Origin: Candidatus Latescibacterota bacterium | GTDB lineage: Bacteria > Krumholzibacteriota > Krumholzibacteriia > WVZY01 | Length of the DNA stretch: 64,000 nt | Direction of reading: 5' to 3' | Assembly: GCA_011772205.1 (NCBI GenBank) | Contig: WVZY01000026.1 | Coordinates: 1 to 64,000, forward strand | Shown: one piece after another, positions 1 to 64,000 of the stretch | Numbering within the stretch: position 1 is the stretch's first letter | Layout: each line of letters starts with the position of its first letter | The notes under the pieces: generated by a model | What the model was told of the DNA's origin: nothing | Seen by the model: only the letters and a program-made list of their open reading frames with translations | The model's database searches: none | Translations under genes and position numbers: made by a program

Positions 1-50
1 CGATTTAAACCCTATCCGACTAGGGGGCTTGCTTCATAGTCTCAAAACGT

Positions 51-151
51 CCAGACCGGGGACCCGGGCTGGACTCGAACACGCTACGCTGCCATCTCAA
101 ACACTTCTCTGAAAGTTCTTGATTTTGACCAGACTGGGGACGCGGTCTGTT
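51..151. repeat. Pair of related GC-rich palindrome-like motifs
   Basis: Bases 51-72 are a near-perfect palindrome built on CCAGACCGGG and CCCGGGCTGG. A similar motif starting CCAGACTGGGGAC lies at 131-151. They fall in the roughly 236 bases downstream of the first minus-strand gene. A short hairpin with CCCTA/TAGGG arms at about 11-25 could terminate that gene on the minus strand. I see no gene here. The function is unknown. Confidence 0.3.
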
Positions 152-236
152 CAATAGCCATAACTTCTGTGAAGAGCGCTTTGCCTCATAAGGGATGGAG
201 TCAGTTTTGGGAGTGAGCTGTGACAAAGGGACGCCA

Positions 237-1037
237 TCAGTCCTTAACGAGCGATGAGTACACCCAGCCAGTCTGACCATCTTTGGTCTGTACCTTGTAC
301 CACGCGCCCTGTCGGTCGAGCACTTTGAGCTTGTCTCCCTGATTGGCGGTGGTCACGACTTGAGAATTCGTAGTGGCCGATTCTCGAATGTTCGCCACGG
401 ATCGCTGCACTTCCACTGTGTTGAGAGACATATCAGGCCATCCCGGCAGGGGACGGGTGGTCGCTCCGCTTATGACAAGGATGAGGCCGAGGACCAATGC
501 CGCCCGGTAGAGATCAATCGTGACATATCTCCTGAAATTCGACTTCTTGAGCAGATAATATGCAATAAATCCACCGGCGAGGGTGGTGCTCCAGAATAGT
601 GGTCCGTTGCCCATGACTCGAAGAGCAGCGATTAGAACAAAGAAAAGAAGAAAAGCAGGCAGAACAATTTTCAGATCTTCGCGCATTCGAGGATCCGAGA
701 TAAAACCTTTGGCCCTTTCCCAAAATGAATGGGCCGCCGATTCTTCCTCATGACACTCCATATACCGATTGTGAAGTTCATGGAGCTCCACGGTGATCCC
801 CTTGAGTTTTCCCAGCTCTTCCCGAATTTTTGCTGTATGGTCACCAATGTCTGAGCTGCAGTGAGGACACTTGTTCGCATTGATTTGAATGAGGGTGGCG
901 CACTCAGGGCACGGCGTTTGGTTATGCTTTTTGACGTTCTTCTTTTTAAAGTCCAAAAGCCGTTTCGCCTCAGCGTTGAGACTGGTATACTCACGTATCG
1001 TCTCCTGACGTGTCGGGATTTGTGTTTCTACTACCAT
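237..1037 (-). CDS. Zinc-ribbon membrane protein with C-terminal SH3b domain (paralog A)
   Basis: This is a 266-residue protein when started at the ATG at 1037, which has a GAGGTAGG ribosome-binding site just upstream; the longer ORF-track start has no such support. Residues about 40-65 hold a double CxxC zinc ribbon (CPEC, then CPHC). A probable coiled region follows, then three hydrophobic segments that suggest a membrane anchor. The C-terminal 55 residues match a bacterial SH3 domain (the VANIRES start and GWVYSSLV end are typical), which usually binds cell-wall or protein ligands. The next gene is a full-length paralog in the same direction. Function unknown; the domain order suggests an envelope sensor or anchor, and that is inference. 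Confidence 0.75.
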   Translation of the reverse strand: MVVETQIPTRQETIREYTSLNAEAKRLLDFKKKNVKKHNQTPCPECATLIQINANKCPHCSSDIGDHTAKIREELGKLKGITVELHELHNRYMECHEEESAAHSFWERAKGFISDPRMREDLKIVLPAFLLFFVLIAALRVMGNGPLFWSTTLAGGFIAYYLLKKSNFRRYVTIDLYRAALVLGLILVISGATTRPLPGWPDMSLNTVEVQRSVANIRESATTNSQVVTTANQGDKLKVLDRQGAWYKVQTKDGQTGWVYSSLVKD

Positions 1038-1503
1038 GGTACCTACCTCACCTGTAGTTGGCCGTGCTTGGTCCAGCTTCGAGTATCGATAATGACAATT
1101 TCGACTTACTGAGCATTTTGGTGACGGCGAACGCACCAACCAACTAGGTCGCAAAATCCGTTCCAAACAGTAGATGGTGTTCCCAGGGCGTGTCGTTGGG
1201 TTGTCACGTCCACGTCGAAAAATGGAAATGCCAGTCCTTGCACACCGTATGCGGTCACCGCGAGCAAGGCAAACCTCGACCAAGAAGGAACTCATGAAGC
1301 GTTGTGTTACCGTCTTCGCTGGAAACGTCTCTCCAGGTGCGTGGTTGCTCTATCTTCCGGCCGGTGAGCGTGGTGTGGCAAGTAAGAGGATTCTCCCTGG
1401 CAAGCAGCCGCTTCCTCGGTACTTCATTGGTGCCGACCGGGGCCTGCGGCGCCCGCGACGAGATTATGGCGCGCGGCAGTGTGCCGGTTGATAAAATAGT
1501 GTC

Positions 1504-2340
1504 TTATTGCCCGGAATCTGACACGAGCCCCGAGTACACCCACCCCACAGTGCCTTCCTCCGTTCGCACCTTGAACCAGGCTCCCTCTCGGTCGACGACC
1601 GTCAAGGTGGCACCTCGGCGTAGCGTGGTGACAATCGGCGAATCGGTAGTCGGGGTCTCCCTGATATTCGCTTCGATGCTTACAACGGTGATACTTGTAG
1701 CGAGATTTGATGGCCAAAACGGGATGGGGCGAACAATCGCCGTGGACATCGCAAAGAGCAGTCCAAGTACCAACGCAGCCCGATAGGCGTCGACCGTCAC
1801 GCGCTTCCTGATGCGTGATTTTCGGAGCATCGAATAGCCGACGGCTCCGCCAGCCAGTGAGACCGACCAGAAGAGCGCTCCGTTTGACAGCACGCGTAGG
1901 GCCACCACGAGGGAGAAGTAGAGGATGAATGCGGGAAGAGCGACACTGAGATTCTCTCTGTCGCGACGACTCGGAAGTGCGGATTTCACTCTCTCCCAAA
2001 ACGTGTGTTCCATCGACTTCGCCATATCGTTTTCCGGATGCGTCGCCTTCCTGAGCTTGTGCAACTCAGCTCCAATGGCATCGAGTTTCTGGAGCTCCTC
2101 CCTGATGGTAGCAACGTGGCCCGCGATATCGGCCCCGCAGTGCAAGCATTCGATGGAGTCGACGTGAACCAGCTGGCTGCACTTTGGGCATGGTGTCAGG
2201 TTGCCATCATGAACATGCTGTAATTTGAAATCCAGCAGTCGCTTGACCTCGTTTTCGAGAGTGGTCTGGTCACTGCCGTCGGGGAGCTGCTTGCGTGTTT
2301 CTGCGCCGGTTTCATGGTCCGTGTGGTTTTTTGCGGTCAT
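1504..2340 (-). CDS. Zinc-ribbon membrane protein with C-terminal SH3b domain (paralog B)
   Basis: This 278-residue protein has the same plan as the next gene downstream: a CxxC...CxxC zinc ribbon (CPKC, CLHC), a KLDAIGAELHKL-type helical stretch, hydrophobic segments, and a C-terminal SH3b domain ending GWVYSGLV. The ATG at 2340 is preferred because GGGAGA lies six bases upstream; an ATG at 2346 would overlap that site. About 470 bases separate it from paralog A, so the two may or may not share a transcript. Similarity along the whole length shows a tandem duplication that has since diverged. The role is not known. Confidence 0.75.
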   Translation of the reverse strand: MTAKNHTDHETGAETRKQLPDGSDQTTLENEVKRLLDFKLQHVHDGNLTPCPKCSQLVHVDSIECLHCGADIAGHVATIREELQKLDAIGAELHKLRKATHPENDMAKSMEHTFWERVKSALPSRRDRENLSVALPAFILYFSLVVALRVLSNGALFWSVSLAGGAVGYSMLRKSRIRKRVTVDAYRAALVLGLLFAMSTAIVRPIPFWPSNLATSITVVSIEANIRETPTTDSPIVTTLRRGATLTVVDREGAWFKVRTEEGTVGWVYSGLVSDSGQ

Positions 2341-2346
2341 GGTCAT

Positions 2347-2729
2347 TCTCCCAGTGCATTTTGCGATCATCTTACCAAAGCTGTACCGGCGCGGTGGGAT
2401 ATCTCCCTCCGCGGCCGGCCGGTCGCTTAGCGCACTCGGTTGACAGCCCTCAAAATGCCTGGATAAAGCAAGAATCAAGCCACGGAACGTCAACGTTGCC
2501 AACGGATCAGCCACACCTGACTCGTTGCTGGGACTGCACGGTCAGCATCATCGTTACCGATACGATTTAAGGTTCGGTGGTGGGGACCGCGAGCCACTTG
2601 ATGACCCCCGCAGCAGTGGGAATACGCGTGTCAAGCCGGATCGGACTCGAACCGCCTCCAGGCAAATAGTCGGCATCGAATTTGCACATTTATGCATGGT
2701 TTTCCTGCATCCGATTTCAGGAGGATTCC
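2347..2729. other. Intergenic region between divergent genes
   Basis: This 380-base stretch lies between two divergently transcribed genes and should contain both promoters. I found no open reading frame with a ribosome-binding site, and no clear -35/-10 pair. A tRNA T-arm-like string near 2645 has no tRNA around it. Confidence 0.4.
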
Positions 2730-4691
2730 ATGTTGAAATATATGAAGTTAGTGGCCATTCTTGCCGTATTTAGCGGATTGATTTGCGTGCCGCAGCTGTA
2801 CGCCGACTGGACGGATAACGGGATCCCGGTCTGTACGGCGAGTGGCATGCAGGATTACCCCGTTATCACCTCGGATGGTTCGGGCGGAGCGATCATCGCA
2901 TGGAGGGACTCTCGTCCTGCCGTCAATACTGATATCTATGCTCAAGGTATCAGCGCTGCAGGAAATATCCGTTGGTTCGAAACCGGAATGCCCGTCTGCA
3001 CAGCTTCGAATTCACAGTCGACTCCGATAATCATTGCGGACAGCTCCGGTGGAGCAATCATCGCATGGCAAGACTCCCGCACCGGTGGCAGTCTGGATAT
3101 ATACGTTCAAAAACTCAATTCGGATGGTTACATCCAATGGACTGGCAATGGGGTGCCGATTTGTACGGGACAGACGAGTGTGGTGCTGGGGCACATGGTC
3201 TCGGACGGCGACGGCGGCGCTATCATTACGTGGCAGGACCGACGGAACTTCTACAATGATATCTTCGCACAGAGAGTCGGATCAGACGGTACGATCCAAT
3301 GGGCTGCAAACGGCGTGGCCGTATGTACCGCGATCATGCATCAGGAAAATCCCTCGATCTCCTATGACGGGGCGGGCGGAGCTATCATCGCATGGCAGGA
3401 TGATCGCAATAACATGGATGATATCTATGCCCAGAGATTAGACGCATCGGGAAGTGCTCAATGGACGCCGGATGGAATCGTGATCTACGAAAACGAGCAG
3501 CAGCAGAGATATCCCCAGCTCATCGAGGATGGTTCCGGAGGAGCGATCATCGCATGGGCGGATCGCCGCAATACGATAGATTTTGATATCTTCGCTCAGA
3601 GGGTCGATGCGAACGGCAACCTCCTCTGGGGAACAAGCGGTTCAGCCGTTTCCGCGAGGATGTATAACCAAATGGATTGCCGTCTCGTGCACATGGGATC
3701 GGGCGAAGCGATTGTGACATGGATCGATTACCGCAGCGTAAGTTCCTCTGATGTGTATGCCCAGAAAATCAATGCGAGCGGAGTGGCCCAGTGGACGCCA
3801 AACGGGGTGGCCGTATGCGGGGCGACCGGTGACCAGCTTAACGCTCAGATCATCTCGAATGGGTCCGGAGGAGCATTTATAACATGGGATGATCAACGAA
3901 ACGGCACAGATAACGTCGATGTATTTGCTCAGAACATCAATGCAGACGGAACGGCAGCCTGGACGGCAAATGGGGAGGTTATCTGCGGAGCTGCAGGAAA
4001 CCAGAGGACACCGCAGCTAACGACCGATGGATCCAATGGAACAGTCATAGCGTGGGCGGACAATCGCGGCGGAACTTACAAGGTTTATTGCCATAGAGTC
4101 AATGCCGCAGGAGATATTCCAACCCCAACCCTGCTGTCTCATTATTCCGTTGCTGCTAGCGGACCCGATATCAGGATTGACTGGACTCTATCCGACATAG
4201 ACGACGGGATAGAGTTCCTGATTTTACGAGCGAGCGAGCCTTCGATGACTTTCGAGGAAATACCATCGAACGACCTAATCAGAGACGGCTTGTCCTTTTC
4301 GTTCATCGATAAGAGCGTCGAACCCGGTGTCATCTACTACTATCGCGTTGATATCCATGACGGTAGCGAGAGGAAAAATCTTTTTGAAACAGGCCCGATC
4401 AATACTTTATTTATCGATATTACTCTGTATCAGAATTATCCCAATCCGTTCAATCCAAGGACAATAATCAGGTACTTCCTTCCCGAGCCATGTTATGTGA
4501 AAATTGAAGTATTCGATATGGTGGGAAATCGAGTCACCGTTCTGATGGATAAAGCTCAGGCCAGCGGCAGCCATCGCGTCGACTGGAACGGCCACGATGC
4601 AAATGGGTATGCAGTAGCTTCTGGTGTGTACTTCTACCGTTTGACTGCGGGCAAGAAAACGCTTTCGAAGAAGATGATACTTTTAAAATGA
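2730..4691 (+). CDS. Secreted eight-repeat (probable beta-propeller) protein with C-terminal sorting domain
   Basis: The 653-residue product starts at 2730, where AGGAGG sits correctly upstream and the protein opens with a classical signal peptide (MLKYMKLVAILAVFSG). Eight repeats of about 50 residues follow, each with a W..NG.PVC start, a central DGSGGAIIAW.D.R core and a closing DIYAQ...DG...W. A fibronectin III-like region comes next, around residues 470-565. The last 85 residues are the FlgD-like sorting domain (NYPNPFNP, GVYFYRL, KKMILLK) used for export to the cell surface in FCB bacteria. The eight-bladed propeller fold is inferred from the repeat count. The ligand is unknown. The convergent antiporter gene lies just downstream. 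Confidence 0.85.
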   Translation: MLKYMKLVAILAVFSGLICVPQLYADWTDNGIPVCTASGMQDYPVITSDGSGGAIIAWRDSRPAVNTDIYAQGISAAGNIRWFETGMPVCTASNSQSTPIIIADSSGGAIIAWQDSRTGGSLDIYVQKLNSDGYIQWTGNGVPICTGQTSVVLGHMVSDGDGGAIITWQDRRNFYNDIFAQRVGSDGTIQWAANGVAVCTAIMHQENPSISYDGAGGAIIAWQDDRNNMDDIYAQRLDASGSAQWTPDGIVIYENEQQQRYPQLIEDGSGGAIIAWADRRNTIDFDIFAQRVDANGNLLWGTSGSAVSARMYNQMDCRLVHMGSGEAIVTWIDYRSVSSSDVYAQKINASGVAQWTPNGVAVCGATGDQLNAQIISNGSGGAFITWDDQRNGTDNVDVFAQNINADGTAAWTANGEVICGAAGNQRTPQLTTDGSNGTVIAWADNRGGTYKVYCHRVNAAGDIPTPTLLSHYSVAASGPDIRIDWTLSDIDDGIEFLILRASEPSMTFEEIPSNDLIRDGLSFSFIDKSVEPGVIYYYRVDIHDGSERKNLFETGPINTLFIDITLYQNYPNPFNPRTIIRYFLPEPCYVKIEVFDMVGNRVTVLMDKAQASGSHRVDWNGHDANGYAVASGVYFYRLTAGKKTLSKKMILLK

Positions 4692-4750
4692 TATAGAAGC
4701 ACCTGGTGTCGAGAACTCTTCTCTCAAAGATTTATAGAGCAGCGCTCCAA

Positions 4751-5995
4751 TTAATACCGAGGCTCTCGCGAGTACAGACGCTCGACGAAGCGGCCGATTG
4801 TCAATCCTTGAACAACAATAGAGAAGATCACAATGATATAGGTCATCGCAACGAATAGCGATCGTTCCGGACCTTTGGGCAGCGAAAGCGCCAGTGCCAC
4901 CGAGATCCCTCCGCGGAGGCCGCTCCAGGTGAGGATCTTGATGACGTGCGGGCTGAACGTTCGCCGCCTGCGAAGCACCAAAATCGGAACGCTCACGCTG
5001 ATCCAGCGGGCAAATAGAACGAGTGGGATTGCGATCACGCCTGCAAGAAAAAAGTTCGCCGTATAGGTGATGACAATAATCTCAGCACCGATGATCACGA
5101 AGAGAACGGCATTGAGAAACTCGTCTGCGAGCTCCCAGAAAGCGTCCAACCGCTCTCGGGTTTTTTCCGACATCGCCAGGCTCCGCCCGCGGTTGCCGAT
5201 GAGGAGTCCCGCTACGACCATCGCGAGGGGCCCGGATACATGGAGTTGCTGCGCCAACGCATAACCTCCCGTGACGATGGCCAGCGTCAGGAGAATCTCC
5301 ACCTCGTAGCTATCGATCGACTTCAACATCAGGTAGACGACCCAACCCACCATTGCGCCGAAAGCCAGGCCGCCAATTATTTCTACAGCGAGCAATATGG
5401 CGATGCTGCCAGCCGAGACATGATGTCCCGCGGTTGCTTCGAGAAGAGTGAGAAAGACGACCACGCCGACTCCATCATTGAAAAGCGACTCGCCGCTTAT
5501 TTTGGTTTCCAATGTCTTAGGGATTCCGGCCTTCCTGAGGATGGCGCCCACGGCAATTGGATCCGTCGGTGAAATCAGGGCGCCGAAGAGCAAACAGCAC
5601 GTCATATCGATCGAGAAACCCAGTCCACGCAGAATCCCCCATGACGCGAACCCAACCACCAGGATCGAAATGATAACACCCGTCGTAGCGAGCAATCCTA
5701 TGATGTATTTCCGGCCAAGGAGGTCGTTGATGTTGAGATGCAGCGCGCCCGCAAACAGCAAGGCTCCGAGCATGCCGTGGAGGAGGGTGCGGTCGAGATC
5801 CACATCCACAAGCATCCGTCTCAACGGATCCGCTGCGGCCGTGTACAACTTGCCCATGATAACGAGTGCGAGTGAAAAAACGAGAGATAGGACCATGAGC
5901 CCGATCGTATTGGGAAGCCTGATGAACCGATGGTTCAGCCAGCTGAAGAGAGCGGCGATGGTCGTCAATACGGCGAGTAAGCTGAATGTGTCCAT
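4751..5995 (-). CDS. CPA1-family Na+(K+)/H+ antiporter
   Basis: This 414-residue integral membrane protein has about 12 predicted hydrophobic segments. It carries the two CPA1 family signatures: SPTDPIAV at about residues 142-149 and GESLFNDGVG at about 168-177, whose Asn-Asp pair binds the cation in electroneutral NhaP/NHE-type exchangers. It most likely expels sodium or potassium in exchange for protons at the inner membrane. It has no long C-terminal regulatory tail, unlike some YjcE/NhaP2 relatives. The ATG at 5995 has TTAGGA upstream. The gene stands alone and converges on the repeat protein. Confidence 0.92.
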   Translation of the reverse strand: MDTFSLLAVLTTIAALFSWLNHRFIRLPNTIGLMVLSLVFSLALVIMGKLYTAAADPLRRMLVDVDLDRTLLHGMLGALLFAGALHLNINDLLGRKYIIGLLATTGVIISILVVGFASWGILRGLGFSIDMTCCLLFGALISPTDPIAVGAILRKAGIPKTLETKISGESLFNDGVGVVVFLTLLEATAGHHVSAGSIAILLAVEIIGGLAFGAMVGWVVYLMLKSIDSYEVEILLTLAIVTGGYALAQQLHVSGPLAMVVAGLLIGNRGRSLAMSEKTRERLDAFWELADEFLNAVLFVIIGAEIIVITYTANFFLAGVIAIPLVLFARWISVSVPILVLRRRRTFSPHVIKILTWSGLRGGISVALALSLPKGPERSLFVAMTYIIVIFSIVVQGLTIGRFVERLYSREPRY

Positions 5996-6206
5996 GGTCC
6001 TAACGCAAATGTTTGATTGAGGACGCGAAGATATCGCTGAATGCCTGGGAGTGATGCGAGGTCAACGTTCTCGTGTTGTCCGGAATTATCCTCGCGATGA
6101 ATCTATGTGATCCAATATCTTCTGAGTTCTTGACACAATGTCCGGGGGAACAAGTTTTTCTAAATCCGTTTGAAGCGAGTCGCCCTTACTTAGCTTCTCA
6201 TCCTGT

Positions 6207-8366
6207 TCAACCTCGTTGCAACGCTTCTCTGATTCGCTCCGGGATCATTGGGAGCTGGAACAACCGCGCCCCGGTCGCATCGAAGATTGCGTTAGCCACT
6301 ACTGCGCCCATGCAGATGATTGCTGGCTCCCCGCCTCCTTGTGGAGCGGAATCTGCTCCACCAATTAGTACAGTATCGATTTTTGGCGTCCCGGAAAATC
6401 GGGTGATTTCATAAGTATCAAAATTGAGGTCTAGGATTTCTCCACCTTTGAAATGAACCTCCTCAGTCAGAGCATAACCTATCCCCATAGTGATGCACCC
6501 TTCTATCTGGAGTTTTGCACCTTGTGGATTTACCGCCAAACCCATGTCCTGAGCACATACAACACGCTTTACTTGCACATGGCCACTTTGGTTGTTGACC
6601 TCGACTTCGGCCATGTGAGCCACATAGGTGCCTACATCAATGCCACAGGCTATGCCGTAACCTCGACCACTCCGCGTTTTTGCCGGAGTCCAGTTGAATT
6701 TCTCTGCGGCGGCTCTGAGAACTCCGATCATTTTCTTATCCTTTAGATTCTTCAGACGGAATTCCAGCGGATCCATCCCTGCCTTGACTGCCATGATATC
6801 GATCTGTGATTCTCTGGCGAAGGTATTGGTGTTGTTGGCAGGTGCACGCCATGGGCCGGTGTCAAAAGGATGCGATCCCGGGGGACCTACCCATCCCGAT
6901 CCATGGACCATTGTTCGATGATGCGGTATATCATAAAAATGTTCCGAACCTCGTTGGCCTGCAAAATAGACCCCATAGTCCCACAGAGCAATGCGTCCGG
7001 AATTTGTAACTCCCGACGTTATTTTGACGACGGCTGCAGGCCGGAAGGCATCGTGAAAGAATTCTTCCGCTCGGCTCCAGGCAACATGGACCGGCTTTCC
7101 GGTTAGTTTGGCCAACCGAGCTGCCTCTACTCCTTGCTGATTTCTGGTCTTGCCGCCAAATCCTCCACCGACAAAGGGAGTGATGACTCGAACATTTTGA
7201 GTGGGAAATCCCAGTCTGTTAGCGACTTCCTCTTTGAGCCTGAAAGGCGTTTGTGTCGATGCCCAGATTGTGATTTTGCCACTCTCTATTTGAGCCGAGG
7301 CTGTGTGAGTTTCGATGGTGGCATGAGCGACATAGCTGTTAAAGTATTTATGCTCAAAGGTAATATGAGCCAATTTCCTCCCATCTAGCAGGTGTCCGCC
7401 GCTCGAGACTATTTCTCCTTTTGGTGCAACGCTCAGTAAGTGCTTGAATATCGTTTTGTCGTCCACATTCGATTCAGGCATGTCATATTGGGCTTTTACT
7501 CTTTTGATGGCTTTCTCGGCCACATCCGGATGCAAGTGAAGAACGGCAACAAAATCGCCGTCCTTTACTATTTGAACACCTTCTATCTTTTCTGCGGCGG
7601 ACGTGTCTACGCTCTTTAATGTTGCGCCGTGTGCCGGTGGTCTCAGGATTGTTGCGTATAACATTCCAGGTAAGCGAACATCTCCGGCATACTCGGCTTT
7701 GCCAGAGACTTTATCTGGTGCATCTCGACGGAAAACAGGCGTGTTCATGATTTTGAATTCCGAGAAATCTTTCACCGGCGGCTTTTCCTCGAGAAGTCTT
7801 TCGATTTTCTTCCCTTTTGCCAACTGCGCGTAGGTCACCCGATTCTCGCTGTTCTCTTTGTCGTATATAATTCCCGCTTCCGTCTTCATCTGGCTGACCG
7901 GCAAATTGAGGTGCTCAGCCGCCAGCGTTATCAAGATGGCCCTGGCTTCAGCAGCAGCCGCTCTGAGAGGCGGCCCAAAGAAGCGTGTGCTCATGGATCC
8001 AAAAGTGCCCATATCCCAGGGACAAAGATCTGTATCGCCCATGACCATGTCAACGGCATCCAGAGGTACGTCAAGTTCGTCCGCTAACATCTGCGCTAGA
8101 GAAGTAATTATTCCCTGGCCCATCTCGATTTTACCTGTGAGACATGAAACACGACCATCTTCTCCGATCCGAAGATAAGCATTAAAATCCGAGGGATACT
8201 CGAAACGCCTTCTCCGCCGCTCCTGCGCTTGAAGTATTGAAGAATCGCCAAAAGTAAATAAGATGATGATTCCCGCCCCAAGACCTTGGAGGAACTTTCG
8301 GCGGCTAAAAGGGAAATTGATATCTAGATCAGAAAAATCCATTTCCAAAAATTTATCTTCCTTCAT
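6207..8366 (-). CDS. Molybdenum hydroxylase large subunit, isoquinoline 1-oxidoreductase beta-like
   Basis: The 719-residue protein belongs to the xanthine-oxidase family of molybdopterin-binding subunits. A twin-arginine signal, SRRKFLQGLG, lies at about residues 21-30, so the folded enzyme is probably exported by Tat with its partner, as in IorB-type enzymes. Family motifs such as GGGFGGK, ETHTASA and GEPAIICMGAVVANA, a molybdopterin-contact region, are visible. The start at 8366 is chosen because its ATG overlaps the TGA of the upstream [2Fe-2S] subunit (ATGA), implying coupled translation. It would hydroxylate an N-heterocycle or aldehyde; the substrate cannot be told from sequence. No cytochrome or FAD subunit is nearby. 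Confidence 0.88.
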   Translation of the reverse strand: MKEDKFLEMDFSDLDINFPFSRRKFLQGLGAGIIILFTFGDSSILQAQERRRRRFEYPSDFNAYLRIGEDGRVSCLTGKIEMGQGIITSLAQMLADELDVPLDAVDMVMGDTDLCPWDMGTFGSMSTRFFGPPLRAAAAEARAILITLAAEHLNLPVSQMKTEAGIIYDKENSENRVTYAQLAKGKKIERLLEEKPPVKDFSEFKIMNTPVFRRDAPDKVSGKAEYAGDVRLPGMLYATILRPPAHGATLKSVDTSAAEKIEGVQIVKDGDFVAVLHLHPDVAEKAIKRVKAQYDMPESNVDDKTIFKHLLSVAPKGEIVSSGGHLLDGRKLAHITFEHKYFNSYVAHATIETHTASAQIESGKITIWASTQTPFRLKEEVANRLGFPTQNVRVITPFVGGGFGGKTRNQQGVEAARLAKLTGKPVHVAWSRAEEFFHDAFRPAAVVKITSGVTNSGRIALWDYGVYFAGQRGSEHFYDIPHHRTMVHGSGWVGPPGSHPFDTGPWRAPANNTNTFARESQIDIMAVKAGMDPLEFRLKNLKDKKMIGVLRAAAEKFNWTPAKTRSGRGYGIACGIDVGTYVAHMAEVEVNNQSGHVQVKRVVCAQDMGLAVNPQGAKLQIEGCITMGIGYALTEEVHFKGGEILDLNFDTYEITRFSGTPKIDTVLIGGADSAPQGGGEPAIICMGAVVANAIFDATGARLFQLPMIPERIREALQRG

Positions 8367-8851
8367 CGGTTCGTCCCTTCCCTCATTTCTTGCGCGGCGG
8401 TCTGGATGGCCAGGATTATTCTGCCGTAAGAGCCGCATCGACACAGATTATTGTCCATGCTTTCGATGATTTCTGCTCGACTAGGTTTGGGATTTTTTTG
8501 CAATAGACCGTACGCGTTCATGATGATTCCTGGTGTGCAGAATCCGCACTGCATAGCGTCATGGCTTACAAATGCTGTCTGTAGAGGATGTAGATTTCCA
8601 TTTTTGGCTAAATCCTCAATGGTGATGATTTCTTTGTTATTAATATCTTTTATCGCCAATTGACATGACCTAACTGGTTCTTTATTGACAAGAACAGTGC
8701 AGGCGCCGCAGTGGCTTTCTCCGCACCCGAATTTGGTACCTGTCAGACCTAGATCTGCACGTAAAACCCATAGGAGCGTTCGATCTCCGTCCAACGTCAA
8801 TTCCATGGGTTTATCATTGAGTTTAAATCGAACTATTTCTTTTATGTTCAC
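8363..8851 (-). CDS. [2Fe-2S] small subunit of the molybdenum hydroxylase (IorA-like)
   Basis: This 162-residue ferredoxin-like protein has both iron-sulfur sites of the family: the plant-type site CGESHCGACTV with a later Cys (about residues 43-63), and the helical-bundle site CGFCTPG...NLCRCGSYGRI (about 100-142). It passes electrons from the molybdenum subunit encoded immediately downstream, with which it overlaps by four bases. The length matches the family. The start is odd: GGAGG abuts the GTG at 8851 with no spacing, while an in-frame ATA two codons later is better placed, so the true initiation codon is uncertain. It lacks a signal peptide and would leave the cell with its Tat-tagged partner. 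Confidence 0.9.
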   Translation of the reverse strand: MNIKEIVRFKLNDKPMELTLDGDRTLLWVLRADLGLTGTKFGCGESHCGACTVLVNKEPVRSCQLAIKDINNKEIITIEDLAKNGNLHPLQTAFVSHDAMQCGFCTPGIIMNAYGLLQKNPKPSRAEIIESMDNNLCRCGSYGRIILAIQTAAQEMREGTNR

Positions 8852-9239
8852 CTCCGCTGTTTCGATTGTTCAGTGTAGTCTTCTATCGTGCTTATGTCCA
8901 TAAGAATACTCGGAGCAGGCGCCTCAGCTTTGCATGAACAACCGTTTATGTCTACGTATGGTTGAATAAAACGCCGCTTGCCATCGAAACGCCTGAAGCG
9001 TTTTGGTCGAGTGTTGTGACGGCATGTCCTTCCGGCATTCCCGTTTACGAAAGGTTTGGATTCGCCAGGAGAGGGAAAACTTCCCGTCCGATCTGCTCGA
9101 TGTTCTTGAGATAAGGTGTATCCTCGAGTCCGATGACGTATCTCCCATGTGTATAATGGAGGTAGTATGTATAATTAACAATACTCTATCCCGCCAAGTC
9201 GTCGATCTCTTCTATCTTTTCAAATCACTGCTGACCTGT
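8852..9239. other. Intergenic region upstream of the molybdenum hydroxylase operon
   Basis: The region contains the minus-strand GGAGG for the small subunit and presumably its promoter. ORF-track entries here on both strands lack ribosome-binding sites and look like chance frames. The upstream end of the decayed plus-strand gene may extend into it, but I cannot place the boundary. Confidence 0.35.
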
Positions 9240-9970
9240 AGCAACCATGCCTATCGGCCGGGTGTGGGATACGCTTTCAGCGAATACGCATCGGATGGAG
9301 GGATGTTGATGTTCGCCGATCCGGTGCTCCATTCGGGTCCTTGGTACATGAGGACGATCTATGAGACGGGCGATGCGGGGCGTTTTATTTCGCTGGCTTG
9401 GCTGCTAAATGGCCGCTTGGCTGGAACATTCTATCAGTACGATGCAGTATCGCTGGGGACCATCCTTTACATGGTTTTGTTAGAAGAATTCGAGGAGGAA
9501 ATAGTGCGAGTCGTTGCTGACTCTATCGGGACATCGCAAATGATGGTGTTTATGTAGATCTGACAATCATGCCGGATTGGAGCTGGCATATTTCTTTTCT
9601 AAACACCGTCGAGGACGCCCTTTATTATGCGTATGGGGATTCCTCAGTGCTAACCGGAGTGGAGAATCCAGATAAGCCGATCCCTCGACCCCTCGTGTAC
9701 AAACTTCACCAGAACTACCCGAATCCTTTCAATCCGCAGACTAAAATTATTTACTCCATACCGAAATCGGGTTTGGTGAAGCTCTCTATCTACGATGTAC
9801 AAGGGCTATTTGTTAGAACGCTCGTAAATGAAAATAAACCGGCGGGAGAATACTTCGTAAGCTGGGATGCCAAGAACGATCACGGTCCACGAGTAGCTTC
9901 AGGCGTGTATTTTGTACGACTCGTGTTCGACGGTCGTATACAGGCGAAAAAAATGGTGCTTCTCCAGTGA
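9240..9970 (+). pseudogene. Decayed or frameshifted secreted protein gene with C-terminal sorting domain
   Basis: The last 85 residues (NYPNPFNPQTK, GVYFVRLVF, AKKMVLLQ) form a clear FlgD-like sorting domain, but the frame carrying it begins only just after a stop codon. Upstream, a different frame reads into it: one frame ends ...EIVRVVAD and the other continues LYRDIANDGVYVDLT. Adding one C at about 9520 joins them into one protein. No start codon with a ribosome-binding site and no signal peptide is visible at the 5' side, so the gene is probably also truncated. The N-terminal part is not recognisable. A single sequencing error could explain the frameshift but not the missing 5' end. Confidence 0.6.
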
Positions 9971-9988
9971 GCGCCCAGCGAAGGGCGC
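9971..9988 (+). terminator. Hairpin directly after the sorting-domain gene
   Basis: GCGCCC and GGGCGC pair perfectly around the six-base loop AGCGAA, directly after the TGA at 9970. GTTGTTCT follows, a weak T-rich tract. It is a plausible intrinsic terminator. Confidence 0.5.
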
Positions 9989-10114
9989 GTTGTTCTAGTC
10001 GGCTTAAAGGTGCCGACGTGGGTGATTGCTTCTTGGGCAATGCCGACTTGCGATGCGTGGGCGGAGAGTTGGCATCTCAGGGTGCTGGTTCAAACCGCGC
10101 ACGCAAAGTCTATT

Positions 10115-11371
10115 TCAAAATCTGGGATTCACGATATTGCTGTACTTGGATCCGAATCGATACGAGAAGCTAATGGAATATGAATAATAATACTGTGTCG
10201 CTAATTGCTTGCGTCTGAGGAGCACTTCATCTTCAGATAATCCTCTTCTTGGTAGTTCGATTTGATCACGAATTCTTGAATAGCTGCCGCCCAGCGTTAA
10301 ATACAGGCCTTCAAAGAGTCGCAGATATACGGAATTATAGAACACGAGCCTGTTTCTTTCGAAGTCATGGAGATAGTGAGATCCCTCCAATGAAGCACTG
10401 AAAGAACCCCACGTTCGTTTCAAATCCATTGTTATTGATAAGCTCTCTAGGAATAAATCCTCTTCGGTCTCGTAGTAAATCGTTTCCTCGTCGTATTTGT
10501 TGTGTTTGTAACCGCCTTTATAGAGTATCCTGAGATTTCGGTATGTGGATTCGGAATAGGGAAATATATTGAACTCTACTGCCGGAGCGACATAGACTGA
10601 CCAGTCCGTATTGTAGTATATCGATTTCGATGCTAATAGATATCCTCCAATGGACCAATGATCATTGATGCTTCTCACTGTTAATCCATGAAACTCGCTA
10701 CTTCTCGAAATGCTGGTTATATTCAGATCGTCAGTATCAAATCGTTCTTCGCTATAATCCGTCCATAATCCGAAGTCAAGTTTCCAAGCCTCAGTGACGC
10801 GATCAGCGGTAATCGAGCCATTGAAATAAATGCTCTTTATCGACTCCTGTCCGGACATACCTTTGCCAATTGAAATGCTGAATACCCAGCTATCCCATCT
10901 ATCGGCTACGGCGGCTGGTTCGGCTTTGCGCAAATAGTTGATATCGATGCCTTGCGCTTGTGGGGTTCTCGATACGTATCGAATCAATTCGAGTTTCATG
11001 ATCCGTACGATCTCGGAACGAACGAAATCTGTTGTGTCGATATCTCTCGTCGTGCACGAGAGCGTATCATTGACACCGATAAATTCCTTTTGCCCGGTGA
11101 AAGTCACGGTACGTTCCGTTGCCCTAGATCCGGTTCTCTGAGAGGTATATAGGATGTGCACTTGCGCTTGCTTTCTGCCCCGAACGTAATTAATAAACGG
11201 AATATGCTCTTTGACATATTGCTGATGTGGGACGTTATCGAGGAACACTTTAAGTGCGTATTTCTGGGGAGGCACATATGTCTCAGTTGTTGCGAGTAAA
11301 GGAGAGTTGAAGCTTGCTGCGCAAGTCATAGCAATAATGACGAGCGCGCTATGAATAGCCAGGATTCTCAT
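10115..11371 (-). CDS. Probable outer-membrane beta-barrel protein
   Basis: This 418-residue protein begins with a signal peptide (about residues 1-27). From about residue 165 on it alternates polar and aromatic/hydrophobic residues in short stretches separated by charged turns, as in transmembrane beta-strands (for example WVFSISIGKG, YYYSYSISFSYRFG). The chain ends in phenylalanine, a common beta-barrel assembly signal. The N-terminal 130 residues look like a periplasmic globular domain. I do not recognise a named family, and related FCB proteins are usually called hypothetical. The ATG at 11371 has no strong ribosome-binding site. It stands alone. Confidence 0.65.
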   Translation of the reverse strand: MRILAIHSALVIIAMTCAASFNSPLLATTETYVPPQKYALKVFLDNVPHQQYVKEHIPFINYVRGRKQAQVHILYTSQRTGSRATERTVTFTGQKEFIGVNDTLSCTTRDIDTTDFVRSEIVRIMKLELIRYVSRTPQAQGIDINYLRKAEPAAVADRWDSWVFSISIGKGMSGQESIKSIYFNGSITADRVTEAWKLDFGLWTDYSEERFDTDDLNITSISRSSEFHGLTVRSINDHWSIGGYLLASKSIYYNTDWSVYVAPAVEFNIFPYSESTYRNLRILYKGGYKHNKYDEETIYYETEEDLFLESLSITMDLKRTWGSFSASLEGSHYLHDFERNRLVFYNSVYLRLFEGLYLTLGGSYSRIRDQIELPRRGLSEDEVLLRRKQLATQYYYSYSISFSYRFGSKYSNIVNPRF

Positions 11372-11754
11372 TATCTTCCAAACAGAACATCGATTAAAGC
11401 AGGCTGGGATGACAAGGTGAGCAAGAATAGTAAGAGTGATGACAGCCGCTTTTTTTCGATAAGTGCATCGGGATCAAAGGACTTTGTTTTTCATAATAAA
11501 TTTATTGAATGCGATAAATGATTTTCAATTGCTAAATCGCAATCGATAGGATTTTCCGACATGAGCCAATGCACAGCGGCGCCGCCGGGCATGCAGCCTC
11601 TCAACCTTGGCACTGAAAGTACCATCTGCCAAGGCGACCGCCTGTAATGCCCGGAGAGCCTCGAAGATGAGTCCCGGTATTGCTGAGACTTTCGGTTTAT
11701 TTTCGGGTTTCTCAATGGACCTGGCGAAGCCAAATAACAAAAGGAATGATGATC
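11372..11754. other. Intergenic boundary of the mobile-element region
   Basis: This 380-base stretch separates the beta-barrel gene from the phage-like small genes. A 71-codon minus-strand frame at 11525-11740 reads fairly protein-like but has a TTG start and no ribosome-binding site, so I leave it uncalled. No tRNA and no direct repeat matching the far side of the integrase was found by eye. Confidence 0.35.
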
Positions 11755-11988
11755 ATGAGCGAAGAGAGAGTTATCGGGATGGTTCAAAAGAACGAGCTGA
11801 TGCAAGTGAGAGTCACAAAAAAATCCTACTCTGGCCGGGACTACATTCATGTAAGGCAATTTGTCCGGCGAAAAGATGAAAGCGAATACAAGCCAACGGC
11901 AAAGGGCATTGCGATTGAGATACGCCAAGCTCCTGAGATATGCGCGGTTTTTGAAAAGCTGGCGGAAGAGCTGGAACGAAATAAGTAG
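11755..11988 (+). CDS. PC4/p15-like single-stranded DNA-binding protein
   Basis: The 77-residue protein matches the bacterial PC4-like (transcriptional coactivator p15) fold in its central pattern: KKSYSGRDYIHVRQFV ... YKPTAKGIAIEI, the curved beta-sheet plus helix that dimerises and binds single-stranded DNA. Bacterial and phage members act in replication, recombination or transcription. The ATG at 11755 is preferred; AAAAGGA lies about nine bases upstream, and two earlier ATGs overlap that site. It is the first of a set of closely packed plus-strand small genes with phage character. The fold assignment is from pattern recognition only. Confidence 0.72.
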   Translation: MSEERVIGMVQKNELMQVRVTKKSYSGRDYIHVRQFVRRKDESEYKPTAKGIAIEIRQAPEICAVFEKLAEELERNK

Positions 11989-12017
11989 ACAACAAACCAT
12001 AAGACAAGGGGATATAA

Positions 12018-12548
12018 ATGGTTCCCATGAATAAATTTTCAGGACGACAGCTAAAGCTTATCGAGCTTTTAGCTAATCTAGATGATACACGGAGCAAAGA
12101 CCAAAAAAGCGTTGCTGCGGGGTTTGCTCCCAAACAGGTTTACCGCCTGCAACGCGATCCGCACTTTGCAGCTGCGGTTTATCAGCGAATGAAATCACAC
12201 CTAAGGGAAAACCTGGGTCGCATATATAAAAGCTTGCTGGAACGTGCCGCTAATGGAGGCATGAAAGCTTGCGAATTGTTACTGAGGGCAAGCGGCGAAA
12301 TTGCTCCCGGGGTCAACGCGCAAACAAATGTTATGCAGCACGCATACCAGGAGAACCCGGAGGCTTTCCGAACCGCTTTCAGGGAAGCACAGCGACAGCG
12401 AGAACAGCGAACACTTGAAGCACGGCAGCGGGTAAGACTGGAGGACGACGGGCGGGAGGCGCAATGCAAATTGGACGAAATTGTGTGCTGGAGGACGAGT
12501 ATAACATTTCAGATTACTAATCTGGCAGGTGAGCAATGGGCATTTTGA
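12018..12548 (+). CDS. Terminase small subunit-like helix-turn-helix protein (phBC6A51 type)
   Basis: The 176-residue product opens with a helix-turn-helix resembling small terminase subunits: FSGRQLKLIELLANLDDTRS, then an HTH-like AAGFAPKQVYRLQRDP, and a second helical part (IYKSLLERAANGGMKACELLL) typical of phBC6A51-like proteins. Small terminases recognise viral DNA for packaging; no large terminase or capsid gene is nearby. AAGGGGAT precedes the ATG at 12018. The last 40 residues do not look conserved and may be read in a shifted frame. It overlaps the next gene by 13 bases, indicating co-transcription. Confidence 0.6.
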   Translation: MVPMNKFSGRQLKLIELLANLDDTRSKDQKSVAAGFAPKQVYRLQRDPHFAAAVYQRMKSHLRENLGRIYKSLLERAANGGMKACELLLRASGEIAPGVNAQTNVMQHAYQENPEAFRTAFREAQRQREQRTLEARQRVRLEDDGREAQCKLDEIVCWRTSITFQITNLAGEQWAF

Positions 12549-12793
12549 AAGGGCGGAAAATAGTAAAACCAAAAATCCCGAGCGCAATTCGGATTCCCAA
12601 AGTACCACCTGACCCGGGAGTGGTCGAGGGCGAGACTTATACGGAGTTTCGAAAACGACTGAGCTGGTTTAAGCACTGGCTTCGCCGGAAAAAGGCGGGC
12701 CTGGCAACGTCAAAACACCCATCTGATCCGAGAGTAATAAAGCGATATGAGGAACTCGAAGCACTCCAGCGTAAGGGCTACCCGGTCGATTAG
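12536..12793 (+). CDS. Small basic hypothetical protein of the phage-like cluster
   Basis: This 85-residue, lysine- and arginine-rich protein has an AGGTGAG ribosome-binding site in front of the ATG at 12536 and overlaps the end of the terminase-like gene. It has no signal peptide and no recognisable domain. The proline-rich start (IPSAIRIPKVPPDPG) followed by a charged helical part suggests a nucleic-acid or protein adaptor, which is only a guess. Its packed position within the cluster is the best evidence that it is real. Confidence 0.55.
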   Translation: MGILKGRKIVKPKIPSAIRIPKVPPDPGVVEGETYTEFRKRLSWFKHWLRRKKAGLATSKHPSDPRVIKRYEELEALQRKGYPVD

Positions 12794-12810
12794 CAATGGA
12801 GGTTTTTAAC

Positions 12811-13089
12811 ATGACCATTAAGAGCAAGAAAACGGCAACGCAGGCACTCAATCAGCAAATCCTCGACGAGCTTCGGGCCAAGGGCGGACTGCCCGACGCA
12901 GTAGACCTGTACCATGACCGCGAACAACGGTTGAAACTAGAAAAAGAATTACACGAACGGAAATGGACACTCGAAGAAGTGGAGCAAATCCTTCAGGAAA
13001 CGAAAGACGATCCAAAAGCGCAAGCCGTTTGGCGCGAAGTGTTCCAGGAATCCAACGCCAGGGGTGATTTAAATATGTTCATCAAATGA
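12811..13089 (+). CDS. Small charged hypothetical protein of the phage-like cluster
   Basis: The 92-residue product is started at 12811, where GGAGG lies nine bases upstream; the earlier ATG at 12796 sits on that site. The sequence is acidic/basic and mostly helical (KLEKELHERKWTLEEVEQILQET). I do not recognise a family. Its stop overlaps the start of the next gene as ATGA, so the two are translationally coupled. Confidence 0.6.
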   Translation: MTIKSKKTATQALNQQILDELRAKGGLPDAVDLYHDREQRLKLEKELHERKWTLEEVEQILQETKDDPKAQAVWREVFQESNARGDLNMFIK

Positions 13090-13652
13090 CACTACCCGAG
13101 TTTAAGGCATACCTTGAAGCAAAAGGCGTCAAGGGTCCGATATTCGATCATGTTTTTGCAAGGGAGGCCTTGAACGTGGATCACTACAGCGAGGTTGGGC
13201 GGAAAGAGTATGAAGCACTCCGACCAATAATCGAAAAAGCATACAGGCAAGGACGTGTTCGGTCAGCTTCCCTGTACGAAGGTATTGGCCCGGCTGAGGC
13301 ACACTTTCCGGGCGAAACAGATCGGTAACGAGCGGCACGCATCCAAAAAACCAACGAACAGATAGACCAATATCTAAAAGCGCAAGAGATTATCGAGGAA
13401 ATCAAGAGCGCACTGGATGAATTGGAAAAGAAGATCCCAAGCAAGCAAGAGCTTGACATCGACTTAGGCGATATTTCTTTTATGCTCAGCCGGAAGAAAA
13501 AAGAGATTGATTCTCTGGATTCTCCGGACTTCCCGGTGAATCAGCTTGAAGGATATAGCTACATTGCCGAGCAAGAAGCGGAAGCACGACGGTTGCACGA
13601 AAAGCACAGAGTAGATACCCGACCGTTCTACGTGCAGATGTTTGATAAGTAA
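13086..13652 (+). pseudogene. Coiled-coil phage-like gene interrupted by an in-frame TAA
   Basis: The gene begins with ATG overlapping the upstream stop and codes 80 residues to a TAA at 13326-13328. The same frame then stays open for another 107 codons to 13652 with clear coding character: a coiled coil (QIDQYLKAQEIIEEIKSAL) and a tail containing YIAEQEAEARRLHEKH. One base change (CAA or GAA to TAA) would explain the stop. The ORF track shows the two halves separately (13086..13328 and 13422..13652). The 3' 100 bases are duplicated at 14342-14438. Product unknown; a structural or scaffolding role is possible but unproven. Confidence 0.62.
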
Positions 13653-13687
13653 AAGCGGCTGTTGATACCCGGTGAGTGATCTTCCCG

Positions 13688-14245
13688 CTACCGATACAGC
13701 AACTTGACACGGCCCCAGCTTGTTTCCTCCACCGGTACGTCGCAATAACAGGTCGCGTCCGGATTGATGACCGCATCGCCGCCTCTCGCCCTGAGCGTGC
13801 TCGGCGGAGTGCCGCAATCTCTGACCCAGATTCCCGGAACGTCATAATATGTGGTATCTGCAACGACCTGGATGTAGCTGCACGGAGGCGTCGTTCCTAG
13901 TGCGCAGAATTGGATCGCAAGGATCATATGCGGAGAAACAACGCAACTCCCATAAGCAATCGCAATGCCCGCATCGGAACTCCCGATACTTAAGTAAGGG
14001 GGAGTTACCGTCTCACACATATACATCATTGTGACGCCCCACGAAAGCCAATCGACCCTGAAGCAAGAGCCGGTTGCACCGGGTGACGACAGGTGGAGCA
14101 CGTACACGGTTACCGTTCCGGGTTCATCATAGACATCGCACGTGGTTCCCCCCGGATCGGCAAACAACCCAATGCTACCTGGCTGTGCAGTCACGACGCT
14201 TCCAATGAGAATTGAGAAAACAGCTAATAGCAGTACCCTTTTCAT
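13688..14245 (-). CDS. Secreted hypothetical protein
   Basis: The 185-residue protein starts at 14245 behind a clean GGAGG, not at the upstream GTG-type start of the ORF track, and opens with a signal peptide (MKRVLLLAVFSILIGSVVTAQ). The mature part has several cysteines and a beta-rich look (GTVTVYVLH, FRVDWLSWG), ending in EETSWGRVKLLYR. I recall this type of short exported protein and C-terminal tail from FCB candidate phyla, but cannot name a family. It lies on the opposite strand to the phage-like genes, between the interrupted coiled-coil gene and a partial copy of that gene's 3' end, so it may be inserted cargo. Confidence 0.65.
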   Translation of the reverse strand: MKRVLLLAVFSILIGSVVTAQPGSIGLFADPGGTTCDVYDEPGTVTVYVLHLSSPGATGSCFRVDWLSWGVTMMYMCETVTPPYLSIGSSDAGIAIAYGSCVVSPHMILAIQFCALGTTPPCSYIQVVADTTYYDVPGIWVRDCGTPPSTLRARGGDAVINPDATCYCDVPVEETSWGRVKLLYR

Positions 14246-14341
14246 AACGACCTCCCCATACTGCAAGTAGTTAAAGCGATAGTAAACGGTATTGTATCAC
14301 AATTCACTTTGCCCGTCAAGGACATACTTGACAATAATGCT

Positions 14342-14438
14342 TACGACTATATTGTCGAACAGGAAGCGGAAGCACGACGGTTGCACGAAGAAACCAGAAC
14401 GGATACCCGACCCTATTGGATTCAGATGATGAAACCGT
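14342..14438 (+). pseudogene. Duplicated 3' fragment of the interrupted coiled-coil gene
   Basis: Read from about 14342 this stretch gives YDYIVEQEAEARRLHEETRT followed by DTRPYWIQMM and a stop. The 3' end of the gene at 13086-13652 reads YSYIAEQEAEARRLHEKHRV and DTRPFYVQMF. DNA identity is strongest over the string around GAAGCGGAAGCACGACGG. There is no start codon or 5' part. It marks a duplication or recombination event flanking the exported-protein gene. Confidence 0.65.
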
Positions 14439-14552
14439 GACCCCTCCTGGTAGGGCTTGCTGTACCCCTGCCGTGTTCGCTCCCCGGCACAGTGAGGCCA
14501 ACTGCCTGGTTCTTTGGCTGAGAGCGTTTTTCGGATTGGAGTAAAGATGGTT

Positions 14553-15095
14553 TTACAGACGCCAAGGATCTCGTCCGACGCGTTCAACAACTTCGCCGGT
14601 TTGACAGTCCCTATAGATGAGGACGATGATATTACCGGCCTCTCCGGCTCCAGTTATCGTGTACCCTCTTGCAACCCCATCATTAATGCACAGCCGATAA
14701 GCCGTATCACCAGGGTTGGCAGCAACGCCGTCCACCGGTTCGGTGTGATACCTGCTAAATGGATTTTCGAGCCGATGGCCGCCTGGGAGCAAGTCAATAA
14801 GGGTATTACCATCAAGGTTCCTGTCGCAATCAACGTTACTTGGATAAATACCGTTATTCCGAGCAGCGAATTCCTCCGCTGCCGCCTGAACAAGTTTGCA
14901 ATTGAACCAGACCTTCCAGAATTTTTTGTAGGCATATTTCCAAACGGCATCATCGGGCAATTCGGGGAATTGAGCAAGCGAGATAACCGGGCTGATGTCT
15001 TTCTCAAAATCTGCCGCAACCGGGCTGTGGTCTTGGCTGCATCCGTAAATGAACAGCAAAAATGTGAGCGTTAGAGCTATGAACTGTCTTCTCAT
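14553..15095 (-). CDS. Lipoprotein with pilin/pseudopilin-like domain
   Basis: The 180-residue product starts at 15095 behind GGGGAGGTGG and carries a lipoprotein signal (FLLFIYGCS), so it is probably attached to a membrane through its first cysteine. The mature part has a pattern I associate with type IV pilin or GspG-like globular domains: CKLVQAAAEEFAARNNGIYP, a conserved LLPGGHRLENPFS, then a beta-rich YTITGAGEAGNIIVL. Such proteins without the hydrophobic pilin helix occur in several uncultured phyla; the role is unknown. It is a second exported cargo gene in the mobile region. Confidence 0.62.
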   Translation of the reverse strand: MRRQFIALTLTFLLFIYGCSQDHSPVAADFEKDISPVISLAQFPELPDDAVWKYAYKKFWKVWFNCKLVQAAAEEFAARNNGIYPSNVDCDRNLDGNTLIDLLPGGHRLENPFSRYHTEPVDGVAANPGDTAYRLCINDGVARGYTITGAGEAGNIIVLIYRDCQTGEVVERVGRDPWRL

Positions 15096-15323
15096 GTTGT
15101 CCACCTCCCCTAAACCAAAACGGGCCACTGTACCTGTTGGGGAGGCTGAGCAATTAGCGGGCCAGTTAGTAGGAGCTATGGTAACTCATAGATTAACGTT
15201 GCTGATGGGGGCTTGTTGTCTCTTGGGATTCCGTTCGGGCGGGCGGGAGTTAGCAACCCGAAGGGCCAGAAACATTGTGAGCTGGACCCATTGCAGGAAT
15301 AGAGGTGTAGCAGCTTAATTCTT

Positions 15324-16084
15324 TTAATTGTTGGATTCAGGCTTTTCCACGAAATAAGGGACAATCACATGATCCATAGGAGGACCATCTTCAATCTCTA
15401 CTTCATCAGCCGGGAATTTTCCATCTTCCCCAAGGTGTTCTACTATAATAAGAATCATGCAGTGGTTAATGAATGTATTGAAATCACGAGACACGTCTAC
15501 CAACTCTTTATACAGTTGTTGGTGTACCTTATATGGGTCTTTTGATTCCGTCAACTCACTTATGGCGTTTATCATTGACATTCCCGAAATCTCTGTTGCG
15601 ATGTTATAAAGACTACTACCCCAAACCTCAGACAGATAAAGATAATAATCGTTCTTGGGATCAATAAGCTTCATATACTCTTTAATATCTTCCGTGTCAT
15701 AATGAAATGCGAATTTATTGCGAACTCTTTCAATCATGCTTTCGTTCTTATCGAAATACTCCTTCAACGAGTCCAAGGGTTTGTTTGCTTCATGGTGGAG
15801 GATCAGCGCGTATTTCTTCGACATCTGTGTTCCAAAGAACGAGGCTCTAATAACATTCCAACTCTAAAAAGAACTCCACAATGAAGATATATAATCAAGG
15901 ACCCCGTTGCTGTATAACTTTTTTGAATTATTTCGTTCGATGACTTCTTATGCGTATAATATAGCAACTTGTGAAGAATAGAAATGTGGTTACCCAGATT
16001 TGCTAGCTGTACAAAAAGTACCCTGTCGTTCTCTGGGATTGACTGAAGCTTTTGCCCGGTTATTGAATAAGAGATTAGTTTCAT
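15324..16084 (-). pseudogene. Conserved hypothetical gene split by a one-base deletion
   Basis: Two overlapping frames (the ORF-track entries 15803..16084 and 15324..15824) join into one protein of about 253 residues if one G is added near 15844, giving ...GMLLEASFFGTQMSKKYALI. The total length of 761 bases is one short of a multiple of three, as expected. The second half has the string NKFAFHYD, shared with a family of uncharacterised, probably helical proteins. I cannot give a function; a HEPN-like fold is only a thought. It lies just upstream of, and divergent from, the integrase, a usual place for accessory genes. Confidence 0.6.
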
Positions 16085-16374
16085 GGTTTTGAAGACACCC
16101 CCTTAATGCCTAATGGCAGGTTCTACATGAATGGCAGATGCTCATATTCAAGGTTTTCGGCAGAATCCTGCAAGAACAAGATACGCACCAAGAGGCGTGA
16201 CGAGGCATCGCTTTTGCTGTATAAAATAAATGTAATGCCGAAAAAACCACGAGTATTCTTTTATCCGACAAAAGGCCGCCCGTTTCGGCGGATGGTTGTG
16301 GCCTGTTGGGAGAATAGGCTTCGCTCGTGGCGCCTTCGGCCCCCTGATGGGCCACTGTCTTTTGGAGGTTTATC

Positions 16375-17481
16375 ATGAGACCGCGAAAGCGGACATATAA
16401 GAAAGTTGAGCGCGGCATTTTCTACTACCTGACAGCGGATAGAAAGCGCAAGTATGGGATTGATTACACGGTCAACGGTGGCGTGAAATCGTTGGGGATA
16501 CGGTCGAGCTGGCCAGGCAAGCTCCAGCGATTAAAAAAGCGGAAATCGCTCAAGGCCGATATAAGATCAGGCCCAAGAGGAAGGCCATCAAATTTGAGAA
16601 GCTTGCTGCGGGGTATCTGGCAAAAATCCAACGTCACAAGTCCTACTGGCGTTCAGAGGGCATCATTAAACGGGCAGAGAAGCATTTTTTTAGGCAGAGC
16701 GATTGATACAATCTCAACGAAGGATATGGATGCTTACTTTATAAAAATGAGCAGCATGAAAATAATTCGCGGCAAGGAGCCTACAAACGCAACGCTTGCC
16801 CGTCACCAGGCTGTACTTCGCGGTTTATTTTCGCTAGCCGTCAAGTATGACTATATCGACAGCAATCCGCTTTCGGGAACGCAAACTTATAGGATTGATG
16901 AAAAGCCATTTCGTCCTTTGACCAAAGCAGAAGAGGGTCGTTTGCTGGCGGCATCTGAACTTCCACTACGGCGAATAATTACGGTTGCCTTGTATTGTGG
17001 GTTGCGCAAGTCAGAATTGTTAGATTTGACCTGGGAAAATATTGATTTTGAGGAAAACGTGATTAATATAGTGCAGCCGAAAACTGGTAAAACCAAGATT
17101 GTCCCGATGAATGAGCTAGTAGTTAGAACATTGCAGGAGTTTCCAGACAATCGTCAAGGCTATATATTCGATTGGGCACGCGGGGACAACAAGAAATTCG
17201 ACCGAATATTCCATAGAGCGGTGAAGCGAGCCCGCATCCCTAAGATAACATTTCACTCCCTGCGCCATAATTTTTGCAGTCGTCTGGCACGATTGGGGGT
17301 TGACGTAAAAACCATCCAGAGCTTAGCAGGTCATAATGATGTCCGTACGACATTGAAATATATTCATTCATCCCCTGAAGTGAAACGGAGCGCCGTGAAT
17401 GCGCTCCTCACGGGCAAACTCCACGGCGATTCTACGGCGATTGACCCCAGTCTGTCTGACAATTCTGTTGAATCTAAATGA
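16375..17481 (+). CDS. Tyrosine recombinase/phage integrase with two compensating frameshifts
   Basis: The C-terminal half has all catalytic features: Arg in CGLRKSEL, Lys in PKTGKTK, HSLRHNF, GHNDVRTT and Tyr in TLKYIHS. GGAGG precedes the ATG. The open frame is 368 codons, but about residues 42-105 make no sense in it. The next frame over that stretch reads like a normal integrase core-binding domain (KKAEIAQGRYKI ... YLAKIQRHKSYWRSEG). The switch points are a G run at 16494-16497 (one G short) and a T run at 16685-16691 (one T too many). Either the enzyme is inactive with a scrambled DNA-binding domain, or these are homopolymer errors. It likely moved the 11.7-17.5 kb region. Confidence 0.85.
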   Translation: MRPRKRTYKKVERGIFYYLTADRKRKYGIDYTVNGGVKSLGIRSSWPGKLQRLKKRKSLKADIRSGPRGRPSNLRSLLRGIWQKSNVTSPTGVQRASLNGQRSIFLGRAIDTISTKDMDAYFIKMSSMKIIRGKEPTNATLARHQAVLRGLFSLAVKYDYIDSNPLSGTQTYRIDEKPFRPLTKAEEGRLLAASELPLRRIITVALYCGLRKSELLDLTWENIDFEENVINIVQPKTGKTKIVPMNELVVRTLQEFPDNRQGYIFDWARGDNKKFDRIFHRAVKRARIPKITFHSLRHNFCSRLARLGVDVKTIQSLAGHNDVRTTLKYIHSSPEVKRSAVNALLTGKLHGDSTAIDPSLSDNSVESK

Positions 17482-17658
17482 GTTAACCCTCCCCATTCTG
17501 GCACCGCCTATGCTATACATGTCCCCGACAGCATGATAGGTATCCGTGCGGCTGTTGAGGCAGCCACACAATATTATATAGCATAAGGAGTTAGCGAAGA
17601 TCGCTAGTCTTCCAATTGGCTTCGCAGCAACAGATCCAGCAACACGGGGAGGCTCATC

Positions 17659-18654
17659 TTGAAAATATTCATGGTCATTAGTGCGATCGTTCTGGTGATT
17701 GCCGGTTTCATTCGATATCTGATCCAGAAGTTCTCATATTTATTCAATCCGCCACTCCGAATTCATCTCGTTCCAGAGGCGGCCGGCAAGGGTCGCTCTA
17801 AGGTGTTTGAACAGCACCGGCGTGAACTCGACAGCAGGAGCTTCGATGAGATCGGCACATTCCGGATCCCCGAAATGTCTGGCCTCATGTTGACGGCGTT
17901 TACCCAACCGTACCAAAACGTCTGCGCGGTCGTTTACAATCACCCAATCGTCGGCTGTTTTATTGACATGTTTTCGGAGAACGAGGAAAGCCGAAGTCTC
18001 ACCGTATCCAGTGCGCCTCTAGGCGAAGAGCTCGATCAACCGCCGGGACGGGAAAAGATCATCGACAAGACCCTGACAGTGTCCGATCTGTACGATCTCA
18101 TTCTGAAGGATCGCCCCGCTGGTCCGCACAAGAGGATCGACGCGTCGAACTTCGTCGTAGAGTTTCAGGCGGCTTACGCGAAGGAGATGGACTGGCGAGT
18201 AAACCGCGGCGGCGTCACAGAGGAAGAAGTGAGACGATCGGCGCAGGTTATGGGGATTGCGTCGGATAAAACGGTCCGGAAGGCAACGGAAAAGTTGCGC
18301 GATCAATACGCGTCAAAGCAACGTATTCTCCCGTGCGAAAAGCATCCGGAAGGGGATTGCTCTTATGATTATGAGAAGAACCCGAGACGCGACATCGAGG
18401 GGATGCCGTTCGTCAACGGAGATCCGCGCAGCTGCCCGAAGTATGGGCATATTTGTCCGGAATTCATGGAAGACTTCGGACTCACCACGGAAGACCTGCA
18501 CATTCGCGCTTCCATTCATTGCGGCGCCCTTATTGATGAACTCGTCAAGCAGGGCAAACTCACGAAGGAATCGCCGGAATACCGCGAGCAAAAGCACCGT
18601 TATGAGAACATGCGACGCCTATATCCGAAAGGGAAGTATCCGCAGTACTATTAG
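17659..18654 (+). CDS. Membrane-anchored hypothetical protein with Cys/His-rich C-terminal part
   Basis: The 331-residue product starts with TTG at 17659, six bases after GGGGAGG; the next ATG would be too far. One N-terminal transmembrane helix (about residues 2-20) is followed by a soluble domain. The C-terminal third has a cluster of cysteines and histidines (CEKHPEGDC, CPKYGHICPEF, HCGAL) that could bind metal. I do not recognise the family. It lies just outside the integrase and may mark the right flank of the mobile region. Confidence 0.6.
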   Translation: MKIFMVISAIVLVIAGFIRYLIQKFSYLFNPPLRIHLVPEAAGKGRSKVFEQHRRELDSRSFDEIGTFRIPEMSGLMLTAFTQPYQNVCAVVYNHPIVGCFIDMFSENEESRSLTVSSAPLGEELDQPPGREKIIDKTLTVSDLYDLILKDRPAGPHKRIDASNFVVEFQAAYAKEMDWRVNRGGVTEEEVRRSAQVMGIASDKTVRKATEKLRDQYASKQRILPCEKHPEGDCSYDYEKNPRRDIEGMPFVNGDPRSCPKYGHICPEFMEDFGLTTEDLHIRASIHCGALIDELVKQGKLTKESPEYREQKHRYENMRRLYPKGKYPQYY

Positions 18655-18667
18655 CTCCCAACAGCGA

Positions 18668-19354
18668 CTAGGCTTTAGCAACAATCTCTCTGCTTTTCGG
18701 TCCGCAGTTCAACAGCATGTCCAGGGTTGAAAGATTGTAGATGAAATCTCCCCAAAGCTGCGGGTACACCGGCGGGTGGAAATCGAGAAAAACGAGCTCT
18801 ATACCGTTCTTTTTCATCGAGACGGCGTCGATGTGCTTCTCCACCATCGGAAAGATCGAAAACCGCTTGGCTCCTACGCACTTGCAGATCTTGATGAGCA
18901 GGTCTGTTCCCTTACCGCTGATTCCCAGATCGGTTTGGAGGAGCAGCCGCGTCTTCAGTGAAAATACTTCCCAGAAAAATCGAATCAAATCAACATTGAG
19001 CTCTGCCAGCAGGGCTTGATTTTTCGCGTAGATGAATTCGATGGTTTTATGATATTCGCCGAAATAGGGTGCATTGGCGTAATTCTGTTGGATGCTCCTC
19101 AGATGCTTTTTCCGCCAGTCTCGTCCATTATATAGTTCAACTTCTCGTATAACTTGCAGGCCGCGCCCTTTCTTCCAGACGGGGACGGTCAGCCAAAGTT
19201 CTCCATCCTCGTTTTTCAACCGGTTTCGATTTAGCCAGCATCTTCCCCTGGGGAATTGGACGTCGTCCAGGAGGACCATACAATCTGATTGCGTGGCTTT
19301 GGAAAAGAAACCGGGCCAAGGTAGGAAGATTGGTTGATGCGTAGTAAGGATCAT
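18668..19354 (-). CDS. WbqC-like family protein
   Basis: The 228-residue protein shows the WbqC signature at its N-terminus (TTHQPIFLPWPGFFSKATQSD, VLLDDVQFPRG..WLNRNRL), with length and spacing typical of the family. WbqC-like proteins are found in O-antigen and surface polysaccharide loci and may modify an amino sugar; their chemistry is not firmly settled. No other polysaccharide gene is adjacent. It lies 188 bases downstream of the SDR gene on the same strand and may or may not share its transcript. It converges on the preceding hypothetical. Confidence 0.82.
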   Translation of the reverse strand: MILTTHQPIFLPWPGFFSKATQSDCMVLLDDVQFPRGRCWLNRNRLKNEDGELWLTVPVWKKGRGLQVIREVELYNGRDWRKKHLRSIQQNYANAPYFGEYHKTIEFIYAKNQALLAELNVDLIRFFWEVFSLKTRLLLQTDLGISGKGTDLLIKICKCVGAKRFSIFPMVEKHIDAVSMKKNGIELVFLDFHPPVYPQLWGDFIYNLSTLDMLLNCGPKSREIVAKA

Positions 19355-19542
19355 GTTTTCTCTGATGAACCTGACTGATGTGAACGTTAGGGAACCGCCT
19401 TCTTATGCTCCGGATCTATATAAATTCTACTACTCCCGGCTGTCCACTTCAACTCATTGCATCTTTGTGTGGCCGGTGCCCGGTCGCCGTAATACGACCA
19501 CCGACCGAGTTCCAATGCCATTTGTGAGGGTATCCAGAGAAG

Positions 19543-21072
19543 TTAGGAAGGTACGTTTGCCGATGGTGAGTGTGGTGGCACTTCCGTTGTGTTTGTCTTG
19601 TCTTGCTTGGCGGAGTGCTGCGAAGCTGATGCGATTCCTCTGATCATGCCGGCAAATATGATTTGATGGATAGGATAAAGCGCGTACCAATAAATCAAAC
19701 CGAACAGCCCAACAGGATCGAAGATGGCTGTTTGCCGCAAAGTGGTGTTTTCTCCGTTTTCCGACAACTCGAATTCCAACCAGGCGCGACCGGGGAGCTT
19801 CATTTCGGCTTCGAGGCGAAGCGACCGGTTGCTGGAAGCAGCTTCTACCCTCCAGCAATCCACGACATCACCGGGACGAAGCTGGGTGGGGTGACTTCGT
19901 CCGCGTCGCAAACCGACGCCACCCACTAGTAGATCGATGAATCCTCGCAGTTGCCACAACAAGTTGGCGTAATACCAGCCATTCTTGCCCCCAACTCTTT
20001 CAATCGTGGAAAATACTCTCCCCGGCTTGGCGCGCACTCGAATGGTCCTGGAGTCGACGAGCCGGTTTCCAAAGCGTACGCCTCCCCAATCCCGTTGCGT
20101 GTTCGAGGATGATAGAGCATCTGTCCAGCGTGTGGCTGCGAATTCACGATCTTCATTGTGCAGGGCGGACACGATCGCTTCCCGAACGCTCATCGGCACT
20201 ACTTTGAACACATCACCTGCTCTAGAATCTCGAACCACGGTGGGATGCCTCATACCTTCAATGAGCTTCCGGCCTATTCGCAAATGCAGAGGCGTCACAA
20301 GGCGCAGCCAGAGACTGGACAGTCGGGGCGTGAGAACCGGCACTGGAATCAAGTATCTCCTGAGATTCCGCTGACGGGCATACTCACGAATCAAATCCCC
20401 ATAGGAGACGACGTCGCGCCCGCCGATTTCATAAACCGCGCTACCTTCGGTATCGATTGTCATCGACTCCAGAAGATATTGAAGCAAGTCCTCGATTCCG
20501 ATGGGCTGAGCGGGTACGGCGACCCAGCGTGGTGTTATCATGAGGGGAAGGCGTTCCGTCAGCGCCCGTATCAACTCGAAAGACAGGCTTTCAGATCCGA
20601 TTACTATTGAAGCGCGCAGTTCAACGATGGGAACACCCGATGAACGCAGGATCTCTCCAACTTCTTGGCGGCTCCGCAAATGTGAGGATAGCTTGCTGCC
20701 GGGGTCTCCCAATCCGCCGAGGTAGATGATGCGCTGTATGCCACACTCTTTCGCGGCTTCGCCGAATTTTTGGGCGGCTTTCCGGTCTTCTTCTTCGAAA
20801 TCCCCACTCGATCCCATTGAGTGAATCAGATAGAAGGCAATATGGACGCCCTGAAGCGCTCTCAACAAGGAGTGCTTGTCGCGGACATCACCGCGAACAA
20901 CCTCGATGTCCGTGGCAATCCGGTCGAGAAGATACTCGGGTTTTCGGGCAAGACAGCGGACGTGATATTTGCTGCGGTCTATTTTGTGCAGCAATCGACC
21001 GCCAATATACCCCGTGGCACCAGTCACAAGGACGATTTGCTTTGCATCTGCAGTGTTCAATGTATTGTTCAT
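19543..21072 (-). CDS. NAD(P)-binding SDR-family protein fused to DUF2867
   Basis: The 509-residue protein starts with an atypical short-chain dehydrogenase domain: VTGATGYIGGRLL at about residues 16-28 is the nucleotide-binding loop, and YLIHSM and GGLGDP follow. From about residue 340 it carries the DUF2867 domain (WYYANLLWQLRGFIDLLVGG). This fusion is often linked to photolyase and LitR/CarH regulators in other bacteria. Its ATG overlaps the photolyase stop as ATGA, so the two are coupled. A role in light- or oxidative-stress metabolism is inferred from context; the substrate is unknown. Confidence 0.85.
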   Translation of the reverse strand: MNNTLNTADAKQIVLVTGATGYIGGRLLHKIDRSKYHVRCLARKPEYLLDRIATDIEVVRGDVRDKHSLLRALQGVHIAFYLIHSMGSSGDFEEEDRKAAQKFGEAAKECGIQRIIYLGGLGDPGSKLSSHLRSRQEVGEILRSSGVPIVELRASIVIGSESLSFELIRALTERLPLMITPRWVAVPAQPIGIEDLLQYLLESMTIDTEGSAVYEIGGRDVVSYGDLIREYARQRNLRRYLIPVPVLTPRLSSLWLRLVTPLHLRIGRKLIEGMRHPTVVRDSRAGDVFKVVPMSVREAIVSALHNEDREFAATRWTDALSSSNTQRDWGGVRFGNRLVDSRTIRVRAKPGRVFSTIERVGGKNGWYYANLLWQLRGFIDLLVGGVGLRRGRSHPTQLRPGDVVDCWRVEAASSNRSLRLEAEMKLPGRAWLEFELSENGENTTLRQTAIFDPVGLFGLIYWYALYPIHQIIFAGMIRGIASASQHSAKQDKTNTTEVPPHSPSANVPS

Positions 21073-22526
21073 GATCTTCTGTGTTTTCTCATTGCGTCAT
21101 ACGCATCGAGCGCCCTACGGCGAGCAGATGAATGATCGACGATTGGGCGAGGGTAGTCTTTTCCCAATCGAACACCCGATCTCGACAGGAGGGTTGGAGG
21201 TGCCTGCCAGGGTTTGTGCACCCACTGGTTGGGGATGCTCGCGATCTCAGGAATCCATTTGCGAACATATTTGCCGTCGGGATCGAATTTTTCGCCTTGA
21301 AGGACTGGATTGAAAACGCGAAAGTACGGCGCAGCATCGGCGCCACATCCCGCTACCCATTGCCAACCGAGTGTATTGCTTGCAAGATCCGCATCGACGA
21401 GGTTCTCCCAGAACCACTTGGCTCCCTCCTGCCATGGAATTAGCAGATGTTTGACGAGGAATGAAGCAACGATCATTCGAACTCGATTGTGTATCCATCC
21501 GGATTCCGCAAGCTGCCTCATGCCTGCATCTACAATAGGGTAGCCGGTTGAGCCATTCTTCCAAGATTTTAGAGCGCGTATGTCTCGGTGCCACGGGAAG
21601 TGATCGAACTCCGGACGCATAGGTTCGTCCACGGTGTTGGAGTAATGATGCAGCAAATAATATGCGAACTCACGCCAGCCAATTTGTCTGAGAAACGCCT
21701 CGGCCGAGATACGAGCCGATTTCGGACCGGCTTTTGATATGCGACTCTTCACAGCATGCCATATCTGGTGCGGGCTGATTTCGCCAAAATGCAGGTGCGG
21801 TGAGAGTCTCGAGGTCGTGTCGTGATCGGGGCGATCACGTTCTTGGCTATAATTGTGCATGAACCTGCTAATCCATCGATCCATCTGACGCTGTGCGGAT
21901 AATGTTCCCGGATTCCACTCTTCGAAACGGCCTTTGTTGGAATTCAGCTGAAGGGAAATGCCGAGCTCATCGAGCGACTCGGAAGCAGGCCATTTTTCGG
22001 GATTCTGAATGCGACGCGGTGCAGGGAGCGGTCCAATGGGAGATGGAAGGGATAGGCAAGCGTTCCAGAATGGAGTGAAAACCTTGTATGGCTCATCTTT
22101 GCCGGTCTTTATCTCGTCCGGATCGAAGAGAAGGTTGCTATTGAAAACCTGGATCTCCATACCAGCACGGCGAATCAGCTTGTTTACTCGAGATTCAATC
22201 CTCTTCTCGCTGGGTTCGTACCTCCGGTTCCAAAAAACCGAGTTCACCTGGATTTCCTTCGTGAGCTGATCGAGTACCATGTGGGGCTCACCCTCACGAA
22301 CAATCAGTCGCGAACTCAATTTAGCCAATTCGCTGGCAAGATTTTCTAGAGATTTGACGAGCCACCATCTACTTGCTGTCCCGGGCGCCCAGGATTTGCG
22401 TTTGCCCGCGTGCCAGATAAATAACGGGACGACTGGCCTGCCGCTTTCAACAGCCGCGACAAAAGCGGGATTATTAGCTACACGCAGATCTTGACGAAAC
22501 CACATGATTGAAACAAGATTGGGCAT
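21069..22526 (-). CDS. phrB: Deoxyribodipyrimidine (CPD) photolyase, class I
   Basis: The 485-residue flavoprotein uses blue light to split cyclobutane pyrimidine dimers. It has the N-terminal antenna-binding domain (IMWFRQDLRVANNPAF) and the C-terminal FAD domain with RQIGWREFAYYLL, GYPIVDAGMRQL..GWIHNRVRM and NTLGWQWVAGCGADAAPYFR. Length is normal for the class. The ATG at 22526 is chosen because family members start close to the MWFRQDLR motif; the ORF-track start is a TTG 14 codons upstream. It overlaps the SDR-DUF2867 gene and lies downstream of DUF378, in a probable operon controlled by the divergent CarH-like regulator. Confidence 0.93.
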   Translation of the reverse strand: MPNLVSIMWFRQDLRVANNPAFVAAVESGRPVVPLFIWHAGKRKSWAPGTASRWWLVKSLENLASELAKLSSRLIVREGEPHMVLDQLTKEIQVNSVFWNRRYEPSEKRIESRVNKLIRRAGMEIQVFNSNLLFDPDEIKTGKDEPYKVFTPFWNACLSLPSPIGPLPAPRRIQNPEKWPASESLDELGISLQLNSNKGRFEEWNPGTLSAQRQMDRWISRFMHNYSQERDRPDHDTTSRLSPHLHFGEISPHQIWHAVKSRISKAGPKSARISAEAFLRQIGWREFAYYLLHHYSNTVDEPMRPEFDHFPWHRDIRALKSWKNGSTGYPIVDAGMRQLAESGWIHNRVRMIVASFLVKHLLIPWQEGAKWFWENLVDADLASNTLGWQWVAGCGADAAPYFRVFNPVLQGEKFDPDGKYVRKWIPEIASIPNQWVHKPWQAPPTLLSRSGVRLGKDYPRPIVDHSSARRRALDAYDAMRKHRRS

Positions 22527-22675
22527 CGTAACGCTGTCCAGTGAAATAGGCAAATAGCAGTGTAGCAATTCAAGGAGTTGAGTGCATTCGCGAAATCATA
22601 ATACGCGTACCCCGGAAGATGGTTGCGGGGAGCCGATGTTGTTAGATCTTCTCCCGGGGACGCGTGCAAAATCGC

Positions 22676-22900
22676 TTATGCCCTGGAACGCGCGAAGCCC
22701 CAGCGGCGCTGGATACCTTTTACCTGTGCGGCTTGATAGAACGCGGACAGTCCAACCAGGCTGTAAATGATTCGGGCGATCAAATTGGAATGACCGCCGA
22801 ACAGCCCGGCCACCAGGTCGAACTGGAACAGGCCGACGAGTCCCCAGTTGAGGCCGCCGACGATCAGTAAAACTGCTGCAAGAATGTCGAGTTTCTTCAT
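22676..22900 (-). CDS. DUF378 small membrane protein
   Basis: The 74-residue protein matches the DUF378 (YuzA-like) family: LDILAAVLLIVGGLNWGLVG, then a second helix LIARIIYSLVGLSAFYQ. It has two transmembrane helices and no known function. GGAGA precedes the ATG at 22900. It is the first gene of a likely minus-strand operon with the photolyase and the SDR protein, starting from the promoter region shared with the CarH-like regulator. The 150-base gap to the photolyase leaves room for a second promoter. Confidence 0.82.
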   Translation of the reverse strand: MKKLDILAAVLLIVGGLNWGLVGLFQFDLVAGLFGGHSNLIARIIYSLVGLSAFYQAAQVKGIQRRWGFARSRA

Positions 22901-22979
22901 CTCATCCGTCTCCTTTGTTTTTTGCGTGTCCGGTACAACTAAGAGCTGCGGGCCTCGTTATCTATTTTCTGTCATAGAA

Positions 22980-23006
22980 ATTAATTGAACAAATTGATAA
23001 TGTCAA
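22980..23006 (-). promoter_or_regulatory. Predicted promoter of the DUF378-photolyase operon
   Basis: On the minus strand TTGACA (complement of 23001-23006) is followed after 17 bases by TAATTT, a good sigma-70-like pair pointing to the DUF378 gene. It sits next to the regulator's palindrome, so one bound regulator could control both directions. Confidence 0.5.
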
Positions 23007-23014
23007 GAATATTT

Positions 23015-23040
23015 TCAAAATTATATTGACATAATTTTGA
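23015..23040. promoter_or_regulatory. Perfect 10-bp inverted repeat, probable CarH operator
   Basis: TCAAAATTAT and ATAATTTTGA pair exactly around the six bases ATTGAC. The palindrome covers the -35 box of the regulator gene and lies next to the opposing promoter. That is the expected place for a self-repressing operator of a MerR/CarH-type dimer or tetramer. Binding is inferred. Confidence 0.6.
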
Positions 23041-23061
23041 CGATGGTCTATTCTGTTAATA
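23026..23061 (+). promoter_or_regulatory. Predicted carH promoter giving a leaderless transcript
   Basis: TTGACA at 23026-23031 and TATTCT at 23049-23054 are separated by exactly 17 bases. Transcription should begin about seven bases later, which is at or next to the ATG at 23061. No ribosome-binding site is present, so the mRNA is probably leaderless. Confidence 0.55.
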
Positions 23062-24005
23062 TGGAAAAAGATAGGCAGCATACGATGCCGAGACATCCCA
23101 TTGGAGTCGTCTCCATTCGGACAGGTATTTCCAAGGACGTCCTGCGGGTCTGGGAACGACGGTACGGGGCGGTAACTCCGGCGCGGACGCCAACCGGGCG
23201 GAGGCTTTACTCAGACCTGGACATCGAGCGCCTGAGGCTTCTTAGACAGGCAGTTGCAGGGGGACGGCGCATCAGCGACGTGGCGGCTCTCGAGCTGACC
23301 GAACTTCAGGCCTTGACCGGAGACGATCGGTCCAGGGCCGAGCCTGAGGTGGAATTCGAATCCCCGCAGGCGGAAGGGGTGAGCCGATACCTTCAGGAGA
23401 GTCTAGAGGCGCTATATCGTCTTGATAACCGTGAGCTGGAGAACATCTTGTCGAAAGCGGCCATTTCCCTCGGGAGCAAAAGCATGCGGAGGGACGTGAT
23501 CGGACCATTGCTGACGATCGTAGGAGATCGCTGGCGCGACGGCACTGTCCGTATTATGCATGAACACCTCGTTAGCGCCATTATCCGTTCGATCTTGGGA
23601 TCCGCGACGAATGGGGTTGGCGGTTCGCTTTCGGGACCGCGACTCATCGTGACGACCCCGTCCGGGGAACTACATGAACTCGGCGCGATTATGGCCGCCT
23701 CGGCCGCCAAAGAAACTGGATGGCATGTTGTTTATCTTGGTCCCAACCTCCCAGCCGAAGAGATTGTTCAGGCGGCTCGTGAGTTCCAAGCTCGTGCGGT
23801 TGGTCTGAGCATCGTGTGCAGCACCGGTGATCGACATTTAGCCGAAGAGTTGAGGAAGATCCGGCGGTTTCTGGATCCCAATGTAGCGTTGCTCATCGGT
23901 GGCAGGGGGGCCCGGCATATGGATTCACTCTTCCACGAGCTCGGGGCGACATATGTCGAGGACCTCGCAGCTTTCCAGGACGCATTAGACGCTATTACCA
24001 TCTGA
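23061..24005 (+). CDS. carH: CarH/LitR-type B12-dependent photoreceptor repressor
   Basis: The 314-residue regulator has an N-terminal MerR-type winged helix (GVVSIRTGISKDVLRVWERRYG...PTGRRLYSDLDIERLRLL), a helical cap with the exact Wx9EH signature (WRDGTVRIMHEH) that shields adenosylcobalamin, and a B12-binding domain with the ExHxxG motif (ELHELG). Characterised CarH proteins bind DNA in the dark as tetramers and fall apart when light breaks the cobalt-carbon bond. It should therefore repress the divergent DUF378-photolyase-SDR genes in darkness. The ATG at 23061 is preferred; the ORF-track TTG at 23037 lies inside the promoter and palindrome. Confidence 0.9.
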   Translation: MEKDRQHTMPRHPIGVVSIRTGISKDVLRVWERRYGAVTPARTPTGRRLYSDLDIERLRLLRQAVAGGRRISDVAALELTELQALTGDDRSRAEPEVEFESPQAEGVSRYLQESLEALYRLDNRELENILSKAAISLGSKSMRRDVIGPLLTIVGDRWRDGTVRIMHEHLVSAIIRSILGSATNGVGGSLSGPRLIVTTPSGELHELGAIMAASAAKETGWHVVYLGPNLPAEEIVQAAREFQARAVGLSIVCSTGDRHLAEELRKIRRFLDPNVALLIGGRGARHMDSLFHELGATYVEDLAAFQDALDAITI

Positions 24006-24067
24006 TCGCGGCAGATCCCTACCACCCAATAAAGCGGTTTTCTAAATACTCACCAATGTGCTGTTCG

Positions 24068-24079
24068 CGTCCGCGGACG
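24068..24079. repeat. 12-bp perfect palindrome upstream of the transporter
   Basis: CGTCCGCGGACG reads the same on both strands and lies about 100 bases before the transporter start. It could be an operator or chance; nothing else in the 171-base gap is clear apart from a TACAAT string. Confidence 0.25.
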
Positions 24080-24176
24080 TCTTGACTAGCTATTTTCAGC
24101 AAGACTCAGTTAGCGCGTCGTGGTACAATCTCCGCCATCTATCCAGCTTGCAATTTACTCTGCCCAGGAGGAGTAA

Positions 24177-25466
24177 ATGAAAGAAAGGACACCTTTTCCG
24201 CCGGTTTTTTGGGTTGCCAATGGTATCGAGATTCTCGAGCGCTTCGCCTACTACGGCATCTACTTCGGCTTCGGAATCTATATGGAGTATCTCGGTTACT
24301 CCCGGGCTCAGCTGGGGTTCGTCCAGAGCATTTTCCTTTTTCTCTCCTACGTGATCCCCGTGATCTCCGGCACCTTTGCCGATCGCTACGGATTCAAGAA
24401 GGTGCTCATTATCTCGTATCTCGCCTATCTGCCCTCGATTTTGCTGCTGATTTTTACCAAAACGTACTCTGGCATCGTTCTCACGATGCTCAGCATTGGA
24501 CTGGCGGCAGGGATCTTCAAGCCGCTCATCGCGGGCACGGTCAGGGCGGTCAGCGACCCGACCAACAAGACGCTGGGATTTGGCATCTTCTACGCCATGG
24601 TGAATGTTGGCGCTTCCTTGGGCCCGATCATCGCAGGCAGGCTAAGGGCCATCTCCTGGAACTATGCCTTTCTCGCAGCGGCTATTGGTATCGGCCTCAT
24701 GTTGCTCATTACTATCTTCTTCTATGAGGAGCCCAAGAGAGAGATCGAGGGAGCGACACTCAAGGGTAAATTCCGTGATATAGGGATTGCCCTGTCGGAC
24801 GTGAAGTTCTCCGTGTTTTTAGTACTGCTCGGTCTCTTCTTCTGGCTTCCCTTCTGGGCATTCTTCAATCTGTGTGCGATCTTCGTCGATCGCAATGTCG
24901 ATACCGCCCAACTCTATCTGAATCTCAAGAGCGTGTTCGGAACGTCATTTGCAAACTTCTTCTCTCACGAGGACGAGGAGGGAGTGAGACGCGTGCTGGG
25001 AGAGACGATCTCGCACACCGGTTACATCATCATAGTTCTGCAGGTCTTCATATCGAGAATCTTCGAAAAGTTCCCCGCACTCCCCTCGTTCCTCGTCGGC
25101 ATCTTTGCGGCGGCAGTGGGATTGGTGATCCTTGGCCTTGCGCATGTCTCCGTGCCCGCCCTCATTTTTCTCGGAATCTTCTTCTTCGCGGTGGGGGAGA
25201 TGATCTCTTCGCCCCGAATCCAGGAATACATCACCTGGATCGCTCCAAAGGAGAAGGCAGGCCTTTACATGGGTGCCAACTTCCTGGCGGTTGGCATCGG
25301 CGGCGCCACCAGCGGCGTGATCTACACGACTCTTTATGGGCACTTCCGGGACTTGAACCACCCCGACTATGTCTGGTACGTACTTGCGGCCCATTGCATC
25401 CTGGCGATCTTGGTGCTGCTGATTTTCAAGAAGGTTGCGGGAGAATTCAAGGAACAGGAGGAATAG
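24177..25466 (+). CDS. Major facilitator transporter, POT/peptide-transporter-like
   Basis: The 429-residue membrane protein has about 12 hydrophobic helices. Its first helix has NGIEILERFAYYGIYFGF, resembling the ExxERFxYY motif of proton-coupled oligopeptide (POT) transporters, followed by a typical MFS loop (GTFADRYGFKKVL). It probably carries a small peptide or similar solute with protons, but the substrate is uncertain because it is shorter and more divergent than classical POTs. A strong AGGAGGAG precedes the ATG. A long loop around residues 240-280 is unusual. The nucleotidyltransferase follows 74 bases later. Confidence 0.82.
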   Translation: MKERTPFPPVFWVANGIEILERFAYYGIYFGFGIYMEYLGYSRAQLGFVQSIFLFLSYVIPVISGTFADRYGFKKVLIISYLAYLPSILLLIFTKTYSGIVLTMLSIGLAAGIFKPLIAGTVRAVSDPTNKTLGFGIFYAMVNVGASLGPIIAGRLRAISWNYAFLAAAIGIGLMLLITIFFYEEPKREIEGATLKGKFRDIGIALSDVKFSVFLVLLGLFFWLPFWAFFNLCAIFVDRNVDTAQLYLNLKSVFGTSFANFFSHEDEEGVRRVLGETISHTGYIIIVLQVFISRIFEKFPALPSFLVGIFAAAVGLVILGLAHVSVPALIFLGIFFFAVGEMISSPRIQEYITWIAPKEKAGLYMGANFLAVGIGGATSGVIYTTLYGHFRDLNHPDYVWYVLAAHCILAILVLLIFKKVAGEFKEQEE

Positions 25467-25540
25467 TAACGCCGGCGGAGACGAACTGGGATCCTTGTGG
25501 CGATCGGCGTCTGCGGCAATAATTCGCTGAGGCCGTTCTT

Positions 25541-26335
25541 GTGAGCCGTATTCGAAGAGCTATTATTCTTGCCGGAGGCCGTGGCACTCGGCTCCTGCCG
25601 CTCACTCGAGCGGTTCCCAAGGAAATGCTGCCTCTGGGTACCAAGCCAATTTTGCAGCATATTGTCGAAGAGTTGAGAACGGCTGGGCTCGAGGAAATAA
25701 TCATCGTTTCGAGAGAGGGGAAATCGGCGATAGCCAATCACTTTGCCGGCGAGAACGACATTCGGATTCTCATGAAAAAAGGAGCCAAGGGGCCCGGGCA
25801 TTCCGTGATGTTCGCGCGCGAGTTCCTCGGAGACGAGAGTTTTCTTGTCGCATTCGGGGACGCCCCTTATCGGGGAGCGCGCGTGAACGAGTTCCTTTTA
25901 CAATTGTTGAACGCTCATGAGTCACTCCAGGCCTCGGCAGTGCTCGCGGTGGCACGGGCTCCTCTGAACGAGATTCCTCTGAGAGCGGTCGTTAAGCCTG
26001 AAGGCTCGCTGAAGCCGGGTGTTGCAAGCCCCGTAGCTGATCTTGTGCAAAAGCCGGGCCCTTCTGAAGCTCCGAGTAATTGGGCGGTGGCCGGTCGCTA
26101 TACGTTTAACCCTGCCGTATTGGATTCGCTGGCAGATATTGCTTCCCGAGCGACTGGTGAGATTCTCCTGGTGGATGCGATCAAGCACATGATGGCCCAA
26201 GGCCAGCGAATCTACGCTCTCCCGCTGGGTGAGAGCCAGCATCGTTTCGACACGGGAAGTCTAGAAGGATATTTGAGAGCGTTCAGGGCGTATGCGGATG
26301 AGTCTTCGCATGAGGACTGGCCTCATTGCAATTGA
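25541..26335 (+). CDS. Sugar nucleotidyltransferase, GalU-like (UTP-glucose-1-phosphate uridylyltransferase family)
   Basis: The 264-residue enzyme has the nucleotidyltransferase signature AGGRGTRLLPLTRAVPKEMLP at about residues 11-31 and a GalU-like core (KPILQHIVEELRTAGLEEIIIV). It should join a nucleoside triphosphate to a sugar 1-phosphate for polysaccharide synthesis; glucose 1-phosphate and UTP are the likeliest substrates. The usual VEKP motif appears as VQKP, and the region after the signature is shorter than in E. coli GalU. The start is a GTG with only a weak TGAGG site. A strong hairpin follows. Confidence 0.83.
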   Translation: MSRIRRAIILAGGRGTRLLPLTRAVPKEMLPLGTKPILQHIVEELRTAGLEEIIIVSREGKSAIANHFAGENDIRILMKKGAKGPGHSVMFAREFLGDESFLVAFGDAPYRGARVNEFLLQLLNAHESLQASAVLAVARAPLNEIPLRAVVKPEGSLKPGVASPVADLVQKPGPSEAPSNWAVAGRYTFNPAVLDSLADIASRATGEILLVDAIKHMMAQGQRIYALPLGESQHRFDTGSLEGYLRAFRAYADESSHEDWPHCN

Positions 26336-26342
26336 TCACTGA

Positions 26343-26434
26343 GACTGCCTTGGGTGCCGCGAGGCGATTTCCGCAGCGCGCTGCAGCTTTAGACGCGCGC
26401 GAGGACCATGAGCCGGGGGGCACCCAAGGCGGTC
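26343..26434 (+). terminator. Long-loop hairpin downstream of the nucleotidyltransferase
   Basis: GACTGCCTTGGGTGCC (26343-26358) pairs with GGCACCCAAGGCGGTC (26419-26434) over 16 positions with one G-U pair. A 60-base loop holds a further GC-rich stem. CTGTTTTC follows. It can end the upstream transcript, and the large structured loop might do something more. Confidence 0.5.
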
Positions 26435-26560
26435 CTGTTTTCGGAAATGCATACGGCGGGTGTCGCACTTGCACTCTGCTACGCGCCGAAAGCCTGCGTT
26501 GAATGAGTTATAGCACGCTGCAAAAATCGCCTCGCGTCAATCGAGGAATCGAGGCACGCT

Positions 26561-28714
26561 TTAGTCTTTGCGTTTCGCTGGAAACACCCCGTTCGGCTGG
26601 ATCAATACCGCCTGCGTCACTTTGCCTTTTTCCATGACAAACTTCACGCTGTATCCTTTGAAGGTCTTCAGCTTGAACTCCGTTCCCAGATAGGGTTCCA
26701 GCTCATAAGTGGGCTGTCCCGGAACCGTCATCGTCAACGTGTTGTCGCTGCGCAGGCTCACCTCGAGCGTGAGTCCCATCATATCGTAGTCACCCGCAAA
26801 CTGCTCGAGATAATCGGGCTCGTACATTTCCTCCGGAGGTTCGCGCTCGAACTCGATCGCATCAACCGTCTGTTCCAGGACCACGGACACGCGGTCGATG
26901 TCGCCGTTCAAATTGGTGAGGAAAGCGAGTTTCAACCCCTTCAGCGGCTCGGTCTTGGAGCGAAATACGTCGTAATGCCAGTGCTCGAGTTCAAATGTCA
27001 TGCCGTTGTACTCGGCCTCGAGTGCTTTGTGCTTTTTTTCGATTTTTATGGGGCCGTAGGCAGGGTGGCTGTAAACGCCAGCATAATCTTCCATCGGGTG
27101 CGATGTTTTCGTGTTTTTCTTTTGATTGATGTCCTCGAGCTCTTCGGCTTGATCCTCCGCTTGTTCGAGCTGAGACCACATCAATTTGTAGCGGCCGTTC
27201 CAATCGATCTCTTCGAGGCCAAGGAGTCGATCGAAGACATTCAATGCGATGACATAAGGGAATGGAGTCCCGTTCAAGTTGGTGAGCACGACAAGCCCAA
27301 TCTTGTCTTTGGGCATGAAGCCCACCTGTGCTGAGAATCCATCTATGTTTCCTCCATGGTGGATCATCTCGTGACCGCGATACGGCTGCACGAACCACCC
27401 TAGACCATACATCATATGCGGCATTTCGGGTTGCGTGAATAGCCTGGCGAGGAGACCTCCGTGCACGACAATGTGAGGGCGATGGAGCTCCTGTATCGTG
27501 AGCGGCGATACCACCTGTGTCTCATTCACCTTGCCTTCGTTGAGCTGAAATTTCACCCATTCTGCCATATCCGCCGCACTCGAATTGATCGAACCAGCGG
27601 GGCCCACGTTGTCGATATTGCGAAAGGGCATTTGCTTGATCTCTTTTTTCTTGCTCTCTTTATCTTTTTTTTCTTCGTAACCCAGAGCGAAGTCGGGCGT
27701 TCGCTCCATGTCTTTTACGGACAGATTGCTGTTGCGCATACGCAGGGGCTCGAAGATCCGTTCCGTCACGAGCTGTTCCCAACTGCTACCTGTTACCTGA
27801 CCGGCCAAATAACCTGCGGTCATAAACATGAGATTCTGGTATTGGAATTCGGTCCGGAAGTCCTCGTTGGGCGCTAGGTAGCGCAGGCGCTCGTATATTT
27901 CTTCACGTGAAAACGAGGATCCGTACCACATGAAATCATGACGGGGAAGACCCGAACGGTGGCATACGAGATCTCGAGGGGTCATCCGCTCGGTTGCAAA
28001 ATCATCGTCGAGCTCGAAGTTCGCCAGATAAGTCCGAACGGGTTTGTCCCATTCGATTGTTCCTTCCTCTACCAGCATTCCCAGGATCAATGTGGTGAAG
28101 GCTTTTGAAGATGAGCCGATTGCAAACTGTGTCTCTGCTGTCACAGGCAGTTCCTTTTCGATATCGCGATGGCCGTAGCCTTTGCACAGCATCACTTCAT
28201 TGTCTTTTACAATCGCAATACCCGCTCCCGGCACATTCCATTCTTTCATGCTCGATTGGACGAATTCATCGAAATCCTTGAGCGCTTCTTCCGGCGATAT
28301 CTTCTCCTCTTTCTCTACCGCTTCGCCGGTGCGTGTGAGTTCGAAGGGAAAGGTCTGACCGGCTTGCGTGAATTCACCTGCGATAGTCAAGCCTTCTTGT
28401 GAAAATATGCCGTCGAAAGTTGGATTTCCTGGAGGGCCTTCGATGGAAAAGATCACTTTGGACCCATCAAACGAGATGTCCTTGAGCGGCAAGTCTTCTG
28501 CGGCCTGCGGGGGGATATCGATCGAGCCGGTCCACATTCCATCCTCACCCTGCACGAAGTCGATAAGGACTTTGAGCTCCATCTGAGGAAGATTGATCGA
28601 GCCTTCCCAATGGCCGGCCAGCGTCGCCTCCAAAGCCAGTGTGGGCGCGTATATCGGACCGAATGCGATGCTCGCGAGAACGATTCCGATGATCAATAGC
28701 GTCAGACGTTTCAT
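26561..28714 (-). CDS. Serine beta-lactamase-fold hydrolase (class C-like) with DUF3471-type C-terminus
   Basis: The 717-residue secreted protein has a signal peptide (about 1-28), an N-terminal lipocalin-like beta domain (about 30-130), and a penicillin-binding-protein/beta-lactamase domain. In that domain SSSK at about residue 201 supplies the nucleophile, YQN is the second motif and HHGG in IHHGGNIDG replaces the KTG motif. This arrangement is typical of EstB-like esterases and D-aminopeptidase relatives, so an antibiotic-resistance role should not be assumed. The C-terminal 180 residues resemble DUF3471. The ATG at 28714 begins the signal peptide. The gene stands alone. Confidence 0.88.
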   Translation of the reverse strand: MKRLTLLIIGIVLASIAFGPIYAPTLALEATLAGHWEGSINLPQMELKVLIDFVQGEDGMWTGSIDIPPQAAEDLPLKDISFDGSKVIFSIEGPPGNPTFDGIFSQEGLTIAGEFTQAGQTFPFELTRTGEAVEKEEKISPEEALKDFDEFVQSSMKEWNVPGAGIAIVKDNEVMLCKGYGHRDIEKELPVTAETQFAIGSSSKAFTTLILGMLVEEGTIEWDKPVRTYLANFELDDDFATERMTPRDLVCHRSGLPRHDFMWYGSSFSREEIYERLRYLAPNEDFRTEFQYQNLMFMTAGYLAGQVTGSSWEQLVTERIFEPLRMRNSNLSVKDMERTPDFALGYEEKKDKESKKKEIKQMPFRNIDNVGPAGSINSSAADMAEWVKFQLNEGKVNETQVVSPLTIQELHRPHIVVHGGLLARLFTQPEMPHMMYGLGWFVQPYRGHEMIHHGGNIDGFSAQVGFMPKDKIGLVVLTNLNGTPFPYVIALNVFDRLLGLEEIDWNGRYKLMWSQLEQAEDQAEELEDINQKKNTKTSHPMEDYAGVYSHPAYGPIKIEKKHKALEAEYNGMTFELEHWHYDVFRSKTEPLKGLKLAFLTNLNGDIDRVSVVLEQTVDAIEFEREPPEEMYEPDYLEQFAGDYDMMGLTLEVSLRSDNTLTMTVPGQPTYELEPYLGTEFKLKTFKGYSVKFVMEKGKVTQAVLIQPNGVFPAKRKD

Positions 28715-28927
28715 TGCATACTCCTCTGCGGATGGAGGTAGGGACCTCTCTCCGGCTTCGCTTTGGGGATTTTGGATCTTACATCTGGGTGTTGGGATTT
28801 GATGGAGCTATCAAAGCTATACCATTTTTCTCGCCGGTTTGGAAGCGCTCACTGGTGAGGAGAGAGGGGGATCCGCAGAACGGTCACAATTCGCAACGGG
28901 GGTGGAAACTGATCTTTTTACAATAAA

Positions 28928-29254
28928 TTGTGCCATTGGGCTGCCCTTCCATGGCCGCACGCTTCCGAGCGCGGATACCGGAGGCCTGTGCTGATCATCC
29001 AGGCGGATGCTTTCAACCGCAGCAAGATTCGAGCGGTCATTGCAGTGGTCATCACCTCCAATATGCAGCTGTCAAAGGCTCCAGGAAATGTGTCCCTGAC
29101 TCGCCGGCGGAGCGGCTTGCCCAAATCATCGGTCGTAAACGTGTCGCAAATCGTAACACTGGACAAATCCTACTTAGCGGATCGCGTGGGTAAATTGACC
29201 CGGGGAGAACTTCGGGCCGTCGAGGAAGGGATCCGGCTCGTTCTTTCGTTATAG
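28928..29254 (+). pseudogene. MazF/PemK-like toxin missing its normal start and antitoxin
   Basis: The frame reads HWAALPWPHASERGYRRPVL followed by SGLPKSSVVNVSQIVTLDKS and VGKLTRGELRAVEEG, a clear match to MazF-type endoribonucleases. The family's first residues (MxRGEIWW) are absent: the frame opens after a TGA at 28910 with no ATG or GTG, only a TTG at 28928 without a ribosome-binding site. About six residues are missing or altered. There is no antitoxin gene upstream, only about 210 bases to the divergent hydrolase. It is best read as an orphan, possibly dead, toxin remnant. Confidence 0.65.
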
Positions 29255-29366
29255 TCTCTGAATAAGACTGGACGAGGTATCATCATCACGTACTTTTCAT
29301 GTGAGATTTCTACTCCTCAATACCGCTCAAGGCCTGTCCATGACATGATCGAGCCCGCGACTGAAT

Positions 29367-29399
29367 AAAAAAGGAGTGAGCCGCTCGAATCCTCACTTC
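29367..29399 (-). terminator. Intrinsic terminator of the phosphatase gene
   Basis: On the minus strand GAAGTGAG and CTCACTCC form a stem (7 of 8 pairs) followed by TTTTTT. The first arm overlaps the stop codon of the phosphatase gene. Confidence 0.7.
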
Positions 29400-30313
29400 T
29401 CAGTGAGCACCCGAATCGTATCACCCTTGATTTCGAGGACCTGCGGCTCACCGCCGTAATGGGCGGACATTCCCGCATCTATGCACCAAACTTTGCCGTG
29501 GCAATAAGAGGCGATGCCTTTCACATGATCGGTATGACCAACGATCATGCGCTTGGCGCCGAGTTCAATCAAGACCTCGGCAAGCATTTCGCAATCACTT
29601 TCATCCACATCCAATGAATAACGGCGGGTCCACACGGGACTATCCCTCTTCAGGATCCATTCCGGGCATGGGCCGTCCCCCGCCAGCCAGACCCTGACTT
29701 CCGCATTCAAACGTTCCAGCCCGTAATCCACGTGTTCGGGCAGCACTCCACCATGAACAAACACGTTCTGGCCGATGATGACAACGGTATTGCGCCGCGC
29801 CAGCACCTTTGCATAGATCCCACCGGGCCTGAACGCGGCCACACGCGCCCTCTGCCATTCCTCGTATCCGGCCAGCACGGAGTCGATCCCTGTAACCGTC
29901 ACGGCGTCTTGAAAATCCTCGAAGCCGCCCGGCGTAACGTAGCGCAGGTCGAGCGCCACATTCATCAGCTCGTGATTTCCATTGAGAGCGTGTACCGTGC
30001 CCCCGGGCCGGGCTGCCTCTTCGGCCAAACGGGCGAAGAGATCGAGAACGGCCTGTTCGTCATCGCCGCGGTCCAGTTGGTCGCCGGTCTGCACCAGCAC
30101 CAGTTTGCCGCCGATCCACTGATCTTCGTCATTGATAGCGCCGGCAAGCCTTAGGGCCCGCCGGGTCGCCTCGAGATCACCGTGCAGATCGCCGATCGCT
30201 ACGATTCGGGGCGCCGGTGGGAAACGCAGCGGTATCTCATCCCCGGCCGGAGCCGCACCGATCAGTCCTCCGAAGCAGGCAAGAAGAAGGAAAATCCAGA
30301 GGAATCGCCGCAT
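29393..30313 (-). CDS. Shewanella-like metallophosphatase (calcineurin fold), exported
   Basis: The 306-residue protein starts at 30313 behind GAGGTG and has a signal peptide (RRFLWIFLLLACFGGLIGAA). All metal-binding motifs of the PPP phosphatases are present in order: GDLHGD, GDQLDRG, GNHE, a histidine in VHGGVLPEH, and GHTDHVKG. The GNHE spacing and the HGGVLPEH region point to the Shewanella-like (SLP) subgroup, which acts on phosphotyrosine or other phosphoesters. An exported location means its target is outside the cytoplasm. It ends in a good terminator and is divergent from the methyltransferase pair. Confidence 0.85.
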   Translation of the reverse strand: MRRFLWIFLLLACFGGLIGAAPAGDEIPLRFPPAPRIVAIGDLHGDLEATRRALRLAGAINDEDQWIGGKLVLVQTGDQLDRGDDEQAVLDLFARLAEEAARPGGTVHALNGNHELMNVALDLRYVTPGGFEDFQDAVTVTGIDSVLAGYEEWQRARVAAFRPGGIYAKVLARRNTVVIIGQNVFVHGGVLPEHVDYGLERLNAEVRVWLAGDGPCPEWILKRDSPVWTRRYSLDVDESDCEMLAEVLIELGAKRMIVGHTDHVKGIASYCHGKVWCIDAGMSAHYGGEPQVLEIKGDTIRVLTEK

Positions 30314-30493
30314 GGTGCACCTCGTTTCAACTATGCTAGGGTCCTCCGCAGGTACAAAACACTTGTATTGCTCTGGGCAGCTGGTCAAAATCATAACTGA
30401 CTGGCGAACCCAAGCGCTATACATTTACATAATAATCAATCAGAAATCCGTTCCCATACACATATGAGTCCTTTCGACAAAGGAGTAGAACCC

Positions 30494-31138
30494 ATGCAAA
30501 AAGTATCTCTCATTGTAGTCTTTCTCCTCTTGGTTTTTGGCCTCCTCGATCCTTCCTACGCGTTCCCGGCCCAGCAGAAAGAAACGGAGGAGAGCGATCC
30601 GGATGCCTGGGAAGAACGCTGGAACAGCCGTCAGCCAGCAGACAAAGTAATGGACGCGATTGGGATCGAGCCGGGTATGATGATCGGTGAGATCGGCGCC
30701 GGACGGGGCCGTTATGTGGTGCAGGTTGCCGAAAGGATTGGGCCGAAGGGCAGAGTATACGCCAACGATATCAATTCAACCAAGCTGGAGTATCTCAGAT
30801 TCCGATGCGAGCGCGACAGCATCACCAACGTGGAAACGATTCTTGGAACGGTGACAGATCCCCGGCTGCCGGAAGGAAAGCTGGATTTCGTGTACTTCAT
30901 CAACACCTATCACCACATTGAAAAACCGGTGGAACTGCTGGAAAACACGGTCCCGGCCCTGAAGTCCGACGGCCAGCTGGTCATCATCGAGCATGCCCCG
31001 GAGAAGATGTCATCGCCGGGACACAGCACGCCGGAAGAGACCGTGATTGAACAAGCAACGGAAGCCGGCTTTGAGCTGGTCAGGATGGAGAGATTTCTCG
31101 AGTTCGATAACATCTACATCTTTCGCGTGAAAGAATGA
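30494..31138 (+). CDS. Exported class I SAM-dependent methyltransferase
   Basis: The 214-residue product starts at 30494 behind AAAGGAG and opens with a convincing signal peptide (VSLIVVFLLLVFGLL...YAFPA). The rest is a class I methyltransferase: motif I IGEIGAGRG at about 64-72, an acidic ND after the second strand, and a NTYHHIEKP motif near motif IV. The best-known relatives of this short type are also annotated as secreted. SAM is not known to be plentiful outside the cytoplasm, so the location is puzzling. The next gene, 40 bases downstream, is another methyltransferase with a lipoprotein signal. Confidence 0.85.
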   Translation: MQKVSLIVVFLLLVFGLLDPSYAFPAQQKETEESDPDAWEERWNSRQPADKVMDAIGIEPGMMIGEIGAGRGRYVVQVAERIGPKGRVYANDINSTKLEYLRFRCERDSITNVETILGTVTDPRLPEGKLDFVYFINTYHHIEKPVELLENTVPALKSDGQLVIIEHAPEKMSSPGHSTPEETVIEQATEAGFELVRMERFLEFDNIYIFRVKE

Positions 31139-31178
31139 ACTTATGCGCCGTATCTGCCAAAGGAGGGGGCGTTTCATC

Positions 31179-31970
31179 ATGCGCGTTGTTTATTTGGTTA
31201 CAATTGCAGCATGTGTTTCCGTGTTGGTTGGTTGTCTGCGTGAGGGGCCGGTGGAAGAGGAGGAGCCTCAGCCGTTGAAACCGCTGCTGGCCGTTATCCA
31301 GGACGCGGTCGCCAAGACAGATTCCGCATATGAACAGTTTTATGAAAGAGAATACCGTCCGGAGGAACCGCTGCGTTGGACGAAGATCGCGGGGTGGATG
31401 GTCGAGGATGCGATTGAGCGCCAGTACCCAAAGGCGAAACCGCTTGCCAAGATTTTGGATCTGGGGTGCGGCTTCGGGACGCTTCTGGCTTTTGCAACGA
31501 CGATTTACGGCGTTGAAGGAGTCTGCGTGGATGTTGTTCCCTATATCGAGGGAAAGGATAATCTTCGAGAGCTGTACCATCTGTCATTCGTCGAAGGAAG
31601 CATCGAGCGGGATCCTCTGCCGGGTCCGGAAAAGTTTGGTGTGATCATTTTTACGGAGGTTCTGGAACATCTCAACTTCAAGCCGGTGCCGACATTGCTA
31701 AAAATCTGGAATTCGCTGGAGGAGGGAGGAACGCTTTTTCTCTCCACGCCCGATTCAGACGCCGGTTGGGGACGAAATTACAAGCACTATCAGAGACTCT
31801 CCGATATCCCCGCTGTCAATCCTGAGGCGGAGTGGCTCGACGATCACATCTGGCATTATAACAAGAGGGAATTAATCGGTGTCTTGACCGACGCAGGATT
31901 CAAAATCAAGCGTATCGATCATTCTTATAGTCCCGGGGGCGGGCATTTCAATGTGTGGGCGGTCAAGTAA
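31179..31970 (+). CDS. Lipoprotein-type SAM-dependent methyltransferase
   Basis: The 263-residue product starts at 31179, with AGGAGG upstream, and carries a lipoprotein signal ending VLVGC, with Cys19 as the modified residue. A methyltransferase domain follows: ILDLGCGFGTL at about 92-102, a CVDVVP second strand, and FTEVLEHLNF as motif IV. It lacks the extra domains of known cell-surface enzymes. Directly downstream of the exported methyltransferase, it probably shares its transcript. The acceptor is unknown. If the signal peptide is used, the enzyme would sit on the periplasmic side of a membrane. Confidence 0.82.
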   Translation: MRVVYLVTIAACVSVLVGCLREGPVEEEEPQPLKPLLAVIQDAVAKTDSAYEQFYEREYRPEEPLRWTKIAGWMVEDAIERQYPKAKPLAKILDLGCGFGTLLAFATTIYGVEGVCVDVVPYIEGKDNLRELYHLSFVEGSIERDPLPGPEKFGVIIFTEVLEHLNFKPVPTLLKIWNSLEEGGTLFLSTPDSDAGWGRNYKHYQRLSDIPAVNPEAEWLDDHIWHYNKRELIGVLTDAGFKIKRIDHSYSPGGGHFNVWAVK

Positions 31971-31972
31971 AT

Positions 31973-32004
31973 GCGGTGCTGGAGGTCAATCTACCGAGCA
32001 CCGC
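31973..32004. terminator. Hairpin between convergent genes
   Basis: GCGGTGCT and AGCACCGC pair perfectly around a 16-base loop, three bases after the methyltransferase stop codon and just before the 3' end of the convergent protease gene. There is no T-run. Confidence 0.5.
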
Positions 32005-32049
32005 CTGAATGCTTGAATCCACAACATTGCGTCATGCGGTCATTTGTTT

Positions 32050-34503
32050 CTATCGGATCAAAACCATCTTCCTCGTCTGCTGTTCGCCGTCCTGCCTGAG
32101 CACACAGAAATACAATCCAGATGCGACGTTGTGCCCTTTCTCATCAGTGCCGTTCCAGAGGACGCTGTGCGGGCCTTTTTTATACGATCTGTCCCTGATG
32201 ACTTTAACGAGCTCACCTTTCACGTTGTAAATCTTTATGCTGGCCCTCCCATCCTTCGGCAGGTAAAAGGGGATCCAGGTAATTGGATTGAACGGATTTG
32301 GATAATTCTGATCGAGCAAGAGCTTCGGAGCCGTCCGGCCGTCCGCCAGGTCTTCGACTGCGGATGCAATGTTCACGGCTCCCAGGATCCTGAGCTTTCC
32401 GTGTCCCCAGGTATCGTTGTAAACGGTGCCCGTGAAAGCGTCCGTTGCGCCGTGCGAGGTCAGCAGATATTCCACCTGACCCATCGTCGCCATGGGAAAT
32501 GCTTGTTGCACGATGGCCGCAGCCGCAGCAACGTGCGGCCCTGCGGCGCTGGTTCCGCTGAACTGTCTGTAGCTGCCGAGCGGGTAACCTGCATAGTCGG
32601 TATGGGAGCGCGTCGTGTAGACGTCGTAATTACCCGGCGAGCAGATGTCGAGGAGATGCCAACCGTCGATGCGTTCACCACGACCGCTGAACTTGCTGAT
32701 CTCACCGATATCTATGGAACCTCCACCCACCCCATTGTAACTTTCGAATCCGCGGGTGGAATAGGAGCCGTTGACGAAACAACTGTCGGAGGTTGCAGGG
32801 AAGGTTACGTTCTTGGTGTCGGAGACATAATTGGTGAATTCCGCCCCACCGGCCCATGAGGACAGGTGATCGGCTATATTGCTGACGAACTCGATTACCG
32901 CATCGGAGTTATTGACCACTTTGAGTTGCCATGTTCCCAGAACGTTTGGGTTTGTATTTCTATCGATGTATAAATCGAACTTGTGAGTACCTCTCGAGCT
33001 GGAGCCATATTCGTACCAGAGATAGTAGTTGTCCACATACCAGACTCCGCCGTCGAGCGTGACTTCGGATCCTAAAGGAGTCTTCAGGCGAAAGATCAAA
33101 TCGGACAGATTCGTTCTCCACAGAGTCGAGCCATAGATACGGAGAATAGGACTCCCGTAAACAGGAACATAGATGCCCAGCGTGAGGGAATCCCGGGCGG
33201 ATAAAACGGCGAGCGCGTGCTTGTCCCCGCGCCCGAGGTTGCCCGAAGGAGTGATCTGAATGATCGTGGAGTTCTCGATGGTAATCAGCTCTTCGTCGAG
33301 CGAAGAACCGTCCAGGAATTCATATATGAATCCGCCGAACTCGTACAGCATCGCGTCAGCACCTCTCGCTCTCGCCCAAGGTATGAGATAGGAGATGGGA
33401 ACGCCGGAGAAGAAATATCCGGCAAGGATCTCGGCATCCGGAGCAATACCTGTAAATATGTGGCGCCCCGTCGTTCCGCCGGCGAGAATGCCGCTCACCG
33501 CCGTGCCGTGCCCGTTGTTGTCATCGTCGGAATAAATGAGATCATCGCCTCGCACGCGCTCCACGTTATCGGCGTTCATCGTCGCGTATATTTTCGGCGT
33601 TCCGAGGGCAACGAGCTTTTCACCGACATCGAGTGCGCCGTTATCGTTATCGTCGAGTGCTATGAACAAGGGTTCGCCAAACGTCGGATCGCTCTCCGTG
33701 TATCCCGCAGATGGCCCGAAGTCGCGCTGGGCATTGCCGTTCTGGTCATTGTACAGCCAGTCCCAGTAGGTTTGATAGATGTTGTCATCATTGCCTCTGG
33801 CGTCGCCGCTCCATACTTGCGCAACATCGTAGATCCACCCATCTAAAAAGCGGAGTATCTCTCCCGATGTATATTGTCCGTTTCTGTCCAGGTCAACCGC
33901 GTCGTTGCCCGCATTGAAAATGCCGTTTTGGTTGAGATCGAGCCAGTCGAACGTATCCCCGTTTGCATAAAAGAAAGAGGGATGGAAGACATCGATCCCG
34001 GTATCGAAATCGGCGACCCGCATTCCCTTACCGGTCAAGGGGTAGCCAAGTGGATCTTGATAGCTCCAGGCCGAGTCGGCCTCGATTTCGTGCGCGCTGA
34101 TGTCCAAGGTCGGATAAATGGCCGGTCTCCAGTTTGCTTCCATGCGGAGGACATCCGCCCTGCCGCTTACCTCATCGATCAACAACCAGGGGATGCGGAG
34201 CGGATAGATAGCCCTCGTTCTCGCAACCTGCCCATCGATATAATAGAAAGACACGCCCAGCCGTTCGTACTCTGCAATCTCGGCACCGGATAGAACATGG
34301 TTGAATTTCATCGTCACAACGACTTTTTCGGCTTCTACCACGCCGAGTATCTCTTCGGCCAGCCGTTCCGTCGCCGGAGGTTTTTCCTTTAGCTTCCGCA
34401 GGAATCTCAGCGAGGAGTTGAATTTTTCTTCTCCGGCCATCACTGAATTCGAAATAAGTAACAGGATGAAAAAACCCAGGATATGCACTCGAGATTGCTT
34501 CAT
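32050..34503 (-). CDS. Secreted subtilisin-like (S8) serine protease with C-terminal sorting domain
   Basis: The 817-residue protein starts at 34503 behind AAAGGA and has a signal peptide (ILGFFILLLISNSVMAG). A propeptide region (about 30-130) is followed by the S8 catalytic domain: Asp in DFDTGIDVFH (about 165), His in NNGHGTAVSGILAG, and Ser in FSGTSAAGPHVAA. Two Asp/Asn-rich loops (DLNQNGIFNAGNDAVDLD, DDNDNGALDVGE) look like calcium sites and interrupt the domain. The last 85 residues are the FlgD-like sorting domain (NYPNPFNP, GLYFCVL, RKMVLIR). It is probably exposed at the surface and degrades proteins or processes other exported ones. Confidence 0.92.
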   Translation of the reverse strand: MKQSRVHILGFFILLLISNSVMAGEEKFNSSLRFLRKLKEKPPATERLAEEILGVVEAEKVVVTMKFNHVLSGAEIAEYERLGVSFYYIDGQVARTRAIYPLRIPWLLIDEVSGRADVLRMEANWRPAIYPTLDISAHEIEADSAWSYQDPLGYPLTGKGMRVADFDTGIDVFHPSFFYANGDTFDWLDLNQNGIFNAGNDAVDLDRNGQYTSGEILRFLDGWIYDVAQVWSGDARGNDDNIYQTYWDWLYNDQNGNAQRDFGPSAGYTESDPTFGEPLFIALDDNDNGALDVGEKLVALGTPKIYATMNADNVERVRGDDLIYSDDDNNGHGTAVSGILAGGTTGRHIFTGIAPDAEILAGYFFSGVPISYLIPWARARGADAMLYEFGGFIYEFLDGSSLDEELITIENSTIIQITPSGNLGRGDKHALAVLSARDSLTLGIYVPVYGSPILRIYGSTLWRTNLSDLIFRLKTPLGSEVTLDGGVWYVDNYYLWYEYGSSSRGTHKFDLYIDRNTNPNVLGTWQLKVVNNSDAVIEFVSNIADHLSSWAGGAEFTNYVSDTKNVTFPATSDSCFVNGSYSTRGFESYNGVGGGSIDIGEISKFSGRGERIDGWHLLDICSPGNYDVYTTRSHTDYAGYPLGSYRQFSGTSAAGPHVAAAAAIVQQAFPMATMGQVEYLLTSHGATDAFTGTVYNDTWGHGKLRILGAVNIASAVEDLADGRTAPKLLLDQNYPNPFNPITWIPFYLPKDGRASIKIYNVKGELVKVIRDRSYKKGPHSVLWNGTDEKGHNVASGLYFCVLRQDGEQQTRKMVLIR

Positions 34504-34818
34504 GACGTGATCCTTTCGAGCATTGAGATGGTGCGCTGGCGCATTGAGAGGCTGTAAACGGTCATATGGAGAAAAGCAGAGCTGCAAAACTCCGGGTGGG
34601 GTGTTTTAGGGTCTTTGTTATTTATAATAATAATATAATTTTAGTTGAATAGTCAATGGGGAAAAAGAATAGGTTCATTACGTCAGTTGCTGTCATGCCA
34701 GCAGTTAAATTTCTATGGCTCCTGCCTGATCAAGTTATTATATTCCTTTTGATTTTAAATCCTCCTTTTTTGGCTGAATCTCTGGCCGCGTTAATCCGTA
34801 CATTATTTGGGTGACCCA
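34504..34818. other. AT-rich region between divergent protease and kinase genes
   Basis: This 315-base region holds a very AT-rich core at about 34615-34650 and should carry promoters for both genes. No reading frame here has a ribosome-binding site. Confidence 0.45.
34627..34656 (-). promoter_or_regulatory. Predicted promoter of the subtilase gene
   Basis: On the minus strand TTGACT (complement of 34651-34656) is followed after 17-18 bases by TTATTA/TATTAT in an AT-rich context, pointing to the protease gene about 120 bases away. Confidence 0.4.
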
Positions 34819-36936
34819 ATGATAGGCAAGTCCATAGCGCATTATAAAATACTTGGACAGCTCGGCGGGGGCGGCATGGGCGTTGTGTATAAGGCCAAAG
34901 ACACCAAGCTCGGGCGAACCGTCGCGCTCAAGGTGTTGTCCTCGGAACAGCACGTTTCCGAGAACGACAAGGAACGCTTACTTCGAGAAGCTCGGGCAGC
35001 AGCTGCGCTTAGACATCCCAACATATGCACGGTGTACGAGATTGGCGAGGACGACGGCATCTCCTATATCTCGATGGCTCATGTGCCAGGAAAGAGTCTA
35101 AAGACAGTTATCGAGGAAGGCCCGCTGGAAATCGAGCAGGCTTTGGATATCGCGATACAGGTCGCTGAGGGGCTTCAAGCGGCACACAAGAAAACCATTG
35201 TGCACCGGGATATCAAGAGCGCCAACATCTTGATCGATGAGATCGAACAGGTGACGATTCTGGATTTTGGTCTTGCAAAGCCGTCCACGCAAGCGGAGCT
35301 GGCCGAGGAAGGAGGTACGGCGGCCTATATGTCCCCGGAACAAGCCCGGGGAGCCGTTCTGGATCATCGGACCGATATCTGGTCACTGGGCGTTTGTTTG
35401 TACGAGATGATCGCCGGGCGGCTTCCATTCGAAGCAGAGCAAGGGTCCGCCATCATCTACCAGATCCTCAATCAAAGCCCTCCGCCTTTGTCTGAACTTC
35501 GATCGAATGTCCCCGAAAAAGTATTGCGGATCGTGGAAAAAGCCATGGCGAGTGATCCTTACAGCCGCTATCAGCATGTGAGTGAAATGCTCGCAGAGCT
35601 GAAGTTTACACGGGAAACACTTCGTGCCGAAGCCTCCGCGGTGCCCGGGAGCGAACCATCTGTTGCTGTTCTTCCATTTACGGATATGAGCTCCGATAAA
35701 GGACAGGAGTATTTCTGCGACGGAATGGCCGAGGAAATCATCAACAGCCTTGCACACATCGAAGGTCTGCGCGTCGTGTCACGCACGTCATCCTTTGCGT
35801 TCAAGAATAAAAATATGGATATTCGCGAAATCGGCGCAAGGCTCAGTGTCGATACAATACTCGAAGGAAGCGTTCGCAAAGCAGGCGATAGATTACGAAT
35901 TACAGCACAGCTAGTCAGTGTTAAAAATGGTTACCATTTATGGTCCGACCGATATGATAGAGATTTACAAGATGTATTTAGCATTCAAGACGAGATCAGC
36001 GAGAATATCGCCGATGCGTTGAAAGTACGGCTGACGGAGAAAGAGAGGCGTGCTATTGAGAAAGTTCCAACGACAGACATAGAAGCATATGATTTTTATA
36101 TTCGTGGCAGGCAGTACTTTCAAGGGCTCGGTGTTAAAGGTCTCGAATATGCGCGAAACATGTTCACCAGTGCCATAATCCGAGATCCGCGCTATGCACT
36201 CGCCTACTGCGGCCTCGCAGACTGCTATTCAATGATCTACATGTACTACGATAGCGACAAGACAAACATCGAGAATGGAGTGACGGCGAGCCAGAAAGCT
36301 CTGGAACTGGATAGTGAACTCGCTGAGGCGCATGCATCCTATGGTCTCGCTGTTTCACTGGACGGCCGCTACGAAGAGGCGGAAAGAGAATTGCAACGGG
36401 CCATCGAAATTTCTCCAAAGCTTTTTGAAGCCTACTACTTTTATGCTCGTACATGCAGGGTACAAGGCAAGCTCGAAGAGGCTATCGAAATGTTTGCAAA
36501 AGCAAGCGAGGTGCGGCCGGAAGATTATCAAGCACCTATCTTGATGGCGGATACTATTCGCGGGTTGAAACGGCCTGAAGAAATGCGAAACACGTTTCGA
36601 CGTGGATTAGCCGTTGCCGAAAAGCATCTGGAATTCCATCCGAAAGATGCGAGGGCCTATTACCTTGGTGCTCACGCACAATTAGCTTTGGGTGCGAAGG
36701 AAAAGGCTCTCGAGTGGAATGAGCAGGCTATGAAGCTTTGCCCCGATGATCCGGCAACTCTCTACAACGCCGCCTGCCTCTTTAGTGTAATGGGGGAATA
36801 CGACAAGTGCTTCGAATGCTTCGAAAAGGCAGTGGACAAAGGGTTTGCCCACCGCAAATGGCTCGAAAACGATCCCGACCTCGAAGCGATCCGCAGCGAT
36901 CCCCGCTACGAAACCCTTCTGGAAAGACTCCGATGA
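34819..36936 (+). CDS. Ser/Thr protein kinase with TolB/FlgO-like module and TPR repeats (kinase 1)
   Basis: The 705-residue protein has an N-terminal Hanks-type kinase domain with LGGGGMG, catalytic Lys38 (VALK), HRD at 129-131 and DFG at 149-151, plus [10 protein letters not shown] in the activation loop. From about 275 it continues with SVAVLPFTDMSS and CDGMAEEIINSL, the TolB-N/FlgO-like module seen on many such kinases and on adenylate cyclases. TPR repeats run from about 430 to the DPRYETLLERL end. I see no transmembrane helix. The ATG at 34819 matches the start of its paralog. Target and stimulus are unknown. Confidence 0.92.
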   Translation: MIGKSIAHYKILGQLGGGGMGVVYKAKDTKLGRTVALKVLSSEQHVSENDKERLLREARAAAALRHPNICTVYEIGEDDGISYISMAHVPGKSLKTVIEEGPLEIEQALDIAIQVAEGLQAAHKKTIVHRDIKSANILIDEIEQVTILDFGLAKPSTQAELAEEGGTAAYMSPEQARGAVLDHRTDIWSLGVCLYEMIAGRLPFEAEQGSAIIYQILNQSPPPLSELRSNVPEKVLRIVEKAMASDPYSRYQHVSEMLAELKFTRETLRAEASAVPGSEPSVAVLPFTDMSSDKGQEYFCDGMAEEIINSLAHIEGLRVVSRTSSFAFKNKNMDIREIGARLSVDTILEGSVRKAGDRLRITAQLVSVKNGYHLWSDRYDRDLQDVFSIQDEISENIADALKVRLTEKERRAIEKVPTTDIEAYDFYIRGRQYFQGLGVKGLEYARNMFTSAIIRDPRYALAYCGLADCYSMIYMYYDSDKTNIENGVTASQKALELDSELAEAHASYGLAVSLDGRYEEAERELQRAIEISPKLFEAYYFYARTCRVQGKLEEAIEMFAKASEVRPEDYQAPILMADTIRGLKRPEEMRNTFRRGLAVAEKHLEFHPKDARAYYLGAHAQLALGAKEKALEWNEQAMKLCPDDPATLYNAACLFSVMGEYDKCFECFEKAVDKGFAHRKWLENDPDLEAIRSDPRYETLLERLR

Positions 36937-37069
36937 ATCGTTTATCCAACGCAGTTGTTACCGTCGTCCCAAACCATTAATGGGCCCCTGACGAGCTGTG
37001 CTGCCGCCTGGGATGCGCTGGGAACCTCTTAGGAAATTTGAACTTACAAATCCGCTCCATCGGTCATCT

Positions 37070-37095
37070 GCAACGCCGCTGCAGGTCGGCGTTGC
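37070..37095. terminator. 9-bp perfect hairpin between kinase 1 and the EF-Tu-like gene
   Basis: GCAACGCCG pairs with CGGCGTTGC around an eight-base loop. It may end the kinase transcript or sit in the leader of the next gene; ATAATATAT follows. Confidence 0.45.
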
Positions 37096-37168
37096 ATAAT
37101 ATATCTCGATTGTGCAATTATTGCTGGACTCGTTAGAAAAGGATATTAACCAGAAAGGGGGAAACGTC

Positions 37169-37429
37169 TTGGCAGATGAAGTCAAGATCGGCCATGTCAG
37201 TCACTACTTCGGGAAGATTCAAGTGGCCGCTGTCGAGCTGACCGATGGGGAGCTATCCGTGGGAGATACGATTCACATCAAGGGGCATACATCGGATTTC
37301 ACCCAACAGGTCGAATCGATGCAAATAGATAAAGCGAATGTGGATCACGCATCAAAGGGACAGTCCATCGGGATCCGCGTTGCCGAGCATGCCCGTGTGG
37401 GGGATGAGGTTTATAAACTCACCGGGTAG
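37169..37429 (+). CDS. Small translation elongation factor-like protein (EF-Tu domain 2 fold)
   Basis: The 86-residue product is started at the TTG at 37169, eight bases after AAAGGGGG; the ORF-track start is 19 codons earlier without support. The sequence (KIGHVSHYFGKIQVAAVELTDGELSVGDTIHIKGHTSDFTQ ... VGDEVYKL) matches the beta-barrel of EF-Tu/EF-1A domain 2 standing alone, a small family often called translation elongation factor-like. Its role is not established. It sits alone between two kinase genes in the same direction. Confidence 0.72.
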   Translation: MADEVKIGHVSHYFGKIQVAAVELTDGELSVGDTIHIKGHTSDFTQQVESMQIDKANVDHASKGQSIGIRVAEHARVGDEVYKLTG

Positions 37430-37685
37430 CGGGTTCAAACCTGTTTCCAAATTCCAGCATGGGCCGGATTCGGCTTATCCTGATATTGCTTGGCATAAAG
37501 ACAGAACATTCGTTCAGTCCAGCGGATCTTTGAGAAAACAACCTCTAGTGGCAAGAGGGGCCATTCTCTTGTCTTATCCTCTTTGACGCCCGCTTCCCGC
37601 CTTGGTAAAATATCAGTGCATCCAGGGATTCCATATTAGTTGATTCTATCTCACCCTCAATTTCAGGCTTCCGGAAGAGAACAGT
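37430..37685. other. Intergenic region before kinase 2
   Basis: These 256 bases hold a short T-arm-like string (GGGTTCAAACC) but no tRNA, and no reading frame with a ribosome-binding site. AGAGAACAGT just upstream of 37686 may serve as a weak site for the kinase. Confidence 0.3.
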
Positions 37686-39920
37686 ATGATCGGCCGAACC
37701 ATATCCCATTACAAGATCCTCAAGAAGCTGGGCGAAGGAGGAATGGGCGTCGTTTATAAGGCCGAAGACACCAAGCTCAAGCGGACCGTCGCCCTCAAAT
37801 TTTTATCGCCCCATGCCGTCGGAAGCGAAGAGGAGAAAAATCGCTTTGTTTCCGAAGCTCAAGCCGCTGCTGCACTGCATCACCCCAATATCTGCACCAT
37901 TTATGAAATCGAGGAGGCAGAAGACCAGATATTCATCGCTATGGCCTACATATCCGGTCAAAGCCTGAAGGAGAAACTAAAAAAGGGTCCTTTGGATCTC
38001 GATGAAGCTCTAAGTATCACAGTTCAGATCGCTAAAGGATTGCAAGAAGCGCACGATAATGGAATCGTTCATCGGGATATCAAAAGCGCAAATATAATCA
38101 TCACCGATAAGGGGCAGGCGACCATTATGGATTTTGGACTGGCCAAGTGGGCCGGTCAGAGCGGGATAAGTAGAGGAGGGGCAATCATAGGCACGGCGGC
38201 TTATATGTCTCCTGAACAGACGCGTGGGGAAGTGGTCGATCAACGCGCGGACATCTGGGCGTTGGGTGTGTGTCTGTATGAAATGCTTACGGGACAGCTG
38301 CCCTTCAAGGGTGAATATGATGCGGCTATAGCCTATTCTGTTTTGAACGAGGATCCCATACCGTTATCCGCGCTTCAGCCCAATGTTCCGGCCGAGCTGA
38401 GGCGCGTTGTAGATGGAGCGCTCGCTAAGAACTTGGATAAGCGGCGTCAATCCGTCGATGAACTACTTACCCAGTTGGAGTCATTGAGAAAGAAGCTACT
38501 TATCCAACCGCCAGCTGAACCCACTTCTGTAAGCCCACCCCGACCTTCAGTCGCTGTGCTCCCGCTTGCGGACATGAGCCCGGAAAAGGACCAAGAATAC
38601 TTTTGCGACGGGATAGCGGAAGAAATCATCAACGCTCTCGTAAAAGTAGAAGGCTTGCATGTTGTAGCCCGAACTTCGGCGTTCTCATTCAAGGGCAAGA
38701 CGGAGGACATACGCGAGATTGGCAGGAGACTCAGTGCCAGCGCAGTGCTCGAAGGGAGCGTGCGGAAAGCGGGAAATAATTTACGAATTACAGCGCAGCT
38801 CGTTGACGTACAGGATGGTTTTCATATTTGGTCCGATCGTTACGATCGTCGGATGGAGGATATATTTGCCATCCAGGACCAAATCTCCCAAGCTGTTGTG
38901 GACGCGCTCAAGGTGAAGCTTATAGGTGCTGCCAGAGAGCCGCTTGTAAAGCGTTATACCGAGAATCTCGAGGCATACAATCTGTATTTGAAGGGCCGTT
39001 TCTACTTGAACAAGAGGACTGAGGAGGCATTCAATAAAGGTGTGGAGTGCTTCGAACAGGCCATATCGGAAGATCCGAATTACGCTTTGGCTTATGCCGG
39101 CTTGGCCGACTCTTATAATTTGCTAGGAAATTATAGCGTCCTTCCCCCTAAAGATACCTTCCCAAGAGCCAAGATCTTGGCGGCCAAGGCGCTGGAGTTG
39201 GATGATACTATCTCCGAGGCGCATACCGCATTGGCATACGTCCACATGTATCACGACTGGGATTGGAAAAAGGCAGGGCTAGGATTCAAGCGGGCATTGG
39301 AACTCAATCCCAGCTGCGCAACGGCCAATCATTGGTATGCCGAATATCTCATAATGACAGGGCGGATGGATGAGGCTCACGCCCAAGCACGAAAAGCTCT
39401 GGAGTTCGATCCTCTATCACTCATCCTATATACGTTACAGGGATGGACTTATCACTTCGAACGTGATTACGATCGAGCTATAGAACGATTCCAAAAAGGC
39501 CTAGAGATGGATCCTGGTTTCGCCGCGACACTTTTCTTCCTCGGCATGGCATGTGTGCAAGCATCTCAATTCGAAGACGCTCTTGAGAATATAAAAAAAT
39601 CACAGTCCTCTTTTGAAGGCTCGACACTGACCGTGGCAGCCCAAGGGTACATTCATGCATTGTCGGGTAAAATAAGCGAAGCAAGGCAAGCACTCGATGA
39701 ATTGAAAAAAATGTCCGCGAAAAGCTACGTTTCGTCATATTACAGAGCGGCAATATGTACAGGGCTTGGTGAGAAAGACCGGGCATTCGAATGGCTGGAG
39801 CAAGCTTATGAAGAGCGCGATCCATGGTTGTCCCTTCTTAAAGTCGATCCAATCTGGGATGTGCTGCGATCTGATCCAAGATTCTCCACGATGCTCGAGA
39901 AAGTGGGCTTGGACAAGTGA
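37686..39920 (+). CDS. Ser/Thr protein kinase with TolB/FlgO-like module and TPR repeats (kinase 2)
   Basis: The 744-residue paralog of kinase 1 has the same order of parts: LGEGGMG, Lys38 (VALK), HRD at 129-131, DFG at 149-151, [10 protein letters not shown], then [20 protein letters not shown] and LEGSVRKAG, and TPR repeats to residue 744. All kinase motifs are intact, so it should be active. The repeat part is longer than in kinase 1 and differs most, so the two may sense or bind different partners. Its stop overlaps the GTG of a decayed third copy. Confidence 0.92.
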
Positions 39921-41010
39921 TTGGCCGAACCATCTCGCATTACAGGATGCTAGAAAAACTCGGAGGTGGGGGGATAGGCGTGGTTTATAGAGCCAAGGAT
40001 ACGAAACTCGAACGCACTGCTCGAGGGCAGTGTACGGAAGCTTGGTGAAGACCTCCGGATCACTGCGCAGCTCATCGATGTGGAGAGAGATTCTCACCTA
40101 TGGGCGCAAAAATACGATGGAGAACTTGAGGATGTTTTTGAAATGCAGGAACGTGTTTCCCAATCGATTGTGGATGCGCTGAAGCTCGAGCTCAGTCCGG
40201 AAGAAGAGCGCCGGATTACCGAGGGGCCAATCGATAACGTTCATGCGTACGAGAGCTACCTGAGGGCCGGGCAGAAAATCATGCTCTTTACAGAAGAGGG
40301 ATTGAAGCGTGCGTTACAACACTTGCAGAGGGCAATGGATATCGTTGGCGAGAATGCCTTCTCTATGCAGGTATTGGTTATGCATATTGGAGCTATGTCA
40401 ATCTCGGAATCAAAGCTCCCGAGGTACATCTTCCGGGGGCTGAGGCTTACGCAGAGAAGGTGTTCAAGCTGGAACCCGAATCCTCCCGCGGGCACATGCT
40501 GCAAGGGGTGATCAATATAACGAGGGGAATCCCAAGGAGGCAGTGAAGCACCTGAAGCGAACACTCGCCTCGGATCCGAACGACCCTGATGCTTTGTTCT
40601 GGCTACTTTTGACCTGCGCCAGCGCGGGGAGGACATCGATTGCCATGCAATATGCTGAAAAACTGCTGGAGGTCGATCCTCTGACGCCCATCAATCACGC
40701 TACTCCTGGTTATGCGCTGATCTGTGAGGGACGATTCGATCTCGCTCTCGAAAAGGAGAAGGGATGATATGAGCTGGAACCGGATACTGCCATTTCAAAA
40801 TTCTGGTATGGGTGGGTTCTCGCACATAACGGCCGTTTCGAAGAAGCTTTCACACTTTTTGATAAGTCGAAGAAAGATGCATCCGAGGATTTATCAACTA
40901 TCCACTGATTTCGAAGTTAGATCCTTTTCTCGAAAACATCCGCGGTGAGGATCGATTCGAGAAACTCGTCGAGAAAATCAAGTATAACTGGAAACGCTTT
41001 GAGGTATAAC
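39917..41010 (+). pseudogene. Decayed third kinase gene of the array
   Basis: The GTG overlaps the kinase 2 stop (GTGA). The frame starts like the paralogs ([27 protein letters not shown]) but jumps at about 40018 straight to [18 protein letters not shown], so most of the kinase domain and the first half of the next module are deleted. Later parts in different frames still match: HLWAQKYDGELEDVF, then YAGIGYAYWSYVNLG, then AVKHLKRTLASDPND, a TGA at 40765, and a final LDPFLENIRGEDRFEKLVEK. At least three frame changes and one stop are needed, so this is a true pseudogene and not one sequencing slip. Confidence 0.85.
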
Positions 41011-41012
41011 AA

Positions 41013-41090
41013 TGATCGGCAAGACCATTTCCCATTACAAAATCCTCGAAAAAATCGGTGAGGGTGGGATTGGCTGGATAGGTATCTAAG
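41013..41090 (+). pseudogene. 5' remnant of a fourth kinase gene
   Basis: The 25-codon frame reads [20 protein letters not shown] then GWIGI and a stop, an exact match to the first 20 residues of the kinase family. Nothing kinase-like follows. It begins two bases after the end of the decayed third copy. Confidence 0.75.
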
Positions 41091-41248
41091 ACCCGTCGAG
41101 CATTGAGCCGCCATCGTAATGCCATCATAACCTCAAAGAACCGTTCCAGCTGCAATCTTCCTCTGGCTTTTATTGGACTTGCGATATATTTTATCCCAAG
41201 TATCGATAAGTAAAAAGATCCGAGATCAAACGAGAAAGCCAATAACAC

Positions 41249-42421
41249 ATGGAGAACACACAGGTTCTTATCTCTCATCCCTACGCACTTCTTGCCATAA
41301 TGATGCTCGTTCCGGTTCTGTTTCTCAACTTGGAGCGGTGGACTCAATGGAAGCTGTTCGACTATTTCCCTCCGATTATATGGATATTTCTATTCCCAAT
41401 TATGTTGAGTAGTATCCGGGTCATTCCAACCGAATCCCCCACTTACGATACATTCAAAGCCTTCGGGGTGCCGATGTTCATTATTCTTATGCTGTTGGAT
41501 GTAGACCTTCGGTCGACGATGAAGGTTGCTTTGCGCAGCTTGGGAGTCTTATTGATGGGAGCCATTGGCGTCGTGATAGGGGGAATGGTTGCTTTCTTCT
41601 TACTTAAAGGGCAGCTGGATCCCGAGGCTTGGAGAGGTTTCGGTGCTCTGGCAGGGAGCTGGATTGGAGGCACGGGGAATCTGGCCGCCGTTGCCGAAGC
41701 CGTGGAGACACCGCCTACCATGATTGGCATTGTGGTGATCGCCGACACCTTCATTTTCATCCTGTATTTCCCGTTGCTTTTCGCGTGCAAGAGATGGGCG
41801 GAGCCGTTTGCAAGATTCACCAAAGTGAGCGAAGAAGAAGCACGCAAATTCGATGAAGCGGTAAACCAACTACAAGAAAAATCGAGTGAAATCCATTTCC
41901 CGGACGTGCTAGCGCTCTTTGGGATGGGATTCCTGCTGATCTGGATCGTCGGATATATCGCCCAGTATTTACCAGCCAAGGAAGGGGTAGTCACTGCAAA
42001 AACTTGGCAGATTTTGATTCTGACGACGGTGGCTCTCGCTCTGTCTACAACCCGGCTTCGGAGGATCCACGGCACAAAAACGCTCTCGATGGCTCTCGTC
42101 TACGTTTATCTGTCCATGATCGGTGCCCAGGCGGACATCCGCCAGGCAACCACCGCTCCTTATTTCCTCTTAGCAGGAATCATCTGTATTGTTCTCCACA
42201 TAGCGTTCTGTATTTTGGGCGCAAAGTTGTTCCGAGTGAATGTGCAAATGACTGCGATCGCAAGCATCGCAAATATCGGAGGTGCTGCTTCATCGCCGGT
42301 GGTAGCCGCTTATCACCGCAAAGAATTGGTGCCCGTTGCGATCCTTTTAGCGCTCGTAGGCTATGCTCTAGGCAACTATCTCGGGTTGCTCGCCGCCTAC
42401 GGCTGCCGGTGGATGATGTGA
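41249..42421 (+). CDS. DUF819-family membrane protein
   Basis: The 390-residue integral membrane protein matches DUF819 (YjcL-like): about ten transmembrane helices and conserved stretches FGALAGSWIGGTGNLAAVAEAVETP and IANIGGAASSPVVAAYHRKELVPVAILLALVGYALGNYLG. The two halves look like an inverted duplication, as in some secondary transporters. The substrate is unknown. The ATG at 41249 has only a weak site. It follows the kinase remnants and is probably transcribed alone. Confidence 0.88.
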   Translation: MENTQVLISHPYALLAIMMLVPVLFLNLERWTQWKLFDYFPPIIWIFLFPIMLSSIRVIPTESPTYDTFKAFGVPMFIILMLLDVDLRSTMKVALRSLGVLLMGAIGVVIGGMVAFFLLKGQLDPEAWRGFGALAGSWIGGTGNLAAVAEAVETPPTMIGIVVIADTFIFILYFPLLFACKRWAEPFARFTKVSEEEARKFDEAVNQLQEKSSEIHFPDVLALFGMGFLLIWIVGYIAQYLPAKEGVVTAKTWQILILTTVALALSTTRLRRIHGTKTLSMALVYVYLSMIGAQADIRQATTAPYFLLAGIICIVLHIAFCILGAKLFRVNVQMTAIASIANIGGAASSPVVAAYHRKELVPVAILLALVGYALGNYLGLLAAYGCRWMM

Positions 42422-42621
42422 AAAGGTGTCCGGACAAAGCCTCTCGCTACCTGCCAAGCTGAAAAGGGTATCCAATTCAACTCGTTGCAGAACAATGAAT
42501 CCGGGATATTACTAGTGCTTGACAGCCGCGGCGTCCTCATCTAGCCTATATCCGAGCTGATCATATAAAAGTGATTAAAGAGGTCCTATAATCGTTGGGA
42601 TCTTTGAAAGGAGGGAGCATA

Positions 42622-43260
42622 ATGCGAATGCTCGGTGTGGTTTCCCTTGTGTTGATCTTGGGCGTTCTGACCATGGGCTGTTCCAACAAGAAGCTCATCG
42701 CCCAAAAAGATCAAAATATCGCTTCGTTGCAAGAAGAGGTCGAATCACTGGAGAACCAGCTAGCGACACAGCGTCAGATGAACGAAGATTTGGAACAGAT
42801 GCTGAGTGAGTACAAAAAGAAAGAACAGGTGTGGATGGAGGAGAAAGAGGGGATGATGCAGATCACGCTGGACGGTTCTGCAACCTTCGCAACGGCAAGC
42901 GCGGAATTGAGCACAGAGGGCAAACGTATTATCGACAGCATTTGGCAGGTGCTGGAAAGATATCCTGACCGCATGATTCTAATCGAAGGTCATGCTGACA
43001 GCAGGCCGATTGCACCAAGTTATCAATATAAATTCAAATCGAACTGGGAATTATCGTCGGCGCGTGCCCACTCGGTACTTCATTACGTGCGTGAGAAGTA
43101 TGGGACAGATCCGTCAAAAATCATGGCCGTCGGATGTGGAGAGCATCAGCCGATTGCGGACAATATGACAGAAAAGGGGATGGCGACAAATCGGCGTGTG
43201 GTTATCACGGTCGCGCCGAAGGCGAGCAGGACGAAAAAAGTAAAGGGACCAGAGGCATAA
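42622..43260 (+). CDS. OmpA-family peptidoglycan-associated lipoprotein with coiled coil
   Basis: The 212-residue product starts at 42622 behind AAAGGAGGG. A lipoprotein signal ends LTMGC. A coiled coil of about 55 residues (IASLQEEVESLENQLATQRQ) follows, then the OmpA domain from about residue 85 with IEGHADSRP, NWELSSARAHSVLHYV and ATNRRVVITV. These residues bind diaminopimelate in peptidoglycan. The protein probably tethers the outer membrane to the cell wall, and the coiled coil may form a trimer like Lpp. The gene is alone. Confidence 0.9.
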   Translation: MRMLGVVSLVLILGVLTMGCSNKKLIAQKDQNIASLQEEVESLENQLATQRQMNEDLEQMLSEYKKKEQVWMEEKEGMMQITLDGSATFATASAELSTEGKRIIDSIWQVLERYPDRMILIEGHADSRPIAPSYQYKFKSNWELSSARAHSVLHYVREKYGTDPSKIMAVGCGEHQPIADNMTEKGMATNRRVVITVAPKASRTKKVKGPEA

Positions 43261-43355
43261 CGAGGCGAGGTCCTTGTTGTAGAGCTGGCTCGGGAAAATG
43301 TAACAGGAGGTAGAATTCTCTAATAGAAAGCTTGCCGCTTGAAGGTCTTAGGAAC

Positions 43356-43640
43356 TCATTCTTCGGAATCCGGCGTTCCTCCGGAAGGATGCGGGCTTCG
43401 ATATCTGCCGTTGAGATAGACGCTTATCTCCCATACGCCCGCATTGACGTCGTGCCGTAGTATGTAGATGCCCTCGTCATCTGCACGAGTCTTGAAATAG
43501 CGGTGGTTCGGATCCAGCCACCGGTCCAGTATCTCAACTACTTCCAGCTCGCGCTTTCCCCAGGTAAATCGCCGCGGCTCCTCTTCACCACGGTAGCCGG
43601 CGTAGCATTCAACGCGAACCACGAAATAGTGCTCGGCCAT
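43356..43640 (-). CDS. Small conserved hypothetical protein
   Basis: The 94-residue soluble protein starts at 43640, six bases after GAGGTG; the ORF-track start is three codons earlier. It is rich in charged and aromatic residues (YAGYRGEEEPRRFTWGKREL, DPNHRYFKTRADDEGIYILRHD), and alternates strands with turns. The pattern matches short uncharacterised proteins found in many bacteria; I cannot name the family. It has no signal peptide. Confidence 0.65.
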   Translation of the reverse strand: MAEHYFVVRVECYAGYRGEEEPRRFTWGKRELEVVEILDRWLDPNHRYFKTRADDEGIYILRHDVNAGVWEISVYLNGRYRSPHPSGGTPDSEE

Positions 43641-43790
43641 GTACGGCACCTCGATTGGTAGAATAAGAATAAGGAGGATCTTCTATCCTGCTCCCGATAT
43701 TATCACTTATTTCCGTTTAATAAACAGCGTTTATCCTCTTCTGGTGGATGCTTTGTTTGAAGTGATATGCGCTTGGCGCTCTCCAACTGA

Positions 43791-43834
43791 GCCTAAGGAC
43801 GTTTCTTATCCCAGGGGCTTGATGTCCTTGGGTG
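43791..43834. repeat. 9-bp inverted repeat upstream of the PP2C gene
   Basis: CCTAAGGAC and GTCCTTGGG pair at eight positions plus one G-U across a 26-base loop. It lies about 60 bases before the phosphatase start and could be a regulatory or chance structure. Confidence 0.25.
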
Positions 43835-43896
43835 GCAATCCTGCAGCATGAACCCCTTTATAAAAACAAGAATTCACCGAAAGTGACTTATGGCAG

Positions 43897-45213
43897 GTGG
43901 CAAAAACGATTTTATCGTGGTATCCTAAAGATATGGAACTGACGGCTGAGACCAAATATCAACTCCTGTTACAGATCTCCCATAAGATCCGCGACACGTT
44001 GGACCTGGACGAGATACTGAACCATCTGCTGGACATGGTTCAGTCTGTTATAGACTATGATGCGGCCGGTATCTTCGTGCTCAACGAGGAGCTCGTACAT
44101 CCGCCCTATGAACAGCCAAGAGACCTGATCGCCAGCGTTGTCTGGCGCGGCTTCGATCAACGGCCCCCGGGCGCTGATCCAATGCTGAGTTTGGGTAAAG
44201 GTATCATCGGTCATGTGATAAGAACCGGCGAAAGCGTTGTGATTACCGATGTTCGCCTTGATTCTCGCTACGTCGAAGGTCGCAAAGGGACGCTCTCGGA
44301 AATTACCGTACCTATTGTGCGGGGCGATCGGGCAACTGGTGCGCTGAATCTCGAAAGCGACAAAGCCGCAGCCTATAACGACAGAGACGTCGAAATTCTT
44401 CGTTTTTTCGCCGATGCGGCTGCTATCTCCATTGAGAAAGCTATGCTTCACCGGCAAATCTTGGAGAAAGAACGGGTGGAGGAGCAGCTTAGCGTCGCGC
44501 AAGATGTGCAGTCCCGGCTGCTCCCTGATAAATCTCCAAATGTGCCAGGGTACGACATTGATGGAACCTGCATCTCGACATATGAAGTTGGTGGAGACTA
44601 CTTCGATTACATCCGACTGCCAAACGACAGAATAGGCATCATAGTAGCGGATGTCTCCGGGAAAGGCATCCCTGCTGCGTTGATGATGGCAGCATTTCGA
44701 GCGCTTCTGCGCACTCAAGCCCGCAGCGATGCAGGACCGGCACATATCGCCAATACGCTGAACCGGCTACTCCCGGATTTCACTGGAATGGAGGATTTTG
44801 TAACTTCTACTTACGGTGTTTTGAATCCCTTGGATGGCCGTTTTACATATGTTAATTGTGGCCACAATCCACCAATGCTTATTCGCGCCGACAGTAGCAC
44901 GGAGAGCCTGAAGGTAGGTGGCCCTCTCTTGAGTATCCTTGAGGACGTGTCCTACGATGCCTTTGAGGTAACGCTCGCTCCGGGAGATATGTTGCTTCTT
45001 TATACTGATGGTGTTGTCGATGTTGCCGCCAAGGAGGGCGAGGAGTTTGGCGTCGAGAGATTGAAGGAGGTGGTATGCCGCTCTCTGGAATTACCGGTTA
45101 AGGAGATTATTGGTGAGATCGTACGGATAACTCAAGATTTTTGTGGTTCAAAAAGTTATCATGATGACTTCACTCTGGTGCTCATCAGGCGAAAACAACT
45201 GACTGCCGCCTGA
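43897..45213 (+). CDS. GAF-domain PP2C (SpoIIE/RsbU-type) protein phosphatase
   Basis: The 438-residue protein has a GAF sensor domain (about 25-185: ILNHLLDMVQSVIDYDAAGIF, GIIGHVIRTGESVVITDV) and a SpoIIE-type phosphatase domain (about 205-430) with the metal-binding motifs GGDYFDY, VADVSGKGIPAAL, LLLYTDGVVD and YHDDFTLV. Such enzymes remove phosphate from STAS proteins in partner-switching circuits that free sigma factors; a STAS gene lies at 58.9 kb but no anti-sigma kinase is present here. The GTG at 43897 is the ORF-track start; the ATG at 43933 is equally possible. A strong hairpin follows. Confidence 0.9.
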   Translation: MAKTILSWYPKDMELTAETKYQLLLQISHKIRDTLDLDEILNHLLDMVQSVIDYDAAGIFVLNEELVHPPYEQPRDLIASVVWRGFDQRPPGADPMLSLGKGIIGHVIRTGESVVITDVRLDSRYVEGRKGTLSEITVPIVRGDRATGALNLESDKAAAYNDRDVEILRFFADAAAISIEKAMLHRQILEKERVEEQLSVAQDVQSRLLPDKSPNVPGYDIDGTCISTYEVGGDYFDYIRLPNDRIGIIVADVSGKGIPAALMMAAFRALLRTQARSDAGPAHIANTLNRLLPDFTGMEDFVTSTYGVLNPLDGRFTYVNCGHNPPMLIRADSSTESLKVGGPLLSILEDVSYDAFEVTLAPGDMLLLYTDGVVDVAAKEGEEFGVERLKEVVCRSLELPVKEIIGEIVRITQDFCGSKSYHDDFTLVLIRRKQLTAA

Positions 45214-45225
45214 AGCAGTCAGTTG
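45196..45225 (+). terminator. 11-bp perfect hairpin at the end of the PP2C gene
   Basis: CAACTGACTGC pairs exactly with GCAGTCAGTTG around an eight-base loop that contains the TGA stop. CTTCCCCATATTT follows, with only a weak T tract. Confidence 0.55.
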
Positions 45226-45302
45226 CTTCCCCATATTTCCTCCTTATTGCTTTTCTTGAAGAATGTATCAGTCTTCCCTCAAATCTCGACGCGTAAAGAA
45301 CT

Positions 45303-47804
45303 CTACTGTTGAGTTCCGTGTTGTCCTGCTGGAGTCTTCGACGCCGCTCTCGTTTGCATTCTTTTCTTCCAGAGGCGATGAATTTGATAAACCACGCTTA
45401 CCCAGAATAGAAAGAAGAATAGCAACGTCAATTGCGCGGAAATATTCCAAAAGATGACGACCAAGCCAAATAATGCAAAGGGCATCATGTTGGATTGGGC
45501 ATATCTCTTAATGATACTTTCATGCTTTTTAAGCCAGCCGGCAATTGTGTTCAATTTCTCGCCTGACCACCGAGCAATTCTCATCAGTCGTTTTCTATTC
45601 AGGTAAATGAATAATATGATCAATGCGCTGCTAATCCACTTGAGCAGGCTGATAATCCACAAGCGCGTATATATGACGCTAAAAGTGAGTGGATCATCCG
45701 TTTTTATGATAGTCTTTGCAAATCGATAAACCTGACCACTTGTCGGCACACGGATTTGAATGGGTAAGACGCCGGTCGAAACCGCTCCGCCAGAGATTGG
45801 CGCTTGGGGAACTTCATTACTGGAAAGTCCCTCCAAGCGGCCGCTGAATTCGAGCTCGGCGTCGACTTGGCTGGCTATCTGATCTTCTTCCATTGGAACA
45901 TTTCTGAAGTAGCTCCTGTAATCCTTTCCTTTGTAGATCTTTTGCATCTCGGCTCGGCTTTTCTCGTCGCCTAACTGACTGAATTCCTTCATGGCATCTT
46001 CGTCATATTGTCTGCGAGCTCCAGCGAAAATGTTCAGTCCTCGTATGATTTCCTCTTTTTCGAGTGTGCTTCTAAAATAGACATAAGAGTAGTCATTGGG
46101 AAGGTAAACGGACCAGATAAGCTGGCTGGTCAACAAGTCAGCGGCCGGGAGTGCGGATACTTGTGAGCCAAACGGCGAGAATCTGTTTTGGACCGTGCAG
46201 TAAATGACTTCTACGGGAAACGTATCCAGTCGGTTGTCCACGGAGCGAGAGCGGATGAGCGGTACGAGTAGTTTCCCCTGTCCATTCATGGATGACTCAA
46301 CAGGTTGGTTGCCCACAAATACGCTCCACACATCCGCATTCTCGGGAAGTTGAATTTCCAGAAATTGCTTGGCGCTGTTTCTTATCTGATACACCAAGCG
46401 GTTAACAATTTTGCCATCCTCTGTAAATAGTGTCACAACACTCGCGAAGTTTATAGACGCAACGGGCACGCCGATTTTTTCATGCTTTTGGATGTCGAAT
46501 ACGAGGCTATATGGATGTTTTAAATATTTGAATCCCATGATGAGCGGTCTGGCGGACTTATTGACGAGAGGTTGGGGTAGTTTTTGGACCACGACTTTTT
46601 CCAATCCCTCGCTTTCCCTTACGATTACTTCCGCGCTCGTGGCAAGCTCGATCCCGATAAATCCAGTTTCTCGAACGGTGCCCAGTGTTTTGATGCCGAA
46701 AAACGCATTCGATAACCCGGATTCAGAAAACGCCGTTTCCGTGGTCACGCGTACTGTGGCGGCTCCCTTTTTCCCATAAGTGAAGGGAATGAGGAGTAAG
46801 CGCTGGTTCCCTTTAGTGGCTTCCTGCCACTCTCCGACACCCTCGCCCGATACGGCGAGCACATTCACATTTTCCGGAATTACCAGTTGAACAGCGTCGA
46901 CTTCGCTGTGAAGAATCGTGTAATTGATATCTGAACTGGTTTTGAGCGCATCATCTTGAATGGAGATAAGATGATGAACTTCACTATAGAGCTTGGGGGG
47001 GACTTTTTCAGCAACCGCGACTTTTTTCCTCCAGCGGACACTAACGTAGGTTCCTTGGCCAATCACAGCAGAAACAACGGTTGTGTTTCCTCTTGGACTT
47101 GTCAGCACCTGCTGTGCCTGGGGGATCTCCACGTCGATGTTCTTTAGCGGCAATTCGAGCTTCAAAAGCGTGATTGGGGTTTGCCGTATGGCCAGGTCAA
47201 TCTTGTGCGGGCCTTTTTCTAGCGACGATTTCAGAGTGTACGAGGCGGTTACGACGAATTCACCTGGCTTGGGGAGCACGACGTGGTGATAACCGTTTTC
47301 GCAAATTACCAAGGCTTGCTCGCCGTCGACCTTCATGTCAGCGAGGGCTATGCTCTGAGGTAAAATCGGCACTTTTACATAGGCGTCTTTCTTCAGGACA
47401 TGCACGTTGAAAACGGCTGTAAACGCAGTACTGTTCTCTTGCATCTTTCCCGCGTAGATCGCCTTTGTTATCAAGTGATCAAATGGAGGCGTCACGTCCG
47501 GGTACACAGGTGTTTTCATCTGGGCAACTAGTTTCTTGAACTCCGTACGAGTTAGCACCACATTGCCATTCATCATGGTATGAGGTGGCGTCGTCCGAGT
47601 CCCTGTCTGAGCCAACAGCTTCTGGAACGTCTCCAGGGAAATGACGATCTGATCCTCATCGAGGTTCAACAATTTCTTGAACTCGTTCCAGGGAACGGTC
47701 AACTTGCCTTCATCATCAGGATTGTCCTGTGGCTGGGCGACGGTGAACAATGCAGTAGTTGCTAGAAGCACAATCATGGTCGCACTCAATAAAATCCGTT
47801 TCAT
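45303..47804 (-). CDS. Large secreted/membrane protein of unknown function
   Basis: The 833-residue protein has a signal peptide (about 1-24) and a long beta-rich extracytoplasmic part (about 25-700, with VPWNEFKKLL and VVLTRTEFKKLVAQ, two related short motifs near the start). Two or three transmembrane helices follow at about 705-810, and a short basic tail ends it. GAGGAGG precedes the ATG at 47804. Related proteins are reported as hypothetical in several uncultured phyla; I know no function. The helices at the C-terminus would anchor a large surface or periplasmic domain. It stands alone. Confidence 0.72.
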   Translation of the reverse strand: MKRILLSATMIVLLATTALFTVAQPQDNPDDEGKLTVPWNEFKKLLNLDEDQIVISLETFQKLLAQTGTRTTPPHTMMNGNVVLTRTEFKKLVAQMKTPVYPDVTPPFDHLITKAIYAGKMQENSTAFTAVFNVHVLKKDAYVKVPILPQSIALADMKVDGEQALVICENGYHHVVLPKPGEFVVTASYTLKSSLEKGPHKIDLAIRQTPITLLKLELPLKNIDVEIPQAQQVLTSPRGNTTVVSAVIGQGTYVSVRWRKKVAVAEKVPPKLYSEVHHLISIQDDALKTSSDINYTILHSEVDAVQLVIPENVNVLAVSGEGVGEWQEATKGNQRLLLIPFTYGKKGAATVRVTTETAFSESGLSNAFFGIKTLGTVRETGFIGIELATSAEVIVRESEGLEKVVVQKLPQPLVNKSARPLIMGFKYLKHPYSLVFDIQKHEKIGVPVASINFASVVTLFTEDGKIVNRLVYQIRNSAKQFLEIQLPENADVWSVFVGNQPVESSMNGQGKLLVPLIRSRSVDNRLDTFPVEVIYCTVQNRFSPFGSQVSALPAADLLTSQLIWSVYLPNDYSYVYFRSTLEKEEIIRGLNIFAGARRQYDEDAMKEFSQLGDEKSRAEMQKIYKGKDYRSYFRNVPMEEDQIASQVDAELEFSGRLEGLSSNEVPQAPISGGAVSTGVLPIQIRVPTSGQVYRFAKTIIKTDDPLTFSVIYTRLWIISLLKWISSALIILFIYLNRKRLMRIARWSGEKLNTIAGWLKKHESIIKRYAQSNMMPFALFGLVVIFWNISAQLTLLFFFLFWVSVVYQIHRLWKKRMQTRAASKTPAGQHGTQQ

Positions 47805-48547
47805 AGCGTCGGCCTCCTCTGCTGGCTGCTTACATCACGTCGGTTAATCGAAATAGATGTCTCGCACGCTGGTCCCAGCTAAGATGTATGAAAATGTAAT
47901 TCGCTTTTTGTGCTTTGGGGTTGAGCACCGCATGCGCCTGAGTTGTCGTTTGATCTCCGATTCGCCTGGCGCACTTGCAAGTATCATCCCAATATGATGC
48001 ATTTCTTGCCCTCGATCACAGGCGTGGAGAGCTGCGAATTTGCTGGGGCTCCCCTGCTTTTGAGATAGAATAGGATTGAAACAGGTGTCATAAGCCACTA
48101 TTGGGTATCTCAATCCCTCATAAGACATCACTGGGAACCACCGTCCTTGTCCGAAAAAGTTATACAGCAGCTTCACCTGGTGAGTTCCGTCTCGCCATTG
48201 CTGGTGGGGTTTCAAATAAGCTCTTCTGTTCCTGCGGTGGAGGAGCTTTGTTGGAATGCCGCGTGATGGGGATTATTCACCTGTGCCCGCTTCGCTCGGC
48301 TTCCCGCCTGCGGCGGGCGATCCTCCCTCGCTCCGCTAGGTAATCGATGGAAATTGCATGCAGCAGGACAACGTCTCCAGTATGAGCATTTAGCGCTCGC
48401 ATAAAAGGTGGATAGATGGAGAGCATCTCTTCTTCGTTTACTCTACAAGCAAAGTTTTGCTTAAACAAAGCCGTTATGGTAAACTCGTGGCGAGCAATTG
48501 CTGCTAAGTGGATGGGCTTTGATATCTTTACCCAGAGAGACCTTGAC
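47805..48547. other. Intergenic region with dispersed repeat
   Basis: These 740 bases between divergent genes contain no convincing gene. The minus-strand 123-codon frame at 47844-48215 lacks a ribosome-binding site and recognisable domain. A string TCATAAG...CTGGG/TTGGG occurs twice near 48090-48140, and a dispersed GC-rich repeat lies at 48231-48337. Confidence 0.45.
48231..48337. repeat. Dispersed GC-rich repeat, copy A
   Basis: This stretch matches 56104-56209 over its length: GGTGGAGGAGC/GGCGGAGGATC, then GTGATGGGG...TTCACCTG.GCCCGCTTC and an identical GGCTTCCCGCCTGCGGCGGG and CGATCCTCCCTCGCTCCGC. Its translations in the ORF track (ECRVMGIIHLCPL and ECCVMGVLHLRPL) are chance frames of one repeat, not proteins. 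Confidence 0.75.
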
Positions 48548-49825
48548 GTGAAAGTCCTTCTAATTTCTGCCAACACAGAGCGTATCAACATGCTTACCGT
48601 GCCGTGGGGATTGGCATGCGTGGCCGGGGCAACTCAGAGCGCAGGCCATGAAGTGTCCTTCTTGGATCTCCTCACAGAAGAAGATCCCCACGCCGCCATA
48701 TCGAGAGCCATTTCGGGTGTGGCTCCTGATGTGATCGGTATTTCCGTGAGAAATATCGACGATCAGAACAGGGAGCGCCCTGCGTTCTTCTTGGAAACAG
48801 TCAAGCAAACCGTAGCTGAATGTCGCCGGTTGACCAAAGCGCCTATCGTTCTGGGAGGAGCTGGCTACAGCATTTTTCCAGATAGCGCTTTGGATTACCT
48901 GGGCGCGGATATGGGCATTCAAGGAGAAGGGGAAACGGCCTTTCTCGAATTGCTGGAGCGAATGGAGCAGGGCGCCGATCTGTCGGGATTGCCTGGCTTG
49001 TATCTGCGGGGTCGTGGTCTCCAGGGCAATAGGAGGTTTATTGAGAGGCTGGATACGATGCCCTTTCCAGAGGGCAGCATGCTGTCGCCTTACCAGGCGG
49101 CGGACCCGGAGCTGTGGCTACCCGTTCAGACGAGGCGTGGATGTTTCATGAAGTGCAGCTACTGCTCCACGGTGACCATCGAAGGCCAGGAGCTGCGGCA
49201 GCGTTCGCCCGAGCTGGTCGTCGGATGTGTCTCCCGGTACGTCGACGCAGGCTTTCGTCGAATCTTTTTCGTAGACAACAACTTCAACATTCCTAAATCC
49301 TATGCCCTTGAGGTCAGTCGAAGTATAGCCAATAGGGACCTGGATTTTATCTGGCGATGCATCTTGCATCCCTCGCACGTAGATGAAGAGCTTATCCGTG
49401 CCATGGCCAGTGCGGGATGCAGGGAGGTTAGCCTTGGTTTTGAAAGTGGTTGCGAGCAGATCTTGAAGAATATGAACAAAAAGTTTTCTGTGGAAGATAT
49501 TCGACGAAGTGCCTGGCTGCTGGCCAGGTACGGCATGCGGCGGATGGGCTTCTTGCTCTTGGGGGGCCCGGGTGAGACGAAAGAGTCGGTCGAGGAAAGC
49601 CTCGCGTTTGCCGATTCGCTTGGACTGGAAGCGGTAAGAGTAACTGCGGGCATCCGAGTTTATCCCCATACCCAGTTGGCGAACATTGCCGTCGAAGAAG
49701 GCGTTGTTGCTCCGGAGGATGACCTTCTTTTCCCCCGCTTCTACCTGGCCAAGGGGCTCGAAAACTGGCTTGAAGAGATCCTGGCAAAGTGGAAGGCAGA
49801 TCGGCCTCACTGGATCATTGGGTAG
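48548..49825 (+). CDS. Radical SAM protein with B12-binding-like N-terminal domain
   Basis: The 425-residue protein starts at a GTG (48548) that gives the usual VKVLLISANTERIN beginning, with GAGAG upstream. The N-terminal 160 residues form a cobalamin-binding-type Rossmann domain (VLGGAGYSIFPDSALDYLG). The radical SAM cluster is CFMKCSYC, followed by FVDNNFNIP and GFESGCEQILKNMNKKF, typical of the BchE/P-methylase superfamily. It would use a [4Fe-4S] cluster and SAM, possibly with B12, for methylation or another radical step. The substrate is unknown. No biosynthetic partner is adjacent. Confidence 0.9.
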   Translation: MKVLLISANTERINMLTVPWGLACVAGATQSAGHEVSFLDLLTEEDPHAAISRAISGVAPDVIGISVRNIDDQNRERPAFFLETVKQTVAECRRLTKAPIVLGGAGYSIFPDSALDYLGADMGIQGEGETAFLELLERMEQGADLSGLPGLYLRGRGLQGNRRFIERLDTMPFPEGSMLSPYQAADPELWLPVQTRRGCFMKCSYCSTVTIEGQELRQRSPELVVGCVSRYVDAGFRRIFFVDNNFNIPKSYALEVSRSIANRDLDFIWRCILHPSHVDEELIRAMASAGCREVSLGFESGCEQILKNMNKKFSVEDIRRSAWLLARYGMRRMGFLLLGGPGETKESVEESLAFADSLGLEAVRVTAGIRVYPHTQLANIAVEEGVVAPEDDLLFPRFYLAKGLENWLEEILAKWKADRPHWIIG

Positions 49826-49873
49826 ATTGTGAACCGCTCTGGGTCAGTAGCATGAAGGCAGCATCGATAGCTT

Positions 49874-50161
49874 TCAAATTCCTTCAACAACAATCATATT
49901 TGTAAGAGCGGTACGTTGACGTAGCGCTTTTGGCGCTTTGTATTCCTCGGATGCCCACCATTTCTTCGCTTGTTCCAAGCTCTCGAATTCGAGTATCACC
50001 ACTCGTTTTGGAATCCATTCGCCCTCGAGCTTTTCCGCTCTCCCGCCTCGAGTCAAGTATTTTCCGCCATAGGCCGAGATTGTCGGCGGTACGACCTTTT
50101 TATACTCTTCGTAGGTCGTCGGATCTGTAATCTCCACATCGGCGATCAAGTATGCTGCCAA
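49874..50161 (-). CDS. DUF1330 family protein
   Basis: The 95-residue protein is started at the TTG at 50161, about seven bases after AGGGGG. This gives the standard family start AAYLIADVEITDPTTYEEYKK. The rest (YGGKYLTRGG, RVVILEFESLEQAKKWW.SEEYK..K.LR) is a complete DUF1330 ferredoxin-like fold. Function is unknown; relatives are dimeric and cytoplasmic. It lies just after the S9 peptidase-thioredoxin gene on the same strand. Confidence 0.88.
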   Translation of the reverse strand: MAAYLIADVEITDPTTYEEYKKVVPPTISAYGGKYLTRGGRAEKLEGEWIPKRVVILEFESLEQAKKWWASEEYKAPKALRQRTALTNMIVVEGI

Positions 50162-50271
50162 TGTTTCACCCCCTGTGTTGGCTGTCCTCCAGCACTTGAG
50201 TCCGTCTTGCAATAAGTAAACTGAGAACTTCGGCTAGTAAGCTGCAACGGAGTTTGAATCTCCCTCCCTGT

Positions 50272-53200
50272 TCACTTTTTAACGATCTTGAGCAAGTCTT
50301 TTTCCAGCGTTTGGTCTGGAGCTTCAATAATGCGGCCGATTTCCTCACCGTTCCGCAAAAGGATAATGGTCGCAACGGCCTTGACATCGTACCATGCCTT
50401 GATCGTGTTCGACCATTCCAAGAACTTCGGCGGAATCGACATTTCACGAGTAAACCTGGAGCCGCCCACTGCAAATAACTCAACCTCGGAGACCGGATAT
50501 CCGAGTTCGTCCAGTATCTTATAGAGCCTCGGAACCTCCCTCTTGGAATCGCCGCACCAGGTGCCGAGGACGCAGGTAATCTTCACGTCGTCGATATACT
50601 TGGCCAGCTCCGATAGCGTTTCACCATCCGGCGAGTAGTCGAAATAATCCGCGAACCAATCGTCGAGATGTTCTTCGATGTCTTGTCTCGAGACTTCGCC
50701 AAGAAGTACCACGCCGTACTTCTCCAGCTCGAAACGATAAACGCCTATTTCTTCCAGCTCCTCGGTCTTGTCTTCAATAATGGGGGGATACATGTCGTTC
50801 CACCATTCGGGCTCGTCCTTCAGCCAGCGGTCGAACCATGCGAGAATTGCATCAGACCAGGCGATTCGCTTCTTGTAGTCGAGGATAAAGTGGTTCTGCT
50901 CGGCGAAGCGAATATATTCCACTTCCTTTTCAAGAAGTTTGAGTGCCGCATACATTTGATCGCTCTCTCCGGGCGGCACGTTTGTGTCTGATGCCCCGTG
51001 AAGCAGAAGCAATGGCGTGTTGATTTTATCTGCCGAAAATAGGGGACTTTGGTCGACGTAGATGTCAGGCCGGTTCCACGGGAAGCTGTTGGCCGTAGCG
51101 ACGGAGCTGTATCCATAGCCCCAGTATCCTTCTCCCCAGTAGCTCGAAATAGAACTGATGCCGGCATGCGAGACGGCAGCAGAGAACATGTTGGTCTTGG
51201 TGATGAGCAGCTGAGTCATGAATCCACCGAACGAAGCGCCGATACAGCCGATTCTTTCGGGATCGATGAAGGTGTGCGCTTCCAAGAATTTTTTCGTGCC
51301 TTCGATGATCTCATCGGCAACGATTTTTCCCCAATCGTTGACGTGGAGGGCGGAAAATTCCTGTCCGAAGCCCGTAGCTCCGCCCGGTTGGAGGACGTAA
51401 ACGACGTATCCCATGGCGGCCCAAAGATTCTTCGGGTACCGGCCCCCAAAACTCCTGCTCACAGGCGACGTGCCGCCATAGTAATAAACGATGCAGGGCC
51501 ATTTCTTGGAAGCATTGAAATCGGGCGGGTAATGGATCCGTCCTACGATTTCCCTCCCACTACTTGTCTTGAAGTTCCAGTCCTCGACTTTGCCCAGCTC
51601 GACGTTCGCGAATCGTTCGGTGCAGGGATCCAATAGCATTCGAACACGGCCGTTTTTTAAATCGATCGAATACAGGCGCCACGGATGATCCGCACTCGAA
51701 CCCGTGACCACGGCCACCGGTTTGTCTCTCGCTACGTCCCGCCTGTGCACGATGTCGAATCCGAGTTCGATGTTTTTAAAAACCTTGTTCTTGACGTTAT
51801 ATTTATACAGCCTTACGTACTCTCCTTCCTCGACCACCAGATAGATGTCGGTTCCCGGTTTCGGCCAGTAAACGGATAGCACCGTTGGATCGAAATCCTT
51901 GGTCATCGGTTCGGCGGTTTTGCTCTTCGGATCGTATATATACGCCTGGGCGTCATAATCGTTCGCGATCGTTCCCTCGGGCACGTTCTGACCAGTCTTT
52001 CCGAAAGTCGACGGTCCGGCGGTAATCAGGATCTTCTTTCCATCAGGAGACCATTTCGCTCCGCGGAGCCAGTGTCCTTTCCACAGCGTTTCGGTGCTCT
52101 GGTCCTCGAGGTTCAGCAGGACCAGTTCCGTCATTGAGTAGGGTCTCTCGGACAGATATTCGTAAGATCTTCTGATCAGTGCCGAGCGCGAATCGGGATG
52201 AACGTCGTATACTTGGGTGCTGTGCTCGCCGGCCGTCAATCTCCGGGTAATCCCGGAAGGTACTGACGATAAATACAGGTAAGTTCTGTCGCGTTCGTGT
52301 CGCCTACGATCGCTGATCCCTCGCAGCCGTTTTACTCCTGATTCGTCTTTCTCAGCGCGGTTCCTGATCGAATACACAATGAAGGTACCGTCAGGGCTCC
52401 ACTCATATCCGGAGAAGTCTTTGACGTCCTCGATAATCGACTCTACCTCGCCTATATCCATATCCAAAACGCGAACGGTCCCTTTTTCCTTCTCTACTAC
52501 GGAGTAAGACAGACGGTTTCCGGTGGGAGACCATTGCCAGTTCGAAGCGCCGGACATGTCTTTGAGAGTCCTCAACAGCTTTCCGTCCTCGAACCTTCGG
52601 ATCTCCAGCCATCTCTCGGACTCGCCTTCCGGGGGATTGCGCTTCGACATCGTCAACGCAAAGTACTTTCCAACCGGTGACAGATCGACATTGTTCATTA
52701 CCGGAACATCGAGGATATCGCCGATGTTCATGGCCCGCAACGGCTCCAAAGACATTTGGGGATTACTATAAATATCTTTTTTCACGGATACTCTAACATC
52801 CAGACGCCAATCTGCCAGCGTATCGCTGGGAACGTATACGGCTTTGACGATAAGGAGGTGCTTCCCCTTTTGCAATTTGGCGCTGCCAGTTTGCTTGTCA
52901 TCAGATGCATCCATTTTGCCGATCTTTTTTTGCGTCAATATCGATGACCCGTCTATCCTCAATTCGAAAAGGCCGCTCGAACGGCTTTCGATATCGATCT
53001 CCGTCCAGCGTGGTACTTCGACGTATGTCGCCAGATAGGCAATGTTCGGTAGTTCTCCATTTTCCGGAATCAGTACGCCCAGCGTATCCGCTGCAATCTC
53101 TCGCCAATCGGCGTGATCCCCGCCGATCAGATCGACTCTAGCTCCAGCGATGGGTTTCAGTTTCTCCCAACGTAGGTGTTCATACGCCAGGAGATCCGAG

Positions 53201-53415
53201 GCTTCTATTTTTGCTTTTCCCTCTTCGTTGAACGCTGGAAAAGGAGACGTCAAGGGACCGAGCATGAGCCAACGCCCGATAGGAACTTTTGCATTTGACG
53301 ATTTTTCCGCATTCTCCTCTTTGCTATAGGCGGCTGCTGCGATGAGCGCAATGGCAAGGCTCCCAATGCTAAGTAGCATACACGCACGGAAGTAACGGCC
53401 AAGGCAGGTTTTCAT
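50272..53415 (-). CDS. Secreted S9 (prolyl oligopeptidase-type) peptidase fused to a thioredoxin-like domain
   Basis: The 1047-residue protein starts at 53415 behind AAAGGA, with a signal peptide (MLLSIGSLAIALIAAAAYS). An N-terminal region (about 45-220) comes first. A DPP IV-like propeller follows (about 240-610, repeated WSPDG and WSPTG), then the hydrolase domain (about 650-880) with Ser in GASFGGF, Asp in HGASDTNVP and His in EQNHFILD. The last 140 residues form a thioredoxin fold with the active site TWCGDSK, where the second cysteine of CxxC is replaced by serine. It cleaves peptides outside the cytoplasm; the extra domain may bind or reduce substrates. The fusion is unusual. Confidence 0.9.
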   Translation of the reverse strand: MKTCLGRYFRACMLLSIGSLAIALIAAAAYSKEENAEKSSNAKVPIGRWLMLGPLTSPFPAFNEEGKAKIEASDLLAYEHLRWEKLKPIAGARVDLIGGDHADWREIAADTLGVLIPENGELPNIAYLATYVEVPRWTEIDIESRSSGLFELRIDGSSILTQKKIGKMDASDDKQTGSAKLQKGKHLLIVKAVYVPSDTLADWRLDVRVSVKKDIYSNPQMSLEPLRAMNIGDILDVPVMNNVDLSPVGKYFALTMSKRNPPEGESERWLEIRRFEDGKLLRTLKDMSGASNWQWSPTGNRLSYSVVEKEKGTVRVLDMDIGEVESIIEDVKDFSGYEWSPDGTFIVYSIRNRAEKDESGVKRLRGISDRRRHERDRTYLYLSSVPSGITRRLTAGEHSTQVYDVHPDSRSALIRRSYEYLSERPYSMTELVLLNLEDQSTETLWKGHWLRGAKWSPDGKKILITAGPSTFGKTGQNVPEGTIANDYDAQAYIYDPKSKTAEPMTKDFDPTVLSVYWPKPGTDIYLVVEEGEYVRLYKYNVKNKVFKNIELGFDIVHRRDVARDKPVAVVTGSSADHPWRLYSIDLKNGRVRMLLDPCTERFANVELGKVEDWNFKTSSGREIVGRIHYPPDFNASKKWPCIVYYYGGTSPVSRSFGGRYPKNLWAAMGYVVYVLQPGGATGFGQEFSALHVNDWGKIVADEIIEGTKKFLEAHTFIDPERIGCIGASFGGFMTQLLITKTNMFSAAVSHAGISSISSYWGEGYWGYGYSSVATANSFPWNRPDIYVDQSPLFSADKINTPLLLLHGASDTNVPPGESDQMYAALKLLEKEVEYIRFAEQNHFILDYKKRIAWSDAILAWFDRWLKDEPEWWNDMYPPIIEDKTEELEEIGVYRFELEKYGVVLLGEVSRQDIEEHLDDWFADYFDYSPDGETLSELAKYIDDVKITCVLGTWCGDSKREVPRLYKILDELGYPVSEVELFAVGGSRFTREMSIPPKFLEWSNTIKAWYDVKAVATIILLRNGEEIGRIIEAPDQTLEKDLLKIVKK

Positions 53416-53752
53416 AACGATCCTTTCAACGGGGGACAGCCAGAGGGTCGAACGAGTACTGCGTTTCACGAAAAAACGTACAGCTTCTCTTTTGAACATT
53501 ACAATATCGGTTAGATACTATGATTTCAAGTGTTCAGTGAGGGCCGGGGGAGAGGATCGTCGACAAGATACACTTGATCTCACGAGATTGACAGCGGGAA
53601 GAGGCGATTTTTCTCGAACTCAGCTGGAGGCAACGTGTCGAAGCCAGCCCGTCGGCCGCCGCTCCGGCATGAAGCCGCCGGCTTGCTGATACGATACATT
53701 CGAAAGCTGCCGTGAACCGGTCTTGACATGCAGCTGTTGCTGCGCGACGCGT
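53416..53752. other. Intergenic region
   Basis: Between the peptidase start and the 3' end of the next minus-strand gene are 337 bases. I see a GC-rich inverted stretch near 53660-53690 but no gene and no clear promoter. Confidence 0.35.
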
Positions 53753-54145
53753 CTATTTTGTTTTCTTCTTTGTCACTTTGAACTTTTGCTTCCTGAGGCC
53801 CGGCGGCAGCTTCTTTTCACTGACAGGTTTCCACGGTCCCTTGATATGGACGCTGTATTGCCAATATCCTTTGTTCAGACGGTAATACCTGTCCTTGCAA
53901 AAGTAATGGTGGGAGTAACCTGTAACGATGTACACGCCGATCGACGATTGATACACCAGCTCGACACCATCGGGGTGCTTGTGCCGATAGCCGTGGGCGG
54001 GTGCATGCGGTGGAGGACCGGTGTGCTTTGCCTTGTACTTGGGAGTCGCGGTATGGGTGTACCGAACCGAGCTCCTGCAGGCGGAAAATGCAATACCGAC
54101 CGAGGCGATAAGGATCAGAAAAAAGCCAACTTTTATTTTGTCCAT
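53753..54145 (-). CDS. Small YXWGXW-like lipoprotein
   Basis: The 130-residue product starts at 54145 behind GGGGAGG. A lipoprotein signal ends ASVGIAFSAC. The mature part has a proline/histidine-rich stretch (KHTGPPPHAPAHGYRHK) and then the pattern VELVYQSSIGVYIVTGYSHH, YYRLNKGYWQYS and GPWKPV, resembling small YXWGXW/DUF-type envelope proteins with a Tyr- and Trp-rich repeat. The tail is very basic. Function unknown; it is probably attached to the outer membrane. Confidence 0.7.
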   Translation of the reverse strand: MDKIKVGFFLILIASVGIAFSACRSSVRYTHTATPKYKAKHTGPPPHAPAHGYRHKHPDGVELVYQSSIGVYIVTGYSHHYFCKDRYYRLNKGYWQYSVHIKGPWKPVSEKKLPPGLRKQKFKVTKKKTK

Positions 54146-54489
54146 TGCCAACCTCCCCTGTAACTGTTGCATTGGCTTTAGGTTCAGATGTTGTCCCCCG
54201 CTGCTCTGGTTGGGGACGCAGATCTTTGCTTGACACTTGCTAAGCATGTCGTTACCTCTGCAAAGATCGAGCCAGGGACGTGTGACTCCGGATCGGGCTG
54301 GAAGGGCAGTTTCCTGAGTGTGACTAGGGATTAGAATACCGGCACATTTTGGAATCCAAAATTGGGCACGAATCGTACCTTGCCTGGCATAAAAAGTGAT
54401 ATGGAAACTGGGGATAGATCAGAGCAAGTCATTCATTAATATGGTTGGTTTGCCAATACACAAATACCTCAGGATTGGAGGTAATGAAT

Positions 54490-55326
54490 ATGTCCAAGAA
54501 GTTTATTCTCAATTTCACACCGACAGGAATGATTCCCACTAAGGAAATGACAAAGGCAGTTCCTATCCAAACCGATGAGATCATAGAACAGGTGACTGAG
54601 GCCGCGGATATCGGAGTTAATATGGTGCATATCCATGCTCGTGATCCAAATACTGGCGAGCCCACGTATAAGAAGGAGATCTATGGAGAAATCATCGGCG
54701 GAATCAAAAAAAAACACAAAGATCTCGTTCTCTGTGTGTCCCTAAGTGGAAGGACATTTCCCGAATTGGAAAAGAGATCTGAACCCCTTGATTTGACCGG
54801 CGATGTGAAACCTGATTTCGGGAGCTTGACGTTGAGTTCCCTGAATTTCCCTAAGCAAGCCAGTATTAACAGTCCAGAAATGGTCCAGGCGCTGGCCAAA
54901 AAGATGCTGGATAAAGGCATCAGACCCGAGCTGGAGGCATTCGATCTCGGAATGGTTAACTATGCGCATTACCTGATCAACAAAAAGCTCGTCAAGCCCC
55001 CATATTATTTCAATCTCATTCTTGGAAATATTGCCAGCGCTCAATCGAACCTTATGACCTTTGGTCTCATGGTCAATGAGCTTCCAAAGGATTCCATCTG
55101 GTCCGGAGGTGGAATTGGGAAATTTCAATTGAGCATGAATGCAATGAGTATTATTGCCGGGGGAGGAGTTCGTATTGGATTAGAAGACAATATCTATTTT
55201 GATGAAGAGAAAACGCACTTGGCAACAAACAAGGAACTTATAGAACGTCTCCTCTTGATTGCCAAAGCGTTGGGACGCACTCCGTATTCCCACAAAGAAA
55301 CCCGGGAAGTCTTAGGGTTGAATTAA
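54490..55326 (+). CDS. BKACE-family enzyme (beta-keto acid cleavage, DUF849)
   Basis: The 278-residue enzyme has the zinc-binding HIHARD of the family at about residues 48-53, the conserved start KFILNFTPTGMIPTKEMTKAVP, a SLSGR-type motif, and GVRIGLEDNIYF near the end. BKACEs condense a beta-keto acid with acetyl-CoA and cleave it, for example in lysine fermentation (Kce). Its exact substrate cannot be read here. The ATG at 54490 is eight bases after GGAGG, while the ATG at 54484 is too close. The acetyltransferase gene follows after 60 bases. Confidence 0.9.
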   Translation: MSKKFILNFTPTGMIPTKEMTKAVPIQTDEIIEQVTEAADIGVNMVHIHARDPNTGEPTYKKEIYGEIIGGIKKKHKDLVLCVSLSGRTFPELEKRSEPLDLTGDVKPDFGSLTLSSLNFPKQASINSPEMVQALAKKMLDKGIRPELEAFDLGMVNYAHYLINKKLVKPPYYFNLILGNIASAQSNLMTFGLMVNELPKDSIWSGGGIGKFQLSMNAMSIIAGGGVRIGLEDNIYFDEEKTHLATNKELIERLLLIAKALGRTPYSHKETREVLGLN

Positions 55327-55386
55327 AGTGCTACTCTTGCGGATTGCGATAAAATAATTATGAGGGTTCGGTCATAATATCTCGAA

Positions 55387-56016
55387 ATGATAAGAGCGGC
55401 AAAAAAAATACGAGACAGATTCCTCTACGGGCTTGTGCTTCTTACCTTCCAGGACCGCTTTGAATCGATTGGAATTAACATTCGACCTTATTATTGGATG
55501 ATGGAGGGATTAGGTGACATCGCTTTACCAGAATTCAAAGATAATCCTGATGATTATTCATTCGAATTTTTCGGGGCTGAAGAAATGAGAATGTTGGGAG
55601 CAACAGAGGAGCGAAGGGGCAAAGAAGAAGAATATAATTCATGGCTAAAAGAAGGGAAGAAATGCTTCGGGGTGAAACGTCGTGGGCAAATTATTGCGTA
55701 TACTTGGATTGATTTCGATGAAATTCGTCACTTTGGCAACAATTATCGGTTGAAAGATAACGAAGCCTATTTATTTCATATGTATACAATGAAAGAGTAT
55801 CGTGGGAAAGACATGGCGGCTTACCTGCGTTTTGAGTGCTATAGAGCTCTAAGGGAGATGGGGCGGTCCTCCTTCTACAGCATGAGCGAAGTGTTCAACA
55901 CTCCAGCTATCAAATTCAAAAGGAAGTTGAATGCCAATTTTGTGAAACTGTGTGTATATATTCATCTATTCAAAAGATTTCATTGGAATTGGGTGATCAG
56001 GAAATATAAAACCTGA
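55387..56016 (+). CDS. GNAT-like N-acetyltransferase
   Basis: The 209-residue protein has the central GNAT pattern: the hydrophobic strand AYLFHMYTMKEYRGKDMAAYL with the acetyl-CoA loop RGKDMAAYL, and a final AIKFKRKLNA(N)FVKL. The N-terminal 60 residues are less typical. Two hydrophobic stretches near the C-terminus (VKLCVYIHLFKRFHW) may associate with membranes. The gene lies 60 bases after the BKACE-family gene on the same strand and may be co-transcribed; no ribosome-binding site is clear. The substrate is unknown. Confidence 0.78.
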   Translation: MIRAAKKIRDRFLYGLVLLTFQDRFESIGINIRPYYWMMEGLGDIALPEFKDNPDDYSFEFFGAEEMRMLGATEERRGKEEEYNSWLKEGKKCFGVKRRGQIIAYTWIDFDEIRHFGNNYRLKDNEAYLFHMYTMKEYRGKDMAAYLRFECYRALREMGRSSFYSMSEVFNTPAIKFKRKLNANFVKLCVYIHLFKRFHWNWVIRKYKT

Positions 56017-56103
56017 GTTGTGGATGGAAGTGGGCGAGAGATCCTTGGTTGGTTCGAATCCGCGGGGGTTCCTCACCACACGCCAGCTTCGCTCGGCTGG
56101 CCG

Positions 56104-56209
56104 GCTTTGGCGGAGGATCCTTTTATGAGTGCTGTGTGATGGGGGTTCTTCACCTGCGCCCGCTTCCGCCGGCTTCCCGCCTGCGGCGGGCGATCCTCCC
56201 TCGCTCCGC
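56104..56209. repeat. Dispersed GC-rich repeat, copy B
   Basis: This is the second copy of the element seen at 48231-48337, with a 47-base stretch nearly identical between the two (centred on GGCTTCCCGCCTGCGGCGGG). Here the neighbouring bases add an inverted repeat and a short tandem array. Confidence 0.75.
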
Positions 56210-56242
56210 GCAATGGTTCATCACCCCCATCACACAGCACTC
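56127..56242. repeat. Long inverted repeat around copy B
   Basis: Bases 56127-56154 and 56215-56242 pair at 24 of 28 positions, including 20 in a row (GAGTGCTGTGTGATGGGGGT and its complement). The loop contains the conserved GC-rich core. It could fold as a large hairpin in DNA or RNA. Confidence 0.75.
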
Positions 56243-56365
56243 TTTGCTCGCTCCACGCGATGGTCCATCGCCCCCGCGGAGCTTTCCTTCTTGCTTCCGC
56301 GTAAAGGTTCGTCCCCCCCACGGAGTCTTCCTACTTGTTTCCGCGTAAAGATTCGTCAGCCGTAC
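56200..56365. repeat. Four degenerate tandem repeats of about 44 bases
   Basis: Units start at about 56200, 56247, 56290 and 56334, each like CTCGCTCCGCGNAATGGTTC followed by A/GTCNCCCCC. The last two read CTTG(C/T)TTCCGCGTAAAG. The period is 43-47 bases. No reading frame runs through them. Confidence 0.65.
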
Positions 56366-56422
56366 GACACGGCACTTCCATTCGTTTGCTCAGTGGAATT
56401 GCCGCCAGTGGCCCGCGCTGAT

Positions 56423-57965
56423 TCATTTCAGAAGAACCATTTTCTTCGTCTGCGTCATCGCGGCTGTCTTAAGGCGGGATAGATATACGCCGCTCGCGAC
56501 CAGGCGGCCGGCGTCATCACGGCCATTCCATTTGAACTCATGCACGCTTTCGTTGCGCGGCGCGTTCGCGAGCGTTCTCACACGCTGCCCGGCTGCATTA
56601 TATATAGCCAGCTCCACATTGCTATGAACGTGGAGATCGACGATGATGGTCGTCGATGATTTGAACGGGTTGGGATAATTCTGGTATAGCGCTGTTGCCG
56701 CGGGAATGACCTCGTGCGATTCGTTGTAGAATGCAGCGTACTCGCATGGTAAGTCAACTTTTGCCATCACTTTCGTCCCGTCGCCTTGCCCACCGACGTA
56801 GGCCCAGTAGCTTCCCTGGCGCTGATAGATTCCAACTTTTCTACTATCGGAGCGTGACGATGGGGCATCCGGTATAGTTCCGCTGAGGTGCCGGATCGTG
56901 AGAGTCGGTTTGGCGACGAAATTCGAGCTAGTGGAGATGCCGAGCACATCGGAGACGGGCGTGAGCTGGGTTCCGTCGTCTAGCGTGGGCGTTGTTCGTG
57001 CCGAGTCGCGCACGACCAACAGCAAGCCGCTTGTTGTCACTGCGTTCCATGGTGCATGGAGGTGACCAACATAGTCGTTGGAGGCCCAATCTAGCGGCGA
57101 GTACTGATCAGTCCGGCAGATGTCATAGACAGCACACATCTCTCCGCAGTTGCCGTAAAGATCGGCCGCAGTAATCGACACCTCCAACCGGCCGTTGTCG
57201 TCTCTCCGGTAACGCGCATGGTAGATCCATCCTCCTTCAGGGCCTAGCGTCATCTCTTTTTGGACCTGGGACCCACCGCCTGTAGCTGCCTGGAAGCGAA
57301 ACAGCGCCCTCGGTGAATCGAGTTTCTTGTTGCTGGATAGCGAAACGTCAATTGTGCGGAATTCTCCGGGTGCGAATGCGGTCGACATGTCTAATGCTAA
57401 CGGAATGTCGGCGCCTTGAGTTACCACGAAGATTAATTCCGCTGTTGGCTCGTATGTGGTCCCATTGATCAAGAAGTGAGCCGTAGCGACCAGCGTATCG
57501 ACTCCACCGTTAGGAGCGGCATACCAGATTTCGACCCTTCCTTGATTGTCGCTTTCTGTTGTATCTTCACCGGGATTCGCTCCACCAATATGACATGTCA
57601 CGTTAACATCTCCCATTGGAGGAGTAATCCGAAAGTGCGCATAAACCTTTCCTTCAGGATCCGTGACTACTGTATCAATGCCGACGTGATGCTCGCTGTC
57701 GATGGTAAAAACGGGCGCGAAGGTGTCAAAAACGAGATATGCAGCCGATGTGTAGGTCGCTTCACCTCCTACTGCGGTTCCCGGCAGCGCAGAAGCCCCC
57801 ACTGGAAATATCCCATAGACCATTCAGGATAGGGAAGTCCAGACTGGGCTTCTGGTTCCGCCACTGAGCATTGGGTGAGACAACGGAGTAGCCAGCTGCG
57901 GCATAGGGGATCGGGAGCACGAGAGAGGCTAGGGCGAGATTGATAACAAATCGGTTGGGTGACAC
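56423..57965 (-). pseudogene. Secreted sorting-domain protein gene with a one-base frameshift
   Basis: The first part starts at a GTG at 57965, six bases after AGGAGG, with a signal peptide (VINLALASLVLPIPYAAAG). It then shifts frame at a run of five C on the plus strand (57796-57800). With one base fewer the frame continues through ...WDISSGASALPGTAVGGEAT to the end. The 1543-base length is one more than a multiple of three, as expected. The protein has Ig-like beta regions and ends with the FlgD-like sorting domain (NYPNPFKSST, GVYLSRL, KKMVLLK). It could be a true phase-variable tract, a mutation, or an assembly error. Function unknown. Confidence 0.7.
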
Positions 57966-58155
57966 AAACACCCTCCTGGAACAACGGGCGTCGACAGAGG
58001 TGGGGGGCTGACCCCCGTCGATAACCGGTCCCCAGGGATAGGATCGGCTTATTTATATCATTATATCGGATGCTGCTGCGCTGGTCAACACGAGCTTTTT
58101 CGCCGGCCTGTTCCGCTGGGCCTAGTGATCCTGCGTTCATCTGCCCGAAGACTAT

Positions 58156-58878
58156 TTATATAACGCACCTATCTGCGGCTAGGATGTTCTTAAACGAGGA
58201 CTGAAGGAATGGATTCGAATACTGCAGGCGAGCCAGATAAATGCTGCCTACGCCGGTGCTGACATGAACCTCCCCTTCATCGCCACTTCCAATGGTCCCA
58301 CTGACCATTTGATCCGACACCAATCCATCTACAGGGAATTCAACAGCAATGGAGCCGACGCCGGTTTCCAGTTCTACTTGAATGTTTACGCCAGCGGGCA
58401 GTTGAAACATGATGGATCCAACGCCCAATTGGAAAAAATTGTTGCCCCCCGGCCGGCCCAGGTAATCAAAGCTGCCGACACCGGAGTATAGATCCATCCG
58501 AGCATCTGGAGGTGCAAAGATTTCGAAGTCGACTGAAGCATTCTGGAGACTGGAGGGTTTTCTGGTTACAATTCGCACGCCATTTTGCTGTGCGGTCATC
58601 TCAATCTCGATAAATCCCAGATCCTGCTGGCGGGGAGCCCATTTGGTTGCGCTCACCTGAATCGTATCAGGATCGCCAGAACGGATAATTATGCCGCCAA
58701 CGAAGTTCTCAATCGTCAGAGTTGACTGCTCATTGACTTTGAAGCTGCTCTCTATGAGCTCTGAGTACTTTTTGGCAGAGACGGAGACTGGATCGTCACC
58801 GCAAGCTGAAATCAAAATCACGAGCACTAAGATAAAAACAGATCTGATGTACATCATGATTTGTTGAGTGTTCTTCAC
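58156..58878 (-). CDS. DUF4097-like lipoprotein
   Basis: The 240-residue protein has a lipoprotein signal ending ISACG and a beta-helix-like body in which GVGSF, GVGSI and GVGSIY recur about every 25-30 residues, a pattern of the DUF4097 adhesin-like family. These proteins are thought to lie at the cell envelope; their role is unknown. The GTG at 58878 is the ORF-track start and ATG at 58857 is an alternative; neither has a clear ribosome-binding site. The STAS gene is just upstream on the same strand, 23 bases away. Confidence 0.78.
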   Translation of the reverse strand: MKNTQQIMMYIRSVFILVLVILISACGDDPVSVSAKKYSELIESSFKVNEQSTLTIENFVGGIIIRSGDPDTIQVSATKWAPRQQDLGFIEIEMTAQQNGVRIVTRKPSSLQNASVDFEIFAPPDARMDLYSGVGSFDYLGRPGGNNFFQLGVGSIMFQLPAGVNIQVELETGVGSIAVEFPVDGLVSDQMVSGTIGSGDEGEVHVSTGVGSIYLARLQYSNPFLQSSFKNILAADRCVI

Positions 58879-58901
58879 TTAGGCGAACTTTTCCGGGAGT
58901 T

Positions 58902-59282
58902 TCAAGCTTTGGCTGTGTTCTTCTCTTTCTTCGGCAGTTCCACACATAGATACTTTACAGCTTCATCAATGTTGTCGAATGTTTTAAAGAGAAGGTTTAG
59001 GTTCGTTATAACAAGAATATCTCCTATTCTGTCTATGACGTGGGCAAGTACCAACTCTCCTCCAGCTTTTTTGAGGCTTGTGTGAGCACCAATGAGCATG
59101 CCGATACCCCGACTATCGGCCCATGGTGTTTTGCGAAGATTGACAATAATTTTATTTTTGCCTTCACTCAACAGCGATTTAAAAAAGCTGTGAAACTTAT
59201 CCGAGTTGTCAGGCCCACCGATAAGCTTGCCTTCCACCTCCACGATCACTGCGCAAGAAATTTCCTTTTTTTTTAGTTTCAT
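58902..59282 (-). CDS. STAS-domain protein (anti-anti-sigma factor-like)
   Basis: The 126-residue product starts at 59282 behind AAGGAGG; the ORF-track GTG overlaps that site. It is a single STAS domain (AVIVEVEGKLIGGPD, INLR-type strand, WADSRGIGMLIGAHTSL). The serine in DSRGIG is at the position phosphorylated in SpoIIAA/RsbV. Such proteins bind anti-sigma kinases and are reset by PP2C enzymes such as the one at 43.9 kb, although no kinase gene is next to it. It probably acts in a partner-switch regulatory circuit. Confidence 0.88.
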   Translation of the reverse strand: MKLKKKEISCAVIVEVEGKLIGGPDNSDKFHSFFKSLLSEGKNKIIVNLRKTPWADSRGIGMLIGAHTSLKKAGGELVLAHVIDRIGDILVITNLNLLFKTFDNIDEAVKYLCVELPKKEKNTAKA

Positions 59283-59730
59283 TCTTCTCACCTCCTTGGG
59301 TTGGACAAACGTAACCCTTCTCGCCCTCTTAATGAAGTACAGTCTTGTGCGGTTAAAGTTGGTGACCCTCCCCCTCCAGGGCTAAGTGCTGAAAATATAA
59401 CAGAATAACTTTGGCAAGCCAAACCCTCTCTTGTCAAGTTCCAGGGTATCTATTTGGCGTGTCTTCGGACCTGTCTGCAGCCAGCGGCTGCCTTCGGATG
59501 GAAGAGCAAATGATATTAATCGCCACATCAGCTGGCGTTCTTCAATAAGTTGCAGTGCAATTCTCCTGCTTTGCAGCTTCATATAATTTTGACAGGATCG
59601 CTGCGCTCCTTTAGAATGACGATGTTTAAAAGGCGAAATTCGCATTCAAAATTAATGGAGATCAATGGGGAACTCTCGATGCGTGCAAGATACTAGGTAT
59701 CGTCGTTCTATTGCGCAAAGGTGAGAAGGG
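59283..59730. other. Intergenic region between STAS and ABC genes
   Basis: The 448 bases between divergent genes contain an 87-codon minus-strand frame (59382-59645) without a ribosome-binding site or known domain, so I call nothing. The promoters of both neighbours are probably here but are not clear. Confidence 0.35.
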
Positions 59731-60627
59731 TTGCCTCCCGTAGTTATATCAGTCGAACAACTGACAAAATATTTCGGTCGCACCGTCGGGATCGAGCAAA
59801 TTAGCTTCGATGTAAGAAAGGGGGAGATTTTTGGCTTTTTAGGTCTAAACGGAGCGGGCAAAACCACCACCATCCGGCTTCTGCTGGATCTGCTTCGCCC
59901 AACGAATGGACGCGCCGTTATCTTCGGTCTTGCAGTTCTCAAGCATTCATATGAAATTCGTCGGAGATGCGGTTATCTTCCTGGAAACTTCACTGGATAC
60001 GGACATATGACAGGATCGGATTTTCTGAGCCTCGCGGCAGACATACGAGGTACGGTACCGCCACTTCAACATGGTCTATTGAATCGTTTTGAGATTTCCG
60101 AAGACACATTAATGCAAAAAATAAAGCATCTTTCTCACGGCACTCGCCAGAAGTTGGGAATCATCCAGGCTTTTTTTCACAAACCAGAACTGATTATTCT
60201 CGACGAGCCGACTATAGGGCTCGATCCGCTAATGCAGGAGAAGTTCTACGCTCTCTTGCGAGACTCAAAAAAAGAAGGATGCACGATCTTTTTCTCTTCT
60301 CACAATCTTGCAGAAGTCGAAAAAGTATGCGAGCGTGTAGCGATAATCCGCGATGGGGAGCTGGTGGCTCTGGAAACGCTAGATGGTCTGAAGCAGAAAC
60401 GATACAGGCGGCTGTTCATATCATTGCGCGAGAGGGTTGACCATCTGGAGCTGCCTGGCGCCGAGCTGCTGAAGCACAAGGACTTGGATTACGAATTTCT
60501 GGTTAAGGGTGACATGAATGATTTGATCAGGCGCTTATCGCATCTTCCATTGGAAAACGTGATATTCCCGGAACCCGATCTCGAAGAAGTATTTATGGCA
60601 TATTACAGGTCTGAGAGACATGAATAG
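59731..60627 (+). CDS. ABC-2 type exporter ATP-binding subunit
   Basis: The 298-residue ATPase has Walker A GLNGAGKTTT at about 38-47, a Q-loop region, the signature LSHGTRQKLG, Walker B LIILDEPT, and the switch SSHNLAEVEKVCER. The C-terminal 85 residues look like the dimer/regulatory part of CcmA/NodI-like exporters. The TTG start at 59731 lies after AGGTGAGAAGG. It overlaps the permease gene by eight bases. Together they should export a drug, lipid or other small molecule, but the cargo is not readable from sequence. Confidence 0.93.
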   Translation: MPPVVISVEQLTKYFGRTVGIEQISFDVRKGEIFGFLGLNGAGKTTTIRLLLDLLRPTNGRAVIFGLAVLKHSYEIRRRCGYLPGNFTGYGHMTGSDFLSLAADIRGTVPPLQHGLLNRFEISEDTLMQKIKHLSHGTRQKLGIIQAFFHKPELIILDEPTIGLDPLMQEKFYALLRDSKKEGCTIFFSSHNLAEVEKVCERVAIIRDGELVALETLDGLKQKRYRRLFISLRERVDHLELPGAELLKHKDLDYEFLVKGDMNDLIRRLSHLPLENVIFPEPDLEEVFMAYYRSERHE

Positions 60628-61432
60628 CTTGGCATATCCTCTTTTCATCCTGAAGAACCACCGCGGATTCGCTTTATTCAGTGTGGTCGTCATAGCGGCG
60701 CTTCAGTATTTGATCATCGAGCTGATGACGACGTTGAATACGGATGCTTTTATTAATACAATTTTCAGCCAGCTTCCCGAGCGCTTTCGACTGCTCGTTA
60801 GCGAGAATTTTATTGCCCGAATGTCAGCCGAGGGGGCTGCGGCTTTCGGATTCAACCACCCTATCGTTCTAGCGCTACTGGTGATCAACGCGATCAACAT
60901 ACCCACTCGACACATTGCCGGAGAGATCGAGTCTGGAACGATGGAATGGCTGTTAGCCCATCCAATGAAACGTATGAGGATCCTCGGCTCTTTGTGGATC
61001 TCAGGTGGGTTTCTCATTTTTTTGATTATCTGCGGCGCTTGGACCGGATCATTTCTGGCTCTTGCCGCGACGCATCATTACACTTACGAGACCTTCGTGA
61101 AAATGCTCCAGATCGGTACAAATCTCTGGCTGCTTTCTGTTCTGGTATTGAGCTTTTCGATACTGATATCAGCTTTTGGGAAGGAGGGCAGCAGAGTGGG
61201 CATGCGCTGCGCAGCCGTGATACTTATATTTTACTTCCTTCATTTTTTAGGTACGCTGTGGAAATTTTTAGAAGCCATCAAACCGTTTAATATTTTCACT
61301 TACTACCAGCCCCAGAAACTAATGTTCGATGAACGAAGCTTCTGGCTTCATCTGTGTGTACTGTCGGTGTTGATTGGACTGTGTCTGATAATCAGTGTGA
61401 AACAATTTCAGAGAAGGGATATTCCTGGATAG
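60620..61432 (+). CDS. ABC-2 type exporter permease subunit
   Basis: The 270-residue membrane protein has six hydrophobic segments and the typical half-way motif EIESGTMEWLLAHPMKRMRIL of ABC-2 permeases (the coupling region). It pairs with the ATPase encoded just upstream, whose gene it overlaps by eight bases. The sequence does not show the substrate. A convergent gene starts its 3' end 21 bases later. Confidence 0.9.
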   Translation: MNSLAYPLFILKNHRGFALFSVVVIAALQYLIIELMTTLNTDAFINTIFSQLPERFRLLVSENFIARMSAEGAAAFGFNHPIVLALLVINAINIPTRHIAGEIESGTMEWLLAHPMKRMRILGSLWISGGFLIFLIICGAWTGSFLALAATHHYTYETFVKMLQIGTNLWLLSVLVLSFSILISAFGKEGSRVGMRCAAVILIFYFLHFLGTLWKFLEAIKPFNIFTYYQPQKLMFDERSFWLHLCVLSVLIGLCLIISVKQFQRRDIPG

Positions 61433-61452
61433 TTGCAATATTATAGACAGTT

Positions 61453-62202
61453 TCATCGCCCTCGGAACGTTTCTGCAATTTCAAAAATTTGATGAGGCTC
61501 CAGGCGCTTCAAGTGTCTCTTCTGCCCAACGAGCACTTCGCCCATTTCTGATTTGAACTGCTTGAGTTCTTTCTTCTTGCTAAGATTTTTCCCATGTTTG
61601 GTAGAGTAAGCATAGTAATAGTGACCATCGGCTTCATTTAGTCTCCAGGCGTAAGCCGGGTCTGCTTCCAGAAATACACCCTTGCAGTCGGGATCGACAA
61701 AATGCTTGCCTTTTGTTAAATGCTCGAAGAACAGCTGTTCGCTTTCCGTGGCAATTTCCTTGAGAATCCGCTTTGACAGTCCCCAGAAGCCCGAGAGATC
61801 GTCTGCATCGGCCAACTCCTTTAACAAATGGCGGGTGAAGTCGTGTTGAACTATACCGCGGGGAACAACAACGAGAGCCTGGGTCGAATCAGCTGAGTAT
61901 AGATCTTTGAATCCTTCCCGTTTGATGACTATGCCGATCTTCCGGATGATGTTCGGGAGCTGGTTGAGATGCTTTTCGAGCTTTAGCACAAAAGGTGTGC
62001 GTGGCTTCAGCGCCTTTTTAGCAGAGCGGTAGAGGGATCTTTTCGCCCGGCGTTTTCCAAAGAACCATCGGATGCGCGTGTATTTCATTAGATCATACAG
62101 AACGCTTGTGCCTTCCTCTTCCAACCATTTTTGGAACCATTCGCGGGACAGGAGTTGTTTTGTCACCTTGAATTCATCTTTTTTGAATTGAAGAGCGTTC
62201 AT
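61453..62202 (-). CDS. Hypothetical protein, not recognised
   Basis: The 249-residue protein is soluble and basic, with no signal peptide. The ATG at 62202 is preferred over the ORF-track start 14 codons earlier, although GAGG upstream is far. Patterns include KRRAKRSLYRSAKKALKPRT in the first third and a YYYAYSTKHGKNL region near the end. I do not recognise a family or motif. It is convergent with the exporter operon and divergent from whatever lies in the 650-base gap downstream. Confidence 0.55.
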   Translation of the reverse strand: MNALQFKKDEFKVTKQLLSREWFQKWLEEEGTSVLYDLMKYTRIRWFFGKRRAKRSLYRSAKKALKPRTPFVLKLEKHLNQLPNIIRKIGIVIKREGFKDLYSADSTQALVVVPRGIVQHDFTRHLLKELADADDLSGFWGLSKRILKEIATESEQLFFEHLTKGKHFVDPDCKGVFLEADPAYAWRLNEADGHYYYAYSTKHGKNLSKKKELKQFKSEMGEVLVGQKRHLKRLEPHQIFEIAETFRGR

Positions 62203-62856
62203 ACAGTACAAGCCTCGAAGATTGTTGATTTCGACGAAAAGCAAAAAGACTTTAGCCGACTAAAATCCTAAGTAGCGAAGTAAACGACTGGCAAAATCGT
62301 GCAAGTCCTACGCCAATCTTGATGAAGCTGGCCAGTATTGATCATGGGAAGGCACGGCAGCCACATGCTGCTTCTGTTTTTTTAACATCCATCAACCACA
62401 TGAGGGGTCTCCCCTAATATCCGATTGAGTAAAGCGGGTATGAAGACGATAGATCGAGGAAGCCCGCTCCCTGTGCTCAAATCCGCCATCCCCAGGAACC
62501 ATCAGGTCCGCGAGGAAATGAATCCCCATTGTCTGGCAGCGCATGTATTGCATTCTGCGATCTCAAATCGTTGCAAGTTGAAGAGATTCCTGGTGTCAAC
62601 TGGTCGTTCCAGCGTGAGCAGAATCTCATCTTTTCCGAAAGAGCTTAGAATGCGCGAATCTTCCGGTCGGTTGATCCGGTATACGTCAGTACAGGTAACT
62701 ATAGGTAAGCATAAGGAGTTAGATGTGGCTGGTATCGATGACAGGCACAACGCTTGCTGCCGTCTTCTGAGTATCCGTATGGGTGCAGCTTGACGCTCGA
62801 GAGCGTCTGGCATTCCAAGATAGGCTAGGACATTTAACTGGAAGAGGGTGGCTATC
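62203..62856. other. Intergenic region containing a stand-alone terminator
   Basis: No gene is visible in these 654 bases on either strand. A good intrinsic terminator on the plus strand at 62358-62384 has no upstream plus-strand gene. The region just before 62857 should hold the promoter of the large secreted protein. Confidence 0.45.
62358..62384 (+). terminator. Intrinsic terminator with no upstream gene
   Basis: GCAGC and GCTGC pair around CACAT, followed by TTCTG and seven T. The nearest plus-strand gene upstream ends at 61432, so the terminator may belong to a small RNA in about 62205-62384. Confidence 0.6.
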
Positions 62857-64000
62857 GTGAACAGCGATTCCAGGCATTTTCGCGCCCCCTTTGCGCTTTA
62901 TTTCTTGGGCATATTTTTCGTGATCACATTGTTCATGACGAGCGCAGCGGCCGCCTATACGCAACTGCAGGTTCTGCTACCTGGGGAGTCTCCAGCACCG
63001 GGCACAACCACGGGAAAACTCGGCACGCCGCTCGCGCAAACCGTCGGGATACCTTTCATTGTTACGGTCAGAGCATGCGATGATTCGTGGTACACCGATA
63101 CATCCATAACAAACGTCATTCAGATTTCGTCCTCTGATGCCAGCGCCACGCTGCCAGGCCCCGCCGCTATGGTCGATGGGGAAGTGAACCTTACTGTCAC
63201 GTTCAATGCGGCAGGCTCATTCACGATCTCGGCCGATGATCAATCGGATCCGACAATTCCGGAAGCTACTTCGGCTTTTGCGACGGCTTATATTTTTTAT
63301 GGCTTCGAATTTTCACGGATCAACCAAAAGAATCAATATGCAGGGCAGCCGATGTCCATAACGCTGTGGGCCGTAAATCCTGTGGGCGAGATTGTGAGCG
63401 GCTTCTCCGGCCAGGTGCGTTTGAGAGAGATTACCAGCTACGGTGAAGGACGAATTACACCGGATCTTGTAACGCTTTCCAATGGCACGTGGTCGGGATC
63501 GGTAACGATGTACCGCGCTGATGAAACGAGCATCAACCGCGGCAATGTCAACATTTATGCTCTGCTCGATGCCGATCCTACTAAGAACGGCACAAGCGAT
63601 CCGTTTACCGTGCACCCCAGTCCCTTCGAGCGCCTTCAAATTATTGTGCCGGGAGAAGATCCTTTGCCGGGCAGTGTGAGCGGTATTACGGGCGCGCCTG
63701 CCAGCCAAAGTGCCGGCCAGACTTTCGTAGTCGACATTTATTCCACGGACGCTTATTGGAATCCTCTTCCGAGCACTGATCTTGTACGCATCACATCGAG
63801 CGATCCGGGAGCGAGTACTCCTGTGTCCGGAAACCTTTCGAACGGTTTCAGGCAGTTCACCGTTGCGCTGGCGACCATCGGCACTCAAACACTGACAGTA
63901 AACGACATCACAAATGGCGCTATACAAGGGATGACGAGCAACGGCATTCAGGTGATTCCAAGTGCACCGGATCATTTTGAGATCGATCCAATTGCTTCCC
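62857..64000 (+). CDS. Large secreted protein with Ig-like repeats (3' end beyond window)
   Basis: A frame opens at GTG 62857 (AGAGGGTGG upstream) and stays open for 381 codons to the window edge; the ORF track lacks it because it has no stop. It begins with a signal peptide or membrane helix (ALYFLGIFFVITLFMTSAA). At least two related units of about 110-120 residues follow, each with LQVLLPGESPAPGTTTGKLG or LQIIVPGEDPLPGSVSGITG, then a beta-rich part with VRISSSD-like strings. This looks like Ig-like adhesin or surface repeats typical of FCB bacteria, probably ending in a sorting domain outside the window. The minus ORF 63313-63975 is its shadow. Confidence 0.8.
   Translation, partial: MNSDSRHFRAPFALYFLGIFFVITLFMTSAAAAYTQLQVLLPGESPAPGTTTGKLGTPLAQTVGIPFIVTVRACDDSWYTDTSITNVIQISSSDASATLPGPAAMVDGEVNLTVTFNAAGSFTISADDQSDPTIPEATSAFATAYIFYGFEFSRINQKNQYAGQPMSITLWAVNPVGEIVSGFSGQVRLREITSYGEGRITPDLVTLSNGTWSGSVTMYRADETSINRGNVNIYALLDADPTKNGTSDPFTVHPSPFERLQIIVPGEDPLPGSVSGITGAPASQSAGQTFVVDIYSTDAYWNPLPSTDLVRITSSDPGASTPVSGNLSNGFRQFTVALATIGTQTLTVNDITNGAIQGMTSNGIQVIPSAPDHFEIDPIAS

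Follow-up and report, generated by a model that had tools for sequence, protein, structure and literature searches.

The gene pair

The window, meaning the whole stretch of 64,000 nucleotides of DNA that was analysed, carries two genes on the same strand, 40 bp apart, that code for class I (Rossmann-like) methyltransferases with predicted export signals. Gene 1 (30494-31138, plus strand, 214 amino acids) begins at the ATG at 30494, and a Shine-Dalgarno sequence, AAGGAG (30480-30485), lies 8 nt before it. Its N-terminus, MQKVSLIVVFLLLVFGLLDPSYA/FPAQQ, is a Sec-type signal peptide by both reading and a crude caller, covering residues 1-23 (30494-30562) and ending at PSYA/FP, and it recurs in relatives. 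The caller passes 2.9% of shuffles of this N-terminus. The next possible starts are a TTG at 30530, which has no Shine-Dalgarno sequence, and an ATG at 30650 inside the domain; between signal and domain there is no start that preserves the first domain helices. The domain scores above the curated Pfam cut-offs for both Methyltransf_31 (51.7 bits, cut-off 27) and Methyltransf_11 (47.3 bits, cut-off 21.2). Motif I is intact (GEIGAGRG, residues 65-72), with the stretch EIGAGRG, residues 66-72, located by alignment A3 at 30689-30709. In class I enzymes, the acidic residue that ends strand 2 makes the ribose contact. In gene 1 this residue is Asp92 (30767-30769), identified by alignment A3 and by a strand at residues 87-92 of the structural model.

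Gene 2 (31179-31970, plus strand, 263 amino acids) begins at the ATG at 31179, 12 nt after the Shine-Dalgarno sequence AGGAGG (31161-31166), and its product is a predicted exported, lipid-anchored class I methyltransferase. The N-terminus, MRVVYLVTIAACVSVLVG/CLREG, consists of a lipoprotein signal peptide (residues 1-18, 31179-31232) with the lipobox LVGC (31224-31235), in which Cys19 is the predicted site of lipidation and is followed by Leu at +2. The caller passes 25% of shuffles of this N-terminus, so the case for the signal is made by the lipobox and by the Sec-type export signal of its relative L048, and not by the score. There is one possible internal start, a TTG at 31275, and its AGGAGG falls within a run of Glu codons. 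The protein matches Methyltransf_23 at 62.6 bits (cut-off 27). Its motif I is LDLGCGFG (residues 93-100, 31455-31478, alignments A4 and A5), and Asp118 (31530-31532), which is invariant with L048, ends strand 2 (residues 114-118 of the model).

An earlier sequence-only reading had described these open reading frames, the Sec signal, the lipoprotein signal and the intact motif I of both genes, and all are present where it had placed them, as are the ribosome-binding sites. It had named a pocket unable to bind SAM as grounds for rejection; none of the SAM motifs has been lost. In the structural modelling that it recommended, the model of gene 1 has the class I methyltransferase fold (pLDDT 91) and a low-confidence N-terminal helix, as is expected for a cleaved signal. 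For gene 2 the model is weak (pLDDT 66, from a four-row alignment), and its fold matches are methyltransferases.

Export signals in relatives

For the signal test, relatives of gene 1 were chosen by the similarity of their methyltransferase domains only, and their N-termini were then read. Among 80 searched genomes from the window's phylum, seven contain such relatives, and all of the relatives with a readable N-terminus have a signal. A two-row alignment scan of public genomes gave two loci, one of which, from Aminicenantes (whose phylum we take to be Acidobacteriota), led to Acidobacteriota via genome G080. In that phylum, gene 1 relatives (E <= 1e-20) are found in 137 of 396 sampled genomes. 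The N-termini compared were the best 29 usable ones from Acidobacteriota, 20 lower-ranked ones that were not picked by signal, and 8 from the window's own phylum.

With starts ranked by codon and Shine-Dalgarno sequence, an export signal is seen at the top-ranked start in 44 of the 57 relatives and at any start in 55. As a control, 30 other Methyltransf_11 proteins from the window's genome were given the same treatment, and signals were seen in one at the top-ranked start and in four at any start. The calls come from a crude script and not from SignalP, so that single calls are weak, but the contrast between relatives and control is not (Fisher p 8e-12 for the top-ranked start and 9e-16 for any start). 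One relative, L025, was scored as a miss though its N-terminus is plainly hydrophobic. Signals are also present in relatives from Methylosinus (WP_161915469.1), Geminocystis (WP_066122607.1) and Delftia (WP_031942805.1). Those without a signal are the Cohnella, Peptoclostridium and Enterococcus (Bacillota) relatives and, likewise, a distant Rhizobium protein. All of the annotated named relatives carry only the name “class I SAM-dependent methyltransferase.”

The kind of signal flips within the group to which gene 1 belongs. Gene 1 itself is Sec-type, and its close relatives L016, L020, L023 and L030 have lipoprotein signals, which suggests that export has been kept rather than one kind of signal. 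A check for Tat-type signals, also recommended earlier, was negative in that neither gene has a twin arginine; a loose twin-arginine pattern occurs in 1 of 57 scanned proteins. Homologs that start downstream of the signal peptides, which would have told against the sequence-only reading, are not what is seen among diderms. Since the signals recur in relatives across several phyla, those of genes 1 and 2 are, as far as sequence comparison can tell, real and not artefacts, as had been supposed.

In the 80 and 396 genomes, and in a further profile search of 38 genomes, the only close relative of gene 2 is L048 (genome G268, Acidobacteriota), with 48-50% identity and an N-terminus, MPWISIFLLTTAPWVLA, that is a Sec-type export signal. 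The matches that come after it, L012 and L013, are cytosolic. Judged from two sequences, gene 2 thus seems to have been recruited to the envelope independently.

A clade of predicted exported methyltransferases

In a quick tree of 68 sequences built from the domain only, with the signal region cut away, 59 proteins with export signals lie on one side of a branch and 9 without them lie on the other (SH-aLRT 94). The full-protein tree needs three changes; these concern L073, which is unrelated, and the Rhizobium row, which has a long branch. In that tree gene 1 is grouped with L002 and Acidobacteriota proteins, 14 rows in all. Gene 1 has an export signal and falls on the exported side of the domain-only tree. 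Among the 59, the first and last Gly of the GxGxG in motif I are kept in 59/59 and the middle one in 56/59, and at least 90% of the 35 rows in alignment A3 retain Asp92. Some relatives, namely L006 and L010, have an altered motif I (SAT). Of seven close pairs, six have dN/dS ratios of 0.06-0.21, and the pair L027/L028 has 0.61. The window's genome, beyond what the earlier reading had noticed, holds at least two further class I methyltransferases with predicted export signals.

Gene 1 belongs to a large, apparently undescribed clade of methyltransferases with export signals, a membership that the earlier reading had also not noticed. Among the open-access papers searched, none was found on exported, extracytoplasmic, periplasmic or lipoprotein methyltransferases of this kind. 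Both the fold and the superfamily are known ones, and those papers describe no broad exported clade whose SAM motifs are intact, an absence that is not proof of novelty.

Known families and folds

Both proteins belong with the class I SAM-dependent methyltransferase superfamily, having its glycine-rich motif I and strand 2 acid as well as its Rossmann-like fold (seen in the gene 1 model and its match to 3dh0, and in the same fold matches for the weaker gene 2 model). In Pfam and NCBIfam, they score above cut-off for general methyltransferase profiles and for no specific family. Gene 1 is matched best, in sequence as well as in fold, by 3dh0, a SAM-dependent methyltransferase of Aquifex aeolicus with the same core and motif I (phmmer 1.2e-15; Foldseek 2.3e-18; TM 0.74/0.84), which is known as a structure only. 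The nearest curated families by profile, UbiE/MenG and UbiG, are cytosolic quinone enzymes, unlike the signal-bearing genes 1 and 2. Identity with UbiE/MenG was rejected at 29.6 bits (NCBIfam equivalog cut-off 378), as was that of gene 2 with UbiG at 33.3 bits (cut-off 102.95). ArsM was likewise rejected: the score is 23.9 bits against an NCBIfam cut-off of 263, and gene 1 has a single Cys (Cys105) in place of several conserved ones.

Other systems offer partial parallels. The prepilin peptidase/N-methyltransferase PilD is known to methylate exported pilins with SAM, so that its methylated product, too, is found beyond the cytoplasm, but it is a polytopic membrane enzyme of unrelated fold. It has been discussed as having a domain predicted to lie on the cytoplasmic side and as drawing its SAM from the cytoplasm (PMC3584216), which shows how strong the assumption of cytoplasmic SAM is. 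A second parallel is offered by secreted methyltransferases of Plasmodiophora and Mycobacterium tuberculosis, which leave the cell and act in hosts. They differ in taking SAM from the host and in not forming a broad clade of free-living diderm bacteria.

Possible function outside the cytoplasm

The explanation preferred here, to which we give a probability of roughly 60%, is that genes 1 and 2 encode genuine SAM-binding class I methyltransferases that act beyond the cytoplasm. Both products would cross the membrane unfolded through the Sec pathway. The signal of the gene 1 product would then be cleaved to leave a soluble periplasmic enzyme, and the gene 2 product would be lipidated on Cys19 and so anchored to a membrane. 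Each protein would fold outside, use motif I and the strand 2 acid to bind SAM, and methylate an envelope or periplasmic substrate. Since proteins pass through Sec in unfolded form and neither gene has a Tat signal, SAM could not ride along with them; export by Tat with SAM already bound was rejected because there are no twin arginines. If the proteins are enzymes, SAM must therefore be in the periplasm, and it would arrive there separately through leakage, an exporter (none was identified) or lysed neighbours. An exported location is very probable for both proteins and SAM binding is likely; methyl transfer in the periplasm is a somewhat bolder prediction that still seems the better bet.

A difficulty is that SAM is regarded as cytosolic. 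The proteins may be exported without being methyltransferases, the fold binding SAH, adenosine, nucleotides or another adenosine-containing or small ligand, or having a role in scavenging, sensing or binding. The periplasm is not expected to contain SAM, and class I folds that do not transfer methyl groups exist, one of which, the SAM-binding hydroxylase RdmB, was matched by the fold of gene 2. The SAT form of motif I in L006 and L010 also fits a different ligand. However, the exported clade is highly divergent and yet shows almost no variation in motif I or in the acid of strand 2, and drift would be expected in a pocket that held neither SAM nor anything closely analogous, which leaves this alternative unlikely, if far from negligible.

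It is much harder to keep the proteins in the cytosol, whether through misread N-termini with internal starts or as uncleaved membrane anchors facing inwards. The internal TTG at 31275 in gene 2 with its AGGAGG would allow it, the signals are computed ones, and the Bacillota relatives have no N-terminal extension. Against this, gene 1 lacks a usable internal start ahead of its domain, cleavage sites or lipoboxes are present, and signals that occur in 55 of 57 relatives while switching between Sec and lipoprotein types would be pointless for cytosolic proteins, so that this explanation is highly improbable. There is also a very slim chance that the enzymes act outside the cell on neighbours' molecules or metal(loid)s with SAM from lysed cells, much as host-targeted methyltransferases use host SAM: His-rich linkers follow the signal in L005, L006, L010 and the Methylosinus protein, whose gene is located after feoB-feoC, and the structures that match the fold of gene 1 include arsenite methyltransferases, but neither gene 1 nor gene 2 has such a linker, the single Cys of gene 1 is unlike ArsM, which binds arsenite through several, and no metal resistance genes adjoin the pair in the window.

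Periplasmic methylation by genes 1 and 2 could also be part of something wider. It is tentatively proposed, at a little under even odds, that SAM-dependent methylation in the periplasm of diderms is the work of a single ancient exported class I clade together with later recruits such as gene 2. If true, this would call for a periplasmic pool of SAM and a means of filling it. Class I methyltransferases have been assumed to be active where SAM is made, and a widespread clade under purifying selection outside the cytoplasm would imply either periplasmic SAM or another use of the fold. It would also assign a function to genes now labelled merely as class I SAM-dependent methyltransferases.

Gene neighbourhood and clustering

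Directly upstream of gene 1 and divergent from it is a gene for a calcineurin-like phosphoesterase (29393-30307, minus strand). This protein, a PF00144/DUF3471 protein (26561-28714) and a subtilase-like protein named by sequence reading (32050-34587) all have exported-looking N-termini. Farther along lie two similar tandem Ser/Thr protein kinases with repeat-like C-terminal parts (34807-36936 and 37686-39920). A promoter and terminator scan gave matches no more numerous than in shuffles. Most of the genes next to 13 close relatives code for secreted proteins, with no shared pathway.

The earlier reading had implied that the two genes form a conserved pair, and this did not hold: there is no second tandem of genes 1 and 2 in the genomes searched, and the gene 1 relative in G268 is on a different contig from L048. 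Clustering of methyltransferases does recur, though the pair is not conserved. For example, in genome G148 a protein with an export signal combines a gene 1-type domain with a TehB-like methyltransferase domain, and the gene that comes immediately after it encodes another exported relative of gene 1. In G123, two gene 1-type domains are fused in a single exported protein.

Two-methyltransferase-domain fusions with export signals were noted at L089:8048-10207 and L022:895-2070, the former followed directly by another exported methyltransferase. In the window's genome, a paralog of gene 1 (G000:C75:75396-75899; L008, 1066-2037) has a signal peptide, a repeat-like N-terminal part of about 110 residues and then the methyltransferase domain, an architecture shared by L003 and L009. 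The same genome has an exported class I methyltransferase of another branch, L073 (G000:C64:10782-11048), which begins MHKGKDIILIAILSTVVPIVIAFSQ..., and a protein-L-isoaspartate methyltransferase-like protein, L080 (G000:C3:22102-22332), the start of which is uncertain and the longest form of which begins with a possible signal, MNLLLFILALSLSWTHFPM....

Three genomes have exported proteins encoded close to their gene 1 relatives (L089:10204-11592, L096:4680-6254 and L088:10642-12000). Those of L089 and L096 have no Pfam match, and both have an HExxH-type motif (VHEQFH and VHEAFH). On the Methylosinus plasmid pMSC49c (L124:1-3040), the exported methyltransferase with the His-rich linker comes after feoB and a FeoC-like gene, a context hinting at metal biology.
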